Shown piece by piece: positions 1 through 64,000 of a stretch of DNA of 64,000 bases. The notes beneath the pieces were generated by a model that worked only from the letters and a program-made list of their open reading frames with translations, did no database searches and had not been told where the DNA came from. Numbering within the stretch: the stretch's first letter is position 1; each line of letters starts with the position of its first letter. Both the position numbers and the translations under genes were made by a program. This DNA comes from Candidatus Eisenbacteria bacterium. Lineage in GTDB: Bacteria; Orphanbacterota; Orphanbacteria; Orphanbacterales; Orphanbacteraceae. The DNA lies in NCBI GenBank assembly GCA_016930695.1, contig JAFGGD010000030.1, positions 244,321 through 308,320 on the forward strand, written 5' to 3'.

Positions 1-282
1 GACGCCAAGAAGGCGGAACGCCAGCAGGAGATCGCCGCCAAACAGGCGGAATACGAGACCTTCGTGCAGTCCGTTTTCGGTCCCCAGGGGCGCGTGGCGG
101 AAAAGAACGGCGAGTTGGTGCGGCCGATCGTGGACAAGATCAACCTGGTGTTGCAGGTGATCGGCGACGACGAGGGCTTCACGATCGTGCTCGACGCCGC
201 CGTGGGCGGGATCGTCTACGCCGCCGACGGGCTCGATCTGACCGATCGGGTGCTCGAGGAACTGAACAAAGGCCTGGAGTAA
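1..282 (+). CDS. Skp/OmpH-family periplasmic chaperone, 3' part
   Basis: The reading frame is open from the first base, so the N-terminus lies outside the window. The visible 93 residues are a charged, Lys/Glu/Gln-rich helix followed by the compact C-terminal part of Skp/OmpH proteins (pattern like ...RPIVDKIN...G...VLDA...IVYA...LDLTDRVL...LN). Skp-type chaperones hold unfolded outer-membrane proteins in the periplasm on their way to BamA. The position directly before lpxD matches the common bamA-skp-lpxD order, which supports the call. The signal peptide cannot be seen. Confidence 0.8.
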   Translation, partial: DAKKAERQQEIAAKQAEYETFVQSVFGPQGRVAEKNGELVRPIVDKINLVLQVIGDDEGFTIVLDAAVGGIVYAADGLDLTDRVLEELNKGLE

Positions 283-343
283 AAGAGGGGGGCGGCCTCT
301 TCCGGCCGACACGCGCTAACTTCATCCGCATCAATCTTTTGGC

Positions 344-382
344 GTGGAGAGGGGGGGAAAATCTTCTTGACTCCCTCTCCAC
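344..382. repeat. Inverted repeat upstream of lpxD
   Basis: GTGGAGAGGG (344-353) and CCCTCTCCAC (373-382) are perfect inverted 10-mers. A flanking C-G pair (343/383) makes 11 bp, around a loop of about 19 nt. The right arm starts just after a TTGACT box, so the structure overlaps a candidate lpxD promoter. It could be the terminator of the preceding skp transcript or an operator. There is no clear U-tract, so I do not call a terminator. Confidence 0.45.
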
Positions 383-396
383 GACTCCTTTACCAT
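367..396 (+). promoter_or_regulatory. Candidate sigma70-type promoter for the lpxD operon
   Basis: TTGACT (367-372), an 18-bp spacer and TACCAT (391-396). The expected start of transcription is near 403, only about 3 nt before the lpxD ATG, so the message would be almost leaderless. No good Shine-Dalgarno sequence precedes that ATG, which fits. The -10 match is modest. Confidence 0.35.
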
Positions 397-405
397 CCCC
401 GAGTT

Positions 406-1458
406 ATGAAACTGTGTGAAATCGCGAAACGGATCGAGAGTGAGCTCGTCGGCGACGGCTCGATCGAGATCACGGGAGTCGCGGGCATTCGTGAAGCGAA
501 GGCCGGCGACATTACGTTTTTCGCCAATCCGCGTTACGAATCTTTCCTCCGGAGCACGGACGCCTCCGCCATCATCCTGAACCGGAACGGGGTGAGCGCC
601 GGCGAGGGGAAGGCTCTTCTGGTCTGTCCCAACCCGTATCTCGCCTTTCTCAAGGTGATCGAGCTGTTCGCGCCGCGCGACTACGAGAAGACCACCGGCG
701 TCCACCCGACCGCCGTGATCGGCCGGAACGTGGTCCTCGGCTCGCCCGTCACGGTCGGACCGCACGTGGTGATCGAGGACGACGCCGTCGTCGGCGACGG
801 CACGCGCATCCACCCGGGGGGCTACATCGGCTTCCGCGCGCGGATCGGACGAAACTGCCTGATCTATCCCAACGTGTCGATCCGCGAGGACACGGTGATC
901 GGCGACCGTGTGATCATCCACTGCGGCGCCGTGATCGGGAGCGACGGCTTCGGTTTCACCAAGAACGGACTGGCGCACATGAAGATCCCCCAGATCGGCC
1001 GGGTGGAGATCCAGGACGACGTGGAGATCGGCGCCAACACCACCATCGACCGCGCCACCGTGGGCACCACGCTGATCAAACGGGGGACCAAGATCGACAA
1101 CCTGGTCCAGATCGCCCACAACGCCGTGATCGGCGAAGACAGCATCCTCGTCGCCCAGGTGGGCGTTTCGGGGAGCACCGAAGTCGGCAACAACGTGACC
1201 CTGGCCGGGCAGGCCGGCGTCGTGGGCCACATTAAAATCGGCGACAACGTCAAGGTCGGAGCCCAGGCGGGCGTCACCAAATCGATCCCGGCGGGCACCT
1301 CCGTCTCCGGGTATCCCGCCCGCGAACACAGCCTCTCCCGTCGGATCTACGCGGGGATTCAGCGCATCCCCGACCTGCTCCGGAAGGTTGCGTCGCTGGA
1401 GCGGCGTATCGCCGCCCTGGAAAACCGGGACGCGCCGCCTCCCGACACCGGGCGCTAG
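406..1458 (+). CDS. lpxD: UDP-3-O-acylglucosamine N-acyltransferase LpxD
   Basis: Adds the second 3-hydroxyacyl chain from acyl-ACP to UDP-3-O-acyl-glucosamine in lipid A synthesis (cytosol). About 350 residues, the normal LpxD length. An N-terminal uridine-binding domain (about residues 1-100) is followed by a long left-handed beta-helix of hexapeptide repeats from about residue 105. The catalytic His lies in the motif QIAHN at residue 238, matching E. coli His239. The short C-terminal helix ends in a charged tail. I chose the ATG at 406; an in-frame TTG at 367 would add 13 residues of no recognisable kind and would overlap the promoter-like box. lpxC-fabZ begins 11 bp downstream, so the two are co-transcribed. 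Confidence 0.95.
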
Positions 1459-1469
1459 GAGAAATCCCC

Positions 1470-2795
1470 ATGTCTCGGATCAGACAAAAAACGATCGCTC
1501 GTGAAGTATTTACGGAAGGCGTGGGCCTGCACACCGGCGAGAAGGTGCGCATGGCTTTCAAGCCGGCGCCGGAGAACACCGGCATCCGTTTCGTCCGCAC
1601 CGACGGGAACCGCCGGATCGAGATTCTCGCCGACATCACCACCACCGTGGACAGCGAGGGAAGTTCCCGCCGGACGATCCTGGAGAAAAACGGCGTCCGG
1701 GTCAGCACGGTGGAGCACGTGCTCGCCGCCGTGGCGGGCCTCGGCATCGACAATCTCTGGATCGAGCTGGACGCCGAGGAGCCCGCCGAGCCGGACGGAA
1801 GCGCGCTCCCCTTCGTGAGGCTGCTCGAGAAGGCGGGAACGGAGGAGCAGGAGGCGGAGCGCTTCTATCTGCGCGTGGACCGCCCCATCGCGCTCCAGGA
1901 GAACGGGATCGAGTTGGTGGCGCTTCCCCACGACGGGTTCCGGATCAGCTTCACCATCCAGTACGACAACCCCCTCATCGGCACGCAGCACGTCACCTTC
2001 GACATCGACGAGGACTCCTTCGTCCGCGAGGTGGCGCCGGCCCGAACCTTCGCGCTGCAGAACGAGGTGGACCGCCTCCGGGAGATGGGACTGATCAAGG
2101 GGGGAAGCTATTCCAACGCCATCGTCGTCGAGAACGGCAAAGTGGAGAGCGAGGAACGGCTCCGCTTCGAAGACGAGTTCGTGCGGCACAAGGTGCTGGA
2201 CCTCCTCGGGGACCTGTTTCTGGTCGGCATGCCTCTCAAGGGGCACATCATGGCGTATAAATCGGGCCACTCGGCGAACGTGAAGCTCGCCCGCTTGCTC
2301 CGCCGTTACGCCGAGGAGAAGCACGGGCCCACCCTCAAGCTGCGCCACGAAACGCTGAGCGCCACCAACGTGGACATCAATTTCATCATGAAGATCATGC
2401 CCCATCGCTATCCTTTCCTGCTGGTGGATCGGATCACCGAACTCACGGAGAAGCGGGTGGTGGGGATCAAGAACGTGACCATCAACGAGCCCTTCTTCAT
2501 CGGGCATTTCCCCGGCCACCCGATCATGCCCGCGGTCCTCATCATCGAGGCGATGGCCCAAACCGGCGGGATCCTGCTGCTCAGCTCCGTCGACAACCCG
2601 GAGCACAAGCTGGTTTACTTCATGGGTATCGACGACGCCAAGTTCCGCAAACCGGTGCTCCCCGGCGACACGCTCCGGTTCGAACTCGAGCTGATCCGCC
2701 TCAAGACCCGAACCTGCAAGATGCGGGGGAGGGCTTACGTGGGCGACGACCTTGTCGCCGGCGCCGACCTGCTCTCCATGATCGTCGACCGTTAG
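1470..2795 (+). CDS. lpxC-fabZ: Bifunctional LpxC deacetylase / FabZ dehydratase
   Basis: One 441-residue protein carries two enzymes. Residues 1 to about 290 are LpxC, the zinc-dependent UDP-3-O-acyl-GlcNAc deacetylase that commits sugar to lipid A; the zinc-site motif STVEHV (His near 83) and the later YKSGHS motif are present. Residues from about 297 are FabZ, the 3-hydroxyacyl-ACP dehydratase of fatty acid elongation, with MPHRYPFLLVDR (catalytic His near 312) and GHFPGHP...IEAMAQ (catalytic Glu near 359). This fusion is known from Bacteroidetes, Chlorobi and related phyla. Joining the two ties the competing uses of 3-hydroxyacyl-ACP together. It lies between lpxD and lpxA, where FabZ alone sits in E. 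coli. Confidence 0.95.
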   Translation: MSRIRQKTIAREVFTEGVGLHTGEKVRMAFKPAPENTGIRFVRTDGNRRIEILADITTTVDSEGSSRRTILEKNGVRVSTVEHVLAAVAGLGIDNLWIELDAEEPAEPDGSALPFVRLLEKAGTEEQEAERFYLRVDRPIALQENGIELVALPHDGFRISFTIQYDNPLIGTQHVTFDIDEDSFVREVAPARTFALQNEVDRLREMGLIKGGSYSNAIVVENGKVESEERLRFEDEFVRHKVLDLLGDLFLVGMPLKGHIMAYKSGHSANVKLARLLRRYAEEKHGPTLKLRHETLSATNVDINFIMKIMPHRYPFLLVDRITELTEKRVVGIKNVTINEPFFIGHFPGHPIMPAVLIIEAMAQTGGILLLSSVDNPEHKLVYFMGIDDAKFRKPVLPGDTLRFELELIRLKTRTCKMRGRAYVGDDLVAGADLLSMIVDR

Positions 2796-2818
2796 GGACG
2801 GGGCGGAAGGAAAGAGGT

Positions 2819-3613
2819 ATGACCCCCGAACCGGATGCCCCGAGGGGCGGGATTCACCCCAGCGCGATTATCGAGCCGGGCGCCCGGCTCGGCCGGGACG
2901 TGTCCGTCGGTCCCTGCGCGTGGATCGGTCCCAAGGCGACCATCGGCGATCGCACGCGGATCGGCGCCCATGTCGTGGTGGAGGGGTGGACCGACGTGGG
3001 CGCGGACTGCATCATCCACCACGGCGCGGTGGTCGGCGCCGAACCTCAGGACCTCAAATATCGCAACGAGCCGAGCCGGGTGATCATCGGCGACGGGAAC
3101 ACGATCCGCGAGTTCGTCACCATCCACAGGGGGACCCTGGCGGGGGAGGAGACGCGGATCGGCGACGGCAACCTACTGATGGCCTACGTGCACATCGCTC
3201 ACAACTGCCGTCTCGGAAACCACACGATCCTGGCGAACGCCGTCAACCTGGCCGGCCACGTGATCATCGAGGACTACGCCCGCGTGGGAGGCGTGACGCC
3301 GGTCCACCAGTTCGTCCGGATCGGCGCCTACGCTTTCATCGGAGGCGGCTCGCGGGCGGCGCAGGACGTGCCCCCCTTCTTCCTGGCGGCGGGCAACCCG
3401 ATCCGCATGATCGGCGTCAACGTAATCGGCCTCCGCCGCGCCGGTTTTTCCGCCGAGGCTCGGCTGATTCTGCAACGGGCCTACAAGATCCTCTACCGCT
3501 CCAAGCGGAACACGACCCAGGCGCTGGCCGCGATCCGGGAGACCCTGCCCGCGACGCCGGAGATCGAGCGGCTCGTCGCGTTCATCGATTCCTCGGAGCG
3601 GGGGATCTCCTGA
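2819..3613 (+). CDS. lpxA: UDP-N-acetylglucosamine O-acyltransferase LpxA
   Basis: First enzyme of lipid A synthesis: moves a 3-hydroxyacyl chain from ACP to the 3-OH of UDP-GlcNAc, or to a 3-amino group if the substrate is UDP-GlcNAc3N. 264 residues, normal length. Hexapeptide repeats fill residues 10-190; a HIAHNC motif at about 125-130 holds the catalytic His. The C-terminal helical domain has the family pattern GLRRAGFS...I..AYKILYRS. ATG start 23 bp after the lpxC-fabZ stop, preceded by AAAGAGG. The next gene is a sugar dehydrogenase, which bears on whether the product has an ester or an amide at C3. Confidence 0.95.
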   Translation: MTPEPDAPRGGIHPSAIIEPGARLGRDVSVGPCAWIGPKATIGDRTRIGAHVVVEGWTDVGADCIIHHGAVVGAEPQDLKYRNEPSRVIIGDGNTIREFVTIHRGTLAGEETRIGDGNLLMAYVHIAHNCRLGNHTILANAVNLAGHVIIEDYARVGGVTPVHQFVRIGAYAFIGGGSRAAQDVPPFFLAAGNPIRMIGVNVIGLRRAGFSAEARLILQRAYKILYRSKRNTTQALAAIRETLPATPEIERLVAFIDSSERGIS

Positions 3614-3634
3614 CGCCCCGAGAAACGGAGACCC

Positions 3635-4612
3635 ATGGAACCGGTACGCATCGGAGTGATCGGCGTCGGCGCCTGGGGGCGGAACCACGCCCGGGTTTTC
3701 CAGGCGGCGCCGGAGGCGGAGTTCGTCGGCGTTTTCGACGAAGACGCGGCGCGGGCGCGGGAGGGGGCGGAGCGCTTCGGCTGCCGCGCCTTCCCGGACG
3801 CGGGGTCGCTCCTCGCGGAAGTGGAAGCGGTGACGGTGGCGGCGCCCACCACGGCGCACCATTCCCTCACCCTTCAAGCGATTCGGAAGGGAGTCCACGT
3901 TCTCGTCGAGAAGCCGATCGCCCGCACCGTGGAGGAGGCGGAGGAGATGGGCCGGGCGGCGCGCGAAGCCGGCCTCGTCCTCGCCGTGGGCCATCTGGAG
4001 CGCTTCAACCCGGCGGTGGAGGCGCTCCTCGCCGAAGAACGCGATCCCCGCTTCCTCGAGATCCACCGTCTCTCCCCCTTCGACGTCCGCGGCCTGGACG
4101 TTTCGGTCGTTCTCGACCTGATGATCCACGACATCGATATTCTTCTCCGGCTCGTTCGTTCTCCCATCGCCTCCCTGGACGCGGTGGGCGTGCCGGTTCT
4201 CTCCCGGGCGATCGATATCGCCAACGCGCGGATCCGCTTCGAAAACGGATGCGTCGCCAACCTGACGGCGAGCCGGATCTCGCTGCAGAAGACCCGCAAG
4301 ATCCGGATCTTCGAGAGGGACCGCTACATCTCGCTCAGCTACACCGACCAGACGGTCACCGTCTACCGGCGGGTCGGCGAGATTCCCTCTCCGGACCGGC
4401 TCACGCCGGACTCCTTCGCCAAGCTGGTCCGCCGGGAACAGCCGGCGGTGGAGAAGGGGGAGCCGCTCCGGAACGAGCTCACGCATTTCCTGCGGGCGGT
4501 GCGCGGCGAAGAGGGGGCGAGACGGGTCACCGCCCGCGAGGGAACAGAGGCGCTGGACACGGCGCTCCGGGTTCTCGCCTCGATGGACGGGGACCGTGAC
4601 GGGGCCCGGTGA
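3635..4612 (+). CDS. Gfo/Idh/MocA-family sugar oxidoreductase (GnnA-like candidate)
   Basis: NAD(P)-dependent dehydrogenase of 325 residues. The Rossmann N-terminus shows GVIGVGAWGRNHAR; VEKPIA at about 92-97 is the family EKP motif, followed by GHLERFNP, and a DLMIHDIDI motif holds the likely catalytic His. It sits directly between lpxA and lpxB. In Acidithiobacillus and Leptospira the enzyme at this position, GnnA, oxidises UDP-GlcNAc at C3 so that the aminotransferase GnnB can make UDP-GlcNAc3N for amide-linked lipid A. No GnnB lies next to it here, so that role is inference from position; a DegT aminotransferase occurs at 48096. Confidence 0.8.
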   Translation: MEPVRIGVIGVGAWGRNHARVFQAAPEAEFVGVFDEDAARAREGAERFGCRAFPDAGSLLAEVEAVTVAAPTTAHHSLTLQAIRKGVHVLVEKPIARTVEEAEEMGRAAREAGLVLAVGHLERFNPAVEALLAEERDPRFLEIHRLSPFDVRGLDVSVVLDLMIHDIDILLRLVRSPIASLDAVGVPVLSRAIDIANARIRFENGCVANLTASRISLQKTRKIRIFERDRYISLSYTDQTVTVYRRVGEIPSPDRLTPDSFAKLVRREQPAVEKGEPLRNELTHFLRAVRGEEGARRVTAREGTEALDTALRVLASMDGDRDGAR

Positions 4613-5219
4613 GCGCCCGGCCGCGCCGCCGCTCCGCGAGGGAGCGCGCGCGGCGGGCCGCTGGCTCTACCGACACCGGAGCCTGACGCCGCTTCCTCTC
4701 GTTCTTCTGCTCCTCCTCTTCGCGCGGCCGAGCGCGCCCTCCCTCGCCTTCGGCCTCCCACCGGTCCTTCTCGGCGAAACGATCCGCCTCGCCGCGCTTC
4801 GCCACATCGGCGGCGCCTCCCGCTCCACGCGAATGGGGGCGGAACGCCTCGTCGACACCGGCCCCTACGCATGGGTCCGGAATCCGCTCTACGCGGGGAA
4901 CCTCTTTTTGAGCGCCGGGCTCGCGGTCTGCTCCGGCGTGGTATGGCTGCCGCCCCTGCTGCTCCTCCTCTTCGTCCTCCAGTACGGCCCGATCATCGCC
5001 GCCGAGGAGGAAGAGATGGCGCGCCGCTTCCCCGAGGAGTGGCCCGCCTACGCGCGCCGCGTTCCCCGCATTCTGCCCGGGCGACCGCGGGTCGGCGGCC
5101 GGGGGGAGCCGTCCGGCTGGACGCAAGCGATCCGCACCGAGCGCCGCTCCCTCACGAGCGTCGCGCTCCTTCTCGGCTTTCTGATCTTTCGTCTGATTCA
5201 AGGGAGGGCCGCGTCATGA
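4596..5219 (+). CDS. Isoprenylcysteine carboxylmethyltransferase-like integral membrane protein
   Basis: 207 residues with several hydrophobic segments (about 27-42, 45-65, 96-130). The C-terminal half has the pattern TGPYAWVRNPLYAGN...EEEEMARRFPEEW..Y..RVPR, typical of the ICMT/PEMT (phospholipid or prenylcysteine methyltransferase) fold that uses S-adenosylmethionine. The GTG start overlaps the end of the previous gene by 17 bp, and the stop overlaps the lpxB ATG, so it is translationally coupled inside the lipid A operon. The acceptor substrate is unknown; a lipid is likely from the context. Not a usual member of lpx operons. Confidence 0.75.
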   Translation: MTGPGERPAAPPLREGARAAGRWLYRHRSLTPLPLVLLLLLFARPSAPSLAFGLPPVLLGETIRLAALRHIGGASRSTRMGAERLVDTGPYAWVRNPLYAGNLFLSAGLAVCSGVVWLPPLLLLLFVLQYGPIIAAEEEEMARRFPEEWPAYARRVPRILPGRPRVGGRGEPSGWTQAIRTERRSLTSVALLLGFLIFRLIQGRAAS

Positions 5220-6397
5220 GAAAGAACCTCCTTCTCGTCGCCGGAGAAGCCTCCGGCGATCTGTATGGCGCCGCCCTCGCCCGGGAGATCCGGCGGCTCG
5301 ACCCGTCGGTTCTTCTGTGGGGTTGCGGAGGGGACCGGATGGCGGCGGAGGGGGTGGAAATCATCTATCCGATCCGCGAATTTTCGGTGCTCGGCTTCTC
5401 CGAGGTGGTGGGACGGATTCCCTTTTTCCTCGGCGCGCTCCGCCGGATGGGAAGGATGATCGAGGAGAGGCGCCCGGCGGCGGCGGTCCCCATCGATTTT
5501 CCCGGTTTCAACATGCGGCTCGCCGCGCGCTCCGTCCGGGCCGGCGTCCCCGTGGCCTATTATGTCAGCCCTCAAGTTTGGGCGTGGGGACGGGGGCGGG
5601 TGGCGCGTCTCCGGCGCCTCGTCCGGGAGATGCTCGTCATCCTTCCCTTCGAGGAGGATTTTTTCCTCGATGCGGGGGTTCCGGTCCGCTTCACCGGACA
5701 CCCGCTCGTCGATCTGGCGCGGCCGGTCGAGGAGGAGGACGACTTCCGCCGGAGGATCGGCGCCGCGGAGGGGGAGCGCGTCGTCGGGCTCTTCCCCGGG
5801 AGCAGGCGCCAGGAGGTGTCGGCGCTCCTGCCGGCGATGGCGGAGACGGCGCGCCGCCTCCGGGAGGAGGGATTCCCGGTCCGGCCGGTGATCGGCGCGG
5901 CACCCACCCTGGAAGACGATGTCTATCGGGACGCGCTCGGCGGCGAAGGTCCGCTTCTCCTCCGGGACCGCTCCTACGATCTTCTCCGCGCCTCCGCGTT
6001 CGCCTTCGTCGCCTCCGGCACGATGACCGTCGAGGCGGCGGTTCTGGGGACGCCGATGGCGATCCTCTACCGCGTGAGCGCCCTCTCCTATGCGATCGGC
6101 CGGGCGCTCGTGCGTGTTCCCCACGTGGGGATGGTGAACCTTCTCGCCGCCTACGCGGAGGGTGGGTGGACGCCGGCCCGGGGGGGCGATTCGGGCGAAA
6201 GAGTCGCCCCCGAATTCCTGCAGGGGGACGCCGAGCCGGAGAAACTCCTCCCCGTGGCGCGGGAGTGGCTCAGGAAACCGGAGGAGCTCGCCGCGATCCG
6301 GGAGCGTTTGCGTGCGGTGCACGCCGTCCTCGGCGGAGGCGGGGCGAGCGCCCGCGCGGCGGAAGCGGTGCTGAGGATCGCGGGGGAGAAGTGGTGA
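5216..6397 (+). CDS. lpxB: Lipid-A-disaccharide synthase LpxB
   Basis: GT19 glycosyltransferase that joins UDP-2,3-diacyl-GlcN to lipid X to form the beta-1,6 disaccharide at the inner membrane. 393 residues, normal length. Family motifs: VAGEASGDLYGA near the N-terminus, PIDFPGFNMRLA, YYVSPQVWAWG, FPGSRRQEV and VASGTMTVEAA. The ATG at 5216 overlaps the stop of the preceding methyltransferase (ATGA); the open frame extends further upstream but would only shadow that gene. The stop overlaps the GTG of the DUF374 gene. Confidence 0.95.
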   Translation: MRKNLLLVAGEASGDLYGAALAREIRRLDPSVLLWGCGGDRMAAEGVEIIYPIREFSVLGFSEVVGRIPFFLGALRRMGRMIEERRPAAAVPIDFPGFNMRLAARSVRAGVPVAYYVSPQVWAWGRGRVARLRRLVREMLVILPFEEDFFLDAGVPVRFTGHPLVDLARPVEEEDDFRRRIGAAEGERVVGLFPGSRRQEVSALLPAMAETARRLREEGFPVRPVIGAAPTLEDDVYRDALGGEGPLLLRDRSYDLLRASAFAFVASGTMTVEAAVLGTPMAILYRVSALSYAIGRALVRVPHVGMVNLLAAYAEGGWTPARGGDSGERVAPEFLQGDAEPEKLLPVAREWLRKPEELAAIRERLRAVHAVLGGGGASARAAEAVLRIAGEKW

Positions 6398-7065
6398 AAG
6401 GGATCGGGAACGAAATCCTCTTCCGTCTCGCGATCGGGCTCGGACCGCTCTTGATCCGGCTTTTGGGGCGGACATGGAGAATCACCTTCCACGGCGTGCC
6501 GGAGGAGGAGGTCCTGCGGATCGCGGGGGGACCGGTGATCCATTCTTTCTGGCACGGCCGCCTTCTCGCACTCGTCTACACGCATCGGAACCGCGGAATC
6601 CGTATCCTGATCAGCCGCCACAGAGATGGGGAGATCATCACGCGGATCACGGAACGACTCGGCTTTCGTTCGGTGCGCGGTTCCACCGGCCCGGGGAAGG
6701 GAGGGGTTCGGGCGATTCTGGAGATGGCGAAACGGGGCCGAGCCGGAGACGACCTGGCGATCACGCCGGACGGTCCGCGGGGGCCTCGGGAGAAGGCGCA
6801 GGCGGGAATCGTGCTGATCGCCCAGCGATCGGGGGTGCCGATCCTCCCCATGTCGACCGCCGCGGATCGCGGCCGTTTCCTCCGCTCCTGGGATCTTTTC
6901 CTGGTTCCAGCCCCCTTCGCCCGCGTGGCCGTCGTTCTGGGCGAACCGATCCGCGTCCCGCCGGAGCTCTCTCCGGAGGAGTCGGAGGCCTATCGGGTAA
7001 GGATCGAGGAGGCGCTCACTCGCGTCCGCGAGGAGGCGGATAGGGTGTGCGGGAAATCGAAATAA
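6394..7065 (+). CDS. DUF374 (LpxL/PlsC-like) acyltransferase
   Basis: 223 residues from GTG 6394, overlapping the lpxB stop. The family signature SRHRDGE and the downstream TPDGPRGPREKAQ...A..SGVPILP are clear; the fold is that of lysophospholipid acyltransferases. Homologues commonly sit beside waaA or lpxK. Here it stands between lpxB and waaA, so a late acyltransfer to the lipid A precursor is plausible (inference). A hydrophobic N-terminal stretch suggests membrane association. A GTG at 6391 is an equally possible start. Confidence 0.8.
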   Translation: MKGIGNEILFRLAIGLGPLLIRLLGRTWRITFHGVPEEEVLRIAGGPVIHSFWHGRLLALVYTHRNRGIRILISRHRDGEIITRITERLGFRSVRGSTGPGKGGVRAILEMAKRGRAGDDLAITPDGPRGPREKAQAGIVLIAQRSGVPILPMSTAADRGRFLRSWDLFLVPAPFARVAVVLGEPIRVPPELSPEESEAYRVRIEEALTRVREEADRVCGKSK

Positions 7066-7066
7066 C

Positions 7067-8302
7067 ATGAGCGAAGGCCTGTATCGAATTGGCGCGAAGG
7101 CGATTGAAGTTATATCGCCTCTTCTCCTCCCCCTCTGGGTGCGTGACCGAGGGGAGAGGGAGGAACGCCTCGGCCGTTGGGGCGACCGGATCCCCGGCGG
7201 GGTGGTCTGGATGCACGCCGCCTCGGCGGGAGAGACCGAAGGAGCGGAACCGATCGCGAGGGAGATTCGACGCGCCGCGCCGGAAGCGCCGATCCTGATC
7301 ACATCGATGACCCGCGCGGGAAGGCGGCGCGCCGGCGGAATCGAGGGGATCCACGGCCGCTTCGTTCCGGTCGACACGGAGGGGGCGGTTCGGCGGGCGC
7401 TGGAGGCGACGCGCCCTCGCCTCCTCCTTCTGATCGAGACGGAGATCTGGCCGAATCTCATCCGAGTCGCGACGGAGAACGGCGTCCCGGTCGCCCTCGC
7501 CAATGGGCGCATTTCCCGGCCCGCCTTCCGGCGGATGCGGGCCGCGCGCCCTCTCTATCGCGCGGCGCTCGGACGGATCCGCCTCTTCGGCGTTCAGAGG
7601 GAGACGGACCGGGAGCGCTTTCTCCGCCTCGGTGCGCCCGAGGACCGTCTCTTCGTTCACGGAAACACCAAGATGGACACCGATCCGCCCGACCCGCCCG
7701 ATCCCGGCGTGCGCGGCGGTCCGGAAGAGAGATGGGTCGTCTTCGGTTCCGTTCGGGACGGCGAGGAAGAGGCGGTCCTGGGTGCGATTCGTGCGCTTCT
7801 CGCCCGCGACGACAGGATCCGCGTGGCGGTCGCGCCGCGCCACCCGGACGAGTCGCGCCCCTATCGGCGCGCGACGGAGATCCCCTGGCGCCTCTGGAGC
7901 GAAAAGCCGGGAGCGGGGGCGCGCGCGATCCTGATCGACACGGTGGGGGATCTGCTCTCCTTCTACGGAATCGCGGACGTCGCCTTCGTCGGCGGCTCCC
8001 TCTCCCGGCACGGCGGACACAACCCGATCGAGCCGGCCCGCTTCGGTGTTCCCGTTCTTATCGGCCCGCACAGGGAGAACTGCGCCGAGGCGGCGAATCT
8101 CCTTCTCGACGCGGGGGGGGCGCGGGAGATCCGGAGCGGGGAGGAGCTGGCGATCGCCGCCGCCGCCTGGCTGGATGACCCGGAAGAGCGCGCCCGCCGC
8201 GGACGGGCGGCGAGGGGCGCGGTGGAGGCGAACCGGGGAGCCGCCGCGGCGCTTGTCCGGCGGCTCGTCCAAGAGGGGCTCCTGGGAAGGGGGGAAGGAT
8301 GA
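7067..8302 (+). CDS. waaA: 3-deoxy-D-manno-octulosonic acid (Kdo) transferase
   Basis: GT30 enzyme that adds Kdo from CMP-Kdo to lipid IVA at the cytoplasmic face of the inner membrane. 411 residues. Motifs: hydrophobic N-terminal anchor (VISPLLLPLW), WMHAASAGETEGA with the catalytic Glu region, IETEIWPNLI, SRPAFRRMR, FVGGSLSRHGGHNPIEPA and IGPHRENCAEA. It begins 2 bp after the DUF374 stop and overlaps lpxK by 4 bp. Whether it transfers one Kdo or more cannot be read from the sequence. Confidence 0.95.
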   Translation: MSEGLYRIGAKAIEVISPLLLPLWVRDRGEREERLGRWGDRIPGGVVWMHAASAGETEGAEPIAREIRRAAPEAPILITSMTRAGRRRAGGIEGIHGRFVPVDTEGAVRRALEATRPRLLLLIETEIWPNLIRVATENGVPVALANGRISRPAFRRMRAARPLYRAALGRIRLFGVQRETDRERFLRLGAPEDRLFVHGNTKMDTDPPDPPDPGVRGGPEERWVVFGSVRDGEEEAVLGAIRALLARDDRIRVAVAPRHPDESRPYRRATEIPWRLWSEKPGAGARAILIDTVGDLLSFYGIADVAFVGGSLSRHGGHNPIEPARFGVPVLIGPHRENCAEAANLLLDAGGAREIRSGEELAIAAAAWLDDPEERARRGRAARGAVEANRGAAAALVRRLVQEGLLGRGEG

Positions 8303-9345
8303 CCGGACGGCGTAGTCCGATCGGCGGTCCGGCCGGCGCGGCGGGCGAGGCGCTCTTCCGGGCCGCCGTCGCGCTCCGAAACGGGCTCTACGACGGGGGC
8401 GTCCTTCCGGTCCGCCGTCTCCCCCGCCCCGTGGTGAGCGTAGGGAACCTGAGCGCCGGCGGCACGGGGAAAACCCCCGTCACGATGGAACTGATCCGGG
8501 AGTTGGTCGGAGCGGGGAGGCGCGCCGCGCTCCTCTCACGGGGTTACGGGCGGCGGGACGAGAGACGGCCCCTCCTGGTCCCGCCGGGACGGCCGCCATC
8601 GGAGGGGGACCACCTCCTCTACGGAGACGAGCCCTGCCTCTACCGCCTCCGCTTCCCCGATCTCCCCATCCTTCTCGACCGGGACCGGGTCAGCGCCGGA
8701 CGACGCGCCGTCGAACGCCACGGCGCGGAGGTCCTCCTCATGGACGACGGGATGCAGCACCGCCGCCTCCACCGGGACCTCGAAATCGTCGTGGTGCCGG
8801 GACGCGACCCCTTCGGCGGCGGCCGCCTCCTCCCGCGGGGATTGTTACGCGAACCGCCCGGAGCGATCGCGCGCGCGGACCTGGTGCTCGTCAACGCCAC
8901 CGTCGACCCGGACGAGGACCTCCAACGCGCGCTGGACCGTCACGGCGCGCCCGAAGACCGCCTCCTCTTCCGCCTCGAGCCGGAGTCGATCGCCGGACCG
9001 GACGGCGCGGATATTCCTATCGAAACGCTCCGCGGGCGCGCGGTCCTCGCGGTAAGCGGGATCGGCGACCCGGACCGTTTCATCCGCACATTGGAGGAGG
9101 CGGGGGCGCGCGTGGCGGGGAGGCTCGACTACCCGGATCACCATCGATTCCGGCCCGCCGATTATGCGACAATCCGGGAGAGGGTGGAGCGCCTCGGCGC
9201 CATCCCGGTGACGACCGAAAAGGACGCCGCGCGGATCGACGGAGAGGAGAGGGCGGGTTGCGGGATCCACGTCCTCCGCGCCGGGGTTCGTTTTCTTGGA
9301 GAGGGGGGCGAAATCATCCGCGCCCGCCTGTCCGCGCTTTTCTAG
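8299..9345 (+). CDS. lpxK: Tetraacyldisaccharide 4'-kinase LpxK
   Basis: Phosphorylates the 4' position of the lipid A disaccharide. 348 residues. The P-loop lies in SVGNLSAGGTGKTPV (about residues 48-62); RGYGRR and the metal/nucleotide motif MDDGMQHRRL follow. The C-terminal part has the usual YPDHHRF...TTEKDAARI pattern. It overlaps waaA by 4 bp and is the last lipid A gene of the operon; nadB follows 9 bp on. Confidence 0.93.
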   Translation: MTGRRSPIGGPAGAAGEALFRAAVALRNGLYDGGVLPVRRLPRPVVSVGNLSAGGTGKTPVTMELIRELVGAGRRAALLSRGYGRRDERRPLLVPPGRPPSEGDHLLYGDEPCLYRLRFPDLPILLDRDRVSAGRRAVERHGAEVLLMDDGMQHRRLHRDLEIVVVPGRDPFGGGRLLPRGLLREPPGAIARADLVLVNATVDPDEDLQRALDRHGAPEDRLLFRLEPESIAGPDGADIPIETLRGRAVLAVSGIGDPDRFIRTLEEAGARVAGRLDYPDHHRFRPADYATIRERVERLGAIPVTTEKDAARIDGEERAGCGIHVLRAGVRFLGEGGEIIRARLSALF

Positions 9346-9354
9346 GAGGGGATC

Positions 9355-10935
9355 ATGGCGCGAGGCGCCGCGACCGAGAGCGATTTTCTGGTCCTGGGAA
9401 GCGGCATCGCCGGCCTCGTGTTCGCCCTGCGAGCGGCCCGGGCGGGACGGGTCCTGATCCTCACCAAGAAGGAGTCGGTGGAGACCAACACCAATCTGGC
9501 TCAAGGCGGGATCGCCGCCGTGATGGGCCCCGACGATTCCTTCGATCTGCACGTGCGGGACACCCTCCTCTGCGGCGAGGGCCTTTCCCGGCCGGAAGCG
9601 GTACGCATGATCGTGGAGAGGGGACCGGCGCTTCTCCGCGAATTGGTGGATCGCGGGATCCATTTCTCCCGCAAGGGACGGGGTTTTGATCTCGGCCGGG
9701 AAGGGGGGCATTCGCGGCGGCGCATCATCCACGCCAAGGACGCGACCGGCCGGGAAGTGGAGCACGGGCTTCTCGCCGCGGTCCGCGCCGAGCGGAACAT
9801 CCGCATCCTGGAGCGCCACCACGCCATCGACCTGATCCGGGACGGCCGGGGCGAGATCCGCGGCGCCTGGTCGCTGGACCACCGGAGCGGTCGCGTACGG
9901 ACCCACCTCGCCCGAACCACGCTGCTCGCCACGGGGGGCGCCGGAAAGGTTTATCTCTATACGACCAACCCGGACATCGCATCCGGCGAGGGGCTCGGCA
10001 TGGCCTATCGCGCCGGCGCGCGGCTGGCGAACCTGGAGTTCGTGCAGTTCCACCCCACCTGCCTCTACCACCCGAAGGAGAAGTCCTTCCTGATCAGCGA
10101 GGCGGTTCGGGGAGAGGGGGCCGTGCTCCGCGCGCTCTCCGGCGATTCTTTCATGGAGCGCTACCACTCCGCCGGATCGCTGGCGCCGCGCGACGTGGTC
10201 GCCCGCGCGATCGACAACGAGATGAAGGAGCGCGGCGACCGGCACGTGGTTCTCGATCTCTCGGCGATGACGCCGCGGCGGATCCGGAACCGCTTCCCCA
10301 ACATCCACGCCCGCTGTCTCTCCCTCGGTATCGACATCACGCGGGAACCGATCCCGGTGGTGCCGGCGGCGCACTACATGTGCGGCGGCGTGATGACCGA
10401 CGACACGGGGCGGACGAACGTGCCGCGGCTCTTCGCCGCGGGAGAGGTGGCGCACACCGGCGTGCACGGCGCCAACCGCCTCGCCTCGAACAGCCTGCTG
10501 GAGGCGCTCGTTTACGCCACCGCCGCCGCGGACGCCGCCTCGGCGGCGCTCGACGGCGCTCCCTTCCCGCGCCGCCTTCCCGCGCCGCCGAACGGCCGGC
10601 GGGGACCGGAGGGCCGTCTCGAGATCCTGCACGCCTGGGACCGCGTCCGCCAGCTGATGTGGGACTACGTGGGGATCGTGCGGAGCGTGGATCGCCTGAA
10701 AAACGCCCGCCGCTCCCTGACGCCGATCCACCGGGAGGTGGAGGAGTGGTTCGACCGCTTCTCCCTCTCCGGCGATCTTCTCGAACTCCGAAGCATCGCC
10801 CTCGTCGGCTCGCTGATCGTCCGCTCCGCGCTCCGCCGGCGCGAGAGCCGGGGGCTGCATTACCTGGAGGACCATCCCGAGCAGGATCCGCGCTGGCGCC
10901 GGAACACCATTGTCTACCGGCGCAAATTGGATTAG
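9355..10935 (+). CDS. nadB: L-aspartate oxidase NadB
   Basis: FAD enzyme that oxidises L-aspartate to iminoaspartate, the first step of de novo NAD synthesis. 526 residues. The dinucleotide-binding motif GSGIAGL lies near residue 16; TNTNLAQGGIAAV, LATGGAGKVYL, QFHPTC, AHYMCGGV and HGANRLASNSLLEALVY are standard for the family. The C-terminal helical region starts at about residue 420. The start follows CTAGGAGGGG, a strong ribosome site. It is 9 bp behind lpxK and may be read from the lipid A promoter. NadA and NadC are not in the window. Confidence 0.95.
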   Translation: MARGAATESDFLVLGSGIAGLVFALRAARAGRVLILTKKESVETNTNLAQGGIAAVMGPDDSFDLHVRDTLLCGEGLSRPEAVRMIVERGPALLRELVDRGIHFSRKGRGFDLGREGGHSRRRIIHAKDATGREVEHGLLAAVRAERNIRILERHHAIDLIRDGRGEIRGAWSLDHRSGRVRTHLARTTLLATGGAGKVYLYTTNPDIASGEGLGMAYRAGARLANLEFVQFHPTCLYHPKEKSFLISEAVRGEGAVLRALSGDSFMERYHSAGSLAPRDVVARAIDNEMKERGDRHVVLDLSAMTPRRIRNRFPNIHARCLSLGIDITREPIPVVPAAHYMCGGVMTDDTGRTNVPRLFAAGEVAHTGVHGANRLASNSLLEALVYATAAADAASAALDGAPFPRRLPAPPNGRRGPEGRLEILHAWDRVRQLMWDYVGIVRSVDRLKNARRSLTPIHREVEEWFDRFSLSGDLLELRSIALVGSLIVRSALRRRESRGLHYLEDHPEQDPRWRRNTIVYRRKLD

Positions 10936-10956
10936 GTTGGAGGGAGTGCGTGTCCC

Positions 10957-10984
10957 CCGCGCCGGGTGCGGGTGTCCGGCGCGG
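10957..10984. repeat. 9-bp inverted repeat between nadB and the Memo gene
   Basis: CCGCGCCGG (10957-10965) and CCGGCGCGG (10976-10984) are perfect inverted 9-mers around a 10-nt loop in the 98-bp gap after nadB. RNA from this site would form a very stable hairpin. No U-run follows, so it is not a standard intrinsic terminator; it may protect or attenuate the message. Confidence 0.45.
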
Positions 10985-11033
10985 AAAGACGCGCGGCGCG
11001 CCGGGTCCGGGGAGACCGGGAAGGGGGGGGACG

Positions 11034-11882
11034 ATGAGCGACCACGCCAGCCTGATTCGCGAGACCGCCGTAGCGGGCCTCTTCTATCCGTCCGATCCGA
11101 ACGAACTCCGTGAGACGATTTTGGGCTACCTCGACGGCGCGGAAACAGAGCCGCCCGCCGGCGCCGTGGTCGGCCTGATCGCGCCCCACGCCGGCTACGT
11201 GTACTCCGGCCCGACGGCGGGCCGCGCCTATGCGGCGGTGCGCGGCCGCTCCTACCGGCGGGTGGTGGTGATGGCCCCGTCCCACCGGGCCGTCTTCGAC
11301 GGCGCCTCGGTCTGGCCCGAGGGAGCCTATCGAACCCCGCTCGGCGACGCCCCCGTGGACGGGGAGGGGGCGCGCCTTTTAGTCGAGCGGGGAGACGGGC
11401 TGGTTCGCGCGCTACCGGAGGTCCACAGGGAAGAGCACGCCCTGGAGGTGCAAATCCCCTTCCTACAGGTCGCGCTGGGGAGCTTTTCCCTCGTCCCGCT
11501 TATTCTCGGCGACCGGGACCTGGAATTCGCGAAACGTCTCGCCGCGCTCCTCGCCGATTGTTTCGGCGCCGAGGATACTCTTTACGTAGCGAGTTCCGAT
11601 CTCTCTCATTTTCACGCCTACGACGACGCGGTTCGGATCGACCGGATGCTCCTCGAGCTGGTTCGGAGCGGTGAAACGGAGCGTCTCGCCGCAGCCCTCG
11701 ACCATGGGGAGACGGAGGCGTGCGGCGCCGGCCCCATTCTCACGCTGGCCCGCGCGTCGGCGGAGCGTTTCGGCGCCCGCCCCCGTCTTCTCGGATACGC
11801 CAACTCGGGGGACACCGCCGGCGGACGCCGGGAAGTGGTCGGCTACGCGTCCTTCGCCTTCGTGCGGGAGGAGGAACGATGA
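11034..11882 (+). CDS. Memo-family protein (AmmeMemoRadiSam system protein B)
   Basis: 282 residues, homologous to human Memo1 and to LigB-type dioxygenase folds. Conserved metal-site-like motifs are LIAPHAGYVYSGPTA, VMAPSHRAVF, EVHREEHALEVQ and SSDLSHFHAYDDA, and a Cys in EACGAGPI. Family members are iron- or copper-binding; the bacterial reaction is unknown. The start was set at ATG 11034 because homologues begin with a short lead into REPAVAGLFYP, here RETAVAGLFYP. It overlaps the AMMECR1 gene by 4 bp, a pairing seen across bacteria and archaea. The radical-SAM third partner is not in the window. Confidence 0.88.
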   Translation: MSDHASLIRETAVAGLFYPSDPNELRETILGYLDGAETEPPAGAVVGLIAPHAGYVYSGPTAGRAYAAVRGRSYRRVVVMAPSHRAVFDGASVWPEGAYRTPLGDAPVDGEGARLLVERGDGLVRALPEVHREEHALEVQIPFLQVALGSFSLVPLILGDRDLEFAKRLAALLADCFGAEDTLYVASSDLSHFHAYDDAVRIDRMLLELVRSGETERLAAALDHGETEACGAGPILTLARASAERFGARPRLLGYANSGDTAGGRREVVGYASFAFVREEER

Positions 11883-12424
11883 TCGACGAAAAGGATCGGC
11901 GCGGGCTGCTCCTCGTCGCCCGGCGGGCGATCGAGGAAGCGCTCCGAGGCGGGAAACACAAACCTTCCGTTCCGGAGGCGGGGCCCCTCGCCGAGTCGCG
12001 GGGCGCCTTCGTTACTCTCACCCGGGCGGGGAGGTTGCGCGGCTGCATCGGTCTCGTGGTCGCCGACCGTCCCCTCGTCGAAGTGGTCGCCGAGATGGCG
12101 GCGGCGGCGGCGCTGCACGACTACCGTTTTTCCCCGGTGCGGGAGGAGGAAATCCCCGAGCTGCGCATCGAAATCAGCGCCCTCACGCCGCTGGAGCCGG
12201 TCCGCGGCCCGGAGGAGGTCCGCGTGGGACGGGACGGCCTCTTGATTCGCAAAGGAGCATCCTCGGGCCTGCTGCTCCCCCAGGTAGCCGAGCGCGAGGG
12301 CTGGAGCCCGGATCGCTTCCTGGACGAGACCTGCCGCAAGGCGGGGCTCCCCGCCGGCGCATGGAGGGAGGAGGGCGCATCGGTGGAACGATTCGCCGCC
12401 GAGGTCTGGGGGGAGGAGGAATAG
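11879..12424 (+). CDS. AMMECR1-domain protein (AmmeMemoRadiSam system protein A)
   Basis: 181 residues. The hallmark LRGCIG motif lies at residues 53-58, followed by AAAAALHDYRFSPV and the ISAL...P pattern of the AMMECR1 domain. The molecular role is unknown in any organism; the link with Memo and a radical-SAM enzyme suggests a shared modification pathway. The ATG overlaps the Memo stop, so the two are coupled. The DUF62 gene starts 3 bp further on. Confidence 0.88.
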   Translation: MIDEKDRRGLLLVARRAIEEALRGGKHKPSVPEAGPLAESRGAFVTLTRAGRLRGCIGLVVADRPLVEVVAEMAAAAALHDYRFSPVREEEIPELRIEISALTPLEPVRGPEEVRVGRDGLLIRKGASSGLLLPQVAEREGWSPDRFLDETCRKAGLPAGAWREEGASVERFAAEVWGEEE

Positions 12425-12427
12425 GCG

Positions 12428-13234
12428 ATGGAGAAACGCCCGATCGTCACGTTGCTCACCGATTTCGGCGAGGGGTCCTACGTCCCCTCGGTGAAGGGCG
12501 TGCTGCTGGGGCTCGCGCCGGAAGCCCGGCTCGTCGACATCAGCCACGACATCGAACCGGGCGCGGCGGGATGCGCCGGTTTCCTTCTCAGCCGAACCGC
12601 CCCCTGGTTTCCGCCGGGGACGATTCACTTCGTGGTGGTGGACCCGGGCGTGGGAACGGATAGGCTCGGCCTCATCGTGGAGGCGGACGGCTCGGTCTAC
12701 GTCGGACCGGACAACGGAGTCCTCGGCCTTGTCATCGAGCGGGCGGAGAGGGTCCGCGCCTTCCGGATCGAGGAGGGGGAATGGACGCCGGACAGGGTAT
12801 GCCCCACCTTTCACGGCCGGGACATCTTCGCGCCGGTCGCGGGGCGGATCGCCCGCGGGGAACCGATCGGGCAATTCGGCCCGCCGATCGATTCCTCCCG
12901 GCTGACCCCCTTCCCGATCCGGCCGCCGCGCCGGGAGGAGAATCGCTTTCTGGGTGAAGTGGTCTGGGTCGATCGCTTCGGCAACCTGATTACGAACCTG
13001 GAGAGGTGCGCCGTCGAGGAATGGGCGGGAGACGGTCCCTTCCGCGCCGTGGTGGGCGGAACCTCGATCGACACGCGGGTGCACACCTTCATGGAAGCGG
13101 ACGCGGGAGACCTGATCGTCCTCCACGGCAGTTGGGAGACCGTGGAGATCGCCGTAGTGACCGGAAACGCCGCCAAGCGTCTCGGCGTCGCGTCCGGCGA
13201 ACCGGTCCGCCTCGAGAAGATCCATGGCCGGTGA
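12428..13234 (+). CDS. DUF62 family SAM hydrolase / SAM hydroxide adenosyltransferase
   Basis: 268 residues. The N-terminus has the family motif LLTDFGEGSY; VDISHDI, HFVVVDPGVGT and VGPDNGVL follow, then a C-terminal beta-barrel domain with VDRFGNLITN. Members cleave S-adenosylmethionine with water (or, in the relatives SalL and FlA, with halide) to give adenosine and methionine. No halogenase context is present, so the hydrolytic role is favoured. Its place after the Memo and AMMECR1 genes, one of which has a radical-SAM partner elsewhere, may be meaningful or simply operon packing. Confidence 0.88.
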   Translation: MEKRPIVTLLTDFGEGSYVPSVKGVLLGLAPEARLVDISHDIEPGAAGCAGFLLSRTAPWFPPGTIHFVVVDPGVGTDRLGLIVEADGSVYVGPDNGVLGLVIERAERVRAFRIEEGEWTPDRVCPTFHGRDIFAPVAGRIARGEPIGQFGPPIDSSRLTPFPIRPPRREENRFLGEVVWVDRFGNLITNLERCAVEEWAGDGPFRAVVGGTSIDTRVHTFMEADAGDLIVLHGSWETVEIAVVTGNAAKRLGVASGEPVRLEKIHGR

Positions 13235-14849
13235 AAGACCCGGCGCGCGGGTGCGCGTGCTCATGGACGCCGTCCCGGAGCACCTCGAACGCTGGCGACG
13301 CGGCGACCCGGATCTCGCCCCCCTCTACGCGGGATTCCCGCCCGAGGAGACGCCCCGTCTTCCCGGAAAGGCGGCGACGATCGCGCCCTCCCTCTTCGAG
13401 GGGATCGCCCTCCGGAGCGGGGGGGAGAACGCCCCGGAAGGGGCGCGCGCCAACCTTGCACGTATAAACGGTAAAAAGACGAAATTCGTAGCGGCGGGCC
13501 ATCAGCCCTGCGTCCTTCTGGGGCCTCTCCTCGCTCTCTATAAAATGCTCACCCTGCGGGCGGTCGTCGAGAAGACGCCGAAACCGGACGGCGGCGGGCC
13601 GGTCCCCCTCTTCTGGATCGCTTCACACGATGCGGACAGGGGGGAAGCGGAGGGAGCGACCCTGATCGACGCAGGGGGGGACGCGCGGCGCCTGCGCGCC
13701 CCCTTCCGGGACGCGCCCGCCCGCGCCCGGCTCGGCGCCCTCCGGATCGATCCCGCGGGGTGGAGGTCGTTCCTCGGAGAGGCCGCGGCGCTGCTTCCCC
13801 CCGGACCGCACAAGGACGACCTTTTCGAGCGCCTCCGCGCCGCCGTCCCGGAAGAGACCGGCGCCACGGACCTCTTCGTGAGGACCGCCCGCGCCTTCGT
13901 CCCGGAACTCCCCCTTCTCTTCCTGGACGGCCGGGACGCGGAAAGCGTCCCCGAGGGGAGACGCGTGCTGGCCGCCGCCGCCCGCGATCCCCGAGGCGTC
14001 CACGCCGCCATCGAGAAAGGGGCGCGTCTCGCCGCGGAGGCGGGGCTTCCGATCCTGCTGCCGGTCGAGCCGGACCGGCCTCCCTTCTTCCTCGTGGAGG
14101 ACGAGACGCGGATTCCGCTCCGCTTCGACGGCGGTCGGTTCCACCCCGAGGGGGGGAACCCGATGGAGCCGGCGGCGCTCGCGGAGAGGATCGAGGAGGG
14201 AACGGTGCGCGCCACACCGGCGGCGGCGCTCCGCCCCGTGCTGCAAGACGCGGTTCTTCCGGTCGCCGCCTACGCCGCCGGCCTCTCGGAACTGATCTAC
14301 CACGCCGCGCTCGGGCCTCTCTACGCCGCCCTCGGCGTGGAACGCGCGCCGCTCTTTCCGCGGGCCGGCTTTTACCTCCTGCCGGAACGAATCGCGGACC
14401 GCCTGGAAAACATCGGCGTCACGCCCGAGGAGATCCTGGCGGGGAGGGAGAAGGCGCCGGATCCGCCGGAACTCGCCGGGAGCGCGAAGCGATTCCGCGA
14501 GAGGATCGCCGAGGAGACCGCCGTCTTCCTGGGGGAGGCGGACCGTCTCGCGCCGGGCGCCGTACCGCCGGACGATCCCGCCCGGAACCGCGTCGCCCGC
14601 GAGGCGGAACGCGCCGCCGACCGGGTTCTCCGATTCGCGGACCGGGCGGGAGACAACCGGCGGAACCTGATCCACAGGGCGCGCTCGGCCCTCTTACCGG
14701 GCGGAAAACCACAGGAGACGGTTCTCTCCCCCATCGGTCCTTTCGCCCGCTTCGGACCCGGCCTGGCGGATCTCCTGACCGGCGCGATCCGCCCGGGCGA
14801 CGGCGCGCCGCGCCTCGTCGTGCCCGGCGGAGGAGGTCCGATACGATGA
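13224..14849 (+). CDS. bshC: Putative cysteine ligase BshC, bacillithiol synthesis
   Basis: 541 residues, the normal length of BshC, which joins cysteine to GlcN-malate in the last step of bacillithiol synthesis. Motifs: AGHQPCVLLGPLLALYKMLT, PLFWIASHDADRGE and LQDAVLPVAAYAAGLSE...Y..L. The C-terminal coiled coil (about residues 440-505) ends in RRNLIHRARSALLPGGKPQET. The ATG overlaps the DUF62 gene by 11 bp, and the stop overlaps the bshA ATG. The catalytic mechanism of BshC is still poorly proven biochemically. Confidence 0.92.
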   Translation: MAGERPGARVRVLMDAVPEHLERWRRGDPDLAPLYAGFPPEETPRLPGKAATIAPSLFEGIALRSGGENAPEGARANLARINGKKTKFVAAGHQPCVLLGPLLALYKMLTLRAVVEKTPKPDGGGPVPLFWIASHDADRGEAEGATLIDAGGDARRLRAPFRDAPARARLGALRIDPAGWRSFLGEAAALLPPGPHKDDLFERLRAAVPEETGATDLFVRTARAFVPELPLLFLDGRDAESVPEGRRVLAAAARDPRGVHAAIEKGARLAAEAGLPILLPVEPDRPPFFLVEDETRIPLRFDGGRFHPEGGNPMEPAALAERIEEGTVRATPAAALRPVLQDAVLPVAAYAAGLSELIYHAALGPLYAALGVERAPLFPRAGFYLLPERIADRLENIGVTPEEILAGREKAPDPPELAGSAKRFRERIAEETAVFLGEADRLAPGAVPPDDPARNRVAREAERAADRVLRFADRAGDNRRNLIHRARSALLPGGKPQETVLSPIGPFARFGPGLADLLTGAIRPGDGAPRLVVPGGGGPIR

Positions 14850-15973
14850 ACATCGGCATCACCTGCTATCCCAGCGCCGGCGGGTCGGGCGTGGTCGCCA
14901 CCGAGCTGGGTCTCGCCCTCGCCCGGCGCGGCCACAAGGTCCATTTCATCAGCTACTCCCGCCCCTTCCGTCTCGAACAAGGGGCGAACGTATGCTTCCA
15001 CAAAGTGCGAACCGTCACCTATCCACTCTTTAAGTATCCTCCCTACGCGCTCGCGCTGGCGGCGCGGATGGCGGAAGTGGCGCGCAACGAGAAGATCGAC
15101 GTCTTCCATGCGCACTACGCCATTCCCCACGCAACGAGCGCCCTATTGGCGAACGAGATCCTCGCGCCGGAGAGGGTGCGTGTGGTGACCACCCTGCACG
15201 GGACCGACATCACCCTGGTGGGGACGGAGCGGAGCTTTCTGGAGATCACCAAGCTGAGCATCGAACGGTCCGACATCGTCACCGCGGTCTCCTGCTTTCT
15301 CGCCGGAGAGACGCGGCAGCGACTCGGCGTCCGGCGCCGCATCGACGTGATCCCCAATTTCGTCGATCCCGAAATCTTCCGCGGCGAGAGGGACGAGGAA
15401 CTCCGGAAAAGCCTGGAGTTGGACGAGGGACCGGTGCTGATGCACATCTCCAACTTCCGGAAGGTAAAAAACACACCCGACGTGGTGCGGCTGTTCGCGC
15501 GGGTGCGGGAGTCCACCGGCGGCGTGCTCGTCATGGTCGGCGACGGACCGGAACGGGTCACCTGCCGGATCCTGGCGGAGGAGCTGGGCGTCCGGGACCG
15601 TGTTTTCTTCCTCGGCGACAAGATCGAGGTTCGGAAGATCCTTCCTCTGGCGGACGTTCTTCTCCTCCCGAGCACCGTGGAGAGTTTCGGGCTGGTCGCG
15701 CTCGAGGCGATGGCCTGCCGCGTCCCCGTGATCGGCTACGACGGCGGCGGCCTCCCGGAGGTGGTCCGCCACGGCGAGGATGGGTTGCTCGCTCCTCTCG
15801 GCGACCGGGAAAGAATGATTGAAATGACCATCGACCTGCTCCAGAATGGCCCATGGAGAAAGAAGATGGGCGATCAGGCGCGGGAGAGGGCGGTGGAGGT
15901 TTTCGCCACCGATCGGGTCACCCCCCTGTACGAGGAGTTATACCGACGTGTGCTCGCAGACTCGGAAGAGTGA
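14846..15973 (+). CDS. bshA: N-acetyl-alpha-D-glucosaminyl L-malate synthase BshA
   Basis: GT4 glycosyltransferase that makes GlcNAc-malate from UDP-GlcNAc and L-malate, the first step of bacillithiol synthesis. 375 residues. Typical motifs: ITCYPSAGGSGVVATELG, HFISYSRPFR, HAHYAIPHATSA, TTLHGTDITLVG, VIPNFVD, ISNFRKVKN and the nucleotide-site STVESFGLVALEAMA. The start at 14846 overlaps the bshC stop; the longer open frame upstream shadows bshC. BshB, the deacetylase for the middle step, is not in the window. Confidence 0.94.
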   Translation: MNIGITCYPSAGGSGVVATELGLALARRGHKVHFISYSRPFRLEQGANVCFHKVRTVTYPLFKYPPYALALAARMAEVARNEKIDVFHAHYAIPHATSALLANEILAPERVRVVTTLHGTDITLVGTERSFLEITKLSIERSDIVTAVSCFLAGETRQRLGVRRRIDVIPNFVDPEIFRGERDEELRKSLELDEGPVLMHISNFRKVKNTPDVVRLFARVRESTGGVLVMVGDGPERVTCRILAEELGVRDRVFFLGDKIEVRKILPLADVLLLPSTVESFGLVALEAMACRVPVIGYDGGGLPEVVRHGEDGLLAPLGDRERMIEMTIDLLQNGPWRKKMGDQARERAVEVFATDRVTPLYEELYRRVLADSEE

Positions 15974-16376
15974 TCGGGAGGAGAGACCGCTCGAAGAGGT
16001 CATCGATCGGATTCGCCTGGAGGACCCGCGCTATCACGCCGAGGCGTACGAGTTCGTCCTCCTGGCGCTGAACCGGGTCGTGGAATCGCTCGCGGAGCAC
16101 CGCCACATCAGCGGCGCGGAGCTTTCCGAGGGGATCCGCGGTCTCGCCCTCGAGCTTTACGGACCGATGGCGCGCACCGTCCTGGAACACTGGGGGATTC
16201 GCGGGACGATCGATTTCGGCCACATCGTTTTCCATCTGGTGGACCACAAAATCCTTTCCCGGACCGACGAAGACACCCTTCGCGACTTCGACGGCGTTTT
16301 CGATTTCGAGAACGCCTTCGCCGTCGATATGGTCTCCGGATCGCGTGGCGCCGAGCGGGAGAGGGGAGAGGAATGA
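15948..16376 (+). CDS. Minf_1886-family protein of unknown function
   Basis: About 142 residues from GTG 15948, a start chosen because homologues have this length and a start further upstream would lie deep inside bshA. It overlaps bshA by 26 bp. Recognisable patterns are DPRYHAEAYEFVLLAL, HISGAELSEGIR, ALELYGPMARTVLEHWGI and FGHIVFHLV, then DFDGVFDFENAF near the end. Family members are cytosolic and uncharacterised. Overlap with hsp20, and lon after that, suggests a link with protein quality control, but only by position. Confidence 0.75.
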   Translation: MCSQTRKSDREERPLEEVIDRIRLEDPRYHAEAYEFVLLALNRVVESLAEHRHISGAELSEGIRGLALELYGPMARTVLEHWGIRGTIDFGHIVFHLVDHKILSRTDEDTLRDFDGVFDFENAFAVDMVSGSRGAERERGEE

Positions 16377-16789
16377 TGAAGCGGCGGGAAGGGCGCGAGG
16401 AAAGGGGCGCGGTCGGCGAGATGCTCGACTTTCTCGCCTCCAATTCCCCCTACGCGGCGGATGAAACGGAGAAACGAGGACTCTGGTCACCCGCGGCGGA
16501 CGTCTACGAGCTGGAGGACCGCCTGTACGTGGTTCTGGAGATCGCCGGCATGCGATCCAAGGATTTTCAGATCCGCGTGGAGCAGGGCGCCCTTCTGATC
16601 CGCGGAGAGAGGCGCGCCCCCCACGGCGGCAAAGAGAAACGCTTTCATTCCCTGGAGAGGCACACCGGCGCCTTCGAGAAGAGAATCCCCATCCCGGAGG
16701 GCTTCGACCGGAACCGCCCCAAATCACGCTACCTGGAGGGTGTTCTGGAGGTTTCCTTCCCCGTGGCGGTGAGGAGCGAGAAGCCGTGA
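16373..16789 (+). CDS. Hsp20-family small heat shock protein
   Basis: 138 residues. The alpha-crystallin domain spans about residues 35-135: PAADVYELEDRLYVVLEIAGM at its start, IRGERRAP in the middle, and FEKRIPIPEGFD...YLEGVLEVSFP at the end. It would hold unfolding proteins for refolding or for Lon. The C-terminal I-x-I/V tail motif used for oligomer assembly is missing or altered (the end is VRSEKP). ATG overlaps the previous stop; the stop overlaps the lon GTG. No CIRCE or sigma32-like site is visible upstream. Confidence 0.9.
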   Translation: MMKRREGREERGAVGEMLDFLASNSPYAADETEKRGLWSPAADVYELEDRLYVVLEIAGMRSKDFQIRVEQGALLIRGERRAPHGGKEKRFHSLERHTGAFEKRIPIPEGFDRNRPKSRYLEGVLEVSFPVAVRSEKP

Positions 16790-19107
16790 CCGCCGCCGCC
16801 GAGGTCCCGATCCCGGGCGAGCTTCCCTGGCTCGTCCCGAAGAGGGCCGTCCTCTTTCCCGGCGCCAAGAAAACCCTTCTCCTTCGAAGCGAAGAGGAGA
16901 TCGCCGCCGTCGACGCCGCGCTCGCCGGCGAACGTTTCCTCGCCCTCTTCCCGCCCGGACCCGAAGGGGAACCGTCGCGGCGAGGCACGGCGGCCCGCAT
17001 CGAGAGGATGCGCCGCCTCCCCGACGGCGCGGTTCGCGTCGCTCTCGCGGGCGTCGCCCGCGTCGATCGCGCCACGGGCGGGCTCCCGAAAGAAGGGAGG
17101 GCCGCGCCGGTCCGCGTAGCCCCCACCCCCGAGACGGACGAGCTGGTCGTCGAGGCGCTCCGCCGAAACTGCCTCGAGTCCTTCCGCCTTCTCCTCCGGA
17201 GCCGTCCCGGAGCCGCGGAGGAGACCGCGGAGATCGCCGGGGCGATCCCCGGCGCGGACCGCTTCGCCGACTGGATCGCTTCGCAGCTGAACCTATCACT
17301 CCCGGAACAGATCCGCCTGCTCGAGACGGACGGCGCGCGGGAGCGCCTGGAAGAGTTGGCGCGCATCCTCGACCGGGAGGGGAAACTCATCGAGCTGGAG
17401 ACGCGCATTCAGGAGGAGGTCAGCGCCGCCCTCGGCGAGAAGGAGCGCGAGAACTACCTGCGCGAGCGGATCCGGGCGATCCGGAAAGAGCTGGGCGAAG
17501 AGGACGAGCGGGAGACGCAGATCCGGGAGATCCATCGCCGCCTTGCCGCGGTACGCCTACCCGAGGAGGCGCGGCTCTCCTGTCGCGAGGAGATCGCCCG
17601 GCTGAAGCGGATCCCCGTCCAGAGCAGCGAATTCACCGTCGCCCGGAATCACATCGACTGGGTCATGGACCTCCCCTGGAACGCCCTGTCCGAGGACCGG
17701 ATCGACCTGGACGAGGCAAGAGCGCTCCTCGATCGGAACCATGCCGGCCTGGAGAACGTGAAGGACCGGATTCTGGAATACCTGGCCGTGCGCAAGCTGA
17801 AGCGGGACGCGCCGTCTCCTCTCCTCTGCTTCGTCGGTCCGCCGGGGACGGGGAAGACCTCCCTCGGCCTCGCCGTGGCGGAGGCGCTGGGACGCCGCGT
17901 GGCGAGGCTCTCCCTCGGGGGCGTGACCGACGAGGGGGAGATCCGCGGCCACCGCCGCACCTACTCCGGCGCCCTCCCCGGCCGGATCCTGCAGGAGCTG
18001 CGCCGCGTAGGCGTGCGAAACCCGGTCTTCATGCTCGACGAGATCGACAAGGTGGGCCCCCAGTTTTCGGGGGATCCCTCGGCGCCTCTCCTGGAGGTGC
18101 TCGATCCGGAACAAAACCGCGGCTTCTCCGATCACTATCTGAGTCTTCCCTTCGATCTCTCGGAGGTCTTTTTCATCACGACCGCCAACAGCACCGACAC
18201 GATTCCGCCGGGGCTTCTGAACCGGATGGAGATCGTCGAATTCCCCGGCTACGCCACCGCGGAAAAGGTGGCCATCGCCGAGAAGCACCTGATCCCGAAG
18301 CAGCTCGAGCGGCACGGCCTCGCGGCGTCGCGGCTGAAGATCCGCCGCCGCGCGATCCGCCGGATCATCGACGTGTACGCCGCCGAGGCGGGGCTTCGTG
18401 ACCTGGAGAGAAGCATCGCCGCGATCTGCAGGAAACGGGCCGCCGCGCTCCTTCGAGGAGAGGAGACGCGGGTGACGGTGGGGGAGGAGGACCTGGAGGG
18501 TTACCTCGGCACGCCGCAGTACTTCCCCGAGATCAAGGCGCGGCGCCCCGAAGTGGGGACCAGCACCGCCCTCGCCTGGACGCCGGCGGGAGGGCAGATC
18601 CTGTTCATCGAGGCGACGATCCTGCCGGGCCGCCAATCGCTGCAGCTGACGGGGCAGTTGGGCGAGGTCATGCGCGAATCGGCTGAGACGTCTTTATCTT
18701 ATGTTAGAAGTTTCGTTGATCGACACGGCGGTCCGCCGGACCTTCTCGATGGGCGGGACATCCACATCCACGTTCCCGCCGGCGCCGTCTCCAAGGACGG
18801 TCCCTCGGCGGGGATCGCCATCGTCGTCGCGCTCTACTCGCTCCTATCCGGATCGCCGGTGCGGCACGACGTGGCGATGACCGGCGAGATCACCCTGCGG
18901 GGCCGGGTCCTGCCGGTGGGGGGAATCCGCCAGAAGATTCTCGGCGCCCACCGGGCGGGGATCCGCCTCGTGGTGGTGCCGGCGCGCAACGAGCCGGAAC
19001 TCAGAGAAGTCCCGGAGGAGGTCCTGCGCCGCCTGGAGATCGTGCCGGTGGAACACGTGGACGAGGTCTTCCCGATCGCCTGCCTGCCCAAACCGGGGAG
19101 GAGGTGA
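16786..19107 (+). CDS. lon: ATP-dependent protease La (Lon)
   Basis: 773 residues, full length. An N-terminal LON substrate-binding domain (about 10-200), a coiled-coil helical region rich in Glu/Arg, an AAA+ module with Walker A GPPGTGKTS near residue 351 and Walker B FMLDEIDKV, and a C-terminal Ser-Lys protease domain. The catalytic Ser is in KDGPSAG (Ser674) and Lys in GIRQKILGAHRAG (Lys717), matching E. coli Ser679 and Lys722. GTG start overlapping the hsp20 stop. It degrades misfolded cytosolic proteins. Confidence 0.95.
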   Translation: MTAAAEVPIPGELPWLVPKRAVLFPGAKKTLLLRSEEEIAAVDAALAGERFLALFPPGPEGEPSRRGTAARIERMRRLPDGAVRVALAGVARVDRATGGLPKEGRAAPVRVAPTPETDELVVEALRRNCLESFRLLLRSRPGAAEETAEIAGAIPGADRFADWIASQLNLSLPEQIRLLETDGARERLEELARILDREGKLIELETRIQEEVSAALGEKERENYLRERIRAIRKELGEEDERETQIREIHRRLAAVRLPEEARLSCREEIARLKRIPVQSSEFTVARNHIDWVMDLPWNALSEDRIDLDEARALLDRNHAGLENVKDRILEYLAVRKLKRDAPSPLLCFVGPPGTGKTSLGLAVAEALGRRVARLSLGGVTDEGEIRGHRRTYSGALPGRILQELRRVGVRNPVFMLDEIDKVGPQFSGDPSAPLLEVLDPEQNRGFSDHYLSLPFDLSEVFFITTANSTDTIPPGLLNRMEIVEFPGYATAEKVAIAEKHLIPKQLERHGLAASRLKIRRRAIRRIIDVYAAEAGLRDLERSIAAICRKRAAALLRGEETRVTVGEEDLEGYLGTPQYFPEIKARRPEVGTSTALAWTPAGGQILFIEATILPGRQSLQLTGQLGEVMRESAETSLSYVRSFVDRHGGPPDLLDGRDIHIHVPAGAVSKDGPSAGIAIVVALYSLLSGSPVRHDVAMTGEITLRGRVLPVGGIRQKILGAHRAGIRLVVVPARNEPELREVPEEVLRRLEIVPVEHVDEVFPIACLPKPGRR

Positions 19108-19111
19108 GTCC

Positions 19112-20200
19112 GTGGATCTTCTCGACCTCCTTCTCCGCTACCGCCGTGTCCGCTCCCGGCGCCGCGTTTCCTCCGAACCGATCGCGGTGCAGGACACGCT
19201 TCGCAAGCCGGAACGGATCGCCGTTCTTCTCGGCGGGGACCCGCGGCTTCCTCCGCTGGTCCTCCCGTCGCTCCGCCTGATTCGCGAACGACACCCCGGC
19301 GTGAAGCTTCTTCTCGTCGGCGGCCCGGAGAACGTCCCCGTCTTCCGGCGCGACGGCATCGCCGACAAGGCGCTCGCCATCTCCCCCAAGCGGGGAACCG
19401 CCCGCATCGGCGAGATCCGCCGGACCGGGCGCGCGATCGCCGAGCACGACCCGCGGATTCTCCTCCTCCTCGACGCGCCGCCCGATCCGACGCTCCTCGC
19501 CGTCGCTCTCGAGTCGGGCGCCCCGATCCGCCTCGGCTTCGGCCGCGGCGATCACGCTCCTTTTCTCAACTTCGAGGTCGCGCCGCCGGAGGGGGAGACC
19601 TACCTCGCCCAGTCGCTGCTCAAAATGGTGGGCGCCGTCACCGGCTGTTTCCTCGGCTTTCTGGACGACCGAGTCCGTTGGAAGGTGCCCGAGGCGGACG
19701 CGCGCCGCGCCGAGCGATTGATTCACTTCTGGCAGCCCCGATCGGACCGCCTCCTCGTGGCGATCGAACCGGGCGCGGAGGAACCGGGCCGCGAGCCGGA
19801 TATGGAGAAGTACGTCGCCATCGCACGCCTCCTCTCCCGCGCCTATGGGGCGCGCGTGCTGATCGTATCGTCGCCGGAGGAACGCCACCGCGCGGAGGAA
19901 CTCGAGAGACGTCTCGATTTCCTCGAGCCTTACCGCGCCCAAACCGACGATCTCGCCCAGGCGGTCGCCTTCCTCTCCCGATCCGACTTGGTGGTCTCCT
20001 CCAACACGCCCCTCTTCCATTACAGCGTCGCCGTCGGCATTCCCACGGTGGGCCTCTTCCCCGAGAAGACCGATCCGCGTTTTCTCCCCCCCGCGGGCGC
20101 CCCCGCGGTAATCATCCCGCTCCACAAGGAGATCACCGAGGAGGGATTTCTCCGGGCCGTGGAGACTCTGGCCGGCGACGGCGTGGACGCCGAGCCGTGA
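19112..20200 (+). CDS. GT9-family (heptosyltransferase-like) glycosyltransferase
   Basis: 362 residues with the two-domain GT-B layout of GT9. The N-terminal domain has RIAVLLGGDPRLPPLVLPSLRLIRERHPG, and the C-terminal domain has IEPGAEE and SDLVVSSNTPLFHYSVAVGIPTVGLF, equivalent to the TNDSGPMH motif of WaaC/WaaF but diverged (SSNTPLFH). The sugar donor is therefore uncertain. It overlaps the msbA-like gene by 4 bp, which supports a role in the LPS core. GTG start 5 bp after lon. Confidence 0.75.
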   Translation: MDLLDLLLRYRRVRSRRRVSSEPIAVQDTLRKPERIAVLLGGDPRLPPLVLPSLRLIRERHPGVKLLLVGGPENVPVFRRDGIADKALAISPKRGTARIGEIRRTGRAIAEHDPRILLLLDAPPDPTLLAVALESGAPIRLGFGRGDHAPFLNFEVAPPEGETYLAQSLLKMVGAVTGCFLGFLDDRVRWKVPEADARRAERLIHFWQPRSDRLLVAIEPGAEEPGREPDMEKYVAIARLLSRAYGARVLIVSSPEERHRAEELERRLDFLEPYRAQTDDLAQAVAFLSRSDLVVSSNTPLFHYSVAVGIPTVGLFPEKTDPRFLPPAGAPAVIIPLHKEITEEGFLRAVETLAGDGVDAEP

Positions 20201-22062
20201 ACGAGTTCCTCCGGCTCTTCCGTTACGTGCTCCCCTGGTGGCGGAAGGGGATCGCCGCGCTCCTGTGCACCTTCCTCTTCGCGCTCTTCAGCGGCGTCAC
20301 CGTCGGCATGATTCTCCCGTTCACCAAGATCCTCTTCGAAGGCAAACTCGATGAGGCGGAGATCGCGGCGGCGCCCGCCGGCGACACGCCTCTTTCGGCC
20401 CCGGTGCTCGATGCCTGGAAGGCGCGCGGGCGCGACGTTTTCCTCGGCCTATTCGCCGACGACGAGCCGGAGCGGGCGCTCTTCAAGGTGTGCGTCGGCA
20501 TCTTCCTCGTTTTTATGCTCAAGGGGACTTTCAACTACCTGCAGCAGATCCTGATGATCACGCTGCAGGAGAGGACCATTAAAAGCATCCGGGACGACCT
20601 CTACCGCCGCACCACCTTTCTCCCCCTCGCCTTCTTCGAGAGGACCCGCACGGGGGAGCTGATCTCGCGGATCACCAACGACGTAACGCTCGTAAAGGAC
20701 ATGGTTTCGGTCCTCTTCACCCAGGCGATCCAAAACGTCATGCTGCTCCTGGTCTACGTGGCCGTCGCGGCGGTGGTCAGCTGGCGCCTGGCGCTTCTCT
20801 CCTTCATCATCTTTCCCCTGCTCGGTCTCTTCACAAGCAAAGTTTCCCGCAAACTGCGCAAGTACAGCACCCGTTTTCAGGAGGACATGGCGCGCATCAC
20901 CAGCAGCCTCCAGGAGACGATTACCGGCATTCGTATCGTGAAGGCCTTCGCCACCGAGGAGTACGAGGGAGCGCGTTTCCGAGGCTACACGGGCGACTAC
21001 TTCAACTCCTTCCTCCGTTTCCGCCGCTTCGCGGTGCTCGCCAGTCCGGTGGCGGAGCAGCTCGGCGTGGTCGGATCGGTGATCGTTCTCTGGTACGGCG
21101 GGCGGCAGGTGATCGCCGGCGCCGGGCTCGGGCCGGAGGGGTTTTTTCTCTTCCTCGCGGCTGTTCTCAACATGATGCAGCCGATCCGCAAGCTCTCGCA
21201 TACCAACACGGTGGTGCAGCAGGGAATCAGCGCGGCGACGCGGATCTTCCAGCTCCTGGATACGCCGCCGGAACCGCGTCCCGAGGAGGGACGGCGCGCC
21301 GCCGCTGTGCGGGAGTCGATCCTCTACGACCACGTCTCCTTCCTCTACGACGGGTCCGACGGAGCGCCGGCGCTCCGCGACGTCACTCTGGAGATCCCGA
21401 GCGGCGCCATGGTCGCCTTGGTCGGGCCGAGCGGCGCGGGGAAGTCGACGCTGGCGGACCTGCTCCCCCGGTTCCACGACCCCACCGAAGGGCGGATCCT
21501 TCTGGACGGCGTCGATCTGCGCACATTCGACCTCGCCTCGCTCCGCGGGATCATGGGGATCGTCACCCAGGAGACGATCCTCTTCAACGAGACCATCGGC
21601 GACAACATCGCCTACGGGCGGGCCGACATTCCGCGGACGCGGATCGAAGAGGCGGCGCGCGCGGCGAACGCGGCGGACTTCATCGAGCGGCTCCCGGAGG
21701 GGTACGACACGGTGGTCGGCGACCGGGGGGTCCGCCTCTCCGGCGGCGAGAGGCAACGCCTCGCCATCGCGAGAGCGATCCTGCAGAATCCGCCGATTCT
21801 GATCCTGGACGAGGCGACGTCGAGCCTGGACGCCGAGTCGGAGGCGCTCGTGCAGGACGCCGTCGAGAAACTGGTCCGGGACAGGACCACCCTCGTCATC
21901 GCCCATCGCCTCTCCACGATTCTCCGGGCGCACCGGATCGCCGTGCTCGAGAGGGGACGCTTGATCCAGCAGGGAACCCACGGCGCCCTTCTCCGCGAGG
22001 GGGGCGTCTACCGGAAACTCTTCGATATGCAGTTCCGATCCGAATCGGGGGGGACGGTTTGA
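20197..22062 (+). CDS. MsbA-like lipid/LPS ABC exporter
   Basis: 621 residues: a six-helix type-I exporter membrane domain (about 1-340) fused to an ATPase. Walker A GPSGAGKST near residue 411, signature LSGGERQR near 514, Walker B ILILDEATS and the H-loop VIAHRLST are intact. An inserted soluble segment of about 60 residues follows the first helix and is absent from E. coli MsbA. GTG start overlapping the previous stop; the next GT9 gene overlaps its stop. Lying between two heptosyltransferase-like genes, it most likely flips lipid A-core, though other lipid-linked cargo is possible. Confidence 0.85.
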   Translation: MNEFLRLFRYVLPWWRKGIAALLCTFLFALFSGVTVGMILPFTKILFEGKLDEAEIAAAPAGDTPLSAPVLDAWKARGRDVFLGLFADDEPERALFKVCVGIFLVFMLKGTFNYLQQILMITLQERTIKSIRDDLYRRTTFLPLAFFERTRTGELISRITNDVTLVKDMVSVLFTQAIQNVMLLLVYVAVAAVVSWRLALLSFIIFPLLGLFTSKVSRKLRKYSTRFQEDMARITSSLQETITGIRIVKAFATEEYEGARFRGYTGDYFNSFLRFRRFAVLASPVAEQLGVVGSVIVLWYGGRQVIAGAGLGPEGFFLFLAAVLNMMQPIRKLSHTNTVVQQGISAATRIFQLLDTPPEPRPEEGRRAAAVRESILYDHVSFLYDGSDGAPALRDVTLEIPSGAMVALVGPSGAGKSTLADLLPRFHDPTEGRILLDGVDLRTFDLASLRGIMGIVTQETILFNETIGDNIAYGRADIPRTRIEEAARAANAADFIERLPEGYDTVVGDRGVRLSGGERQRLAIARAILQNPPILILDEATSSLDAESEALVQDAVEKLVRDRTTLVIAHRLSTILRAHRIAVLERGRLIQQGTHGALLREGGVYRKLFDMQFRSESGGTV

Positions 22063-23066
22063 GCCGCCCGCGATCCTTCCTGGTGATCCGCTGGGGGCGA
22101 CTCGGCGACCTGGTGCTCGCCGCGGCGGCGACGCGGGAGCTCCGGTCCGCCTTCCCGGAGGCGGCGATTCATTTTGCCGTAAAGGAAGAGCTGGCCGGCA
22201 TGGCGGAGCTTCTCCCCGGCGTGGACCGGGTGCTCCCTTTCGGCGGCGGCGGCGCGGGGGCCCTCCTTCGCTACGCCCGTTCCCTGCCGGAGAGGCGCTA
22301 CGACCGGGTCGTCGACCTGCAGGGAAACACGCGCAGCCGCTGGCTCGCGCTCCTCACCGGGCCGGGGCGGACGGTCCGTTACCCGCGCCTCACCATGCGG
22401 CGGCGCGCGCTGGTCCGATGGAAGAGGGGGAAGGGGGAACACTCCCGCCCGGTGTGGGACCGCTACCTGGACGCGGTGGAGCGTCTCGGCACGGCGGTGC
22501 GGCGCGATCCTCCCCGCCTGCTCCCGGTGGAGGAGAAGGGGACGCCGGGTGCGGTCCTCTTCGCGCCCGGCGCGGGACGGGCGACCAAGCGATGGCCCGC
22601 GGAGCGCTTCGCCGAGACGGCCCGCCGGATCGGCCGGGAGAGCGGGCGGCCGATCTTGCTCCTCGGATCGGAGGGGGAGAAGCCCCTTCTCGAGAGGGTC
22701 GCCGCCGGAGCGGGAGGAGGGGCGCGCGTTCTCGCGGGAATCCCCTTCCGTTCCACCGTCGCTCATCTGCGGGACGGGGCGCTCCTCATCACCAACGACT
22801 CCGGGCCGATGCACGTCGCCGGCGCGGTCGGCACCCCGGTGATCGCCCTCTTCGGACCGACCGTGCCGGAACTGGGGTTCGGTCCGGCGGGTGAAAAGGA
22901 CGTGGTCCTTTCGCTCGACCTGGAGTGCCGCCCCTGTTCTCTTCACGGCGGCGACCGCTGCCCCCTCCCGGACCGGAGCCACACGTGCATGACCGGTCTG
23001 GACGCGGACCGGGTGGTGGAGGCGGCGAACCGGATTCTCGCTGACGCGCCCCCGGCGGATGGTTAG
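22059..23066 (+). CDS. GT9-family lipopolysaccharide heptosyltransferase-like protein
   Basis: 335 residues, closer to classical WaaF/WaaC than the other GT9 protein in the window. It has LVIRWGRLGDLVLAAAATRELR, VVDLQGNTRSRWLALL, FAPGAGRATKRWPAERFAE and ITNDSGPMHVAGAVGTPVIALFGPT, followed by a Cys-rich stretch (CRPCSLHGGDRCP). Transfers heptose from ADP-heptose to the inner core by family. TTG start at 22059 overlapping the msbA-like stop. gmhB, which makes the heptose donor, comes next. Confidence 0.85.
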   Translation: MSRPRSFLVIRWGRLGDLVLAAAATRELRSAFPEAAIHFAVKEELAGMAELLPGVDRVLPFGGGGAGALLRYARSLPERRYDRVVDLQGNTRSRWLALLTGPGRTVRYPRLTMRRRALVRWKRGKGEHSRPVWDRYLDAVERLGTAVRRDPPRLLPVEEKGTPGAVLFAPGAGRATKRWPAERFAETARRIGRESGRPILLLGSEGEKPLLERVAAGAGGGARVLAGIPFRSTVAHLRDGALLITNDSGPMHVAGAVGTPVIALFGPTVPELGFGPAGEKDVVLSLDLECRPCSLHGGDRCPLPDRSHTCMTGLDADRVVEAANRILADAPPADG

Positions 23067-23069
23067 AAT
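23041..23069 (+). promoter_or_regulatory. Candidate promoter for gmhB
   Basis: CTGACG (23041-23046), 17-bp spacer, TAGAAT (23064-23069, five of six consensus bases). It lies at the very end of the GT9 gene; transcription would start near 23076, about 18 nt before the gmhB start. May give gmhB and the DUF3108 gene independent expression. Confidence 0.4.
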
Positions 23070-23093
23070 GGGCCGCATAGGGGGAGAGTCGCT

Positions 23094-23702
23094 TTGAGCC
23101 GTCCGCGGAAGAAGAACGAAGGGAGGCCGGCGGTCTTTCTGGATCGGGACGGTACGGTCACCCGCCAGGTCGGATACGTCAACCATCCCTCCCGGCTCCG
23201 TCTCTATCCCTTCGCGGCCCGCGCGATCCGCAGGCTGAATGAACACGGGATCCCGGTGGTGATCGTCACCAACCAAAGCGGCGTGGCGCGGGGTCTCTTT
23301 CCCGTGGAAGTTCTGGAGGAGACGAACCGGCGGATGGAAACGCTCCTCGCTCGCGGGAACGCGCGGGTGGACGGGATCTACGTCTGCCCCCACCATCCCA
23401 CCGAGGGGGAACGCCCGCGGCGCTGCCGTTGCCGAAAGCCGGAGACCGGGCTGGTGCGGACGGCGGCGCGGGAAATGAACCTCGATCCCGGTCGCTCCTA
23501 CGTGGTGGGCGACTCGTCGTCGGACATTCTCCTCGGGAGTCGCGTCGGCGCCCGGACGGTGTTGGTGCTGACCGGCTACGGCCGCGGCGAGGCGGCGCAC
23601 CGCCGGGATCGCTGGAAAACGGCGCCGGACGCGATCGTGAAAAACCTGGAGGAAGCGGTGGACTGGATCCTGCGCCGCGAAGACGAGAAGGATGATTCAT
23701 GA
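23094..23702 (+). CDS. gmhB: D-glycero-manno-heptose 1,7-bisphosphate phosphatase, HAD family
   Basis: 202 residues. HAD motif I is VFLDRDGTV (nucleophile Asp), motif II VTNQSGVARG, and the zinc-binding Cys/His group CPHHP...CRCRKPETGL is typical of GmhB. Motif IV is VVGDSSSDI. It removes the C7 phosphate on the route to ADP-heptose. TTG start after a GGGGGAGAG ribosome site. A related HisB-type histidinol phosphatase is less likely given the LPS neighbours. Confidence 0.88.
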   Translation: MSRPRKKNEGRPAVFLDRDGTVTRQVGYVNHPSRLRLYPFAARAIRRLNEHGIPVVIVTNQSGVARGLFPVEVLEETNRRMETLLARGNARVDGIYVCPHHPTEGERPRRCRCRKPETGLVRTAAREMNLDPGRSYVVGDSSSDILLGSRVGARTVLVLTGYGRGEAAHRRDRWKTAPDAIVKNLEEAVDWILRREDEKDDS

Positions 23703-24451
23703 ATAAACATACTCGCGCCCGGGCGCCCCTCGCGCGCGCAACCATCGCGCTTCTTCCATTGCTCGTCCTCCTCACCGGCGCGACGGCGGCCGGCGCCGCC
23801 GGGCCGGGGCCGATCCGCCCCGGAGAGAAGCTCACCTACTCCATCGAGTACGGCATCATCAAGGCGGGGACGGCGGAGTTAACGACCGAACGGGACGCCG
23901 ACGACTCGACGCTGGTCTTTTCCACCCAGGCGCGCACCAATTCCTTCTTCGACGTTTTCTTCAAGGTGCGGGACCGCGTCGTCTCCCGCGTCGACCCGAA
24001 GGGGTTCGTGAGCCTCCGCTTCGAGAAGTCGCTGCGGGAGGGGAAATACGAGGACGACGAGATGGTGATCTTCGACCGGGAGAGGATGGTCGCCGTTTAC
24101 GACGACGGCAAGGAGACCCCCCTCGCCCCGGACGCTCGCGACGTGCTCGCCGCGTTCTTCGACCTTCGTACCCGGCGCCTCGTCATCGGAGCGGAGATCC
24201 CTCTCGTCTATCATTCGAGCAAGAAGAACTGGCCGATCACCGTGAAGGTGCACAACGTGGAAACCGTGAAGACGCCGGCCGGCGAGTTCCGGTGCATCCG
24301 CATCGAGCCGCGCCTGAAATCGGTGGGCGTCTTCAAGCAGACCGGCCGCCTGCAGATCTGGATCACCGCCGATTCGCGGCGGATGCCGGTCAAGCTGGAG
24401 AGCAAGGTCGTTTTCGGCGCCTTCGAGGCGGTGCTGACCGATTACCGGTAG
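23699..24451 (+). CDS. DUF3108 protein, exported
   Basis: 250 residues with an N-terminal signal peptide (basic MNKHTRARAP, hydrophobic core to about residue 30, Ala-rich cleavage region). The mature part begins GEKLTYSIEYGIIKAGTAEL and ends with PVKLESKVVFGAFEAVLTDY, the DUF3108 pattern of beta-rich periplasmic proteins. The molecular role is unknown; an envelope location is clear. It overlaps gmhB by 4 bp. Confidence 0.82.
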   Translation: MNKHTRARAPLARATIALLPLLVLLTGATAAGAAGPGPIRPGEKLTYSIEYGIIKAGTAELTTERDADDSTLVFSTQARTNSFFDVFFKVRDRVVSRVDPKGFVSLRFEKSLREGKYEDDEMVIFDRERMVAVYDDGKETPLAPDARDVLAAFFDLRTRRLVIGAEIPLVYHSSKKNWPITVKVHNVETVKTPAGEFRCIRIEPRLKSVGVFKQTGRLQIWITADSRRMPVKLESKVVFGAFEAVLTDYR

Positions 24452-24495
24452 GCTGGAAGGCAAAAGAGAGACGATCGAACCATTAGGAGGTTCCC

Positions 24496-25434
24496 ATGCC
24501 TTCCCGACACGAACGTTTCGACCGGAAGAAGATCCGCCCCGTCTCCGTCGCCGGCGTGGGACACAAGGTGCGGGCCGGGAGCTTCGGGTCTCCCGTCGGG
24601 AAGGGTGCGTCGGTCGAGGATCTCCTCCGCGGCCTGCCGGACATTCTCGCCGCGCGCGATCTGAACCGGGCGATCGATCGGATCGTCGCGGCGAAGAAGA
24701 GCGGCGCGCCGGTCCTCTTCCTCTTCGGCGCACACGTGATCAAATGCGGCCTCGCGCCGGTTCTCATCTCCCTCGTCCGCGACGGAATCCTGGACGGCCT
24801 CGCCACCAACGGCGCCGGCGCGATCCACGACTACGAGATCGCCCGCTTCGGCACGACATCGGAAGACGTCTCCGAAAACCTGCCCAAGGGGATCTTCGGG
24901 ATGGCCCGTGAGACGGCGGAAGGGATCAACGGGGCGGTCCGCGCGGGACTCGAAGAGGATCTCGGCTTCGGCGAGTCGATCGGGCGCGCCCTTACGGAGA
25001 AAGACGTCCCCCACCGGGAAAAGTCCCTTTTCGCCGCCGCCCACGACGCGGGTGTCCCGATCACCGTGCACGTCGCCCTCGGTACGGACATCGTTCACAT
25101 GCACCCCTCCGCCGACGGCGCGGCGATCGGCCGGGCGACGATGAACGACTTCCTCTCCTTCACCGCTTCGGTGGGGCGCCTCACCGGTGAGAGCGTGGTC
25201 TGGCACGCCGGCTCGGCGGTGATCCTCCCCGAGGTGCTCCTGAAGGCGGTCTCGATGCTGCAGAACGCGGGCACGCCTCCCGGCGAGTTTCTCGCGATCA
25301 ACTGCGACATGAACCGGATGTACCGGCCGACGCAGAACGTCCTCCGCCGCCCCTCGGGGGAGGGGATCGACCTCGCGGGACACCACGAGATCCTGATTCC
25401 CCTCATCAGCGCCGGAATCCGCGCGAGGCTGTAA
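24496..25434 (+). CDS. Deoxyhypusine-synthase-like (DHS-fold) protein of unknown function
   Basis: 312 residues after a very strong ribosome site (AGGAGG 24485-24490, 5 nt before ATG). Conserved-looking segments include HVIKCGLAPVLISL, DGLATNGAGAIHDYEIA, TSEDV, FGMARETAEGING, HVALGTDIVHMHPSADG and GSAVILPEVLLKAV. I recognise these from bacterial proteins assigned a DHS-like NAD-binding fold. True DHS modifies eIF5A, which bacteria lack, so the substrate is unknown. It may precede the P5C dehydrogenase as an independent gene; a 139-bp gap with its own promoter lies between. Confidence 0.5.
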   Translation: MPSRHERFDRKKIRPVSVAGVGHKVRAGSFGSPVGKGASVEDLLRGLPDILAARDLNRAIDRIVAAKKSGAPVLFLFGAHVIKCGLAPVLISLVRDGILDGLATNGAGAIHDYEIARFGTTSEDVSENLPKGIFGMARETAEGINGAVRAGLEEDLGFGESIGRALTEKDVPHREKSLFAAAHDAGVPITVHVALGTDIVHMHPSADGAAIGRATMNDFLSFTASVGRLTGESVVWHAGSAVILPEVLLKAVSMLQNAGTPPGEFLAINCDMNRMYRPTQNVLRRPSGEGIDLAGHHEILIPLISAGIRARL

Positions 25435-25464
25435 ACGGTATCCGGTTCCATGTTTCCCAACCGG

Positions 25465-25493
25465 TTGACGGAATCCGCCCGTTCTGCTAACCT
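25465..25493 (+). promoter_or_regulatory. Candidate promoter for the P5C dehydrogenase gene
   Basis: TTGACG (25465-25470), a 17-bp spacer and TAACCT (25488-25493) in the 139-bp gap. Transcription would begin near 25500, giving a leader of about 74 nt. The -10 box is a weak match. The leader ends in CGTCGGAGGGGAACC, the ribosome site. Confidence 0.42.
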
Positions 25494-25573
25494 GCCATTC
25501 TCGAACAAGATAGATACGCGCCGCCGCGGCCCGGCGCGCGGCCATCCTCGAACCTCTTCGTCGGAGGGGAACC

Positions 25574-27205
25574 ATGATCCAAGGTATTCCCAAAATCGAG
25601 ATGCCGAAGAACGAGCCGGTGCTCGGCTACGCGCCCGGATCGAAAGAGAAGAAGGAACTGAAGGCGGAGTACGCCCGCCTGTCGAAGAAGAAGATCGACA
25701 TTCCCTGCGTCATCGGCGGCAAGGCCGTGCGGACGGGCAAGCTCGCCCAGTGCGTGATGCCCCACGATCACGCCCACGTCCTCGGCTCCTACCACAAGGC
25801 GGGAAAGAAGGAAGTGGAACTGGCGATCGACGCCGCCGCCAAGGCGAAAGAGGAGTGGTCGCGCATGCCCTGGCAGGCGCGGGCGGCGGTCTTTCTGAAG
25901 GCGGCGGACATCCTCGCCGGCGAGCGGAGGATGACCCTGAACGCCGCCACCATGCTCGGCCAGAGCAAGAACGCCTTCCAGGCGGAAATCGACGCGGCCT
26001 GTGAGCTGATCGATTTCTTCCGCATGAACGTTTTCTTCATGAAGCAGATCCTCGAGTCCCAGCCGGAGTCCGCGCCGGGGATGTGGAACATGAGCGAGGC
26101 GCGCCCCCTGGACGGCTTCGTCTTCGCCGTCACGCCGTTCAACTTCACCTCCATCGCCGGGAACCTGCCGACCGCGCCGGCGATGATGGGGAACACGGTG
26201 GTCTGGAAGCCGGCGAGCAGCGCCGTTTACTCCGCCTGGTACATCATGCAGATCCTGAAGCGCGCCGGCCTTCCCGCGGGCGTGATCAACATGGTCCCCG
26301 GACCGGGCGGCCAGGTGGGCGATCCGGCGATCCGGCACCCGAACCTCGCCGGCGTGCACTTCACAGGGAGCACCGAGGTGTTTCAGGGGATGTGGCAGAC
26401 CATCGGCGGCAACATCCGAGACTACCGCTGCTATCCGCGGATCGTCGGCGAGACGGGCGGCAAGGACTTCATCTTCGCCCACCCCTCCGCCGATCTTCCG
26501 GCGCTGGTCGCCGCCTGCGTGCGCGGCGCCTTCGAGTATCAGGGGCAGAAGTGCTCCGCCGCGTCGCGCGCCTTCATCCCGCGTTCCCTCTGGCCGAAGT
26601 TCAAGGACGCGCTCCTCGGCGAGATCGCGACGATCAAAATGGGGGACCCAGCGGACTTCACCCACTTCATGAACGCGGTGATCGACAGGGGCGCCTTCGC
26701 CAGCATCAAGGGATACATCGACCACGCCAAGAGGAGCGCCGACGCGACGATTCTCTGCGGCGGCGGCTGCGACGATTCCGTCGGCTACTTCATCGAGCCT
26801 ACGGTGATCCAGGCGAAGAAACCGGATTATCGAAGCATGCGCGAGGAGATCTTCGGGCCGGTCCTCACGGTTTACGTCTACGAGGACAAGAGCCTCAAGA
26901 AGGCGATCGAGCTGTGCGATACCGGCTCCCCCTACGCGCTCACCGGCGCGATCTTCGCGCAGGACCGGAAGGCGATCGTCGATCTGACGCGCGCGCTCAG
27001 GGACGCGGCGGGCAATTTCTACATCAACGACAAGCCGACCGGCGCGGTGGTGAACCAGCAGCCCTTCGGCGGGAGCCGCGCCTCCGGCACCAACGACAAG
27101 GCGGGGAGCATGTTGAACATGATCCGCTGGACCAGCCCCCGCACCCTGAAGGAGACCTTCTCTCCGCCGGCGGACTACCGCTACCCCTTCCTCGCGGAGG
27201 AGTAG
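25574..27205 (+). CDS. pruA: L-glutamate gamma-semialdehyde (P5C) dehydrogenase
   Basis: 543 residues, an aldehyde dehydrogenase of the long monofunctional P5CDH type seen in mitochondria and Bacteroidetes. It oxidises glutamate semialdehyde to glutamate with NAD+ in proline breakdown. Motifs: FAVTPFNFTSIAGNLPTAPA, VWKPAS, HFTGSTEVF, ETGGKDFIF (general-base Glu) and EYQGQKCSAASR with the catalytic Cys at residue 327, then EEIFGPVL and NDKPTGAVVNQQPFGG. No PRODH domain is fused and none is nearby. A 615-codon open frame on the opposite strand is only a shadow. Confidence 0.92.
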   Translation: MIQGIPKIEMPKNEPVLGYAPGSKEKKELKAEYARLSKKKIDIPCVIGGKAVRTGKLAQCVMPHDHAHVLGSYHKAGKKEVELAIDAAAKAKEEWSRMPWQARAAVFLKAADILAGERRMTLNAATMLGQSKNAFQAEIDAACELIDFFRMNVFFMKQILESQPESAPGMWNMSEARPLDGFVFAVTPFNFTSIAGNLPTAPAMMGNTVVWKPASSAVYSAWYIMQILKRAGLPAGVINMVPGPGGQVGDPAIRHPNLAGVHFTGSTEVFQGMWQTIGGNIRDYRCYPRIVGETGGKDFIFAHPSADLPALVAACVRGAFEYQGQKCSAASRAFIPRSLWPKFKDALLGEIATIKMGDPADFTHFMNAVIDRGAFASIKGYIDHAKRSADATILCGGGCDDSVGYFIEPTVIQAKKPDYRSMREEIFGPVLTVYVYEDKSLKKAIELCDTGSPYALTGAIFAQDRKAIVDLTRALRDAAGNFYINDKPTGAVVNQQPFGGSRASGTNDKAGSMLNMIRWTSPRTLKETFSPPADYRYPFLAEE

Positions 27206-27422
27206 GGGGGAGGAGAGGCGACTCGGACATCGAACATCGGTACCGGATATTCTTTTCGCGCGCAGAGCGAGCGAGGAGGTGTCCGGTACCGATTCTCCGT
27301 CTCTTCCCGGACGCGAACCCCGTCTCCATGCCATTTTATTTCATGTGTTTATGATCGTTTCCGGATCCCGAATCGGGGTGCGCCTTCGAACATTTCTTCC
27401 TTAAAGGTTCCGGCGCCGGGTA
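27206..27422. other. Gap between convergent genes pruA and rmlB
   Basis: 217 bp without a gene. It holds a palindromic repeat (27236-27293), a local AT-rich patch (about 27330-27360) that stands out from the high-GC surroundings, and a short palindrome CCGGCGCCGG (about 27409-27418) just beyond the rmlB stop. The repeat is the likely bidirectional terminator for the two converging operons. Confidence 0.5.
27236..27293. repeat. Palindromic repeat element, copy A
   Basis: Arms ATCGGTACCGGATA (27236-27249) and TGTCCGGTACCGAT (27280-27293) pair over 14 bp with one G-U, around a 30-nt loop that begins TTCTTTTCGCGCG. The left arm and loop start share GGTACCGGATA and CTTTTCGC with copy B at 32103-32150. 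Sits between convergent genes. Confidence 0.55.
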
Positions 27423-28454
27423 CTACCGCGGAGTGGTGCGGGCGCCGGCGAGGCGCTCGTCGTACATGGCGGAGAAGTAGGCTCGCCAGGCGGGACGGTT
27501 CATGATCGCCTCCCACCAGTCGCGGCGATCCAGATACCAGCGGACCGTATCCTCGAGCCCCTCTTCGAGAGAGCGCTCCGGCCGCCACCCCAGATCCCGC
27601 TCGATCTTGGTGGGGTCGATGGAATAGCGCCAGTCGTGGCCGGGACGGTCCTCGACGAAACGGAGGAGCGTCTCCGGTTTCCCGAGATGCCGGAGCAGAG
27701 TCTTGACGATCCCCAGGTTGGGCATCTCGCTTCGGGCGCCGATGTTGTAGATCTCGCCCGGCGCCCCCTTCTCCAGCGCGAGGTCCACCGCGCGGCAGTG
27801 ATCCTTCACGTGAATCCAGTCCCGCACGTTCGACCCGTCCCCGTAGACCGGCAGGGGGGAGTCCCCGAGCGCGCGGATGATCATGAGGGGAATCAGCTTC
27901 TCCGGGAACTGGAAGGGACCGTAGTTGTTGCAGCAGCGGGTGATCGTCGCCGAAAGGCCGTGGGTTTTCACGAAAGAACGGACCAACAGGTCCGCGCCCC
28001 CCTTGCTCGCCGCGTAGGGGCTGTTCGGCCGGAGCGGGAGTTCCTCGTGGAAGGAACCCTCGGCGCCGAGGGAACCGTACACCTCATCCGTCGAGATCTG
28101 AACGAAGCGCCGCACGCCGGCGCGGAGGGACTCCTCCAAAAGGACGAGCGTCCCCTCCACGTTGGTTTTATAGAAGGCGCCGGCATCGGTAATGCTGCGG
28201 TCCACGTGCGATTCGGCGGCGAAGTTCACCACCGCCTCCGCTCCCTCGAGGGCGCGCCGCGCCGCCTCCCGGTCCGCGATGTCCCCTTGGAGGAACGTGT
28301 AGCGGGGGTCGGCCTCGATCTCCGCGAGGTTCGCCCTGTTGGAGACGTCGGTCAGCTTGTCCAGGTTGACCACCTCGTCCTCGGTGGTCCTCAAACGCCG
28401 CAGCACGTAGTTCGAACCGATGAAACCGCATCCGCCTGTGACGACGATCCTCAC
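27423..28454 (-). CDS. rmlB: dTDP-glucose 4,6-dehydratase
   Basis: 343 residues, starting at GTG 28454, which overlaps the rmlA stop. Extended SDR fold: VTGGCGFIGSNYV binds NAD; the catalytic set is STDEVYG and YAASKGGAD; NFAAESHVDRSI and RCCNNYGPFQFPEKLIP are hallmarks of RmlB. Makes dTDP-4-keto-6-deoxyglucose, the branch point to rhamnose and to many amino sugars. RmlD is not in the window, so the final sugar is not settled. Confidence 0.93.
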   Translation of the reverse strand: MRIVVTGGCGFIGSNYVLRRLRTTEDEVVNLDKLTDVSNRANLAEIEADPRYTFLQGDIADREAARRALEGAEAVVNFAAESHVDRSITDAGAFYKTNVEGTLVLLEESLRAGVRRFVQISTDEVYGSLGAEGSFHEELPLRPNSPYAASKGGADLLVRSFVKTHGLSATITRCCNNYGPFQFPEKLIPLMIIRALGDSPLPVYGDGSNVRDWIHVKDHCRAVDLALEKGAPGEIYNIGARSEMPNLGIVKTLLRHLGKPETLLRFVEDRPGHDWRYSIDPTKIERDLGWRPERSLEEGLEDTVRWYLDRRDWWEAIMNRPAWRAYFSAMYDERLAGARTTPR

Positions 28455-29191
28455 GCGCCCTCTCCTTCGGCCCCTTCCTCGCGCTCCCGCACCAGCGTGC
28501 TCGCCCGGTAGAGGGAGGGGAAGGTCCCCGCGTCGGTCCACCACCCCTCGAGGAGATCCCATGTCAGCTCGCCCCGTTCGATGTAGGCGTTGTTCACGTC
28601 GGTGATCTCCAACTCGCCGCGGTCCGAGGGCCTCAGCGTCCGCACGATCTCGAAGACGCGCGAGTCGTACATGTAAATGCCGGTCACCGCGTAGCGGGAA
28701 GGAGGATCCTTCGGTTTCTCCACGATCCGGACCACCCTGTCGCCGCTGAGTTCGGGGACGCCGAAACGCTCCGGATCGGGGACCTCCTTGAGGAGGATCT
28801 TGGCGCCCCGCGGCTGGGCCTCGAAGGCCTCCACGGCGGGACGGATCGACCGCTCCAGGATGTTGTCCCCCAGCACCACGCACACCTTCTCGTCCCCGAC
28901 GAAGTACGCGGCGAGCCCGAGCGCCTCGGCGATACCGCCTTCTCCCTCTTGATAGGTGTAGTTCAGATGCTTGAGGCCAAAACTCTTTCCGTTTCCCAGG
29001 AGGGTGAGAAAATCGCCGGAGTGATTCCCGCCGGTCACCACCAGGATGTCCGTGATCCCCGCGTCCACCAGCGTCCGGATCGGGTAGTAGATCATCGGCT
29101 TGTCGTAGACGGGGAGGAGATGCTTGTTGGTGATCTTGGTGAGGGGGTGGAGGCGGGTGCCCAATCCCCCGGCGAGCACGACACCTTTCAT
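28451..29191 (-). CDS. rmlA: Glucose-1-phosphate thymidylyltransferase
   Basis: 246 residues from ATG 29191, which has GGGAGGA about 10 nt upstream; an ATG six codons earlier lacks a ribosome site. MKGVVLAGGLGTRLHPLT is the nucleotidyltransferase signature; NKHLLPVYDKPMIYYPI, VVLGDNI and EKPKDPP follow. Makes dTDP-glucose from glucose-1-phosphate and dTTP. It lacks the C-terminal extension of the long RmlA type. First gene of an rmlA-rmlB pair read leftwards. Confidence 0.92.
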   Translation of the reverse strand: MKGVVLAGGLGTRLHPLTKITNKHLLPVYDKPMIYYPIRTLVDAGITDILVVTGGNHSGDFLTLLGNGKSFGLKHLNYTYQEGEGGIAEALGLAAYFVGDEKVCVVLGDNILERSIRPAVEAFEAQPRGAKILLKEVPDPERFGVPELSGDRVVRIVEKPKDPPSRYAVTGIYMYDSRVFEIVRTLRPSDRGELEITDVNNAYIERGELTWDLLEGWWTDAGTFPSLYRASTLVREREEGAEGEGA

Positions 29192-29251
29192 GACGGAGGA
29201 TCCTCCCATTCCGGACGCGGCGACACTCTTCCTTCACGAACGACCGGCGCG

Positions 29252-29281
29252 ATTCTAGCAGGCGTCCCGCGGCGCTGTCCA
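29252..29281 (-). promoter_or_regulatory. Candidate promoter for rmlA-rmlB
   Basis: On the minus strand TGGACA (29281-29276), an 18-bp spacer and TAGAAT (29257-29252); each box matches five of six consensus bases. Transcription would start near 29245, about 54 nt before the rmlA ATG. Confidence 0.55.
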
Positions 29282-29295
29282 GGAAGGGCGCCGCG

Positions 29296-30204
29296 TCAGC
29301 GCCCGGAGGGGATCGGCTTCTTCTCCCGGAAACGCCTTGTGAAGCGGATCAGCGCCTCCATCGGATCCCCTTCCGGGAAGAGCGCCTCCTCGGCGGCGCC
29401 GAGATCCTCCTCGTCCATCGTCTCCCAGACCGGAAGGCGGGCCGGGTTCAGGATCGCCGCGTCCAGCCCCTTCTGCGCGGCGCGCCGGAAGAAGAGCGCG
29501 TTCACCGCGTCCCGTCCGGCGGGGGGGAGGCCGAAGCTGACGTTGGAGATGCCGAGCACCGTACTCGTCCCCGGATACTCGCTCTTCAGAAACGCCACCG
29601 CCTCCAGCGTCGCCGCCGCCGCTCCGTCGTAGGAGGGATCGCCGGAGGCGCAGGGGAAGACGAGCGCGTCCCACCAGAGAGACTCCGGCGTGAGGCCCCC
29701 CTCGTCGACGAGGAGACGGTACGCCTCGCGCGCCGCGGCCCGCTTCCTCTCCGCCGTGACCGCGGGTCCCTCGATGTCGATCAGCCCGGCCACCACCGCC
29801 GCGCCTCGCTCTCGCGCCATCTCCGCGAGACGCGCCGCGCGCTCCGGCTCCGCCGGCTGCGCCGAGTTCAGCACGCACCGCTCAGGCCAAATGCCGAGCG
29901 CGCGCTCCATCACGTCCGCGTCGGTGCTGTCGATCAGAACCGGAACGCGCGTGTCCGGCCTGCCGAGAAGCGCTTCCATCAGTCGCTCCATGTCCGCGCT
30001 TTCGTCCCGGGTGACGCTCTGCACGCAGATGTCGATCATCCCCGCCCCGGCGCGGATCTGCGCCGCCGCGATTCCCGCCGCGTCCTCCCAGCGATCCGCT
30101 TCGATCACCTCACGGAAGCGACGGCTGCCGAGGACATTGGTCCTCTCGCCGATCAGAAGGGGGCGGACCGGATCGTCAAACCGGAAGGGTCTCTCGTTGG
30201 TCAC
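29296..30204 (-). CDS. Pterin-binding (dihydropteroate synthase-like) domain protein, MetH type
   Basis: 302 residues, a TIM-barrel pterin-binding domain as found in methionine synthase and in corrinoid methyltransferases. LIGERTNVLGSRRF opens it; GAGMIDICVQS, VPVLIDSTDADVMERAL, NSAQPAEP and STVLGISNVSFGLP are typical folate-site motifs. It would bind methyl-THF and pass the methyl group to a corrinoid. The cobalamin-binding and reactivation domains of full MetH are not attached. It overlaps the homocysteine methyltransferase/MTHFR gene by 29 bp, so the two work in one pathway. Confidence 0.85.
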   Translation of the reverse strand: MTNERPFRFDDPVRPLLIGERTNVLGSRRFREVIEADRWEDAAGIAAAQIRAGAGMIDICVQSVTRDESADMERLMEALLGRPDTRVPVLIDSTDADVMERALGIWPERCVLNSAQPAEPERAARLAEMARERGAAVVAGLIDIEGPAVTAERKRAAAREAYRLLVDEGGLTPESLWWDALVFPCASGDPSYDGAAAATLEAVAFLKSEYPGTSTVLGISNVSFGLPPAGRDAVNALFFRRAAQKGLDAAILNPARLPVWETMDEEDLGAAEEALFPEGDPMEALIRFTRRFREKKPIPSGR

Positions 30205-32044
30205 TCCGAATCTCCTCGAGAAGGGCGGTCACCGCCTCCGTTCTCCCGAAGGGTGCCGCAACCTGCACCCCCCGCACAAGCCCGCGGATCGCCCGGAAGG
30301 TCTCCCGCGCGATGGCGATCCCCTCGTCCCGCGCCTCCTCCCGTGTGCGGCACCCCGCGAGCCTCTCGATCAAACGGTCCGGCACGTCGCAGCCGGGGAC
30401 CTCGTTCCTGAGGAACTCGGCGTTCCGGAGCGACTGGAGGGGCCAGACGCCGGCCACCACGGGGGCGGGGAGAGGGGCCGCCCGTTCCAGAAAACGCTCC
30501 AACACCTCGGGGTCGAAAACCGGCTGGGTGATGACGCACTCCGCGCCGGCGCGCAGCTTCCCGTGGAGACGTTCCGCCTCGCGGGCCGGGTCGATCGCCC
30601 CCGGGTTCGCCCCCACGGCGATGAAGAAGCCGGTCGGCTCTCCGATCGGATCGCCCGCCGCGTCCAGCCCCCGGTTCAGCCGGCTCAGGATGTGAACGAG
30701 ACCGATGGAATCGACATCGAAGACCGCCGTCGCGTCCGGGTAATTCCCCAGCTTGGGCGGGTCGCCGGTCACGGCGAGAAGATTCCGCACGCCGAGCGCC
30801 CAGGCGCCGAGGAGATCCCCCTGCATGCCGATCACGTTCCTGTCCCGGCAGGTGAAGTGCAGCACCGTTTCGATCCCCGCATCCGCGTGCACGCGAAGCG
30901 CGAGAGCGAGAGCGCTCATCCTCGCCATCGCGCGCGGCCCGTCGGGGATATTGACCGCGTCGACTCCGAGGGCGCGCAGCTTCCGCGCCGTCTCGATCTC
31001 CCGGACGGGGGAGACGCCACGCGGAGAGACCACCTCCACCATCGTGACGAACTCCCCGGCGGCGATCCGCGCGGCCAGACGGCTCTTCTTCTCCACGGGA
31101 ACCGGCTCCGCCTCCGGCGACGGCGCCGAGTCCCTCGGCCGGGCGGGGATCGCCTTCGCGCGGGGAGTCGCGGCGCGGAAGGCGCGGGACATCGCCTTCA
31201 GGTGGCGGGGCGAGACGCCGCAACAACCGCCGACGATTCGCGCCCCCGCCTCCAGAAAACGCCCGGTGTAGGCGGCGAGATATTCCGGCGTGGAGAGGTA
31301 GATGTTCCGCCCGTCCACGCCGCGAGGGCGCCCCGCGTTGGGCATCACCGAGAGGGGAACCCCCGCGGCGAGCGGCGCCGCCCGCTCGAGCCATTCCAGC
31401 ACGGCGTGGGGGCCGACGGAGCAGTTCACCCCCACCGCGTCGGCTCCTATGCGGAGCAGCTCCCGGATCAGTTCCTCCGGCGGCGCCCCCGTGAGCGATC
31501 CGCCGTGCTCGGCGAGCGTCGCCTGGGCGATCACCGTCAGATCCGGCGCCGCCTCTCGGCACGCCCGCACCGCGAGCGCCAGCTCTTCGACATAGATAAA
31601 GGTTTCGCACAAAAAGCAATCAACGCCCCCCTCGGCGAGGGCGCGCGCCTGAACGAGGAAGAGATCCTTCGCCCTCTCCGGATCGAGCCGGCCGAGAGGG
31701 GCCGTCCGCACGCCGAGAGGGCCGATCGCGCCGGCCACGTAGCGATCCTCGCCCGCCGCCTCGCGGGCGATCCGCGCGCCGGCGAGGTTGATCTCCCGGC
31801 ACGCCTCCGCCAGACCGTGCGCCTCCAGCTTGACCGGATTGGCGCCGAAGGTGTTCGTCTCGATCGCCTCGGCGCCCGCCTCCAGGAAGGCTTCGTGAAC
31901 GGCGCGGACCGCCGCCGCATCGCACCGGTTCAGGTGATCGAAACAGGCGTTCAGCGAGACGCCCCGCTCGTAGAGGGTCGTCCCCACGCCGCCGTCGAAG
32001 AGCAGGGGGCTCCGCTCCAACCTCGTTCGGAAATCGATCCGCAT
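30176..32044 (-). CDS. Homocysteine S-methyltransferase fused to methylenetetrahydrofolate reductase
   Basis: 622 residues. Residues 1-290 are the homocysteine-binding barrel: DGGVGTTL at the start, a zinc site formed by Cys208 (GVNCS) and Cys274-275 (GGCCG). Residues from about 330 are a MetF-type FAD domain: EVVSPRG, VTGDPPKLGNYPDA and ITQPVFD. The same fusion is known from B. subtilis YitJ and other bacteria. It would supply methyl-THF and bind the acceptor, with the pterin protein encoded next to it and overlapping. Upstream (32045-32179) is copy B of the palindromic repeat. Confidence 0.9.
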   Translation of the reverse strand: MRIDFRTRLERSPLLFDGGVGTTLYERGVSLNACFDHLNRCDAAAVRAVHEAFLEAGAEAIETNTFGANPVKLEAHGLAEACREINLAGARIAREAAGEDRYVAGAIGPLGVRTAPLGRLDPERAKDLFLVQARALAEGGVDCFLCETFIYVEELALAVRACREAAPDLTVIAQATLAEHGGSLTGAPPEELIRELLRIGADAVGVNCSVGPHAVLEWLERAAPLAAGVPLSVMPNAGRPRGVDGRNIYLSTPEYLAAYTGRFLEAGARIVGGCCGVSPRHLKAMSRAFRAATPRAKAIPARPRDSAPSPEAEPVPVEKKSRLAARIAAGEFVTMVEVVSPRGVSPVREIETARKLRALGVDAVNIPDGPRAMARMSALALALRVHADAGIETVLHFTCRDRNVIGMQGDLLGAWALGVRNLLAVTGDPPKLGNYPDATAVFDVDSIGLVHILSRLNRGLDAAGDPIGEPTGFFIAVGANPGAIDPAREAERLHGKLRAGAECVITQPVFDPEVLERFLERAAPLPAPVVAGVWPLQSLRNAEFLRNEVPGCDVPDRLIERLAGCRTREEARDEGIAIARETFRAIRGLVRGVQVAAPFGRTEAVTALLEEIRSDQRETLPV

Positions 32045-32102
32045 CCTCCGCCTCTCCCGCGCGCGGACGGTCCCGCGCCTATCCGGAGGATCGGCGGGCG
32101 GA

Positions 32103-32150
32103 CACCGGTACCGGATACCTTTTCGCCGCGCGAAAAGAGAATCCGTTGCC
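32103..32150. repeat. Palindromic repeat element, copy B
   Basis: CACCGGTACCGGATACC leads into CTTTTCG (32119-32125), a 5-nt loop, then CGAAAAG (32131-32137) and GAGAATCCGTTGCCG, forming a long imperfect hairpin of about 20 bp. Shares GGTACCGGATA and CTTTTCGC with copy A. It lies in the 135-bp gap downstream of the RmlC-like gene and upstream of the MTHFR fusion, both on the minus strand, so it may end the first transcript. Confidence 0.55.
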
Positions 32151-32179
32151 GAGGCGGTGGCGGAGTATCGGAGGCGGGA

Positions 32180-32713
32180 TCAGCGGTTCCGCACGCCCCA
32201 GCCGTCGAACCCGATCGCCGGGTCGTCGTAGGGGAGACGGTACTCGTCGCCCGGGTTGTAGGTCTGGTTGGTGTAATAGACCATCAGGAGGTCCGCGCCG
32301 GGGAGGACTTCATAGCCGTGAGCCACGCCGGCGGGGATGCGCACCGCCTTCGGGTAAAGCTCCCCCGCGAAGATCGAGTTGGCTCGACCGTAGGTGGGAG
32401 AGTCGGGGCGAAAGTCGACGAGCGCGATCCGCGCGGTACCGGTGAGAGGGCAGAAGATGTCGTCCTGGAAACGGTGATAGTGGAACGCCTTGATCACTCC
32501 CGCCCGGGTCCGGGTGATGGAACTCTGCCGGACCGCGAATCCCTCGGCGACCGGATCGCTGTCGCGGAACACCTCGGCGAAATGACCGCGGTCGTCCGGG
32601 TAGAGGGCGATGGGGTGCACCACCACACCGGCGATCCGTCCCTCCTCGGCCCCCGAACCTCCAATGACGGCGTGCCCCCGGGCACGGACGGGCTCTACGC
32701 GGACCGGTTCCAT
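32180..32713 (-). CDS. dTDP-4-dehydrorhamnose 3,5-epimerase-like protein (RmlC family)
   Basis: 177 residues from ATG 32713, which has a strong GAGGAGGG ribosome site; an earlier ATG at 32743 lacks one. Cupin fold of the RmlC type: DDRGHFAEVFR at the start, GVIKAFHYH where GVLRGLHYQ is usual (catalytic His kept), IPAGVAHGYEVL, and YDDPAIGFDGW at the end. The segment after the His (RFQDDIF) differs from the usual QGKLV, so the substrate or reaction may differ, for example single epimerisation. It is separated from rmlA-rmlB by the folate genes. Confidence 0.78.
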   Translation of the reverse strand: MEPVRVEPVRARGHAVIGGSGAEEGRIAGVVVHPIALYPDDRGHFAEVFRDSDPVAEGFAVRQSSITRTRAGVIKAFHYHRFQDDIFCPLTGTARIALVDFRPDSPTYGRANSIFAGELYPKAVRIPAGVAHGYEVLPGADLLMVYYTNQTYNPGDEYRLPYDDPAIGFDGWGVRNR

Positions 32714-32743
32714 ACATCCCTCCTCGGCGGAAAAACCCCGCAA

Positions 32744-32773
32744 AGTGTAGCCCTCCGGCGCTCCTTCCGTCCA
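32744..32773 (-). promoter_or_regulatory. Candidate promoter for the RmlC-like gene
   Basis: On the minus strand TGGACG (32773-32768), an 18-bp spacer and TACACT (32749-32744), four of six matches each. Transcription would start near 32737, about 24 nt before the ATG. It diverges from the exopolysaccharide promoter 39 bp away. Confidence 0.42.
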
Positions 32774-32811
32774 GCGGAAATTGAGGGGACTCTCGGCTCT
32801 CCACGATCCGG

Positions 32812-32840
32812 TTGACTAGGCGCAACTCCTTTGGTATGAT
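32812..32840 (+). promoter_or_regulatory. Strong sigma70-type promoter of the exopolysaccharide locus
   Basis: TTGACT (32812-32817), an exact 17-bp spacer and TATGAT (32835-32840); five of six bases match in each box. Transcription would start near 32847, giving a leader of about 370 nt before the first glycan gene at 33220. One of the two best promoters in the window by eye. Confidence 0.65.
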
Positions 32841-32881
32841 TCCGTTCGCTCGCGGGAACCATCCCGCGCCACCGCGCTTTT

Positions 32882-32899
32882 CCCCCCCGGCCGGGGGGG
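32882..32899. repeat. 18-nt perfect palindrome in the leader
   Basis: Seven C, then GGCC, then seven G. It follows CGCGCTTTT. In RNA it would be an extremely stable hairpin about 35 nt after the predicted start of transcription; in DNA it could bind a dimeric protein or stall polymerase. No U-run follows on either strand. Confidence 0.5.
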
Positions 32900-32997
32900 T
32901 TCCGGACCGTCGCCCGGGAGCGATCCGGGCGGGCGCGGCGCCCATCTTTCGCAGCGGAAAGGAGTATCGCCTAGGACACCTTGCTAAGGAGCGGCCG

Positions 32998-33093
32998 ATG
33001 GCCGTGCGCCATCGCGACGGAATCGAAGCGGCGCCGCCGCGACCATCGGATCGGAGGAAAAGAAGGAACGCCTTCCTTCGGGAGGCTCTTTAG
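32998..33093 (+). CDS. Possible 31-residue Arg-rich leader peptide (upstream ORF)
   Basis: ATG 32998 is preceded by AAGGAG (32986-32991) at a spacing of 6 nt, an excellent ribosome site. The peptide starts MAVRHRDGIEAAPP and ends AFLREAL; 8 of 31 residues are Arg and there is no hydrophobic segment. Its ribosome site lies in one strand of a 13-bp helix whose other strand contains its own stop codon (TAG 33091-33093). That arrangement suggests translation-dependent control of the operon, but a chance ORF in a structured leader cannot be excluded. Confidence 0.35.
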   Translation: MAVRHRDGIEAAPPRPSDRRKRRNAFLREAL

Positions 33094-33219
33094 CAGGCGC
33101 GGCTGACTCGGAAGCCCACTCCCAAGTGCGCATCGTGTCGTTGGGATCGGAGGCGGCCGGGTACGCGGATCGCGCGGCCCGGCCCTGTCATTTGGGTCCG
33201 GTCGGAAGGAGGCCGCGGG

Positions 33220-33846
33220 GTGACCCAGGCGAGAGAGGCGGGTCCGATTTATCGGACCGTGAAACGCTTGATGGACGTGATCGTTTCGGCGTCCATCCTG
33301 CTCCTTTTCGCGCCCCTCTTCCTGATCCTCGCCGTTCTGATCCGTGTCGATTCGCCGGGGGGACCATTTTTCCGGCAGGTCCGCGTGGGAAAACAGGGAA
33401 AACCGTTCAACTTTTACAAGTTTCGGTCGATGATTAAAGACGCGGAGCGTTATAAGACGAGTCTGCGGGATCTGAACGAGGCGGAGGAGCCGCTCTTCAA
33501 AATGAGGGAGGACCCCCGGGTCACGACGGTGGGTAAAATCCTCCGCAAAACGAGCCTCGACGAGCTCCCGCAGATGTGGAACGTTCTGCGGGGCGAGATG
33601 AGCCTGGTGGGGCCGAGACCCCATCTGCCCGAAGAGGTGGAGCGGTACACGCCGGAACAGCGGGAGCGCCTTTCGGTCATACCCGGCATCGTGTGTCTCT
33701 GGCAGGCCACCGAGCGCTGTTCCAACGCGTTCAACGACTGGATCGAATCGGACTTGGAGTACATCCGGACGCGATCGGCGGCGACGGACCTGCGGATCGT
33801 GCTTCGAACGGTGGGAATCGTCCTTTCATGGAAGAGAGCGTCGTGA
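33220..33846 (+). CDS. Priming phosphoglycosyltransferase (short bacterial sugar transferase)
   Basis: 208 residues, the small monotopic phosphoglycosyltransferase form without extra N-terminal helices. A reentrant hydrophobic segment ([20 protein letters not shown]) is followed by [36 protein letters not shown] and [13 protein letters not shown], the active-site region, and IPGIVCLWQ. It moves a sugar-1-phosphate onto undecaprenyl phosphate to start a repeat unit. GTG start with GGAAGGAGG 7 nt upstream. A second, longer enzyme of this kind lies at 49228. The WQATERCSN segment differs from the usual WQVSGR. Confidence 0.88.
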
Positions 33847-34694
33847 AACGAACAGTGATCGTCTTCGTCGTTCCCCTGTTGATCGCCTTCCTCTGCGCCG
33901 GCTGCGGATCCCGGCCCGGTTTCGAGGAGGACTTCACCGGCAAGCCGGAATCGCCGTCGGACACGCCGACGGACGAGGAGATCCTGGAAGCCCGGGAGCA
34001 GGCGCGGGAGGAACGGCTCGCCCGCCTCGATGAGCTGCGGCAGGAGGAGCTGAGCCTCTACGTGGAATCGGAGGATGAGCTGGATCTCTCCGCCGAGACG
34101 CCCGAGTACCGGATCGTCGCGAGGGACAACATCGCCCTGCGCTTCGTCACCCATCCCGAAATGAACCTCCAGATCGAGGTCCGTCCGGACGGAGCCGCGT
34201 CCTTCGACCTTCTCGGCGACCTTCCCGTGGCGGGCATGACGCCGAGCGAACTCGCCGAGACCTTGAAGGAGATGTACGCGGTCTACCTGAGGGAACCGGA
34301 CATCAACGTGGTGGTCAGCGGCTTCGCCTCGCAGAAGTTTTATGTTCTCGGCGAGGTCAAGCTGCCGGGCGAGTTCGAGCTGACCAACCCGGTGACGATC
34401 ACGCAGGCGATCGCCATGGCGGGGAGCTGGAGCGACGACGCGCGCACCGAGGACGTGATGGTGATCCGCATGCGGGAGGACCGCACGCCGATCGCCATGA
34501 AAGTGAACGTGAAAGAGATCATGAACGGCGCGATCTTCGCCGATCTTTCTCTCAGACATATGGATGTGGTTTACGTGCCGATGGGCAAGATGGCGGGGAC
34601 CCGCAATTTCGTGGGCCGGTTCTTCGACACCATTCTGCCGCCCATCGACGCGGCCTGGAAGACCGCCGTTCTGACCGGCTATCGCAATCGTTGA
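33843..34694 (+). CDS. Polysaccharide export outer-membrane lipoprotein (Wza/GumB-like)
   Basis: 283 residues from GTG 33843 (GTGA overlap with the previous stop); an in-frame ATG at 33828 would add five residues. A signal sequence with lipobox LCAGC gives a lipidated Cys near residue 21. A Glu/Arg-rich helical segment (about 45-80) precedes the export domain ([14 protein letters not shown]...[15 protein letters not shown]) and one SLBB-like domain ([30 protein letters not shown]). It is shorter than E. coli Wza and lacks an obvious C-terminal amphipathic helix, so the outer-membrane pore may be built differently. Confidence 0.85.
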
Positions 34695-34710
34695 CGAGGG
34701 GGACTCTAGG

Positions 34711-36117
34711 GTGAACCAGCAGGCAAAGGAGAATCCGGACCTCCAGATGGAGGAGCGCGGCGCTCCCCAGCTCACCGGACGGGACGTCTTCACCGTGCTT
34801 TTCCGGAGAAAGTGGATCGTCCTGATCCTCTTCCTCTCCACGCTCATCTTCGTGCTCTGGAACGCGAGCCGCATCCCGACGGAATACCGCGCCGTCTCCA
34901 AGGTTCTGCTGAACCGGGGAATGCGCAACAGCGCCTTGGACCGCAACATCTCCCTTCTCACCTGGGACGAGACGGTCAATTCGGAGCTACAGATCGCCCA
35001 GAGCCAACCGGTGATCCGGCGGGCGCAGGATCTCCTGAACGAGCAGACCCGGAACGGACTGATCCCCCCCGTCGAGATCGATCCGAATCACGTGACGAGC
35101 CTGCTCCTCGGCGAGTCGAACGTGGTTGGGATCGAGTACATGTCCCTGAACCCGGAGGAAGTTCCGGCCGTGGCGAACGCGCTCGTCCGGTCGTACATCC
35201 AGGTCCATAAGGAACTCTTCGCCCTGCCGGACGTGGAGCAGTTCTTCGACACCCACATCCGGGACGCCGAGGAGAACCTCGAGGACCTGACCTCCCGCAA
35301 GCAACTTCTGCAGGAGGAAGGGGAGACGGTCCGCCTCCGGACGCAGCAGGACAACCTGGTCCGGCGGCAGGCGGATCTGCGGCAAGAGCTGGCCGAAGCG
35401 GAGAAGGAGTACGTGAAGGCGAAGGAGGAGCTGGAGCAAAACAAGAAGCTCTTCTATGAGGACAACGTGGAGGTCCCCTTCGAGTCGGGCACCTTCGAAG
35501 CGACGTCGGGACGGCTCCGCGTCCTCCACCGCCTGAAGGACGACCTGTTGACTCTCCGCCGCGACCGGAGCGAGCTGCTCGCCCGTTTCACGGACCAGCA
35601 CCCGCGCGTGCTGATCCTGGACGAGGAGATCCAGGAGGTGCAGGACGAACTCCGCCGGGAGACGGAGCAGATCATTCAGCTCAAGGAGCGCCATCTCGAG
35701 GTGAACCGGGCCGAGCTGGAGGCGCTCCGGAGATCGCTGAACGAACTCGCCGAGGAGTTCCGGCGCTTCCCCCGCATCGAGCGCGAGATGGACAATCTGG
35801 ACCGCTCGATCCTGCTCGCATCCGAGGCATACCAGAAGCTGACCGAGAACCGGATCACCATCGGCGTGGCGACGGTCAGCTCCCGGGACTTCACCCTCTC
35901 CCTCCTCGCCGAGGCGGGGGAGCCGCGGGCGAGCAACCCGCGCGAACCGGTCCGTCTCGCCCTGGTCCCCGCGTTCAGCCTGCTGATGGGGATCAGCCTC
36001 GCCTTCTTCATCGAGACCATGGACCATTCGCTCAAGAGCCGCGAGGACGTGGAGAGGCACATACGCCTGCCGGTGCTCGCATCGATCCCGAACCGACGGG
36101 ACCTCTCCAAGAGCTAG
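34711..36117 (+). CDS. Chain-length determinant / polysaccharide copolymerase (Wzz/GumC-like)
   Basis: 468 residues. Two transmembrane helices, at about 34-50 ([16 protein letters not shown]) and 412-428 ([18 protein letters not shown]), bracket a periplasmic domain. That domain carries long coiled coils from about 180 to 365, rich in Glu, Arg and Leu. The Wzz motif lies before the second helix ([16 protein letters not shown]), and a short cytosolic tail follows. The ATPase is not fused; it is encoded 8 bp downstream. Sets chain length and bridges to the export lipoprotein. GTG start. Confidence 0.88.
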
Positions 36118-36125
36118 GGAAGACG

Positions 36126-36875
36126 ATGAGCAAGATCTATGAAGCGTTGAACAAAGCGAAGCGGGAGAGGGAAGGGAACGGGTCCGCGGGAAGCGAAGAA
36201 GCCGCCCGCGCCGACCTTTCAGGCAAGAAGGAACTGAGCCGTCAGCTCCGCAAGGTCTGGACCCATTACGAAGCCCTGCACAGCTCCCTCGGGAAGGTGC
36301 TCAGCGGCGTTCGGGGAAAGGCGATCCTCTTCGTCTCCTCCGTGGAGGGGGAAGGGACCACGACGGTGCTCACCGAGTACGGCGCCTCCCTGGGGACGGG
36401 AGGGGACAAGGGCACCCTCCTCGTGGACGCGAACCTGAGAAACCCGAACCTGCACTCCCTCTTCGACCTCCCCAACGAGACGGGCCTCGCCGACGTGCTC
36501 CTCGGCCGGCGTCCGCTCGCGGAGTGCGTCTCTCGGATCGGTGAAGAGAATCTGTATGTTCTCCCATCCGGCACCACACCCACATCGCCGAGCACGCTCT
36601 TCAGCGTCTCTCGTTTCTCCCGTTTTCTGGAGGATGCCAAGGAACGGCACTCCCTGATCCTGATCGATGGACCTCCCATGATTCCCTACGCCGAAACGGC
36701 CATTCTCGGATCCGTCGTCGACGGCGTGGTGCTCGTGGTGGAGTCCGACCGGACCAAGCGCGAGATCGTTGCGAGGGCGAAGGACGCGTTTCAAGAGGCG
36801 CATGCCAATCTTCTGGGGGTGGTTCTGAATCGTAGGCGTTACGTCATCCCGAAGTTCCTCTACCGGTACCTGTAG
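36126..36875 (+). CDS. CpsD/CapB-like (BY-kinase family) ATPase with degenerate Walker A
   Basis: 249 residues. The N-terminus SKIYEALNKAKRE is the conserved tag of exopolysaccharide tyrosine autokinases. The P-loop region reads VSSVEGEGTTTV, with Thr (ACC) where the family has the phosphate-binding Lys of GEGK. Walker A' (LLVDANLRNPNLH) and Walker B (LILIDGPP) are kept. The C-terminus (RYVIPKFLYRYL) has three Tyr but no real Tyr cluster. It should partner the Wzz-like protein encoded just upstream, but kinase activity is doubtful. Confidence 0.85.
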   Translation: MSKIYEALNKAKREREGNGSAGSEEAARADLSGKKELSRQLRKVWTHYEALHSSLGKVLSGVRGKAILFVSSVEGEGTTTVLTEYGASLGTGGDKGTLLVDANLRNPNLHSLFDLPNETGLADVLLGRRPLAECVSRIGEENLYVLPSGTTPTSPSTLFSVSRFSRFLEDAKERHSLILIDGPPMIPYAETAILGSVVDGVVLVVESDRTKREIVARAKDAFQEAHANLLGVVLNRRRYVIPKFLYRYL

Positions 36876-36904
36876 AAGCGAGCCGATCGGGACCCCGCGG
36901 GTCC

Positions 36905-38173
36905 GTGGTGCATAGCGGAAACGACCCAATCCGGTTTCCCCTCTCCCCTTCGGAGGCGGCGGACCGTTATTACCGGGACCATCTCACCCGTATCGTCTCT
37001 CTGATCCCGGAGCGGCTCGGCGACGCCCGTCCCCTGGCGCTCCTGCTCGGCGGCAGCCTCGCCCTCGGCGAGGCGTGCGCGCTTCCGGGAGCGGAGGGAC
37101 CGGCGCCGGGGAGCGACATCGATCTCTACCTGGTGGTCGACGGCGGGGAGGGGGAGGACCTCAAGCGCCGGGTCGCCGCGCTCAGGGACCGGATGCTCGC
37201 CTCCCTGGAGACGCCCGGTCTCGTCGTGGATCTGGGGACGATCACGCCGGAGCGACTCGGGCGACTCCGCCCGACGATCGCCCACGCGACGCTCGCCCGG
37301 CGGGGAAGGACGATCTGGGGAGACCCGTCGATTCTCGATGGAGCCGCGCGACCGCGGTTCGACGAGATCCCGGGATCCGACGGTTACCTGCTCCTTCTGA
37401 ACCGGACCGTGGAGGAGCTGGTGGAACTCCGTCCCGCGGGGGAGTGCGGCGAAGCCGAGGGCGAGGTCTGGTACAGGACGGGGAAGACCTTTCGCGATCT
37501 GGGCGCCAGCGCCCTGGTCGCGGCGGGGCGTTTCGCGCCCGGCCTGGAGGAACAGAGAGAGGCGGTCCGCCTTCTTTTCGGAGGCGACGGTGAGGGACCG
37601 ACCGCGGCCGGTTTCATCGAGGAACACCACTTCTGGTGCGACCGGAAGCTGCGCCCCGATCCGGCGGCGATCGAGGCCCGGTACGGCGGGGGATCCGCGG
37701 GAATGCGGCGGGTCCAGATTCTCAAACGGGACGCCTTGGAGTCGATCCATCGCTGGGAGCTGCGCGGCGTCTGGGGCCTCCCGGAAGGATCGGACGAGAG
37801 GAGCGCCTGCCGCAGGGCGGCGCGTTTCCCGAGGCGGGCGAGGCGTTGGGGGGAGTATCTCCTCCGCGAGGGACCGACCGCGATCGGTCCGGCGCTTCGC
37901 CAACTCGCGGCCGGGCTGCCGGCGACCCCTCTGGACGCGACGTACGCGGCGGCGGTCCGGCTCCTTCTCGCCTGGGGACCGATCCACGGCGCCGGCGAGA
38001 GCGACGAGGACCGTCGGCACCTGGCGGCGGCCTACCGGAACGCGGTCCGGAGGCCGGCGCGGACCGGCGATTTTCGAACCGACTGGATGGGCCTCCGGAA
38101 CGAGGTGTGCGCCTTCTGGGACCGGGAGGTGATGGGCGGGACGAGACCCGCCCGGGAGCGGAGCGAGCGATGA
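36905..38173 (+). CDS. Nucleotidyltransferase-fold protein of unknown function
   Basis: 422 residues from GTG 36905. Residues about 40-80 show the minimal nucleotidyltransferase pattern: LLLGGSLALGEA followed by GSDIDLYLVV (two metal-binding Asp). The rest is helical and Arg-rich, with no family I recognise. Such folds add nucleotides to small molecules or proteins. It follows the CpsD-like gene by 29 bp and overlaps the phosphodiesterase-like gene by 4 bp, so a chemically paired role (adding and removing a phosphodiester group) is possible but unproven. Confidence 0.55.
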   Translation: MVHSGNDPIRFPLSPSEAADRYYRDHLTRIVSLIPERLGDARPLALLLGGSLALGEACALPGAEGPAPGSDIDLYLVVDGGEGEDLKRRVAALRDRMLASLETPGLVVDLGTITPERLGRLRPTIAHATLARRGRTIWGDPSILDGAARPRFDEIPGSDGYLLLLNRTVEELVELRPAGECGEAEGEVWYRTGKTFRDLGASALVAAGRFAPGLEEQREAVRLLFGGDGEGPTAAGFIEEHHFWCDRKLRPDPAAIEARYGGGSAGMRRVQILKRDALESIHRWELRGVWGLPEGSDERSACRRAARFPRRARRWGEYLLREGPTAIGPALRQLAAGLPATPLDATYAAAVRLLLAWGPIHGAGESDEDRRHLAAAYRNAVRRPARTGDFRTDWMGLRNEVCAFWDREVMGGTRPARERSER

Positions 38174-39345
38174 GCGGCGTGGTGATCGCGGTTCTGATCG
38201 ACGCCTTCGGGTGGCGGGTGCTGCAGGAGCATCCCTTCCTTCCCGAACTGGAAGAGCGCCGCCCGCTCCGGACCGTGCTCGGTTTCAGCAGCGCCGCGAT
38301 CCCCTCGCTCCTTTCCGGCCTCCGCCCGGAAGAACACGGCCGCTGGTTTCTCTTCCGGCATAACCCGACGGAGTCCCCCTTCGGCTTCGCCCGCCTGCTC
38401 GCCCCCTTCGAACGTCCGGGCCGTTTCGGCGCGCGGGTGCGAACCGCCTACAAGCACGCCTTCCGCCACACCACCGACGTGACCGGCTACTACAACCTGT
38501 ACCGCGTTCCCCTCCGCCTGCTCCCCCGTTTCGATCTCCCCGAGACGCGCCCTCCATTCGGGCCGGGCGGTCTGGACCGGCCGGAGGGGATCTTCGACCG
38601 GCTCTCGGCGGCGCGCGTCCCCTTCCGCTCCTGGTACTGGTCCACCCCGGAGGAGAGGAGCTTCCGGGAATTGGTCGGCGAGATCCGGCGCGGGGAAACG
38701 CCCTTCCTCTTTCTCTACGCCGCCGGCCTGGACGGTCTGATGCACGAAGTGGGGACCGGCGCCGAGACGGTGCGCGCGCGGATCGGTTGGTACGAGGAGA
38801 GGATTCGGGAGGCGCTTCGCGAGGCGGAGCGGATCCACGGGGCGGAGAGGACGACGCTGGCGGTTTTCTCCGATCACGGCATGGTCGACCATACCCGCGT
38901 CTCCGATTTGATGGAACGGGTGCGGCGGCTCCCCTTCCGGGAGGGGCGCGATTACCTCCCCTTCTACGACTCCACCTTCGCCCGGTTTTGGTTCCATCAC
39001 GACGGGGCGGAGAGGGCGATCCGGGAGCTGTTGGACGGGGAGGAGGGGGGGCGGCTTCTGACCGACATCGAGATGCGGGAGCTGGGGGTTCTCTTTCCGG
39101 GCCGTGAATACGGGGAGGCGATCTTCCTCTCCGATCCGGGAACGGTGATCGCCCCTTCCTTCATGGGTGAAAAGCCCGCGCGTGCGATGCACGGCTACCA
39201 TCCGGACGACCCGGGCTCGGACGCGATGTTCCTCGCGAACCGGCCCTTCCCCGGCTCCCTCCGGTCGATCCTCGACCTGGCCGGAGAGATGGAGCGGGCC
39301 GCCCGGAACGCGGGAGGAGAGGGACGTGTCGGAGACCGATCGTGA
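38170..39345 (+). CDS. Alkaline phosphatase/nucleotide pyrophosphatase superfamily protein
   Basis: 391 residues. Metal-site motifs of the superfamily are all present: VLIDAFGW (first Asp), SSAAIPSLLSGLRPEEHG (nucleophile Ser/Thr region), AAGLDGLMHEVG, FSDHGMVDH and MHGYHPDD. There is no signal peptide or membrane helix, so it should act in the cytosol on a soluble phosphate ester or diester. The ATG overlaps the nucleotidyltransferase-like gene, and the stop overlaps the flippase GTG. The substrate is unknown. Confidence 0.75.
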   Translation: MSGVVIAVLIDAFGWRVLQEHPFLPELEERRPLRTVLGFSSAAIPSLLSGLRPEEHGRWFLFRHNPTESPFGFARLLAPFERPGRFGARVRTAYKHAFRHTTDVTGYYNLYRVPLRLLPRFDLPETRPPFGPGGLDRPEGIFDRLSAARVPFRSWYWSTPEERSFRELVGEIRRGETPFLFLYAAGLDGLMHEVGTGAETVRARIGWYEERIREALREAERIHGAERTTLAVFSDHGMVDHTRVSDLMERVRRLPFREGRDYLPFYDSTFARFWFHHDGAERAIRELLDGEEGGRLLTDIEMRELGVLFPGREYGEAIFLSDPGTVIAPSFMGEKPARAMHGYHPDDPGSDAMFLANRPFPGSLRSILDLAGEMERAARNAGGEGRVGDRS

Positions 39346-40844
39346 GCGGCACATTGGAAAGGGCGTCCCGCGCGGCGCCCTGGAGCCTGGCGGCGAAGGC
39401 GATCCGCTTCGTCTTCTCGATGGGCACGTCGATGCTCGTGGTGCGGCTCCTTCCGGCGGAGGAGTACGGCGTCCTCGCCATCGTGCGAACGATAGTGCTC
39501 TTCGCGGGGGCCCTCGCCGGCTTCGGGCTGGGGAACGCGCTGAACCGCTTCCTGCCGGAACGGGAAACGCGGAAAAGCGGCTCGCGGGATTTCTTCACCG
39601 GATGTCTCGCCCTGCAGGGGGCGGGATGGGCGTTCTTCACCGTCCTCGTCTTCGTTCTGCGCGGTCCCATCGACCGGATGTACGGAAGCCCGATCGGCAC
39701 GCCCCTGCTGGCGGGCGTCGCCTTGCTCTCCGGGAACATGCTCTTCCAATTGGTCGGCCTGGCGCTGACCGCCACCTTCCGCACCAAGCGCCTCGCCTTC
39801 CTGCAGGGGGCACTGAGCGCGGCGGTGCTCTTCATCACCTGGGGGGCGCTTCGCGCCGGCTGGGGAGTGATCGGCGTACTCGCTTCGGCTTCGCTCCCCT
39901 ACCTAGCCGTCGGCGTCTGGGCGATCCTCCGGCTCCGCCCCACGCTCGCCGGCGGTTCGACCCCGCCCGAGTGGAAGAGGCTCTTCCGCTACGCCCTGCC
40001 GCTCGCGGCGATTCAGATCCTCAACCTCATCACCTGGCAGCAGTCGGAGACGTTGCTCCTCGGCCATTTCCGGGGACCCGTGGAGGCGGGGATCTTCGAC
40101 ATCGCCTACCGGATTCCCCAACTCCTCCTGGCATTCGTACCGGAGACGATCTGGCCGATCGTGCTCGCCGCCTTCGTGGAGGTGTACACGCGGGATCGCC
40201 GCAGGATCGAAGAGATGGTGGGACACTACTTCCGCGTCCTCTTCCTTCTGGTGACGCCGATCACGCTCTTCGGGGCGCTCTACGGCGATCTGTTGATCCA
40301 GGTTCTCTACGGCGCCGAACGAGCGCTCAGCGGCTCCTACGCGCGGATCTTCTTCATCATCTTTCATTTCTCCTTCTTCGGCACTCCTTTCTCGATGGCC
40401 CTCTATCTGATCGAGAAGACATGGGTGAACCTGGTGCTCGCCGCCGTCTTCGCGGTGATCAACCTGGGGCTCGACCTGATCCTGATTCCGCGCTACGGGC
40501 TTCCCGGCGCGATCCCGCCGGTGGCGATCGCCATCGGCATCTCGCCCCTTCTCCGGTGGGCGGCGCTACGCAACCTGCACGGTCCGGTCCCGATTCCCTG
40601 GGCGTTCCTCGGAAGGTGCTACGCCGCGTCGGCTTCCCTTGTTCTTCTTTATCCCCTGCGCTCCCTGGCCGGGAACGCGTGGGGATTCGGTTTGCTGCTC
40701 CTCCTCGCGGCGGTGGTTTTGGCGGCGGCGTTCCGCTTCGCCCGTCCCATCGGTCCGGAGGAGCGCCTGTTGTTCGAACGATCCAACCTGCCGGGCAAAC
40801 GATGGATCGAGTGGTGGCTCGGCTCGACGGGAATTCCCCGATGA
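39342..40844 (+). CDS. Wzx-type polysaccharide flippase (MOP superfamily)
   Basis: 500 residues with about 12-14 hydrophobic helices spread over the length. The N-terminus SLAAKAIRFVFSMGTSMLVVRLLPAEEYGVLA fits the polysaccharide-synthesis MOP family, whose members flip undecaprenyl-linked repeat units across the inner membrane. GTG start overlapping the previous stop. Together with the ligase/polymerase at 43965 and the Wzz-like protein it defines a Wzx/Wzy-dependent pathway. Confidence 0.87.
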   Translation: MSGTLERASRAAPWSLAAKAIRFVFSMGTSMLVVRLLPAEEYGVLAIVRTIVLFAGALAGFGLGNALNRFLPERETRKSGSRDFFTGCLALQGAGWAFFTVLVFVLRGPIDRMYGSPIGTPLLAGVALLSGNMLFQLVGLALTATFRTKRLAFLQGALSAAVLFITWGALRAGWGVIGVLASASLPYLAVGVWAILRLRPTLAGGSTPPEWKRLFRYALPLAAIQILNLITWQQSETLLLGHFRGPVEAGIFDIAYRIPQLLLAFVPETIWPIVLAAFVEVYTRDRRRIEEMVGHYFRVLFLLVTPITLFGALYGDLLIQVLYGAERALSGSYARIFFIIFHFSFFGTPFSMALYLIEKTWVNLVLAAVFAVINLGLDLILIPRYGLPGAIPPVAIAIGISPLLRWAALRNLHGPVPIPWAFLGRCYAASASLVLLYPLRSLAGNAWGFGLLLLLAAVVLAAAFRFARPIGPEERLLFERSNLPGKRWIEWWLGSTGIPR

Positions 40845-40859
40845 CACGGGAGTGTGCGC

Positions 40860-41537
40860 ATGTATCGAGGCAAGACAATATCCGCGGTGATTCCCGCCTA
40901 TAACGAGGAAGAGGGAATCCGATACGTCATCGAGCGAATGCCCGATTTCATCGACGAAATCGTGGTAGCCAACAACAACTCCACGGATCGCACCGGCGAG
41001 GTGGCGGAGTCGCTCGGCGCGAAGGTGGTGCTCGAGAAACGCAAGGGATACGGGCGGGCCTACAAGACCGGCATCCCCGCCGCATCGTCGGAGATCGTCG
41101 TCACACTGGACGGCGACGGGAGCTACCCGCCCGAGGAGATCCCCCGGGTGCTGGACTATCTCCTCGACAAGGACCTGCATTTCGTGACCGCCAGCCGCTT
41201 CCCCTTACAAAGCGGCGGCTCCATGCGCGGGATGAACCAGATGGGCAACTGGGTGCTCACGGCGGCCACGCTGCTCCTCTTTTTCCGCAAGATCCGCGAC
41301 TCCCAGTCCGGCATGTGGGCTTTCTACTCCTGGGTCTTCCCCAAGCTGGACGTGCGGAGCGACGGCATGCCCTTCTCGGAGGAATTCAAGATCGAGGCGA
41401 TGCTTCACCGGGACGTCCGATTCGGCGAGTGCCACATCGATTATCACGAGCGGATCGGCGAGGTGAAGCTGAACATGTGGTCCGACGGTTTCGAGAACCT
41501 CATGTTTCTGGCGAAGAGACGCTTCGGCGTGAAGTGA
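40860..41537 (+). CDS. GT2 family glycosyltransferase (polyprenyl-phosphate type)
   Basis: 225 residues. GT-A fold: AVIPAYNEEEGI, VVANNNSTDRTGEVA, KRKGYGRAYKTGI and LDGDGSYPPEEIP (the DXD-like site). It resembles DPM1-like enzymes that load a sugar on polyprenyl phosphate, but lacks the C-terminal membrane helices of GtrB proteins. I preferred ATG 40860 (GGGAG upstream) over a GTG two codons earlier. The membrane protein gene begins 4 bp after the stop; GT-C enzymes use polyprenyl-P-sugars, which would make the pair functional. Confidence 0.85.
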   Translation: MYRGKTISAVIPAYNEEEGIRYVIERMPDFIDEIVVANNNSTDRTGEVAESLGAKVVLEKRKGYGRAYKTGIPAASSEIVVTLDGDGSYPPEEIPRVLDYLLDKDLHFVTASRFPLQSGGSMRGMNQMGNWVLTAATLLLFFRKIRDSQSGMWAFYSWVFPKLDVRSDGMPFSEEFKIEAMLHRDVRFGECHIDYHERIGEVKLNMWSDGFENLMFLAKRRFGVK

Positions 41538-41541
41538 GGTC

Positions 41542-43968
41542 ATGACGGGAAATCGCATCGCACGCATTCTCGGCATACTGGCGCTCTGGGGCGTCGCCGC
41601 CTCGGCGCGCTTCGGCATGCCGGCGCCGGAGACGGCCCGTTTCGCCGCCGCCGCCGCCCTGGTGCTCTTCCTCCCCGGATGGTGGATCGCCTCGTCGATT
41701 CGCCCGGGCGAGGGCCGGCGTTTACGTATTCCCCTCGCCTGGGCCGCCGCCCAGGGCGTGCTCGCCCTCTTCGCGGTTCTCTTTCAATTGCTCCGGCTGC
41801 CGCTCGCCGCGCTCTTTCTCCCGCTCGGCGCCCTCGGTTTCGTCGCCGCCTTCCGCGGTGGCGGAGGGGGATCCCGGCGGGACACGGTCGAGACGATCCT
41901 AATCGGGGCGGCGGCGCTTCTTCTCGTGCTCGTCGCTCAACCACGGACGGGGCCGATCAGCGACGCCTACGATCATCTGGGAGGCGTGCGCCACATGATC
42001 GAGAGGGGAGACCCCTTCCCGCACGAGTCCTTCCACGCCGACCGGATCGAGAACCTCGACCCGCGAAAGGGAACGAACCACACCGCCTGGGCTTTGATCG
42101 GCCTGCTCGCCGGCGCGGATCCCCTCTTCACCTACCCGGCGTTCTGGGTCCTTCACGTATGGCTGATTCTGCTGGTCCTTCTCCGCCTGGCGGAGGCGCT
42201 CCTCCCGGGCCGTGGGGAGGCGACGGCGGGGGCCGTCTTCTTCGCGCTTCTCTATCGAGGGGGACCGGCGGACGAGTGGTTCTGGACCGCCGGCTACCCG
42301 GGGAAGGCGGGGCTGCTCCTCTTCTTCCTCGCCGTGGAACTCGCCCTGCGAAGCGGCGGGGGGGAGGAGCGGCGAGGCGAGCGGCGTCTCCGCGCGGCGG
42401 CGCTCCTTCTCGGCGCGGGCGCCGCGGGGGTCCACGCATTCTCGGGATTCCTCTCGATCGCCGGCGCGACGCTCGTGGCGGCGTCCTTCCTCGCGCTACC
42501 GAGGCTCCGTGGTTCCGCGGGCGGCCCGATCCGCTTTCTCGCGGCGCTCATCGCCGGAGCGGCGCCGATCTTCCTTTTCCGGTTTCTCTTCACCTATGAC
42601 CCGGCCAACCCGCTCCACCTGCACCGCCAGGGAACGCTGATCCTCTCGGACCGCATGGCCATGCTGGAACCGTCGGAGCTGTGGAAAACGGTGACCGCCG
42701 CCGGGGCGATCTCGCTCCTTCTTCTCCCCCTCTTCTTCGGGCGCGGGCGGGTCCTCACGCCGGGCGAACTCTTCCTCGTTCTCTCGCCCCTGCTGGTTCT
42801 CTTTCTGGTGATGAACCCGATACTCTACCCCCTGTTGGAGGAAAGGGGGGGGTACCTGACCCGAAGGCTCCCCTTGCTCGCTCCCTATCCTCTCGTCCTC
42901 GGCGCGGTGGCGTGGCGGGGATGTAAGGAGAGGAGAAGTCCGGCGCGCGCCCTCGGCGGTCTCGCCGCCCTCCTCACGGTGCTGTTCACCTTCCAGTCCG
43001 GCTTCGCCGGTAATCATTCCCGCGGCGAGCGGAACGGGGAGACGACGCCCGGAGGCGCGGCCCTGCGGGACGCGGCGGCGCTCATACCGGCAAGCGCCAC
43101 GGTACTCACCGATCCTCTCACGGGCTACACGCTTTACGCGCGAACGACGCTCCACCCGACGGCGATTCCGGACCAGCACTCGTCGCCGAACGATCCCGAC
43201 GGCGCCCGCCGCCTTACGGAAAGCCAGCGCATCCTCCGGGGCCTCGCCGGCCCGGCCGAGACGGACCGCTTTCTCGACCGATACGGCGTGCGGTACGTCC
43301 TCCTCAACGAGGGGTACGATCATTCATTTCACACTTATAATGTATTTGTTTCCCCCGAGGCTTTTCGACGCGGCGCCGCCCGCCTCGACGCGCGGCCGGA
43401 ACGATTTCTTCCGCTGGAAACACCGCCCGGCTTCCGCCTCTATCGAGTGCTCGACGGTGCAATGGTCGAGGCGGAAGACGCCCGGCGGGAGGATCCACCC
43501 GCGCCGGGGCCGCGAATCGACGTCCCGCTTCCGGGCGGTTTCCGCCTGCTCGCCGGCAGGCTGGACAGAAAGAGCGCCGCACCCGGCGAGATCGTCACCC
43601 TCACCACCTCCTGGCTCCTCGACGCGGAGGAAGCCGACGTCCGCCCGCCCCTCCTCTTTTTGCGGGGCCGCAGGGAGGGGGACCCCTCCTATGAAACCCT
43701 TCGGCTGCGCCGCGACGACCGCCTCCGGCCCTGGGCGATCGTCCCACTCGGCGGGCTGGAGGACCCGGCCCTTCTCTGGAAGGGGGGGGACCGCGTGCGG
43801 GAGATTCGCCGAGTCCGGGTGCCGCGTTCGATTCCCCCCGGCGACTATCGGTTGGAAGTGACCGTCGAGCCCGACCCCTTCTTCCCCGTGCGCAAACTGG
43901 ACGGTTTGCGCCGCGGGGCGGCGCGCGAGACCTGGATCGCCGTCGACACTCTGGAGGTGCGGCCATGA
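41542..43968 (+). CDS. Large multi-pass membrane protein, GT-C-like, with C-terminal soluble domain
   Basis: 808 residues. Residues 1-490 hold about 11 hydrophobic helices. An extracytoplasmic loop near residue 135 has PISDAYDHLGGVRHM, an acidic site in the place where GT-C glycosyltransferases keep their catalytic Asp. The C-terminal part has DPLTGY, QHSSPNDP and YGVRYVLLNEGYD, followed by a beta-rich tail. The protein at 45415 shares this architecture and these motifs. Probably a periplasm-facing glycosyltransferase or modifying enzyme; the substrate is unknown. Confidence 0.7.
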   Translation: MTGNRIARILGILALWGVAASARFGMPAPETARFAAAAALVLFLPGWWIASSIRPGEGRRLRIPLAWAAAQGVLALFAVLFQLLRLPLAALFLPLGALGFVAAFRGGGGGSRRDTVETILIGAAALLLVLVAQPRTGPISDAYDHLGGVRHMIERGDPFPHESFHADRIENLDPRKGTNHTAWALIGLLAGADPLFTYPAFWVLHVWLILLVLLRLAEALLPGRGEATAGAVFFALLYRGGPADEWFWTAGYPGKAGLLLFFLAVELALRSGGGEERRGERRLRAAALLLGAGAAGVHAFSGFLSIAGATLVAASFLALPRLRGSAGGPIRFLAALIAGAAPIFLFRFLFTYDPANPLHLHRQGTLILSDRMAMLEPSELWKTVTAAGAISLLLLPLFFGRGRVLTPGELFLVLSPLLVLFLVMNPILYPLLEERGGYLTRRLPLLAPYPLVLGAVAWRGCKERRSPARALGGLAALLTVLFTFQSGFAGNHSRGERNGETTPGGAALRDAAALIPASATVLTDPLTGYTLYARTTLHPTAIPDQHSSPNDPDGARRLTESQRILRGLAGPAETDRFLDRYGVRYVLLNEGYDHSFHTYNVFVSPEAFRRGAARLDARPERFLPLETPPGFRLYRVLDGAMVEAEDARREDPPAPGPRIDVPLPGGFRLLAGRLDRKSAAPGEIVTLTTSWLLDAEEADVRPPLLFLRGRREGDPSYETLRLRRDDRLRPWAIVPLGGLEDPALLWKGGDRVREIRRVRVPRSIPPGDYRLEVTVEPDPFFPVRKLDGLRRGAARETWIAVDTLEVRP

Positions 43969-45434
43969 AATCCCCCTTCTCGGGACTCCCCGATCGCGTG
44001 CGCCCGACCCGGCCGGAAGTGGTCGCCCTCGGCCTCTCCCTGTTCATCGCGGGCGTGCTCGGTTTCGTTCTGGCGGGCCAGATCCTCAGCCCGAACAAGC
44101 GGGTCATCGAGGCGCTGATGGGGATCGCCGTTCTCGTGGCGGCGTTCATGCTGCCGAGCCGCTACTCCGTCGCCTTCATGCTCTTCATCATCCCCTTCCC
44201 GCAGAACACGACCATGGGGAGCACGACGGTGATCTTCTCGTACATCATTTTCGCCTTCTGGCTCCTCCGGGTGGCGCTCGGCTACGAGCGGAAGCCCATC
44301 GGCGGCGGCATCGAGAAGCCGCTGGTGGTGATTTTCCTGCTCTTCATCCTCTCTTTCACCCAGGTGGCGCCGGGAGAAATGGACGAAGCGATCAAGCGTT
44401 TCCGCATTTTCGTGTCGTCGATTTTCATCTTCTACCTCGTGCTCAACCTGGTCCGGACCGAGAGGGACATCCGTTTCGTCCTGAACGCGCTCATCGCGTC
44501 CTTCTTCTTCGTCGCCATCGTGGCGATGACCGAGATCTGGTTTCCCGGCTTCGCGCACATCTTCTCGGTCTTACGGGTCAAAACCTCCCAGATGGAAACC
44601 TTGCAGGGCGTCCGCGTGGGCAGCGTGTTCGGCGACTACGAGATGTTCGCGGAGTACCTGGCCATCTTCATTCCCATGCTGCTCATCCGCGTCGTCTCCG
44701 AACGGGTCTTTCTCCGGCAGATTATCTGGCTGCCGACGCTGATGCTCGCCATCATGCTCCTTTTGGCGACGGCCACGCGGGGCGCCTTCCTCTCCTTGAT
44801 CGCCGGAGTGGTCTACCTGACCTGGATCGCCCGCCGCATTCTGAATTACCAGAAAATGCTGCCCGTCCTGATCGGCGTGCTGGCGGTGTTTTATGTCTCC
44901 TCCATCGTGCTCAACCAGTACACATCCACCGCTTCCCTGTTCGGGCGCCTCGGCGAGACCAAGCTGGTGCGGGGGATGCCGGAGACGCGGGCCCGCGTCT
45001 GGTCCGAAGCGTGGGAGAAGATCAAGGAGAAGCCCTGGCTCGGGCATGGGCCTTATTACTTCGCCGGCGTGGACGAGAGAAACGTGAGGCACTGGTACCC
45101 GCACAGTCTCTTCCTGTTTTACGCCTACTTGGTGGGGATTCCGGGCGCCCTTGTTTTTTATTACATCCTGTTGTTCGCCCTGCGAAAGAGCATCCTCGCG
45201 GCGAAAGCCTATGCGTCCAGGCGAACCGACTTGGCCTATACGGTGGTGCTCCTTTCGGCGGTGATGGTGATCTTCCTGGTCGACGAGATAAAGATTTCCT
45301 TTATGCGTTATGAAAATACCCAGCAGTTCACGTGGACCATGCTGGCGCTGCTCATCGGATCAAGCCGCATCGCGCTGCTGACCGCCGAGTGGGAAAAGAA
45401 GAGAAAGGAGCGGAATGACGCGGCTCTCGGCTGA
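43965..45434 (+). CDS. O-antigen ligase/polymerase family membrane protein (Wzy/WaaL)
   Basis: 489 residues, about 11-12 helices. The Wzy_C-type signature region is ATATRGAFLSLIAG, followed by a large periplasmic loop with RLGETKLVRGMPETRARVWSEAWEKIKEKPWLGHGPYY... (Arg and His typical of the family) and HSLFLFYAYLVGIPG. It would polymerise repeat units or ligate the chain; sequence alone does not separate the two. Overlaps the upstream membrane protein by 4 bp and the downstream one by 20 bp. Confidence 0.85.
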   Translation: MKSPFSGLPDRVRPTRPEVVALGLSLFIAGVLGFVLAGQILSPNKRVIEALMGIAVLVAAFMLPSRYSVAFMLFIIPFPQNTTMGSTTVIFSYIIFAFWLLRVALGYERKPIGGGIEKPLVVIFLLFILSFTQVAPGEMDEAIKRFRIFVSSIFIFYLVLNLVRTERDIRFVLNALIASFFFVAIVAMTEIWFPGFAHIFSVLRVKTSQMETLQGVRVGSVFGDYEMFAEYLAIFIPMLLIRVVSERVFLRQIIWLPTLMLAIMLLLATATRGAFLSLIAGVVYLTWIARRILNYQKMLPVLIGVLAVFYVSSIVLNQYTSTASLFGRLGETKLVRGMPETRARVWSEAWEKIKEKPWLGHGPYYFAGVDERNVRHWYPHSLFLFYAYLVGIPGALVFYYILLFALRKSILAAKAYASRRTDLAYTVVLLSAVMVIFLVDEIKISFMRYENTQQFTWTMLALLIGSSRIALLTAEWEKKRKERNDAALG

Positions 45435-48120
45435 TCGCCGGATCCCGCCGCTTGCGGCGGGGCTGCTCGCGCTCGCCGGTTTCGCCGTCTCCTTGGGGGC
45501 GGGGGGGCCGGAGCGACTCCGGTTCACCGCCACGGCGGGGGGGCTCTTCTTCTCCGCCGGATACGCGGCGCTCCGGATGCTTCGGCGCGGATCCCGCGAG
45601 GAAGGGGAGGGGACGCTCGCCCTCGCCTTCCCCGTCTCCTGCGTGATCCTCTTCCTCCCCCTCTTCGCGGGACAGCTTTTCGGCGTGGGGACGAAGATCC
45701 TCGACCTGGCGGCGCGGCCGATCCTTCTGGGGTCCGGCCTCATCCTCGTCGCCGAGGGGGCGCGGGCCCGGGTGCGGAGCCGGTTTCCCCTGTGGGTGGC
45801 GGCGGCCGTCGTCGCCGTCGGAGCGCTCGCACTCTTCCACGGGAGTCTGATCACCGCGGCCAGCGACGCGCCAGATCACATCGCCGTCATCCGGGAGATT
45901 CAGGCGACGGGGGATTGCTTTCCTCTCGGCGCCTATTACGGGGAGCCGACGGACCAACTCCTGGACGCGAGGAAGGGCTTCCACTACCCGGCCGCGGCGG
46001 TCGCCGGTTCGCTGGCGCGCGTCGACGCGCCGGGCGTCTTCGACGCGCTCCCCGGCGTCGCGGCGGCGCTCTTCGCGATCGCCTTCTGGGCGCTCGCGCG
46101 GGAGGTTCTCGGCGGGGGAGCCGCCCCGGCGCTCGCCCTCGCCTTCGCGCTCCTCTCCTTCGATGGGGGGGTGTTCGGCGTCTGGTTCGGCCGCTCCCCC
46201 TCCGCCTTCGGTTTCGCCGCGCCGGTGGTGTGGAGCGGCCTCGCCTTCCTTCTGCGCGCCGCCCGGGGTCTCCGCCCGGCTCGCGCGGCGCTCCTTCTCC
46301 ACGGTTTCACGCTGATGGGGATTCACGTCTTCAGCGCGGTGACCGTCCTCTTCCTCGGCGGCCTTTTCCTCGTCGCGCTCCCCTGGATGCGCCGGGAGGA
46401 AAGGGAGTTCTCCGCGCGGCGGACCGTGTTCGGCTTGGGCCTGCTCGCCGCCGGAGCGGCGCCCATCGGCCTCTGGCGCTTCCTCACCGGTTATCCCGCG
46501 CTCGACCCGATCCACAGTCATCTTCAGGCGGTGGTCTGGGTCGGCCGCGGACTCTATTTCAGCAATCCGCTCCGCGCCTTCAGTCGGATCAGCCTCTTCG
46601 GTTTCGCGGCGGTTCCTCTTTCGCTTCTCCTCCTCCGCGAGGCGCGCCGGTCCGTCGGCCTTCTCTTCGCCGTCGCCATCACCCTCTTACCGATTCTGGT
46701 CACCTCGAACCCGATCCTGGTGCCGCTTCTCACCCCTTTCATCGGCTACCTTGTGGGACGGATCGTCTGGTTCGGCGGATACGATCTGGTCCTCGGCTAT
46801 CTGTTCGCCCGTTGGGCGCGGACCGCGGTCCGTCCCGCCTCGTGGGGCCGGCGAACCGCGTCGGGAGCGGCGCTCCTCTTCCTCGCGCTCCTTTTCGCCG
46901 GCAGCCTGCGGAGCGCCGACGCAAGCGGGCTTCAGCAGAGACTCCGCTTCCGGCCGGTTCACAACGAGGAGAGGGAGGAGGGACCGGAGCTGTGGTCGGA
47001 CCTCTTCGCCTGGATGACGGCGAATCTCCCGCCCCGGGCCGTGATCGCCACAGACCCCCTCACCGGTTACCTGATCCCCGCCTACACGCCGCAGAAGGCG
47101 CTCGCGGTCAAGGCGCAGCATTCCTCGCCCGGCGACCCGACCGCGCCGGAGAGGCTCCGCGACGCGATCCGCGTCACGAGCCCCTACTTCGGCGGCGAGG
47201 AAACCTTGCGAGCGCTGGATCGTTGGAACGCCGACTATGTATTACTGAACTTCCGCTTTCCGGGTCTTCGGACCACCTATCTGGGATCGGTGGATCCCGT
47301 GTTCTACGAGCCGGCGCTCCGCAAGTTCCGGAGCGAGCCGGATCGTTACCGCGAAGTGTATGCCCGCGACCGCTGTCACCTTTTCCGGATCGACCGAAGC
47401 ACCGGCGCGCTCCCCTTCGCCGGACCGGTGCTCAACGCGCGCCTGGACGCGGCCCCCGTGGAGGCGAAGAAGGTGGATCGGCTCTTCCCGAACGACGTCC
47501 GCCTTCTCGCCGCGTCGGTGGATCGGGAGTCCACCGCCCTCGGTGATTCGGTCCGGGTCGCCTGCTACTGGCGGAAGGAGGGGGAGACGGACGACCCGCT
47601 CCCCTACAAGATCTATCTGCGCATGGACCGCGTCTCGAAGGAGGGTGAGGGGAACATGAAACCCGCCCGCCTCTGGGAGCAAATCCGGACCGGCACGCAC
47701 GACCGGACCCGGATCATGCGCAACCCGGGAAGCGGCGCCTATCCGATCTTCTCCTGGTCCGTCGGCGAGATCGTGGCGGACACCATCCGCGCCCGGGTAC
47801 CGGGGAATCTGCGGGGAGGACGGTACGAGCTGCAGGTGCTGCTCCGCCGCGCCCCGTTCATTCAGGTGTATGAAATCGGGGATCTGCTGAGGGAACGCGA
47901 CTCCTTTTCCGGCGTGCCTGTGGGGGAACTGACGCTGACGCGCCGTGAACGCGCCGCGGCGGCGCCCGCCGCGCCCCCCTCGGACCGATCCTCCGCAAAG
48001 AGCGAGAACGCAGGGGAGCGGATCGCCGCCCACGCGCCCGGACACCGTTGTACCGAGGCGGCGGCCGCTTCCTCTTCACACGAGGAGATTCATCGATGTC
48101 CATTCCCTTCGTCGATCTGA
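45415..48120 (+). CDS. Large multi-pass membrane protein, second GT-C-like paralogue
   Basis: 901 residues. Same plan as the 808-residue protein: helices over residues 1-500, a loop ITAASDAPDHIAVIREI, then ATDPLTGY, AQHSSPGDP, NADYVLLNFRF and a beta-rich end (RVACYWRKEG...GRYELQVLL). The homology ends at about residue 840 (VGELTLTRR). The last 60 residues are an Ala/Ser/His-rich tail that runs 25 bp into the next gene and covers that gene's ribosome site; it may be read-through after loss of the original stop. Function unknown, probably sugar transfer outside the inner membrane. Confidence 0.7.
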   Translation: MTRLSADRRIPPLAAGLLALAGFAVSLGAGGPERLRFTATAGGLFFSAGYAALRMLRRGSREEGEGTLALAFPVSCVILFLPLFAGQLFGVGTKILDLAARPILLGSGLILVAEGARARVRSRFPLWVAAAVVAVGALALFHGSLITAASDAPDHIAVIREIQATGDCFPLGAYYGEPTDQLLDARKGFHYPAAAVAGSLARVDAPGVFDALPGVAAALFAIAFWALAREVLGGGAAPALALAFALLSFDGGVFGVWFGRSPSAFGFAAPVVWSGLAFLLRAARGLRPARAALLLHGFTLMGIHVFSAVTVLFLGGLFLVALPWMRREEREFSARRTVFGLGLLAAGAAPIGLWRFLTGYPALDPIHSHLQAVVWVGRGLYFSNPLRAFSRISLFGFAAVPLSLLLLREARRSVGLLFAVAITLLPILVTSNPILVPLLTPFIGYLVGRIVWFGGYDLVLGYLFARWARTAVRPASWGRRTASGAALLFLALLFAGSLRSADASGLQQRLRFRPVHNEEREEGPELWSDLFAWMTANLPPRAVIATDPLTGYLIPAYTPQKALAVKAQHSSPGDPTAPERLRDAIRVTSPYFGGEETLRALDRWNADYVLLNFRFPGLRTTYLGSVDPVFYEPALRKFRSEPDRYREVYARDRCHLFRIDRSTGALPFAGPVLNARLDAAPVEAKKVDRLFPNDVRLLAASVDRESTALGDSVRVACYWRKEGETDDPLPYKIYLRMDRVSKEGEGNMKPARLWEQIRTGTHDRTRIMRNPGSGAYPIFSWSVGEIVADTIRARVPGNLRGGRYELQVLLRRAPFIQVYEIGDLLRERDSFSGVPVGELTLTRRERAAAAPAAPPSDRSSAKSENAGERIAAHAPGHRCTEAAAASSSHEEIHRCPFPSSI

Positions 48121-49196
48121 AGGCGCAATACGAGACCATCCGCGACGAGATCGCCGGAGCGATCCAGGAAATCCTGGACACGACCCGCTTCATCGGCGGC
48201 CCTCCGGTGGCGAATTTCGAGAAGGACTTCGCCGAGTACGTCGGCGCCCGTCACTGCGTCGGCGCCAGTTCGGGCACCTCGGCGCTCCACCTCGCCCTGA
48301 TCGCCGCGGACGTGGGACCCGGCGACGAGGTGATCACCGTGCCGAACACCTTCATCGCCACCACCGAGGCGATCACCCAAGCCGGGGCGACGATTCGCTT
48401 CGTCGACGTGGACCCGGCCACCTACAACATGGACCCGAACCGCCTCGAGGACGCGATCACCGGCAAAACCCGCGCCGTGATGCCCGTCCACCTATACGGT
48501 CAGCCGGCGGACATGGGTCCGATCCTGGAGATCGCCGAGCGGCGCGGCCTGGTCGTGATCGGAGACGCCGCCCAAGCCCACGGCGCGCTCTATAAAGGGC
48601 GAAAGATCGGATCCCTGGGGCGTGCGGTCTGCTACAGCTTCTACCCCGGAAAGAACCTGGGCGCCTACGGCGACGGCGGGGCGTTGGTGACCGACGACGA
48701 CGAACTCGCCCGCCGGGCGCGGCAATTGATGGACCACGGGCGCTCGGACAAGTACAATCACGAGGTCGAAGGGTACAACTACCGTCTCGACGCGATGCAG
48801 GCCGCCATCCTGCACGTCAAGCTCCGGCATCTGGAGGGGTGGCTCGAATCGCGCCGGCGCGCCGCGGACACCTATCGGCGGTTACTCGCCGACCTGCCCC
48901 TGCAACTCCCCCGCGAAGCGGAGGGCGTCCGTCACGTGTATCACCTTTTCATCGTCCTGCACGAGGAGCGGGACCGCCTGCGGGAGCGTCTGGGATCGAA
49001 GGGAATCGCCACCGGAATCCACTACCCGATCCCGCTGCACCTCCTGAAGGCTTACGAACGGCTCGGCCTCGGGCCGGGTTCCTTCCCGATCGCCGAGCGG
49101 GCGGCGGCGCAGGGGTTCACTCTGCCCATGTACGCGGAGCTGACCGACGAGATGATCGAAGAGACGGCGCAGGCGCTCCGGGAAGCGCTCGCCTAG
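48096..49196 (+). CDS. DegT/DnrJ/EryC1/StrS sugar aminotransferase
   Basis: 366 residues from ATG 48096, with GAGGAG 9 nt upstream; MSIPFVDLKAQYE is the classical family start. PLP-site motifs: ASSGTSALHLAL, VPNTFIATTEAI, VHLYGQPADM, DAAQAHGA and SFYPGKNLGAYGDGG with the PLP-binding Lys. Transfers an amino group from glutamate to a 3-keto or 4-keto nucleotide sugar. With the Gfo/Idh enzyme at 50733 it could form a WbpB-WbpE/WlbA-WlbC type pair making a 3-amino sugar; an RmlA-RmlB product is another possible substrate. Confidence 0.88.
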   Translation: MSIPFVDLKAQYETIRDEIAGAIQEILDTTRFIGGPPVANFEKDFAEYVGARHCVGASSGTSALHLALIAADVGPGDEVITVPNTFIATTEAITQAGATIRFVDVDPATYNMDPNRLEDAITGKTRAVMPVHLYGQPADMGPILEIAERRGLVVIGDAAQAHGALYKGRKIGSLGRAVCYSFYPGKNLGAYGDGGALVTDDDELARRARQLMDHGRSDKYNHEVEGYNYRLDAMQAAILHVKLRHLEGWLESRRRAADTYRRLLADLPLQLPREAEGVRHVYHLFIVLHEERDRLRERLGSKGIATGIHYPIPLHLLKAYERLGLGPGSFPIAERAAAQGFTLPMYAELTDEMIEETAQALREALA

Positions 49197-49227
49197 AACC
49201 GAAACGGCGCGCCGGAAGGACGAAGGG

Positions 49228-50718
49228 ATGGAGACGGAGCAAACCCGAACGTCGGAACGGAGGAGGGAGGCGCGGAATCGCACCCTCCTCCTGGTGGTCG
49301 TGGACGGAGCGGTGATCTTCGCCAGCTTCCTCGCCGCCTATTGGTTCCGTCTCCAGTCCGGGATCTTCATCTCCAACATTCCGATGCAGACCTTCCACAT
49401 CATCGGGGCGCTGGCGGTCTGCGCGCTCTGGATCGTCATCTTCGGCGCACACGGCCTCTACCGCCGGGAGGTCTATCTCTCCGTCTTCGACCAGATGATC
49501 GGGATCTTCAACAGCGTGAACGTGGGGGTCCTGATCATCCTGGCCACCGCTTTCGTGACGAAGCAGAACTACTTCCTCGAGAGGCGCCTCATTCTGGCCC
49601 TCGCGTGGGCGCTCGTCATACTCTTGATGATCACGGTCCGCGTCTTCGTCATCCGGACGGCGCTGCTCCGCAACCTGCAACGGGACCCCTTCCGCGTGCG
49701 GATCGCGGTGGTCGGCGCCGGGGAATCGGGCCACCAGTTCGTGCGCCTGGTCCGGCACACCATGGCCCAGTCCTACGAGATCGTCGGTTTCGTCGACGAC
49801 GACCCGGAGAAGCAGGGGCGCGTTCTCGAAACACTTCCCGTCCTGGGAACCGTGGCCGACCTGGACCGGATCGTGACCGAACACCGTGTGGAGCTGATCT
49901 TCGTGGCGGTGCAGACCCTCCACGAGGAGCCGATGATCGACCTGATCTCCCGCTGCATGCGCGCCGGCGTGCCGGTGAAGATGATCTCCGACCAGTTCCG
50001 CATGTTCGCCGCGGACACCAAGATCGAGAAGGTGGGGGGGATCCCCACGCTCGGCGTGAAGGAGAACCCGCTCCGGGGACCGGCGTACTTCCTGAAACGG
50101 CTCGCCGACCTCGCGACGGCGGTGGTGCTCATCGTGCTGCTCCTTCCGTTTTTCGGGATGATCGCGATGCTGATCAAATCCTTCTCACGCGGCCCCGTCC
50201 TCTTCCGGCAGGAGCGGGCCGGGCAGAACGGCGTGCCCTTCGCCTTCTACAAATTCCGCACCATGCGGGTCGATTCGGACGACAGCATTCACCGCGAGTA
50301 CGCCACGAACTTCATCGCCGGCAAGGAAATGGACCTGAAGGACGAGACCCAGGGCGACCGACCTGTCTACAAAATGACAAAAGACCCGCGGGTGACTCCG
50401 ATCGGTGCTATTCTCAGAAAGACGAGCCTGGACGAGTTGCCGCAGCTCTACAACGTGCTCCGCGGTGAAATGAGCTTGGTCGGGCCCAGGCCCCCGATCA
50501 TGTATGAGCTGAAATACTATAAGGAGTGGCACAAGCGGCGTCTGGAGGCGAAGCCGGGGCTTACCGGACTTTGGCAGGTAAGCGGCCGCAGCGAAGTTCC
50601 TTTCAACGAGATGGTGCTGCTCGATCTGTACTACATCGACCATTGGTCCCTAAAGATGGACATGGAGATCCTGGCCCGGACGATCCCGGTCATCCTGTTC
50701 GGGAAAGGTGGCTACTGA
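49228..50718 (+). CDS. Undecaprenyl-phosphate sugar phosphotransferase, long form (WbaP/WcaJ-like)
   Basis: 496 residues. Four N-terminal helices (about 20-40, 52-75, 88-110, 118-138), a nucleotide-binding-like domain (RIAVVGAGESGHQFVRL, GFVDDDPEKQG) and a C-terminal monotopic phosphoglycosyltransferase domain with [40 protein letters not shown] and GLTGLWQVSGRSEVPF. Starts repeat-unit assembly on undecaprenyl phosphate. Two priming enzymes in one locus suggest two glycans, or one specialised copy. Confidence 0.92.
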   Translation: METEQTRTSERRREARNRTLLLVVVDGAVIFASFLAAYWFRLQSGIFISNIPMQTFHIIGALAVCALWIVIFGAHGLYRREVYLSVFDQMIGIFNSVNVGVLIILATAFVTKQNYFLERRLILALAWALVILLMITVRVFVIRTALLRNLQRDPFRVRIAVVGAGESGHQFVRLVRHTMAQSYEIVGFVDDDPEKQGRVLETLPVLGTVADLDRIVTEHRVELIFVAVQTLHEEPMIDLISRCMRAGVPVKMISDQFRMFAADTKIEKVGGIPTLGVKENPLRGPAYFLKRLADLATAVVLIVLLLPFFGMIAMLIKSFSRGPVLFRQERAGQNGVPFAFYKFRTMRVDSDDSIHREYATNFIAGKEMDLKDETQGDRPVYKMTKDPRVTPIGAILRKTSLDELPQLYNVLRGEMSLVGPRPPIMYELKYYKEWHKRRLEAKPGLTGLWQVSGRSEVPFNEMVLLDLYYIDHWSLKMDMEILARTIPVILFGKGGY

Positions 50719-50732
50719 GAGAGAGGAAAGCT

Positions 50733-51743
50733 ATGCACAGAATCGCCGTCATCGGTGCCGGATACTGGGGCCCCAACTTCGTACGCATCTTCTCGCAGCT
50801 GCCCAACTCGGAGGTCGCTTACGTCTGCGACAAGCGCGCCGAGCGACTCGCTCAGATGAAGCTGCTCTACCCGCTGGTGAACACCACCTCCCGCCTGGAA
50901 GACGTGCTGGAAGACGACGGCGTGGACGGCGTGGTCGTGGCCACCCCCGTCGCCACGCACCACAACGTGGCCAAGCAAGTGCTCGAGGCGGGGAAACACG
51001 TTCTGGTGGAGAAGCCGCTCTGCCTCTCCACCAATGACGCGGACGATCTGATCGCCACGTCGAAGAAGAGCGGCACCGTGCTCATGGTGGGCCACACCTT
51101 CCTCTTCACGGCGGCGGTGAACAAGGTCAAGGATCTTCTCCGGGACGGCGAGCTGGGGGACATCCACTACATCGCCTCGAACCGGCTCAACCTGGGCATC
51201 TTCCAGGAAGACATGAACGTCATCTGGGACCTGGCGCCCCACGACATCTCGATTCTTCACTATGTCCTCGAGAGGGATCCGATCGAGGTGAGCGCCCACG
51301 GGCAATCCTTCATTCGCAAACCGATTGAGGACGTGGCCTTCGTCACGCTCCGTTTTCCCGGCGACGTGGTGGCCCATCTGCACGTCAGCTGGCTCGACCC
51401 GTGCAAGATTCGGAGGACCACCTTCGTGGGGAGCAAGAAGATGGTGGTCTACGACGACATCGAGACCCTCGAGAAAATTCGTATTTACGACAAAGGCGTC
51501 GACGTCCAACCCCACTACGACACCTTCGGGGAGTTTCATCTCGCCTACCGCTTCGGCGATATCTTTACGCCCAAGCTGGTGGACCAAGAACCGCTCAAGG
51601 CGGAGGCGAAGCACTTCCTCGACGGGATCGATCAGGGGAAGGTGACCCGGGGCACCGCCGCGGAGGGGCGGTTGGTGGTCCGCGTCCTCGAGGCGGCATC
51701 GGAGTCGCTCGAGAAGAACGGCGCGTTCATCCCCCTGGCCTGA
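50733..51743 (+). CDS. Gfo/Idh/MocA-family nucleotide-sugar dehydrogenase (WbpB/WlbA-like)
   Basis: 336 residues. HRIAVIGAGYWGPNFVRIF binds NAD; HVLVEKPLCLS holds the EKP motif; VGHTFLFTAAV and NVIWDLAPHDISIL (catalytic His region) follow. The pattern resembles enzymes that oxidise C3 of UDP-GlcNAc-uronate before transamination. The aminotransferase at 48096 would be the natural partner. The partner acetyltransferase (WbpD/WlbB) is not in the window. Start at ATG 50733 after GAGAGGAAAG. Confidence 0.85.
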   Translation: MHRIAVIGAGYWGPNFVRIFSQLPNSEVAYVCDKRAERLAQMKLLYPLVNTTSRLEDVLEDDGVDGVVVATPVATHHNVAKQVLEAGKHVLVEKPLCLSTNDADDLIATSKKSGTVLMVGHTFLFTAAVNKVKDLLRDGELGDIHYIASNRLNLGIFQEDMNVIWDLAPHDISILHYVLERDPIEVSAHGQSFIRKPIEDVAFVTLRFPGDVVAHLHVSWLDPCKIRRTTFVGSKKMVVYDDIETLEKIRIYDKGVDVQPHYDTFGEFHLAYRFGDIFTPKLVDQEPLKAEAKHFLDGIDQGKVTRGTAAEGRLVVRVLEAASESLEKNGAFIPLA

Positions 51744-51748
51744 CGGAG

Positions 51749-52840
51749 ATGCGGGGAGGACGAATTCTCTACGTCGACACCGGGAAGGCCTTCGGCGGGG
51801 CGGAGCGCGTGACGCTCTCCCTCGCCGGGGCTTTTTCCGCGTCCGGCGCGGATGTCCTCTGCGTCGTCGACCCGGGGGCGGCCTCCTTTCGGAACAGCCT
51901 TCTCGACGCCGGCGTTCGCGTTTCGGCGGTCGCCGAGGCGTCCTCTCGATCCCTCGCCGCGCCTCTGGAGGAGGAGGTCCGGCGCTTCCGCCCCGATTGG
52001 GTGCACATCCATAGAACCTGGCCTCTCTCGGACAGGCACGCCGCCGCCGCCGCGAAGCGGGGGGGAGCGGGACGAATCATCGCAACCGAGCACGTCCGGT
52101 CCGAGGGGTGCGGGCTTCGCGACCGGCTCGCCAAGCGACTTCTGGTCCGTCACGACGACCGGATCGTGGCGGTCTCCGACGCCGTCCGGCGGAGCCTGAT
52201 TCGTTACTGGCGGGTTCCCGCGAAACGGATCACGGTGATCCCGAACGGGATCGACACCGCGCGCTTCCGCGGCGCGCTCCCCCTGGAGCCGGATCCTTTT
52301 CCGCCGGGCACGACCCACCGGATCGGATCGATCGGCCGCCTGGAAAGGCAGAAGGGTTTCGACGTGCTCCTCGAAGCGATGACGCGGATCCGCGCCGCGC
52401 TCCCCGGGGCGGTGCTGGTCATCGCCGGAGAGGGGAGCCGGCGCGCCGATCTGGAAGAACGGGCGGCCGGGCTCGGTCTCGGAGGCGCCGCCCTTTTCCC
52501 CGGCGCGATTCCGGACGCGGCTCCTTTCCTCGCCCGTCTCGATCTTTTCGTCCTCCCCTCGCGATGGGAAGGGCTCCCCCTCACGATCCTCGAGGCGATG
52601 GCCGCGGGAACGCCGATCGCGGCCACCGCCGTCGACGGGACCGCCGAGGCGGCGCGGGACGGGAGGGAGGCGTCTCTTGTTCCCCCCGAGGATCCGGAGC
52701 GTCTCGCGGCGGCCTGCGTCGACGCCCTCCGGGACCGGGCGGGGGCGCTGCGGCGCGCCGAGGCGGCGCGGATTCGCGTGGAGGAGCGGCACTCCCTCGC
52801 GGGGATGGTCGACCGTTACCGGGAGGCGTACGGCTGGTGA
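51749..52840 (+). CDS. GT4 family glycosyltransferase
   Basis: 363 residues, GT-B fold. Acceptor-side motif AFGGAERVTLSLA near the N-terminus; VIPNGIDTARF, SIGRLERQKGFDVLLEAM and the donor-site PSRWEGLPLTILEAMAAGTPIAAT are typical of GT4. Adds a sugar to the lipid-linked repeat unit at the cytoplasmic face. The ATG is 6 bp after the dehydrogenase stop; the gene overlaps the next glycosyltransferase by 4 bp. Donor sugar unknown. Confidence 0.88.
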   Translation: MRGGRILYVDTGKAFGGAERVTLSLAGAFSASGADVLCVVDPGAASFRNSLLDAGVRVSAVAEASSRSLAAPLEEEVRRFRPDWVHIHRTWPLSDRHAAAAAKRGGAGRIIATEHVRSEGCGLRDRLAKRLLVRHDDRIVAVSDAVRRSLIRYWRVPAKRITVIPNGIDTARFRGALPLEPDPFPPGTTHRIGSIGRLERQKGFDVLLEAMTRIRAALPGAVLVIAGEGSRRADLEERAAGLGLGGAALFPGAIPDAAPFLARLDLFVLPSRWEGLPLTILEAMAAGTPIAATAVDGTAEAARDGREASLVPPEDPERLAAACVDALRDRAGALRRAEAARIRVEERHSLAGMVDRYREAYGW

Positions 52841-54036
52841 AAAGAATCCTCGGGCTTTCGTCGATCCCCCCCGAACCGGCGCTCGGCGCCGGCGGCGAGA
52901 GGATACGGGAAATCTACCGCCACCTGCCGGGAGGGGAATACGACGGGACCCTCCTCGCCCTCACCGGGATACGCGACGGAGGAGGGGAGGAGAGGATCGG
53001 CCCTCTTCGGATCGCCCGCGTCCCCTCTCCGACGCAAACGCTTTTCTACTATCTGGAGAGGGCGCGGGTCGCTCCCTTCTTTCGTGTCGCCGGATGGCAC
53101 CGCCGGCTCCCCCTCGGCGCGGCGAGTCTCCTCAATGCCCCCTTCGACCTGGCGCAGTTCGACTCTCTCTGGCTCACACCATGGGCGGACCGACTCCGGC
53201 CGGGCACGCCGGTTCTCTACGCGAGCCATAACCTGGAGGCCGATTGGCACAAGCCCCTGATCCTCCCTTTCCCCTTCCGGAAGAGACATGCCCGTTACCT
53301 GGCCGACCTGGAGAAATGGGCGCTCCGCCGCGCGGACCGCGTGGTGGCGGTTACCGAGGAGGACCGCGAAGCGTTCCTCCGTTTCGCCGGCATCCCCCGG
53401 GAACGCATTGACGTCATCCCTAACGGCTATGATCCCGAAAAGTTCAAGCCATCACCTCAGGAAGAACGTGAAGCGGCTCGGGTTTCCCTCGGGCTTCCTC
53501 GTGAGGGGAGAGTGGCGCTCTTCGCCGGCTCCCTGGTCCCTCCCAATGTAGAGGCGGTGGAAGCGATCCTGGACCGGATCGTCCCCGAGGCGCCTCGTGA
53601 CATTCATTTCCTCATCGCCGGGAGCGCCGGGGAGCCCTTCCGGAAGAGGAGCGGCGGCCGCGTGCTGGTCACCGGCCGGGTCGACAGAATCGAGCCCTGT
53701 TTCCGGGCGGCGGACATCGGCCTGAACCCCATCCTCAGCGGGTCCGGTTCGAACGTGAAGGTGCTTCAGTACTTGGGGGCCGGCCTGGCGGTGCTCTCCA
53801 CCCCTTTCGGGATGCGTGGGTTCGGAGAGCTGAAACGCTTCGCTTCCGTCGACCGGATCGATCGTTTTGCGTATCTTTTAAGAGAGGCGGCTCCCGACCC
53901 GGCCGCCACGGACTTCGTCCGGGAGCGCTATACCTGGGCACGGGCTTCCGCCCTTCTCGCCCGGGTTCACGACCGACTCCTGGGGCGAGTGAACGAACCG
54001 GGGGAAGGGGACGGCGCCCCCGCCGGGGAGGAGTGA
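52837..54036 (+). CDS. GT4-like glycosyltransferase
   Basis: 399 residues from GTG 52837. GLSSIPPEPALGAGGERIREI at the N-terminus, SHNLEADW, RADRVVAVTEEDREAFL, VIPNGYDPEKF, FAGSLVPPNVEAVEAIL and GLNPILSGSGSNVKVLQYLGAGLAVLST. The last motif is of the Glyco_trans_1_4 type found in exopolysaccharide loci. Donor and acceptor unknown. The phosphodiesterase-like membrane protein begins 3 bp after its stop. Confidence 0.85.
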   Translation: MKRILGLSSIPPEPALGAGGERIREIYRHLPGGEYDGTLLALTGIRDGGGEERIGPLRIARVPSPTQTLFYYLERARVAPFFRVAGWHRRLPLGAASLLNAPFDLAQFDSLWLTPWADRLRPGTPVLYASHNLEADWHKPLILPFPFRKRHARYLADLEKWALRRADRVVAVTEEDREAFLRFAGIPRERIDVIPNGYDPEKFKPSPQEEREAARVSLGLPREGRVALFAGSLVPPNVEAVEAILDRIVPEAPRDIHFLIAGSAGEPFRKRSGGRVLVTGRVDRIEPCFRAADIGLNPILSGSGSNVKVLQYLGAGLAVLSTPFGMRGFGELKRFASVDRIDRFAYLLREAAPDPAATDFVRERYTWARASALLARVHDRLLGRVNEPGEGDGAPAGEE

Positions 54037-54039
54037 CAC

Positions 54040-56043
54040 GTGTTATCCCGCATCCGTCGATCCTGGACTCTCTCGCTCTTCGCTCTTTGCTGGGCGAGTC
54101 TGATCGCCGCGTTCGTCTTTCTCGGTCTGAACGACCGCTTTTTCGATTCCGCCCGCGACGGCTGGACCCTCTTTCTGATGCTTCCGCTGATCCTGACCGT
54201 GCCGGCCGGCGTCGTGGCCTTTTTGATCGGCCTCCTGCCGCCGCGAAGCGGTGACACGGAGGCGCGCCGTTTTCTCGGGCTCGCCGCGGCGGTGGGAATC
54301 GTCCCGGCGGGAACGCTGATCCTCTACGGCGCCTTGGAGGGGATCTTCCACGGATCCTCCGCGGTGGTTCTCATCGGCACGATCCTCTCGGCGCTCGTGC
54401 TCCTTCTCGGCGCGGCGCGGATCGGCGTCTTTCTCGCCCGCCGCGCCTGCCGGGACGGCGTCCCCCGAACGGCGTTCCTGATCCTCCCCCTGGCGGCGCT
54501 CCTCCTTTTTCCCCTCGGCGGGGCGCGCCTGGCGGACCGCCCCATCGATTGGGACGGCAAGGATCGAACCCTCATGCTCTGCGTGGACGGCGCCCGCTGG
54601 AAGCTGATCGATCGCTTCGACGCCGAGGATCGTCTCCCCACATTCCGCGCGTTGCAGCGGGAGGGAGCGCGCTTCGGCATGGAGAGTTTCGATCCTCTCA
54701 TGTCGCCGATCATCTGGACCACCATCGCCTCCGGCGTCCTCCCGGAGGAACACGGCGTGCATAATTTCTACGCCACCGCGAACACCGTCCGCGCGCCCCG
54801 GCTCTGGGACATGGCGCAGCAGAAGGGGAAAAGCGTCGGCGTCCTCGGCTATCTGATCACCTGGCCGCCCCGCCCGGTGGACGGTTTCATCATCCCCTCC
54901 CTCTTCGCCCGCGGCCCCGAAACATGGCCGAAGGAGCTGGGCTTCATCCGCGAACTCGCCATGAGCGAGAAGGGGAACAAGGACCGCGATCTGCGCCGCT
55001 ACGCGTTGTACGGCGTCCGTTCGATCCAATACGGCGTGCGTATCTCCACGGTCCTCGAGGCGTTTCGGGTGATGACTCATAAAGGACCCTACTTGGAAAA
55101 CATGATCGCCAAGCGCTTCCTGAAACTGCGGATGCACGGCGACATGTTTCTCGAGCTCTGGGAGCGCTACCAGCCGGAGTTCGCCGCCTTCTACAACAAC
55201 GGCATCGACGTCAGCAGCCATTACTTCTGGAAATACTACGAACCCGAATCATTTCCCGGCGTTCTCCCGGAGGACGTGGAGCGCTACCGGGACGTGATCC
55301 CCCGGATGTACGGAGCCATGGACGTCGTTCTGGGACGCATCCTCGCGAAAGCCCCGGAGGGGCTCCACCTGGTGGTCCTCTCCGACCACGGGCTCCGGGC
55401 GATGAAGACCGAGGCTTCCGGCGCTCTCCGCCTGATCCGCACCGAGAACCTTCTCCGCCGACTCGGCCTGGAGGAAACGGTGGAGGGGATCAACCTCGCC
55501 GCCCGGCTTCACATGAAGGGGAAGGGGGGGAGGGGGATGCTTCCGCCGGACCTGGAGACCATTCTGGCGACGATCATCGAGGAAGAGAGCGGTGAACCGG
55601 TTTTCAGCACCAGCCGCAAGGATCCGGTGAGCTTGATCGTCCGCATACGCGAGGAGGTCCCCACCAAGGGTCGGCGGCTCCGCCTGCCCGACGGTTCGGT
55701 CGTCCCTTCGGAGGAACTGATCGAGGAAACCCCGGCGCGCCTTTCCGGCGAACACAGCCCGGACGCGATCCTCCTGCTCCGCGGGCCCCACATCCGGCGG
55801 GGCGTCTCGGACGGCGTGGCGACGATTCTCGACGTAGCGCCCACCACCCTTTACATGATGGGCCTCCCCATCGGCCGGAACATGAAGGGAAGGCTCCTCG
55901 AGTCCGCTTTCGTCGACGGGTGGATCGACAACCACCCGCCCACGCACGACGACTACGTTCTCGACGCGGTTCCGGTCTCTTCGGAGGAGACGGACGACGG
56001 CGCCCTCAAGGAACAGCTGCGCGCCCTCGGCTATCTGAATTGA
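54040..56043 (+). CDS. Membrane-anchored alkaline phosphatase superfamily (type I phosphodiesterase) protein
   Basis: 667 residues from GTG 54040. Four or five N-terminal helices (about 8-165), then a large extracytoplasmic catalytic domain. Superfamily motifs: LMLCVDGARWKL, MSPIIWTTIASGVLPEEHGV (nucleophile Thr), NNGIDVSSHYFWKYY, VVLSDHGLRAM and LSGEHSPDAILL. The C-terminal end LRALGYLN is common in related membrane or secreted hydrolases. It may transfer or remove a phospho-substituent on the exported glycan; the substrate is unknown. Unlike the cytosolic relative at 38170, this one faces the periplasm. Confidence 0.78.
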   Translation: MLSRIRRSWTLSLFALCWASLIAAFVFLGLNDRFFDSARDGWTLFLMLPLILTVPAGVVAFLIGLLPPRSGDTEARRFLGLAAAVGIVPAGTLILYGALEGIFHGSSAVVLIGTILSALVLLLGAARIGVFLARRACRDGVPRTAFLILPLAALLLFPLGGARLADRPIDWDGKDRTLMLCVDGARWKLIDRFDAEDRLPTFRALQREGARFGMESFDPLMSPIIWTTIASGVLPEEHGVHNFYATANTVRAPRLWDMAQQKGKSVGVLGYLITWPPRPVDGFIIPSLFARGPETWPKELGFIRELAMSEKGNKDRDLRRYALYGVRSIQYGVRISTVLEAFRVMTHKGPYLENMIAKRFLKLRMHGDMFLELWERYQPEFAAFYNNGIDVSSHYFWKYYEPESFPGVLPEDVERYRDVIPRMYGAMDVVLGRILAKAPEGLHLVVLSDHGLRAMKTEASGALRLIRTENLLRRLGLEETVEGINLAARLHMKGKGGRGMLPPDLETILATIIEEESGEPVFSTSRKDPVSLIVRIREEVPTKGRRLRLPDGSVVPSEELIEETPARLSGEHSPDAILLLRGPHIRRGVSDGVATILDVAPTTLYMMGLPIGRNMKGRLLESAFVDGWIDNHPPTHDDYVLDAVPVSSEETDDGALKEQLRALGYLN

Positions 56044-56080
56044 CGGGGGAGAGTGCCGAGTCCGTTCGCCGAGGAAAGGG

Positions 56081-56110
56081 TTGCGGCCCTCCGATCCGGT
56101 CGGCTATCCT
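56081..56110 (+). promoter_or_regulatory. Weak candidate promoter for the SPOR lipoprotein gene
   Basis: TTGCGG (56081-56086), an 18-bp spacer and TATCCT (56105-56110) in the 88-bp gap. Transcription would begin near 56117, leaving just the ribosome site before the ATG. Both boxes are partial matches. Confidence 0.3.
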
Positions 56111-56131
56111 GGGGACCGGGAGGACCAGGTC

Positions 56132-56809
56132 ATGAAACGAATCGTGACGGGGATTCTCCCCGCCCTCGCGCTGGGGACGCTCGTCGGTTGCGCCGGCCTG
56201 CAGTCGCGCGGGAGCGGAGAGGTTCCGAAAGACGTGCAGGATGTGGACACCTGGGTGGTGAACCGGGAGGAGGCGGCCGCGGCCGTCGCCGCCGCGGACA
56301 CCACCGCCCCGGCCGCCGATGCGGAAACCGCCGCCGAGCCGGTCATCTCCGGCATCCCCGAGACGGAAACCGCCGCCGCGCCGCCGCTCGAAACAGAGGC
56401 GCCCGAGAACCCCGCGGTCCCCGAAAACGCCCCGCCGGAAATCGCGCGGGAAACGCCCCGGGAGGAAATCGCCGCCGTACCGCTTCCGGAAACGAAGATG
56501 CCCGACACGGCGAAGCCGGAGCCCGCGCCGGCGGCGTCGATGCAGACCCGTTACTCACCCGGGTTCCGCGTGCAAGTGCTCGCCTCGCGCAGTCCGGAGG
56601 ACGCCCGCGGCTTCGCGGAGGATCTTCGCTCTTCCATCACGGAAACGGTTTATGTGGAGTACCTCGCCCCGTACTACAAGGTACGGATCGGGGATTGCTC
56701 CACCCGCGAAGAAGCCAACCGACTCCTCAAACGGATCCGGGAAGCCGGGTACGACAAGGCTTGGATCGCCGAAACCTTGGTGGTGCAGGGGGCCGTGAAG
56801 CGACCTTGA
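56132..56809 (+). CDS. SPOR-domain lipoprotein
   Basis: 225 residues from ATG 56132 (GGGAGGA upstream). Signal sequence MKRIVTGILPALALGTLVGC with a lipobox, giving a lipidated Cys at residue 20. A long Pro/Glu/Ala-rich linker (about 45-145) would span the periplasm. The C-terminal SPOR domain (RYSPGFRVQVLASRSPEDARGF...YLAPYYKVRIGDCSTREEANRLLKRI) binds denuded peptidoglycan glycans at division sites. It overlaps the GT2 gene by 4 bp. It may anchor envelope machinery to the septum or pole. Confidence 0.85.
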   Translation: MKRIVTGILPALALGTLVGCAGLQSRGSGEVPKDVQDVDTWVVNREEAAAAVAAADTTAPAADAETAAEPVISGIPETETAAAPPLETEAPENPAVPENAPPEIARETPREEIAAVPLPETKMPDTAKPEPAPAASMQTRYSPGFRVQVLASRSPEDARGFAEDLRSSITETVYVEYLAPYYKVRIGDCSTREEANRLLKRIREAGYDKAWIAETLVVQGAVKRP

Positions 56810-57627
56810 ACGGAACCACGCGCGCGCGGAAACGGCCCCATCTTTCGGTCGTCATCCCCGCCTTCAACGAAGAGGGCGTGATCCTGTCGAGCCTCGACAA
56901 GGTTCACGCGTACCTGAGCGGGCGGGACTACCCCTTCGAGATCCTCCCCGTGGACGACGGGAGCACGGACCGGACGAGCGAACTCGCCCTCGACTTCGCG
57001 GAGCGCCACGAGGCTTGCCGCCCGATCCGCCTGCCGCGCAACCTGGGGAAGGGGGGGGCGGTCCGCAAGGGTTTCGAGGAGGCCCGCGGCCGATTCATCC
57101 TCTTCACCGACGCCGATCTCTCCACGCCGATTCACGAAATCGAGCGTTTTCTGCGCCTCCTGGAGGAGGGGTATCACGTGGTGATCGGGAGCCGCGACCT
57201 CCCCGATTCCGACGTGCGGGTCCATCAGCCCTGGTACCGGGAGACGATGGGTAAGGTCTTCAATCGAATCGTGCGCGTGATCGTCCTGCGCGGCTTTCGG
57301 GACACCCAATGCGGCTTCAAGGCCTTCGACCGCGAGAGCGTGCTTCCCATTCTGAACGCCATGCGGATCAACGGATTCGCTTTCGACGTCGAGATGCTCT
57401 ATCTCGCCCGCAAGATGGGCCTCCGCCTCCGCGAGGAGCCGATCACCTGGATGAACAGCCCGGACACCCGCGTGGACGCCGTCCACGACGCGTCGCGAAT
57501 GTTTGTTGACCTGCTCCGCATCCGGTATTATGATGTTTTTGGTCGGTACCGGCTGCCGGACCGTGGGTTATCCTCCGTTGACGGGAGGGGCCGATCGATA
57601 GTACAAGAAGACGGAGAGCGGGAATAG
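56806..57627 (+). CDS. GT2 family glycosyltransferase (dolichyl-phosphate glucosyltransferase-like)
   Basis: 273 residues from TTG 56806 (TTGA overlap). SVVIPAFNEEGVILSSLDKV, PVDDGSTDRT, LPRNLGKGGAVRKGFEEA, FTDADLSTPIHEIERFL, VIGSRDLPDSDVRVHQPWYRE and DTQCGFKAFDRES are hallmarks of the ALG5-like group, which makes polyprenyl-phosphate-glucose. The stop codon TAG (57625-57627) lies 8-10 nt inside tRNA-Gly on the same strand. Homology seems to end near WMNSPDTRVDAVHDASRMFVDLLRIR, so the last 30 residues may be tolerated extension. Confidence 0.88.
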   Translation: MNGTTRARKRPHLSVVIPAFNEEGVILSSLDKVHAYLSGRDYPFEILPVDDGSTDRTSELALDFAERHEACRPIRLPRNLGKGGAVRKGFEEARGRFILFTDADLSTPIHEIERFLRLLEEGYHVVIGSRDLPDSDVRVHQPWYRETMGKVFNRIVRVIVLRGFRDTQCGFKAFDRESVLPILNAMRINGFAFDVEMLYLARKMGLRLREEPITWMNSPDTRVDAVHDASRMFVDLLRIRYYDVFGRYRLPDRGLSSVDGRGRSIVQEDGERE

Positions 57628-57692
57628 CTCAGTGGTAGAGCTCCACCTTGCCAAGGTGGATGTCGCGGGTTCAAATCCCGTTTCCCGCTCCA
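57618..57692 (+). tRNA. tRNA-Gly(GCC)
   Basis: Complete cloverleaf: GCGGGAA acceptor arm pairing with TTCCCGC, D-arm AGCTCAGTGGTAGAGCT, anticodon stem CCACC with loop TTGCCAA (anticodon GCC), T-arm GCGGGTTCAAATCCCGT, discriminator T and encoded CCA (57690-57692). Its first 10 nt overlap the end of the upstream glycosyltransferase ORF. Seven T's (57695-57701) follow at once. Confidence 0.97.
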
Positions 57693-57711
57693 TCTTTTTT
57701 TCTCCAACGAA

Positions 57712-57783
57712 GGCGGCATAGCCAAGTGGCTAAGGCAGAGGACTGCAAATCCTTCATCCCCGGTTCGAATCCGGGTGCCGCCT
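57712..57783 (+). tRNA. tRNA-Cys(GCA)
   Basis: GGCGGCA pairs with TGCCGCC; anticodon loop CTGCAAA gives GCA; T-loop GGTTCGAATCC; discriminator T at 57783, as expected for Cys. CCA is not encoded (TTC follows), unlike the two flanking tRNAs, so it must be added by the CCA enzyme. It lies 19 nt after tRNA-Gly. Confidence 0.97.
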
Positions 57784-57812
57784 TTCCCGTCCCCCTTCGC
57801 TCTACCCGGGAC

Positions 57813-57902
57813 GCCGAGGTGGCGGAACTGGTAGACGCCGCGGACTTAAAATCCGCTGAAGCATTCGTCTTCGTGCCGGTTCGAATCCGGCCCTCGGCAC
57901 CA
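57813..57902 (+). tRNA. tRNA-Leu(TAA)
   Basis: Class II tRNA with a long variable arm. Acceptor GCCGAGG/CCTCGGC, anticodon stem GCGGA/TCCGC around CTTAAAA (anticodon TAA), variable arm around TGAAGCATTCGTCTTCG, T-arm GCCGGTTCGAATCCGGC, discriminator A and encoded CCA (57900-57902). Lies 29 nt after tRNA-Cys; the next protein gene starts 22 nt on. Confidence 0.97.
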
Positions 57903-57924
57903 TCCCTTTTCCGGGTCGGGTCTA

Positions 57925-59136
57925 TTGGGTCTTCCACGCTTTCTTGAGGAGTGGGCGCATCCGTCCTTCCGCGCCCTTTTTCCCCTTCAGCCGCTGGAGA
58001 ACACCCTCTTCGGAGGTCTGACCTTCGCCGATCGCTGGCGCCTGCTGGCTCCGGGAGACGCGTTGGACGGGGCGGAGCGAGGGACGGTCCTGCTCGCCCA
58101 TCCCCTGGCGATCCCCGACCCGGATCTGATCCGCGCGATCGACGGTGGGGAGGGGGAGCGGCTCTGGCGATGCGCTGCGGGGCCTCTCGCGGCGCGAATC
58201 GATTTAAAACGCCTCGAGCGATCGGACCTTCCGATCGCCGAAGCGATCGCCGGGCTTCCGGAAGAAGAGACGGGGGGGGAGATCGTCGAGCGTCCCTGGT
58301 CGCTGGTGGCCGGAAACGCCGCGAGGATCGCGGAGGACGACGCGTTCCTGGAGCGCCTCGGAAAATTCCCATCCCTGCCGGCGACGGCACCCGCCCCCTT
58401 CGGCGCCGAAGGAGCGGGCGGGGCGGAGGTTCTCGGACGGGACGTTCGCGTCGGCCGGGACTGCCGCTTCGAGCCCTTCGTTCTCCTGGATGCGCGGGAG
58501 GGGCCGATCCGTATCGGCGACCGCGTGACCGTGGAGGCCCACACCGTCCTCCGGGGGCCGCTCTGGATCCGGAATGACGCGCGCGTCCGGGCGGGGGCGC
58601 GGATCGGCGAGGGGACCACTCTCGGCGAGGGGGCGCGCGTCGGCGGCGAGGTGGAGGGGACCCTCTTCGGGGCCTTCTCCAACAAGCAGCACGACGGCTT
58701 CCTGGGTCACGCCGTCGTGGGGGAGTGGGTCAACCTCGGCGCGGCGACAAACAATTCTGATCTAAAGAACAATTACGGCCCCGTCCGTTTGGACTGGGGG
58801 GAAGGTCCCGCCGAGACGGGACTCTTGAAATTGGGCTGCTTCATCGGCGACCATGTCAAAACCGCCATCGGGACCCGGATCGGAACCGGGACGGTGATCG
58901 GGCCGATGGCCAACCTCTTCGGGGGTTCCGGTTTCGTCTCCGGACGCGTCCCTCCGTTCACTTGGGGAGAAGAGGGAGGGGTGTACCGGCTGAGCGAGGC
59001 GGTCGATACGTTGCGAAAGGCCATGAGCCGCCGCCTTCCGGAACTGGAGCGCGCCGGCCGTCCCCTCGAACCGACGGAGGAGCTGCTCCGCGGGCTCCGG
59101 GAGCTATGGGACTCCATCCGGGGCAAGCGCTCTTGA
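57925..59136 (+). CDS. Bacteroidetes-type GlmU (putative sugar nucleotidyltransferase with LbetaH domain)
   Basis: 403 residues from TTG 57925. The N-terminal part (FLEEWAHPSFRALFPLQPLENTLFGGLTFADRW) matches the start of the alternative GlmU family, and the C-terminal hexapeptide-repeat domain has the tell-tale NNSDLKNNYGPV, GCFIGDHVKTAIGTRI and NLFGGSG...PPFTWG. Family members are thought to do the GlcN-1-P acetyl- and uridylyltransfer steps leading to UDP-GlcNAc, the precursor of lipid A and peptidoglycan. The ribosome site before the TTG is poor, so the exact start is uncertain. It lies 22 nt after tRNA-Leu. Confidence 0.82.
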   Translation: MGLPRFLEEWAHPSFRALFPLQPLENTLFGGLTFADRWRLLAPGDALDGAERGTVLLAHPLAIPDPDLIRAIDGGEGERLWRCAAGPLAARIDLKRLERSDLPIAEAIAGLPEEETGGEIVERPWSLVAGNAARIAEDDAFLERLGKFPSLPATAPAPFGAEGAGGAEVLGRDVRVGRDCRFEPFVLLDAREGPIRIGDRVTVEAHTVLRGPLWIRNDARVRAGARIGEGTTLGEGARVGGEVEGTLFGAFSNKQHDGFLGHAVVGEWVNLGAATNNSDLKNNYGPVRLDWGEGPAETGLLKLGCFIGDHVKTAIGTRIGTGTVIGPMANLFGGSGFVSGRVPPFTWGEEGGVYRLSEAVDTLRKAMSRRLPELERAGRPLEPTEELLRGLRELWDSIRGKRS

Positions 59137-59161
59137 CCATACGGGAGGATTGGGGTAAACT
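59133..59161 (+). promoter_or_regulatory. Candidate promoter for the PorV-like gene
   Basis: TTGACC (59133-59138) overlaps the stop codon of the GlmU-like gene; a 17-bp spacer leads to TAAACT (59156-59161). Transcription would begin near 59168, after an in-frame ATG at 59163, which argues that translation starts at 59256 instead. Confidence 0.5.
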
Positions 59162-59255
59162 CATGAAGAGTAAGGGTTACCATCCGGCGATCGATTCCCC
59201 GCCTCCGGCGAGGCCCCTCGGCCCGCCCCCGTTCCCCTCCGGGATAGGAATGACG

Positions 59256-60230
59256 ATGATGCGACGCGTCCTGCCGATCCTGCTCATGGCCCTTTTGGCC
59301 GCATCCCCCGCGTTCCCCTTCGCCAAGTACGGCGGCGAGTTTCTCGCCACCGGCATCGGCGCCCGCCCCCTCGGCATGGGAGGCGCCTTCGTCTCCATCG
59401 CCGACGACGCCTCCGCCGGCTATTGGAATCCGGCGGGGATCATCTTCGTGCAGAGCCGGGAGATGATCTTCATGCACTCCGAACGTTTCGGCGATCTGAT
59501 CAACTACGACGCGGGAAGCTTCGTGCAGCAGTTGGGCGACAGCAACCGGAACCGTTCCGCGTTCGGTTTCTCCTTCACGCGCCTCGGTATCGACGACATC
59601 CCCTACACGCGGATGAACGAGACATCGGGACGGGTCGAGGTGGACCGCTACGTGACCGACGCCGAGTGGGGACTCTTCCTCTCCTACGGGCGGCTCTGGA
59701 CCAACTCGATCGCCGTCGGCGGAAGCGTCAAAATGGTGAGGAAAAGCGTCGGGGACGACAGCGCCATGGGCCTCGGTTTCGACCTGGGCGCGCTGATCCG
59801 CCCCTGGAGGCGCCTCTCCGTCGGCGTGAACCTGCAGGACGCGACCACCACCTTCCTCGTCTGGGACGACGTCACCGAGACGATCCTCCCCACCTTGAAG
59901 TGCGGCCTCTCCTATCCCTTCGACATCCCCGCCCTGAAGGGGAAGCTCACCGTCGCCGCCGACCTGGACGCCCGTTTCGAGGGACGGAAAAGCGCCACGG
60001 CGTACTGGATCGGCAGCGCCAGCGCCGACCTCCGCCTCGGCGTCGAGTATTGGTACGCCGAGAGGCTCGCCCTCCGATTCGGTCAAGAGCGTTCCGAACA
60101 GAACGACTGGGCCGCCGGCGCGGGCTTCCGGATCCCGGTCGGAGGGAACACGCTCGGCCTGGACTACGCGTTTCTCGAGAACAGCTATCTCGACGATATC
60201 CACCGCGTGTCCGGATCCTTCTCTTTCTAG
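59256..60230 (+). CDS. PorV/PorQ-family outer-membrane beta-barrel protein
   Basis: 324 residues. Signal peptide MMRRVLPILLMALLAASPAFPFA, then KYGGEFLATGIGARPLGMGGAFVSIADDASAGYWNPAG, the hallmark of the PorV/UPF0164 (FadL-like) family. The rest alternates polar and hydrophobic residues with Gly-rich turns and ends in Phe (SGSFSF), as outer-membrane barrels do. I chose ATG 59256, about 6 nt after AGGA; ATGs at 59250 and 59259 are close alternatives. PorV proteins are attachment shuttles of type IX secretion in Bacteroidetes; no other T9SS gene is visible, so a transport role is equally possible. Confidence 0.8.
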   Translation: MMRRVLPILLMALLAASPAFPFAKYGGEFLATGIGARPLGMGGAFVSIADDASAGYWNPAGIIFVQSREMIFMHSERFGDLINYDAGSFVQQLGDSNRNRSAFGFSFTRLGIDDIPYTRMNETSGRVEVDRYVTDAEWGLFLSYGRLWTNSIAVGGSVKMVRKSVGDDSAMGLGFDLGALIRPWRRLSVGVNLQDATTTFLVWDDVTETILPTLKCGLSYPFDIPALKGKLTVAADLDARFEGRKSATAYWIGSASADLRLGVEYWYAERLALRFGQERSEQNDWAAGAGFRIPVGGNTLGLDYAFLENSYLDDIHRVSGSFSF

Positions 60231-60393
60231 CCCGGGACGCGCGCGGCGCTCCTGGCGCGAATCCGGACCGCGGCCGGCGAATCCGGCTCTCCCGCGCCGC
60301 TTCCCCGGCAGAGCCATGGCTCTCTCCCCGAGACGGAGACTTCCGCGCCGCGCCGGGAGAGCGCAATCCCACAACCACCCGTCCCCTTTTGGT
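60231..60393. other. Intergenic stretch with stem-loops between the PorV-like gene and lapA
   Basis: GC-rich, without a credible ORF. GCTCTCCCG (60286-60294) pairs with CGGGAGAGC (60354-60362), and between them lies the perfect 14-bp palindrome AGAGCCATGGCTCT (60310-60323). A direct repeat GCGAATCCGG precedes them (about 60257 and 60277). Probably the 3' end structure of the PorV-like transcript, or an operator zone ahead of the lapA promoter. Confidence 0.45.
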
Positions 60394-60422
60394 TTGACAG
60401 CCGTCGGCGCGCCCCCTACAAT
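60394..60422 (+). promoter_or_regulatory. Strong sigma70-type promoter for lapA-lapB
   Basis: TTGACA (60394-60399, perfect), 17-bp spacer, TACAAT (60417-60422, five of six). Transcription would start near 60429, giving a leader of about 37 nt that ends in GAGAGAGAGGGGAAC before the GTG. Confidence 0.7.
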
Positions 60423-60465
60423 GCCGGGCAAGAGGTAGCGCGCACGCGCGGAGAGAGAGGGGAAC

Positions 60466-60810
60466 GTGCTTCGAATCATCAGTTCATTCCTGCTCCTTCT
60501 GATCCTCCTCCTGGTGCTCGGGATCGCGGTTCTCAACCCGTCCCCCCGGGTCGCCCTGAACCTCTATTTCGGTACCTTCCGGGACGTCCCCCTGGTATTG
60601 GCGCTCTTCATCGCCTTCCTGCTCGGTTCGGTTCTGACCTTCTTCTATCTGCTCGGCCACACCTTCCGTCTCCGTCTGCGGATCCGGGAGATGAAGAACC
60701 GAAACCGGGACTATGAACGCGAGCTGATCGCCATCCGGAACATCCCGGTCGATCCGGGCGAGGCGTTGGACGAGGAGGAGCCCCGCACCGACCCGTCGGG
60801 CGAGGCGTAG
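60466..60810 (+). CDS. lapA: LapA-domain (DUF1049) inner-membrane protein
   Basis: 114 residues, two transmembrane helices (about 5-25 and 42-64), then a charged cytosolic helix (RLRLRIREMKNRNRDYERE). The pattern VLNPSPRVALNLYFGTFRDVPLVLALFIAFLLG is the LapA signature. LapA partners LapB in lipopolysaccharide assembly control. GTG start with a strong ribosome site; lapB follows after 15 bp. Confidence 0.85.
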   Translation: MLRIISSFLLLLILLLVLGIAVLNPSPRVALNLYFGTFRDVPLVLALFIAFLLGSVLTFFYLLGHTFRLRLRIREMKNRNRDYERELIAIRNIPVDPGEALDEEEPRTDPSGEA

Positions 60811-60825
60811 GAGAGCCGGTACGCG

Positions 60826-62025
60826 ATGGACGGATTCTCCTGGAACGAAGGGGCTTGGCCCTATCTTCTGGGCGCCGCCGCGTTGGTGGTGATCGCGCTC
60901 GTGGTTTGGCTCGCCCGCCGGGTCCGCCGCGCCCGCCCGCCCCGATCCCGCTACCTGGAAGCGCTGAACGCGCTTCTCGAGGGGGACGAGGAGACGGCGC
61001 TCCGGGAGCTGCGCGAGACGGTTCTCGCGGAACGCACCAATTTCGACGCCTACCTGCGGCTCGGCAACCTTCTCCGTAAAAAGGGGGCGGTGGACCGGGC
61101 GCTCCGCATCCACCGCGATCTCGACGTGGGCACCTTCTTCCGGCGCAAACTCTCGCGGACGGAAAAGCTGCGGGTCCGGGAGGCGATCGCCGACGACTAC
61201 ATGGCGGCGAGGCGCGCCCGGGACGCCCTGCGCGTGCTCGGCGATCTGCTCCGCCAGAACAAGGCGAACCCGCGCATCCGGAGCAAGATGGTGTCCATTC
61301 ACGAGCGCCTCCAGGAGTGGGACCGCGCCTTCGATCTGTACCGGGAGGGCTTCCGCATACGAAACGAAGCGGCGTCGGCGCCGATCGCGCGCTACCGGGC
61401 TTTCTGCGGATCCTCTTTCGAAAAGGCGGGGGAGAAGGAGAGGGCGGTCGAGGCTTACCAGGACGCGCTCAAGATCGACCCCAAATGCCCCGAGGCGCTA
61501 TACCGGCTGGGCGCGTTTTATCACGAACGGAAGGACCTGGAAAACGCGATTCTTTACTGGTCGCGTTTCCACATGGCCGCGCCCGATCAAGCCCATTTGA
61601 CCTTCGTGCGTTTCGAGAACGCGCTCTTCGAGACCGGCGACCTGAACCGGATGGAGGACGTGTACCGGATGATCCTCGAGGAGGCGCCGACCGAGGAACA
61701 CACTTTACTCAACCTCTCTTTGTTTTACGCAAGAAGAGGGGAAGCGGATTCGGCCCTCGAAACGGCCCGGGAGGCGGTGGAGCGCAATCCCGCCTCGGCG
61801 GCCGCCCGAGACCGGTTGGTTCAGCTCTCCATCGAAAGCCGGGCGTCGGACGGGGCACTCGCGGACCTCATCGCGTTCCTCAAGAACCACCCGCCGCCGG
61901 ACCGCTCCCTCTATTGTTCTCAGTGCGGCTACCGGGCGGAGGAACCGTTCTGGAGGTGTCCCCAGTGTCTGTTATGGAACACGATCTTCACCGGACCGGC
62001 CCGCACCTCTTCGGCCTCTTCCTGA
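60826..62025 (+). CDS. lapB: LapB-like TPR protein with C-terminal zinc ribbon
   Basis: 399 residues. An N-terminal membrane anchor (about 10-32), TPR helices from about 40 to 345, and a C-terminal rubredoxin-like knuckle with two Cys pairs (CSQCGYR...RCPQCLLWN). This is the exact plan of E. coli LapB (YciM), which binds FtsH and promotes LpxC turnover. Here LpxC is fused to FabZ, so the same control, if it exists, would also affect FabZ. The C-terminus overlaps the next gene by 52 bp. Confidence 0.88.
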   Translation: MDGFSWNEGAWPYLLGAAALVVIALVVWLARRVRRARPPRSRYLEALNALLEGDEETALRELRETVLAERTNFDAYLRLGNLLRKKGAVDRALRIHRDLDVGTFFRRKLSRTEKLRVREAIADDYMAARRARDALRVLGDLLRQNKANPRIRSKMVSIHERLQEWDRAFDLYREGFRIRNEAASAPIARYRAFCGSSFEKAGEKERAVEAYQDALKIDPKCPEALYRLGAFYHERKDLENAILYWSRFHMAAPDQAHLTFVRFENALFETGDLNRMEDVYRMILEEAPTEEHTLLNLSLFYARRGEADSALETAREAVERNPASAAARDRLVQLSIESRASDGALADLIAFLKNHPPPDRSLYCSQCGYRAEEPFWRCPQCLLWNTIFTGPARTSSASS

Positions 62026-62987
62026 TCTACCTGCTCACGTTTTTCGGAGCCGCCCGCGCCGATGACGAAATCCGGCGCCGGGCCGAGACGTGGATCGCGG
62101 AAGGGCGCTACGAAGAGGCGCGCGCCGAGTTGCTTCTCTACGCCGAGAGCGTTCCCGGAACGGACGCCGCCCGGGAGGCGCGCTTCCGGGCCGCCGGCCT
62201 GGAGAGGGACGGCGAGGCGTATCGCGCCGCCCTGGAGGGCCTGCTCGCCGAGAAGGAGGACGCGCGGGTCCGTCTGGCACTCGCGCGCTACCGGTACGCT
62301 CTCGGCGCCTACGAGGGGGCGGCCGAGGACTTCGACCTCGCCGCGAACCATCTCGCCGAGGCGGAGCGCGCCGACGCGCTCTGCTGGCGCGGCGCGTCGC
62401 TGATCGCTTCCGGCCGCGTCGACCGGGGCCTGGACATTCTCCTCCGGGTCGCCCGCGGGGAGGGGACTCCGGCGGAGCGGGCCCGTTTCCTCGCCGCCCA
62501 GATCCAACTGCGGGAAGGGGAAGCGGGCCGGGCCGCCGAGACGGCGGCGCCCCTGTTGGAGGGGTCGAATGATTTCGTCCTTCCCGCGCTCCACCTCCGC
62601 GCCAAAGCCCTTCTCGCCTCGGGGCGGGTGGAGGAGGCACGCGCCGCCTTCACCGAAGTGATCGACCGCGCCCCGGGGAGCGCCGAGTCGGTGGAAGCGC
62701 GCCTCGGCCTCGGCGCGGCCGAGCAGGCGGAGCGCGCCGCGGGCGGGAACGGATATTACATTCAGATCGCAAGTTTCTCCGACGGGGAAAACGCGCGCCG
62801 CTATTTGGAGGACCGCCGCGCCGAAGGAGTGGGTGCGCTCTCCCTCGCCGTCGTGCAGGAGGGAGACAAGACGCTTCATAAGGTGCGGATCGGTCCCTTC
62901 GCGGACGAAGAGGAGGCGGAGCGCGCGCGGGAGAGGCTCGCCGGCCAGGGCCTCGAGGGACACGTCGTCCGGGAGGATGGGGAGTAG
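61974..62987 (+). CDS. Exported TPR protein with C-terminal SPOR domain
   Basis: 337 residues from ATG 61974, overlapping lapB by 52 bp. A signal peptide (FGLFLIYLLTFFGAARA) is followed by TPR-like repeats rich in Ala, Arg and Glu (residues 25-250) and a SPOR domain (GYYIQIASFSDGENARRYL...LHKVRIGPFADEEEAERARERL). Periplasmic, probably bound to septal peptidoglycan. Resembles tetratricopeptide proteins of envelope maintenance; exact function unknown. Confidence 0.78.
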   Translation: MEHDLHRTGPHLFGLFLIYLLTFFGAARADDEIRRRAETWIAEGRYEEARAELLLYAESVPGTDAAREARFRAAGLERDGEAYRAALEGLLAEKEDARVRLALARYRYALGAYEGAAEDFDLAANHLAEAERADALCWRGASLIASGRVDRGLDILLRVARGEGTPAERARFLAAQIQLREGEAGRAAETAAPLLEGSNDFVLPALHLRAKALLASGRVEEARAAFTEVIDRAPGSAESVEARLGLGAAEQAERAAGGNGYYIQIASFSDGENARRYLEDRRAEGVGALSLAVVQEGDKTLHKVRIGPFADEEEAERARERLAGQGLEGHVVREDGE

Positions 62988-62988
62988 G

Positions 62989-64000
62989 ATGGAGGCGCGC
63001 ACCCCCATGATGCGCCAGTACTGGGCGATGAAGGAGCGCCACCCCGAAGCGATCCTTTTCTTCCGCATGGGGGATTTCTACGAAATGTTCCACGAGGACG
63101 CGGAGACCGCTTCGCGCGTCCTCGGTCTCACCCTAACGAGCCGCTCCAAAGGGGAGGAATCGCCGATCCCCCTCGCCGGCGTTCCCTGGCACAAGGCGGA
63201 CCACTACGTGGATCGCCTGCTGCGCGCCGGTTTCAAGGTGGCGATCTGCGACCAAACCGAGGATCCCAAAAAGGCGAAGGGGCTCGTCCGGCGCGAGGTG
63301 ACCGAGGTGGTCACGCCCGGGACCGCGCTCGGCGGGGCGCTGCTCGAGGGGAACCGCCCCAACTATCTGATGGCGCTCGCGCCGGGCCGCTCCGGTAAAG
63401 AGGAGCGGGTCGGCGTGGCCGCCATGGACGTCACCACCGGCGACTTCCGGATCGGCGAGCTGCCGCCGGAGGAGGTGGAGGAAGAAGTGGCGCGTTTCGA
63501 GCCGGCGGAGGTGCTCGTCCCCGACGGGGAAGAGGCGCGCTTCGCCGGACTCGGCCGGAACGGGCGCGCGCCGATGATCAGCCGCGTCGAGGAGTGGCGC
63601 TTCGACGGCGACCAGGGGGAGAGGACGCTCCGCGATCACTTCGGCGTGGAGACCCTCGACGGCTTCGGATGCTCCGGCCTCCCTCTCGGTCTCGCCGCCG
63701 CCGCGGTCCTCTTCGGTTATCTGCGCGACTTGGGACGCGACAACCTCCATCATGTCGACCGTGTCCGCGGAATCGGCGCGCGCACCCATATGATCCTGGA
63801 CGAAACGACCCGCCGGAACCTCGAGATCTTCCGGCCGATCCGTGAGGGGACCGAAGGGGCGACGCTACTCGCGATCGTGGACGGCTCGGTCACCTCCATG
63901 GGGGGGCGGCTCCTCCGGGAGTGGCTGATGCGCCCCCTGATCGACCCGGAGGCGATCGGCGCGCGTCTCGGCGCCGTGGAAGAGGGCGTGGAGCGGAGTG
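62989..64000 (+). CDS. mutS: DNA mismatch repair protein MutS, N-terminal part
   Basis: Open to the right edge of the window; 337 codons visible. The mismatch-recognition domain has the Phe-x-Glu motif within FFRMGDFYEMF (the Phe of the GDFYE segment stacks on mismatches), then LTSRSKG, PLAGVPWHKADHYVDRLL, KVAICDQTEDPKKAKGLVRREV and VTPGT. The connector and the start of the core lever follow (LDETTRRNLEIF, LLREWLMRPL). The ATPase domain lies outside. ATG 62989 is 1 bp after the previous stop, with GGGAGG upstream. Confidence 0.95.
   Translation, partial: MEARTPMMRQYWAMKERHPEAILFFRMGDFYEMFHEDAETASRVLGLTLTSRSKGEESPIPLAGVPWHKADHYVDRLLRAGFKVAICDQTEDPKKAKGLVRREVTEVVTPGTALGGALLEGNRPNYLMALAPGRSGKEERVGVAAMDVTTGDFRIGELPPEEVEEEVARFEPAEVLVPDGEEARFAGLGRNGRAPMISRVEEWRFDGDQGERTLRDHFGVETLDGFGCSGLPLGLAAAAVLFGYLRDLGRDNLHHVDRVRGIGARTHMILDETTRRNLEIFRPIREGTEGATLLAIVDGSVTSMGGRLLREWLMRPLIDPEAIGARLGAVEEGVERS

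Follow-up and report, generated by a model that had tools for sequence, protein, structure and literature searches.

Leader RNAs are a recurrent means of controlling surface-polysaccharide operons, with ops/JUMPstart, EAR and UpxY as cases from Proteobacteria, Bacillales and Bacteroidota. EAR and JUMPstart are leader elements of polysaccharide genes, and EAR has been linked to transcription antitermination (PMC2864571). A further group is formed by the UpxY, LoaP and RfaH systems, among which UpxY involves premature termination in the leader (PMC7819879), a trait predicted for the loci described here as well. The element reported below was found in a 64,000-nucleotide stretch of DNA, called the window, and it shares part of its features with each of these systems. 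Like the epsC motif, or EAR RNA (RF01735), it is a structured leader RNA placed before exopolysaccharide genes; however, EAR, which is known from Bacillales, contains a pseudoknot, whereas here we find a single long hairpin (designated P1) and a GGAG box, at near-fixed spacing, with no Rfam match. As in JUMPstart/ops with RfaH, UpxY and LoaP, the element is short and conserved and stands close to where long polysaccharide operons begin, but its sequence is unrelated to JUMPstart/ops, UpxY and LoaP, and what is conserved here is a hairpin that covaries. Finally, the order seen in most relatives, a leader hairpin and then an intrinsic terminator immediately ahead of the first gene, recalls terminator-type attenuators and riboswitches, from which the element differs in that P1 and the terminator do not generally overlap, and in that one clade has start-codon occlusion instead. 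Rfam covariance models (c-di-GMP-I and -II, EAR/epsC, JUMPstart and others) gave nothing credible on the window leader or on seven Krumholzibacteriota loci, in line with the initial annotation of this DNA, which could assign the leader to no known riboswitch class. In the open-access literature searched, no paper was found that mentions both Krumholzibacteri- and riboswitches.

The leader of the window extends over some 370 nt, from a promoter to a sugar-transferase gene (Table 1). On the same strand, this gene is followed by those of a Poly_export/SLBB export protein, a CpsD-like protein (weak match) and a flippase and, further on, by those of a glycosyltransferase, an O-antigen-ligase-type protein and a larger sugar transferase starting at 49228. 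This second, longer transferase (49228-50718, same strand) combines the CoA_binding_3 and Bac_transf domains. In none of the seven genomes of the window's phylum did the motif search find the leader motif a second time. Upstream of the leader, on the minus strand, lies an ORF resembling an RmlC-type epimerase (32180-32743, read from the sequence). Also on the minus strand, in the region 29296-32044, a 622-aa ORF resembles a fused homocysteine methyltransferase/methylenetetrahydrofolate reductase, and a second pterin-binding methyltransferase-like ORF comes after it.

Table 1. Leader elements and first gene of the operon, in window coordinates
Feature	Position	Strand	Evidence or remark
Sigma70 promoter TTGACT-N17-TATGAT, extended -10 (TG)	32812..32840	+	Promoter scan: 1 found, 0.1 expected
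Conserved 5' box AGGAG	32960..32964	+	GGAG in 25/25 leaders; GGAGG form in Krumholzibacteriota
P1 left arm CTTGCTAAGGAGC	32980..32992	+	Near-invariant TTGCTA at 32981-32986
P1 right arm GCTCTTTAGCAGG	33085..33097	+	13 pairs with the left arm; co-varies in other genera
31-codon uORF	32998..33093	+	Considered fortuitous; absent in the 6 other genomes of the window's phylum
G+C-rich hairpin GGCCGGG...CCCGGCC, then CTGTCATTT	33155..33184	+	Fold prediction; poor U tract
Ribosome-binding site GGAAGGAGG of the sugar transferase	33204..33212	+	Read from the sequence
Sugar transferase (priming glycosyltransferase, Bac_transf), first gene of the operon	33220..33846	+	PF02397, E = 8.4e-65

Taken alone, the features of the window exceed chance by little. 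The initial annotation had pointed to a promoter in front of the leader, to a 13-bp helix and to a 31-codon ORF preceded by AAGGAG, and all three are present in the sequence, the helix being made of 13 continuous pairs, of which 2 are G.U. The fold of the leader, on the other hand, has a z-score of -1.0 relative to dinucleotide shuffles, 12 of 100 shuffles being equally good, and that of the 171-nt leader core a z-score of -1.1; for the complementarity of P1 in the window alone, P = 0.09. The 'at least seven inverted repeats' that had been noted correspond to what is expected of G+C-rich DNA. The leader rises above chance because of comparison: the motif occurs once per genome at the same gene, and P1 re-forms in register. 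Comparison also brought out features not named initially, namely the AGGAG box, the nearly constant distance from it to TTGCTA and an output site that, in relatives, is a terminator or the gene's start codon.

The sample of the window's phylum consisted of seven genomes, all from one family and all carrying the sugar-transferase gene (62 to 66% identity between the window's protein and its orthologues in the six relatives). A pattern search with AGGAG-N13-17-TTGCTA[AT]nG[AG]G found exactly one copy in each of the seven, always before the orthologous sugar-transferase gene. A sigma70 promoter, TTGAC[TG]-N17/18-TA...T, stands upstream of the motif in all seven as well, at a variable distance of 50 to 120 nt, and the stretch between the arms of P1 varies too. 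When the leader core was used as a DNA query over 60 genomes, the similarity search yielded noise only. TTGCTA belongs to the left arm of the 13-bp helix P1, and the partner of TTGCTAnnGAG in the right arm is CTCTTTAGC in genera g1 and g5, CTCTTTGGC in g4 and CTCGATG in g3, the pairing being kept through A-U to U-A and G-U/A-U to C-G changes between genera. Counting one genome per genus, the re-formation of P1 in register in other genera has a combined P of 0.001; in the g2 genome (L035), no convincing right arm was detected (P = 0.47). P1 thus shows the compensatory base changes expected of a conserved structured RNA, and their absence among relatives is one of the outcomes that, according to the initial annotation, would have refuted its proposal.

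The mechanism that had been proposed was a translation-coupled switch, in which ribosomes on the 31-codon uORF would open P1 and P1 would block re-initiation. In the window, the uORF, its AAGGAG and its stop codon do fall within P1. Nevertheless, AAGGAG, taken initially as a near-ideal ribosome site, is replaced by AAAGAG, ATCGAG or AACGGG in relatives, and the letters conserved in the motif are GCTAnnGRG instead. A start codon 3 to 13 nt past the motif exists in the window's genome only, the six others having no uORF at this place, so that the short leader ORF, whose conservation leader-peptide attenuation would demand, is found in one of the seven genomes. Among the 18 Krumholzibacteriota leaders described below, none has a start codon at initiating distance after the 5' GGAGG. 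Judged from these alignments, the uORF switch is already refuted as a conserved function, and we give the mechanism as such hardly any credence. Of the idea of an RNA switch for surface-glycan synthesis there is left a folding leader that probably controls glycan synthesis, while the coupling to a uORF is abandoned.

Outside the window's phylum, a scan of 80 sugar-transferase loci from named genomes found the pattern again in the UBP1 loci L073 and L079 and in L078 (Krumholzibacteriia), in each case about 240 nt before the gene. A covariance model, R1, was derived from alignment A3, in which loops had been trimmed and spacers adjusted by hand, so that its counts lean towards structure. Over 386 other genomes, R1 gave matches in the window's own phylum only; in the phylum of L078 (Krumholzibacteriota), it matched 9 of 80 genomes. 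Model R2, built without editing from nine Krumholzibacteriota leaders, recognised 18 of these 80 genomes. Each has a single copy in the sense direction, followed in every case by the orthologous sugar-transferase gene; the matches of R2 on the opposite strand reflect the palindrome of the hairpin. Of the 18, three are the query loci (L073, L079 and L078), L165 to L170 were read directly, and nine are new. Eight of these nine have the sugar-transferase signature downstream, and the gene of L190, where the match lies near the locus edge, was assigned by its protein N-terminus. All 18 leaders have a sigma70 promoter, with the GGAG box starting 10 to 15 nt past the -10 element and 15 to 18 nt separating GGAG from [UC]UG[CU]UA, and their P1 is a hairpin of about 25 bp. 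Across all 25 leaders, the GGAG box is situated about 13 to 18 nt before UUGCUA. A reading of TTGCT as part of a sigma54 promoter was discarded by eye, the -24 GG being missing or misplaced.

R2 alone misses the leaders of the window's phylum, and the case for a single family is therefore made by the GGAG-N15-UUGCUA block, together with the register of the helix, the promoter and the shared gene. By our own estimate, such a block would occur by chance within about 350 nt of a given gene in roughly 4 cases out of 10,000. Over 387 genomes, R2 gave two matches outside Krumholzibacteriota. One (L209) is a tRNA-proximal terminator hairpin and was dismissed as a chance match. The other, in L210 (1501-1700; 24 bits), is convincing: it comprises GGGAG, UUUGCUA and a helix AAGGUAAGUUUGCU/GGCAAACUUACCUU followed by a terminator, and it precedes wza/wzc, that is, a Poly_export/SLBB gene and then a chain-length-type protein. 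This suggests that the family is wider than the phyla sampled. Two diverged Krumholzibacteriia leaders with GGAGG near their start were also observed. In L141 (1757-2009), which looks like a further relative, the start codon comes directly after a putative right arm; L075 (2450-2783) has a different helix with a strong terminator behind it.

Covariation was assessed on alignment A6, an unedited MAFFT alignment of the 18 Krumholzibacteriota sequences with 25 pairs in two helices. In this alignment, 92.7% of the cells were paired, compared to 45 to 53% when the structure was slid, a control that keeps relatedness but favours a consensus-derived structure. Both sides had changed in 9 of the 25 pairs, a value reached in none of 500 shuffles, although this test is inflated by the relatedness of the sequences. 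For the alignment across both phyla, 91% of the cells were paired, and 6 of 14 pairs had changed on both sides. G.U pairs are frequent in A6 (columns 39-102, for example, are U.G in 10 of 18 sequences), which argues for an RNA rather than a DNA dyad, since a dyad would not keep G.U.

What lies beyond P1 differs between clades. Of the 18 Krumholzibacteriota leaders, 16 have a script-detected intrinsic terminator downstream of P1, close ahead of the ribosome site of the sugar-transferase gene. In the window's phylum, a strong-looking intrinsic terminator, CCGGGATCGCGC-ACG-GCGCGGCCCGG-TTTTTTT, was seen by eye before the gene in L036 (g5), and in both g3 genomes the right arm of P1, CTCGATG, includes the ATG with which the sugar transferase starts. 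The G+C-rich hairpin of the window sits where relatives have their terminator; it is degenerate, and neither of two scans called it a terminator. P1 of the window overlaps neither a good terminator nor a start codon, which counts against the explanation that we favour below. As a general rule, P1 and the terminator do not overlap, and a classic aptamer/antiterminator switch is therefore not evident. In Krumholzibacteriota leaders such as L182, L185, L187, L189, L190, L192 and L194, a U tract, for example CAGCAGTTTTTTT, often closes P1 itself, which may thus be a terminator in its own right, with the second one in tandem behind it. In L073, L079, L078 and L165, a run of 9 nt in the apical loop is a perfect complement of the terminator's 5' arm (TTCCGCCCG/CGGGCGGAA; GCCTGCCCG/CGGGCAGGC). 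A loop-to-terminator pseudoknot acting as antiterminator was considered and set aside, the perfect 9-bp match being confined to that clade.

The best reading of these leader comparisons is that of a new family of cis-regulatory leader RNAs controlling exopolysaccharide operons, mostly by premature termination. RNA polymerase, starting at the sigma70 promoter if this is used as predicted, would transcribe the GGAG box and, about 15 to 18 nt further, the UUGCUA strand, which would pair back on the downstream strand to form P1. In most relatives, P1 is followed by the intrinsic terminator directly before the first gene; one genus of the window's phylum, and less clearly L141, has the right arm of P1 at the start codon instead. 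The folded leader would keep the operon off until a factor or ligand relieved this through the GGAG...UUGCUA strand. We assign a probability of about 0.6 to this scheme, that is, to a cis-acting leader RNA of exopolysaccharide operons, from a family absent from Rfam, that is off when folded and relieved by such a factor or ligand. The conserved hairpin probably decides the readthrough of the operon. We infer that P1 corresponds to the off state and that the element is regulated; the copy in the window presumably still works.

The opposite polarity would apply if the leader were a processive-antitermination element (EAR- or put-like), in which P1 would act from the nascent transcript on the polymerase during elongation and let it pass the nearby terminator and the whole length of the polysaccharide operon, the folded form being ON and possibly unregulated. 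It would suit such an element that the leader occurs once per genome, where a long polysaccharide operon with all its genes on one strand begins, that it is close to the transcription start, and that the terminator downstream of it must be passed. P1 and the terminator are sterically compatible, and the epsC/EAR motif provides a precedent in exopolysaccharide leaders (PMC2864571). The location of the P1 right arm at the start codon in g3, and perhaps in L141, suits repression better, however, and P1 often has its own U tract, while Rfam reveals no similarity to EAR or JUMPstart; we consider antitermination of this kind possible but rather unlikely. Antitermination of the RfaH/UpxY/LoaP type was rejected, each of the seven genomes of the window's phylum having one NusG-family gene (PF02357) and thus no specialised paralogue being found. 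The GGAG box could also be a CsrA site, CsrA/RsmA-type binding blocking or altering the folding. In some leaders, GUACAGGGAGGUGUAC resembles the CsrA consensus, GGA falls in a possible 5' hairpin with stems that covary (AUGUAC/GUACAU, AUGUCU/AGAUAU, AUAGAA/UUCUAU), and the window genome has csrA genes. But 11 of 16 motif-bearing genomes, including one that is about 100% complete, contain no match to the CsrA family, which argues against a general role of CsrA, and the 5' hairpin P0 around GGAGG is weakly significant overall (P = 0.03). Such control is therefore very improbable in our opinion.

A broader proposal, which we put forward tentatively and as rather less than an even bet, is that the GGAG box and the UUGCUA hairpin form a new and ancient class of regulatory RNA for exopolysaccharide operons, present in at least two phyla and one further lineage. 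It may sense a signal or, with no need of a NusG paralogue, may act directly on RNA polymerase, and its output would have switched between termination and start-codon occlusion. If the leader RNA acts as we favour, a separate RNA family would carry out, in uncultivated phyla, the same task as the described polysaccharide leaders, once per genome and in a form recognisable by covariance. A wider search, and the identification of the ligand or protein, could then start from models R1 and R2 and the 25 sequences.
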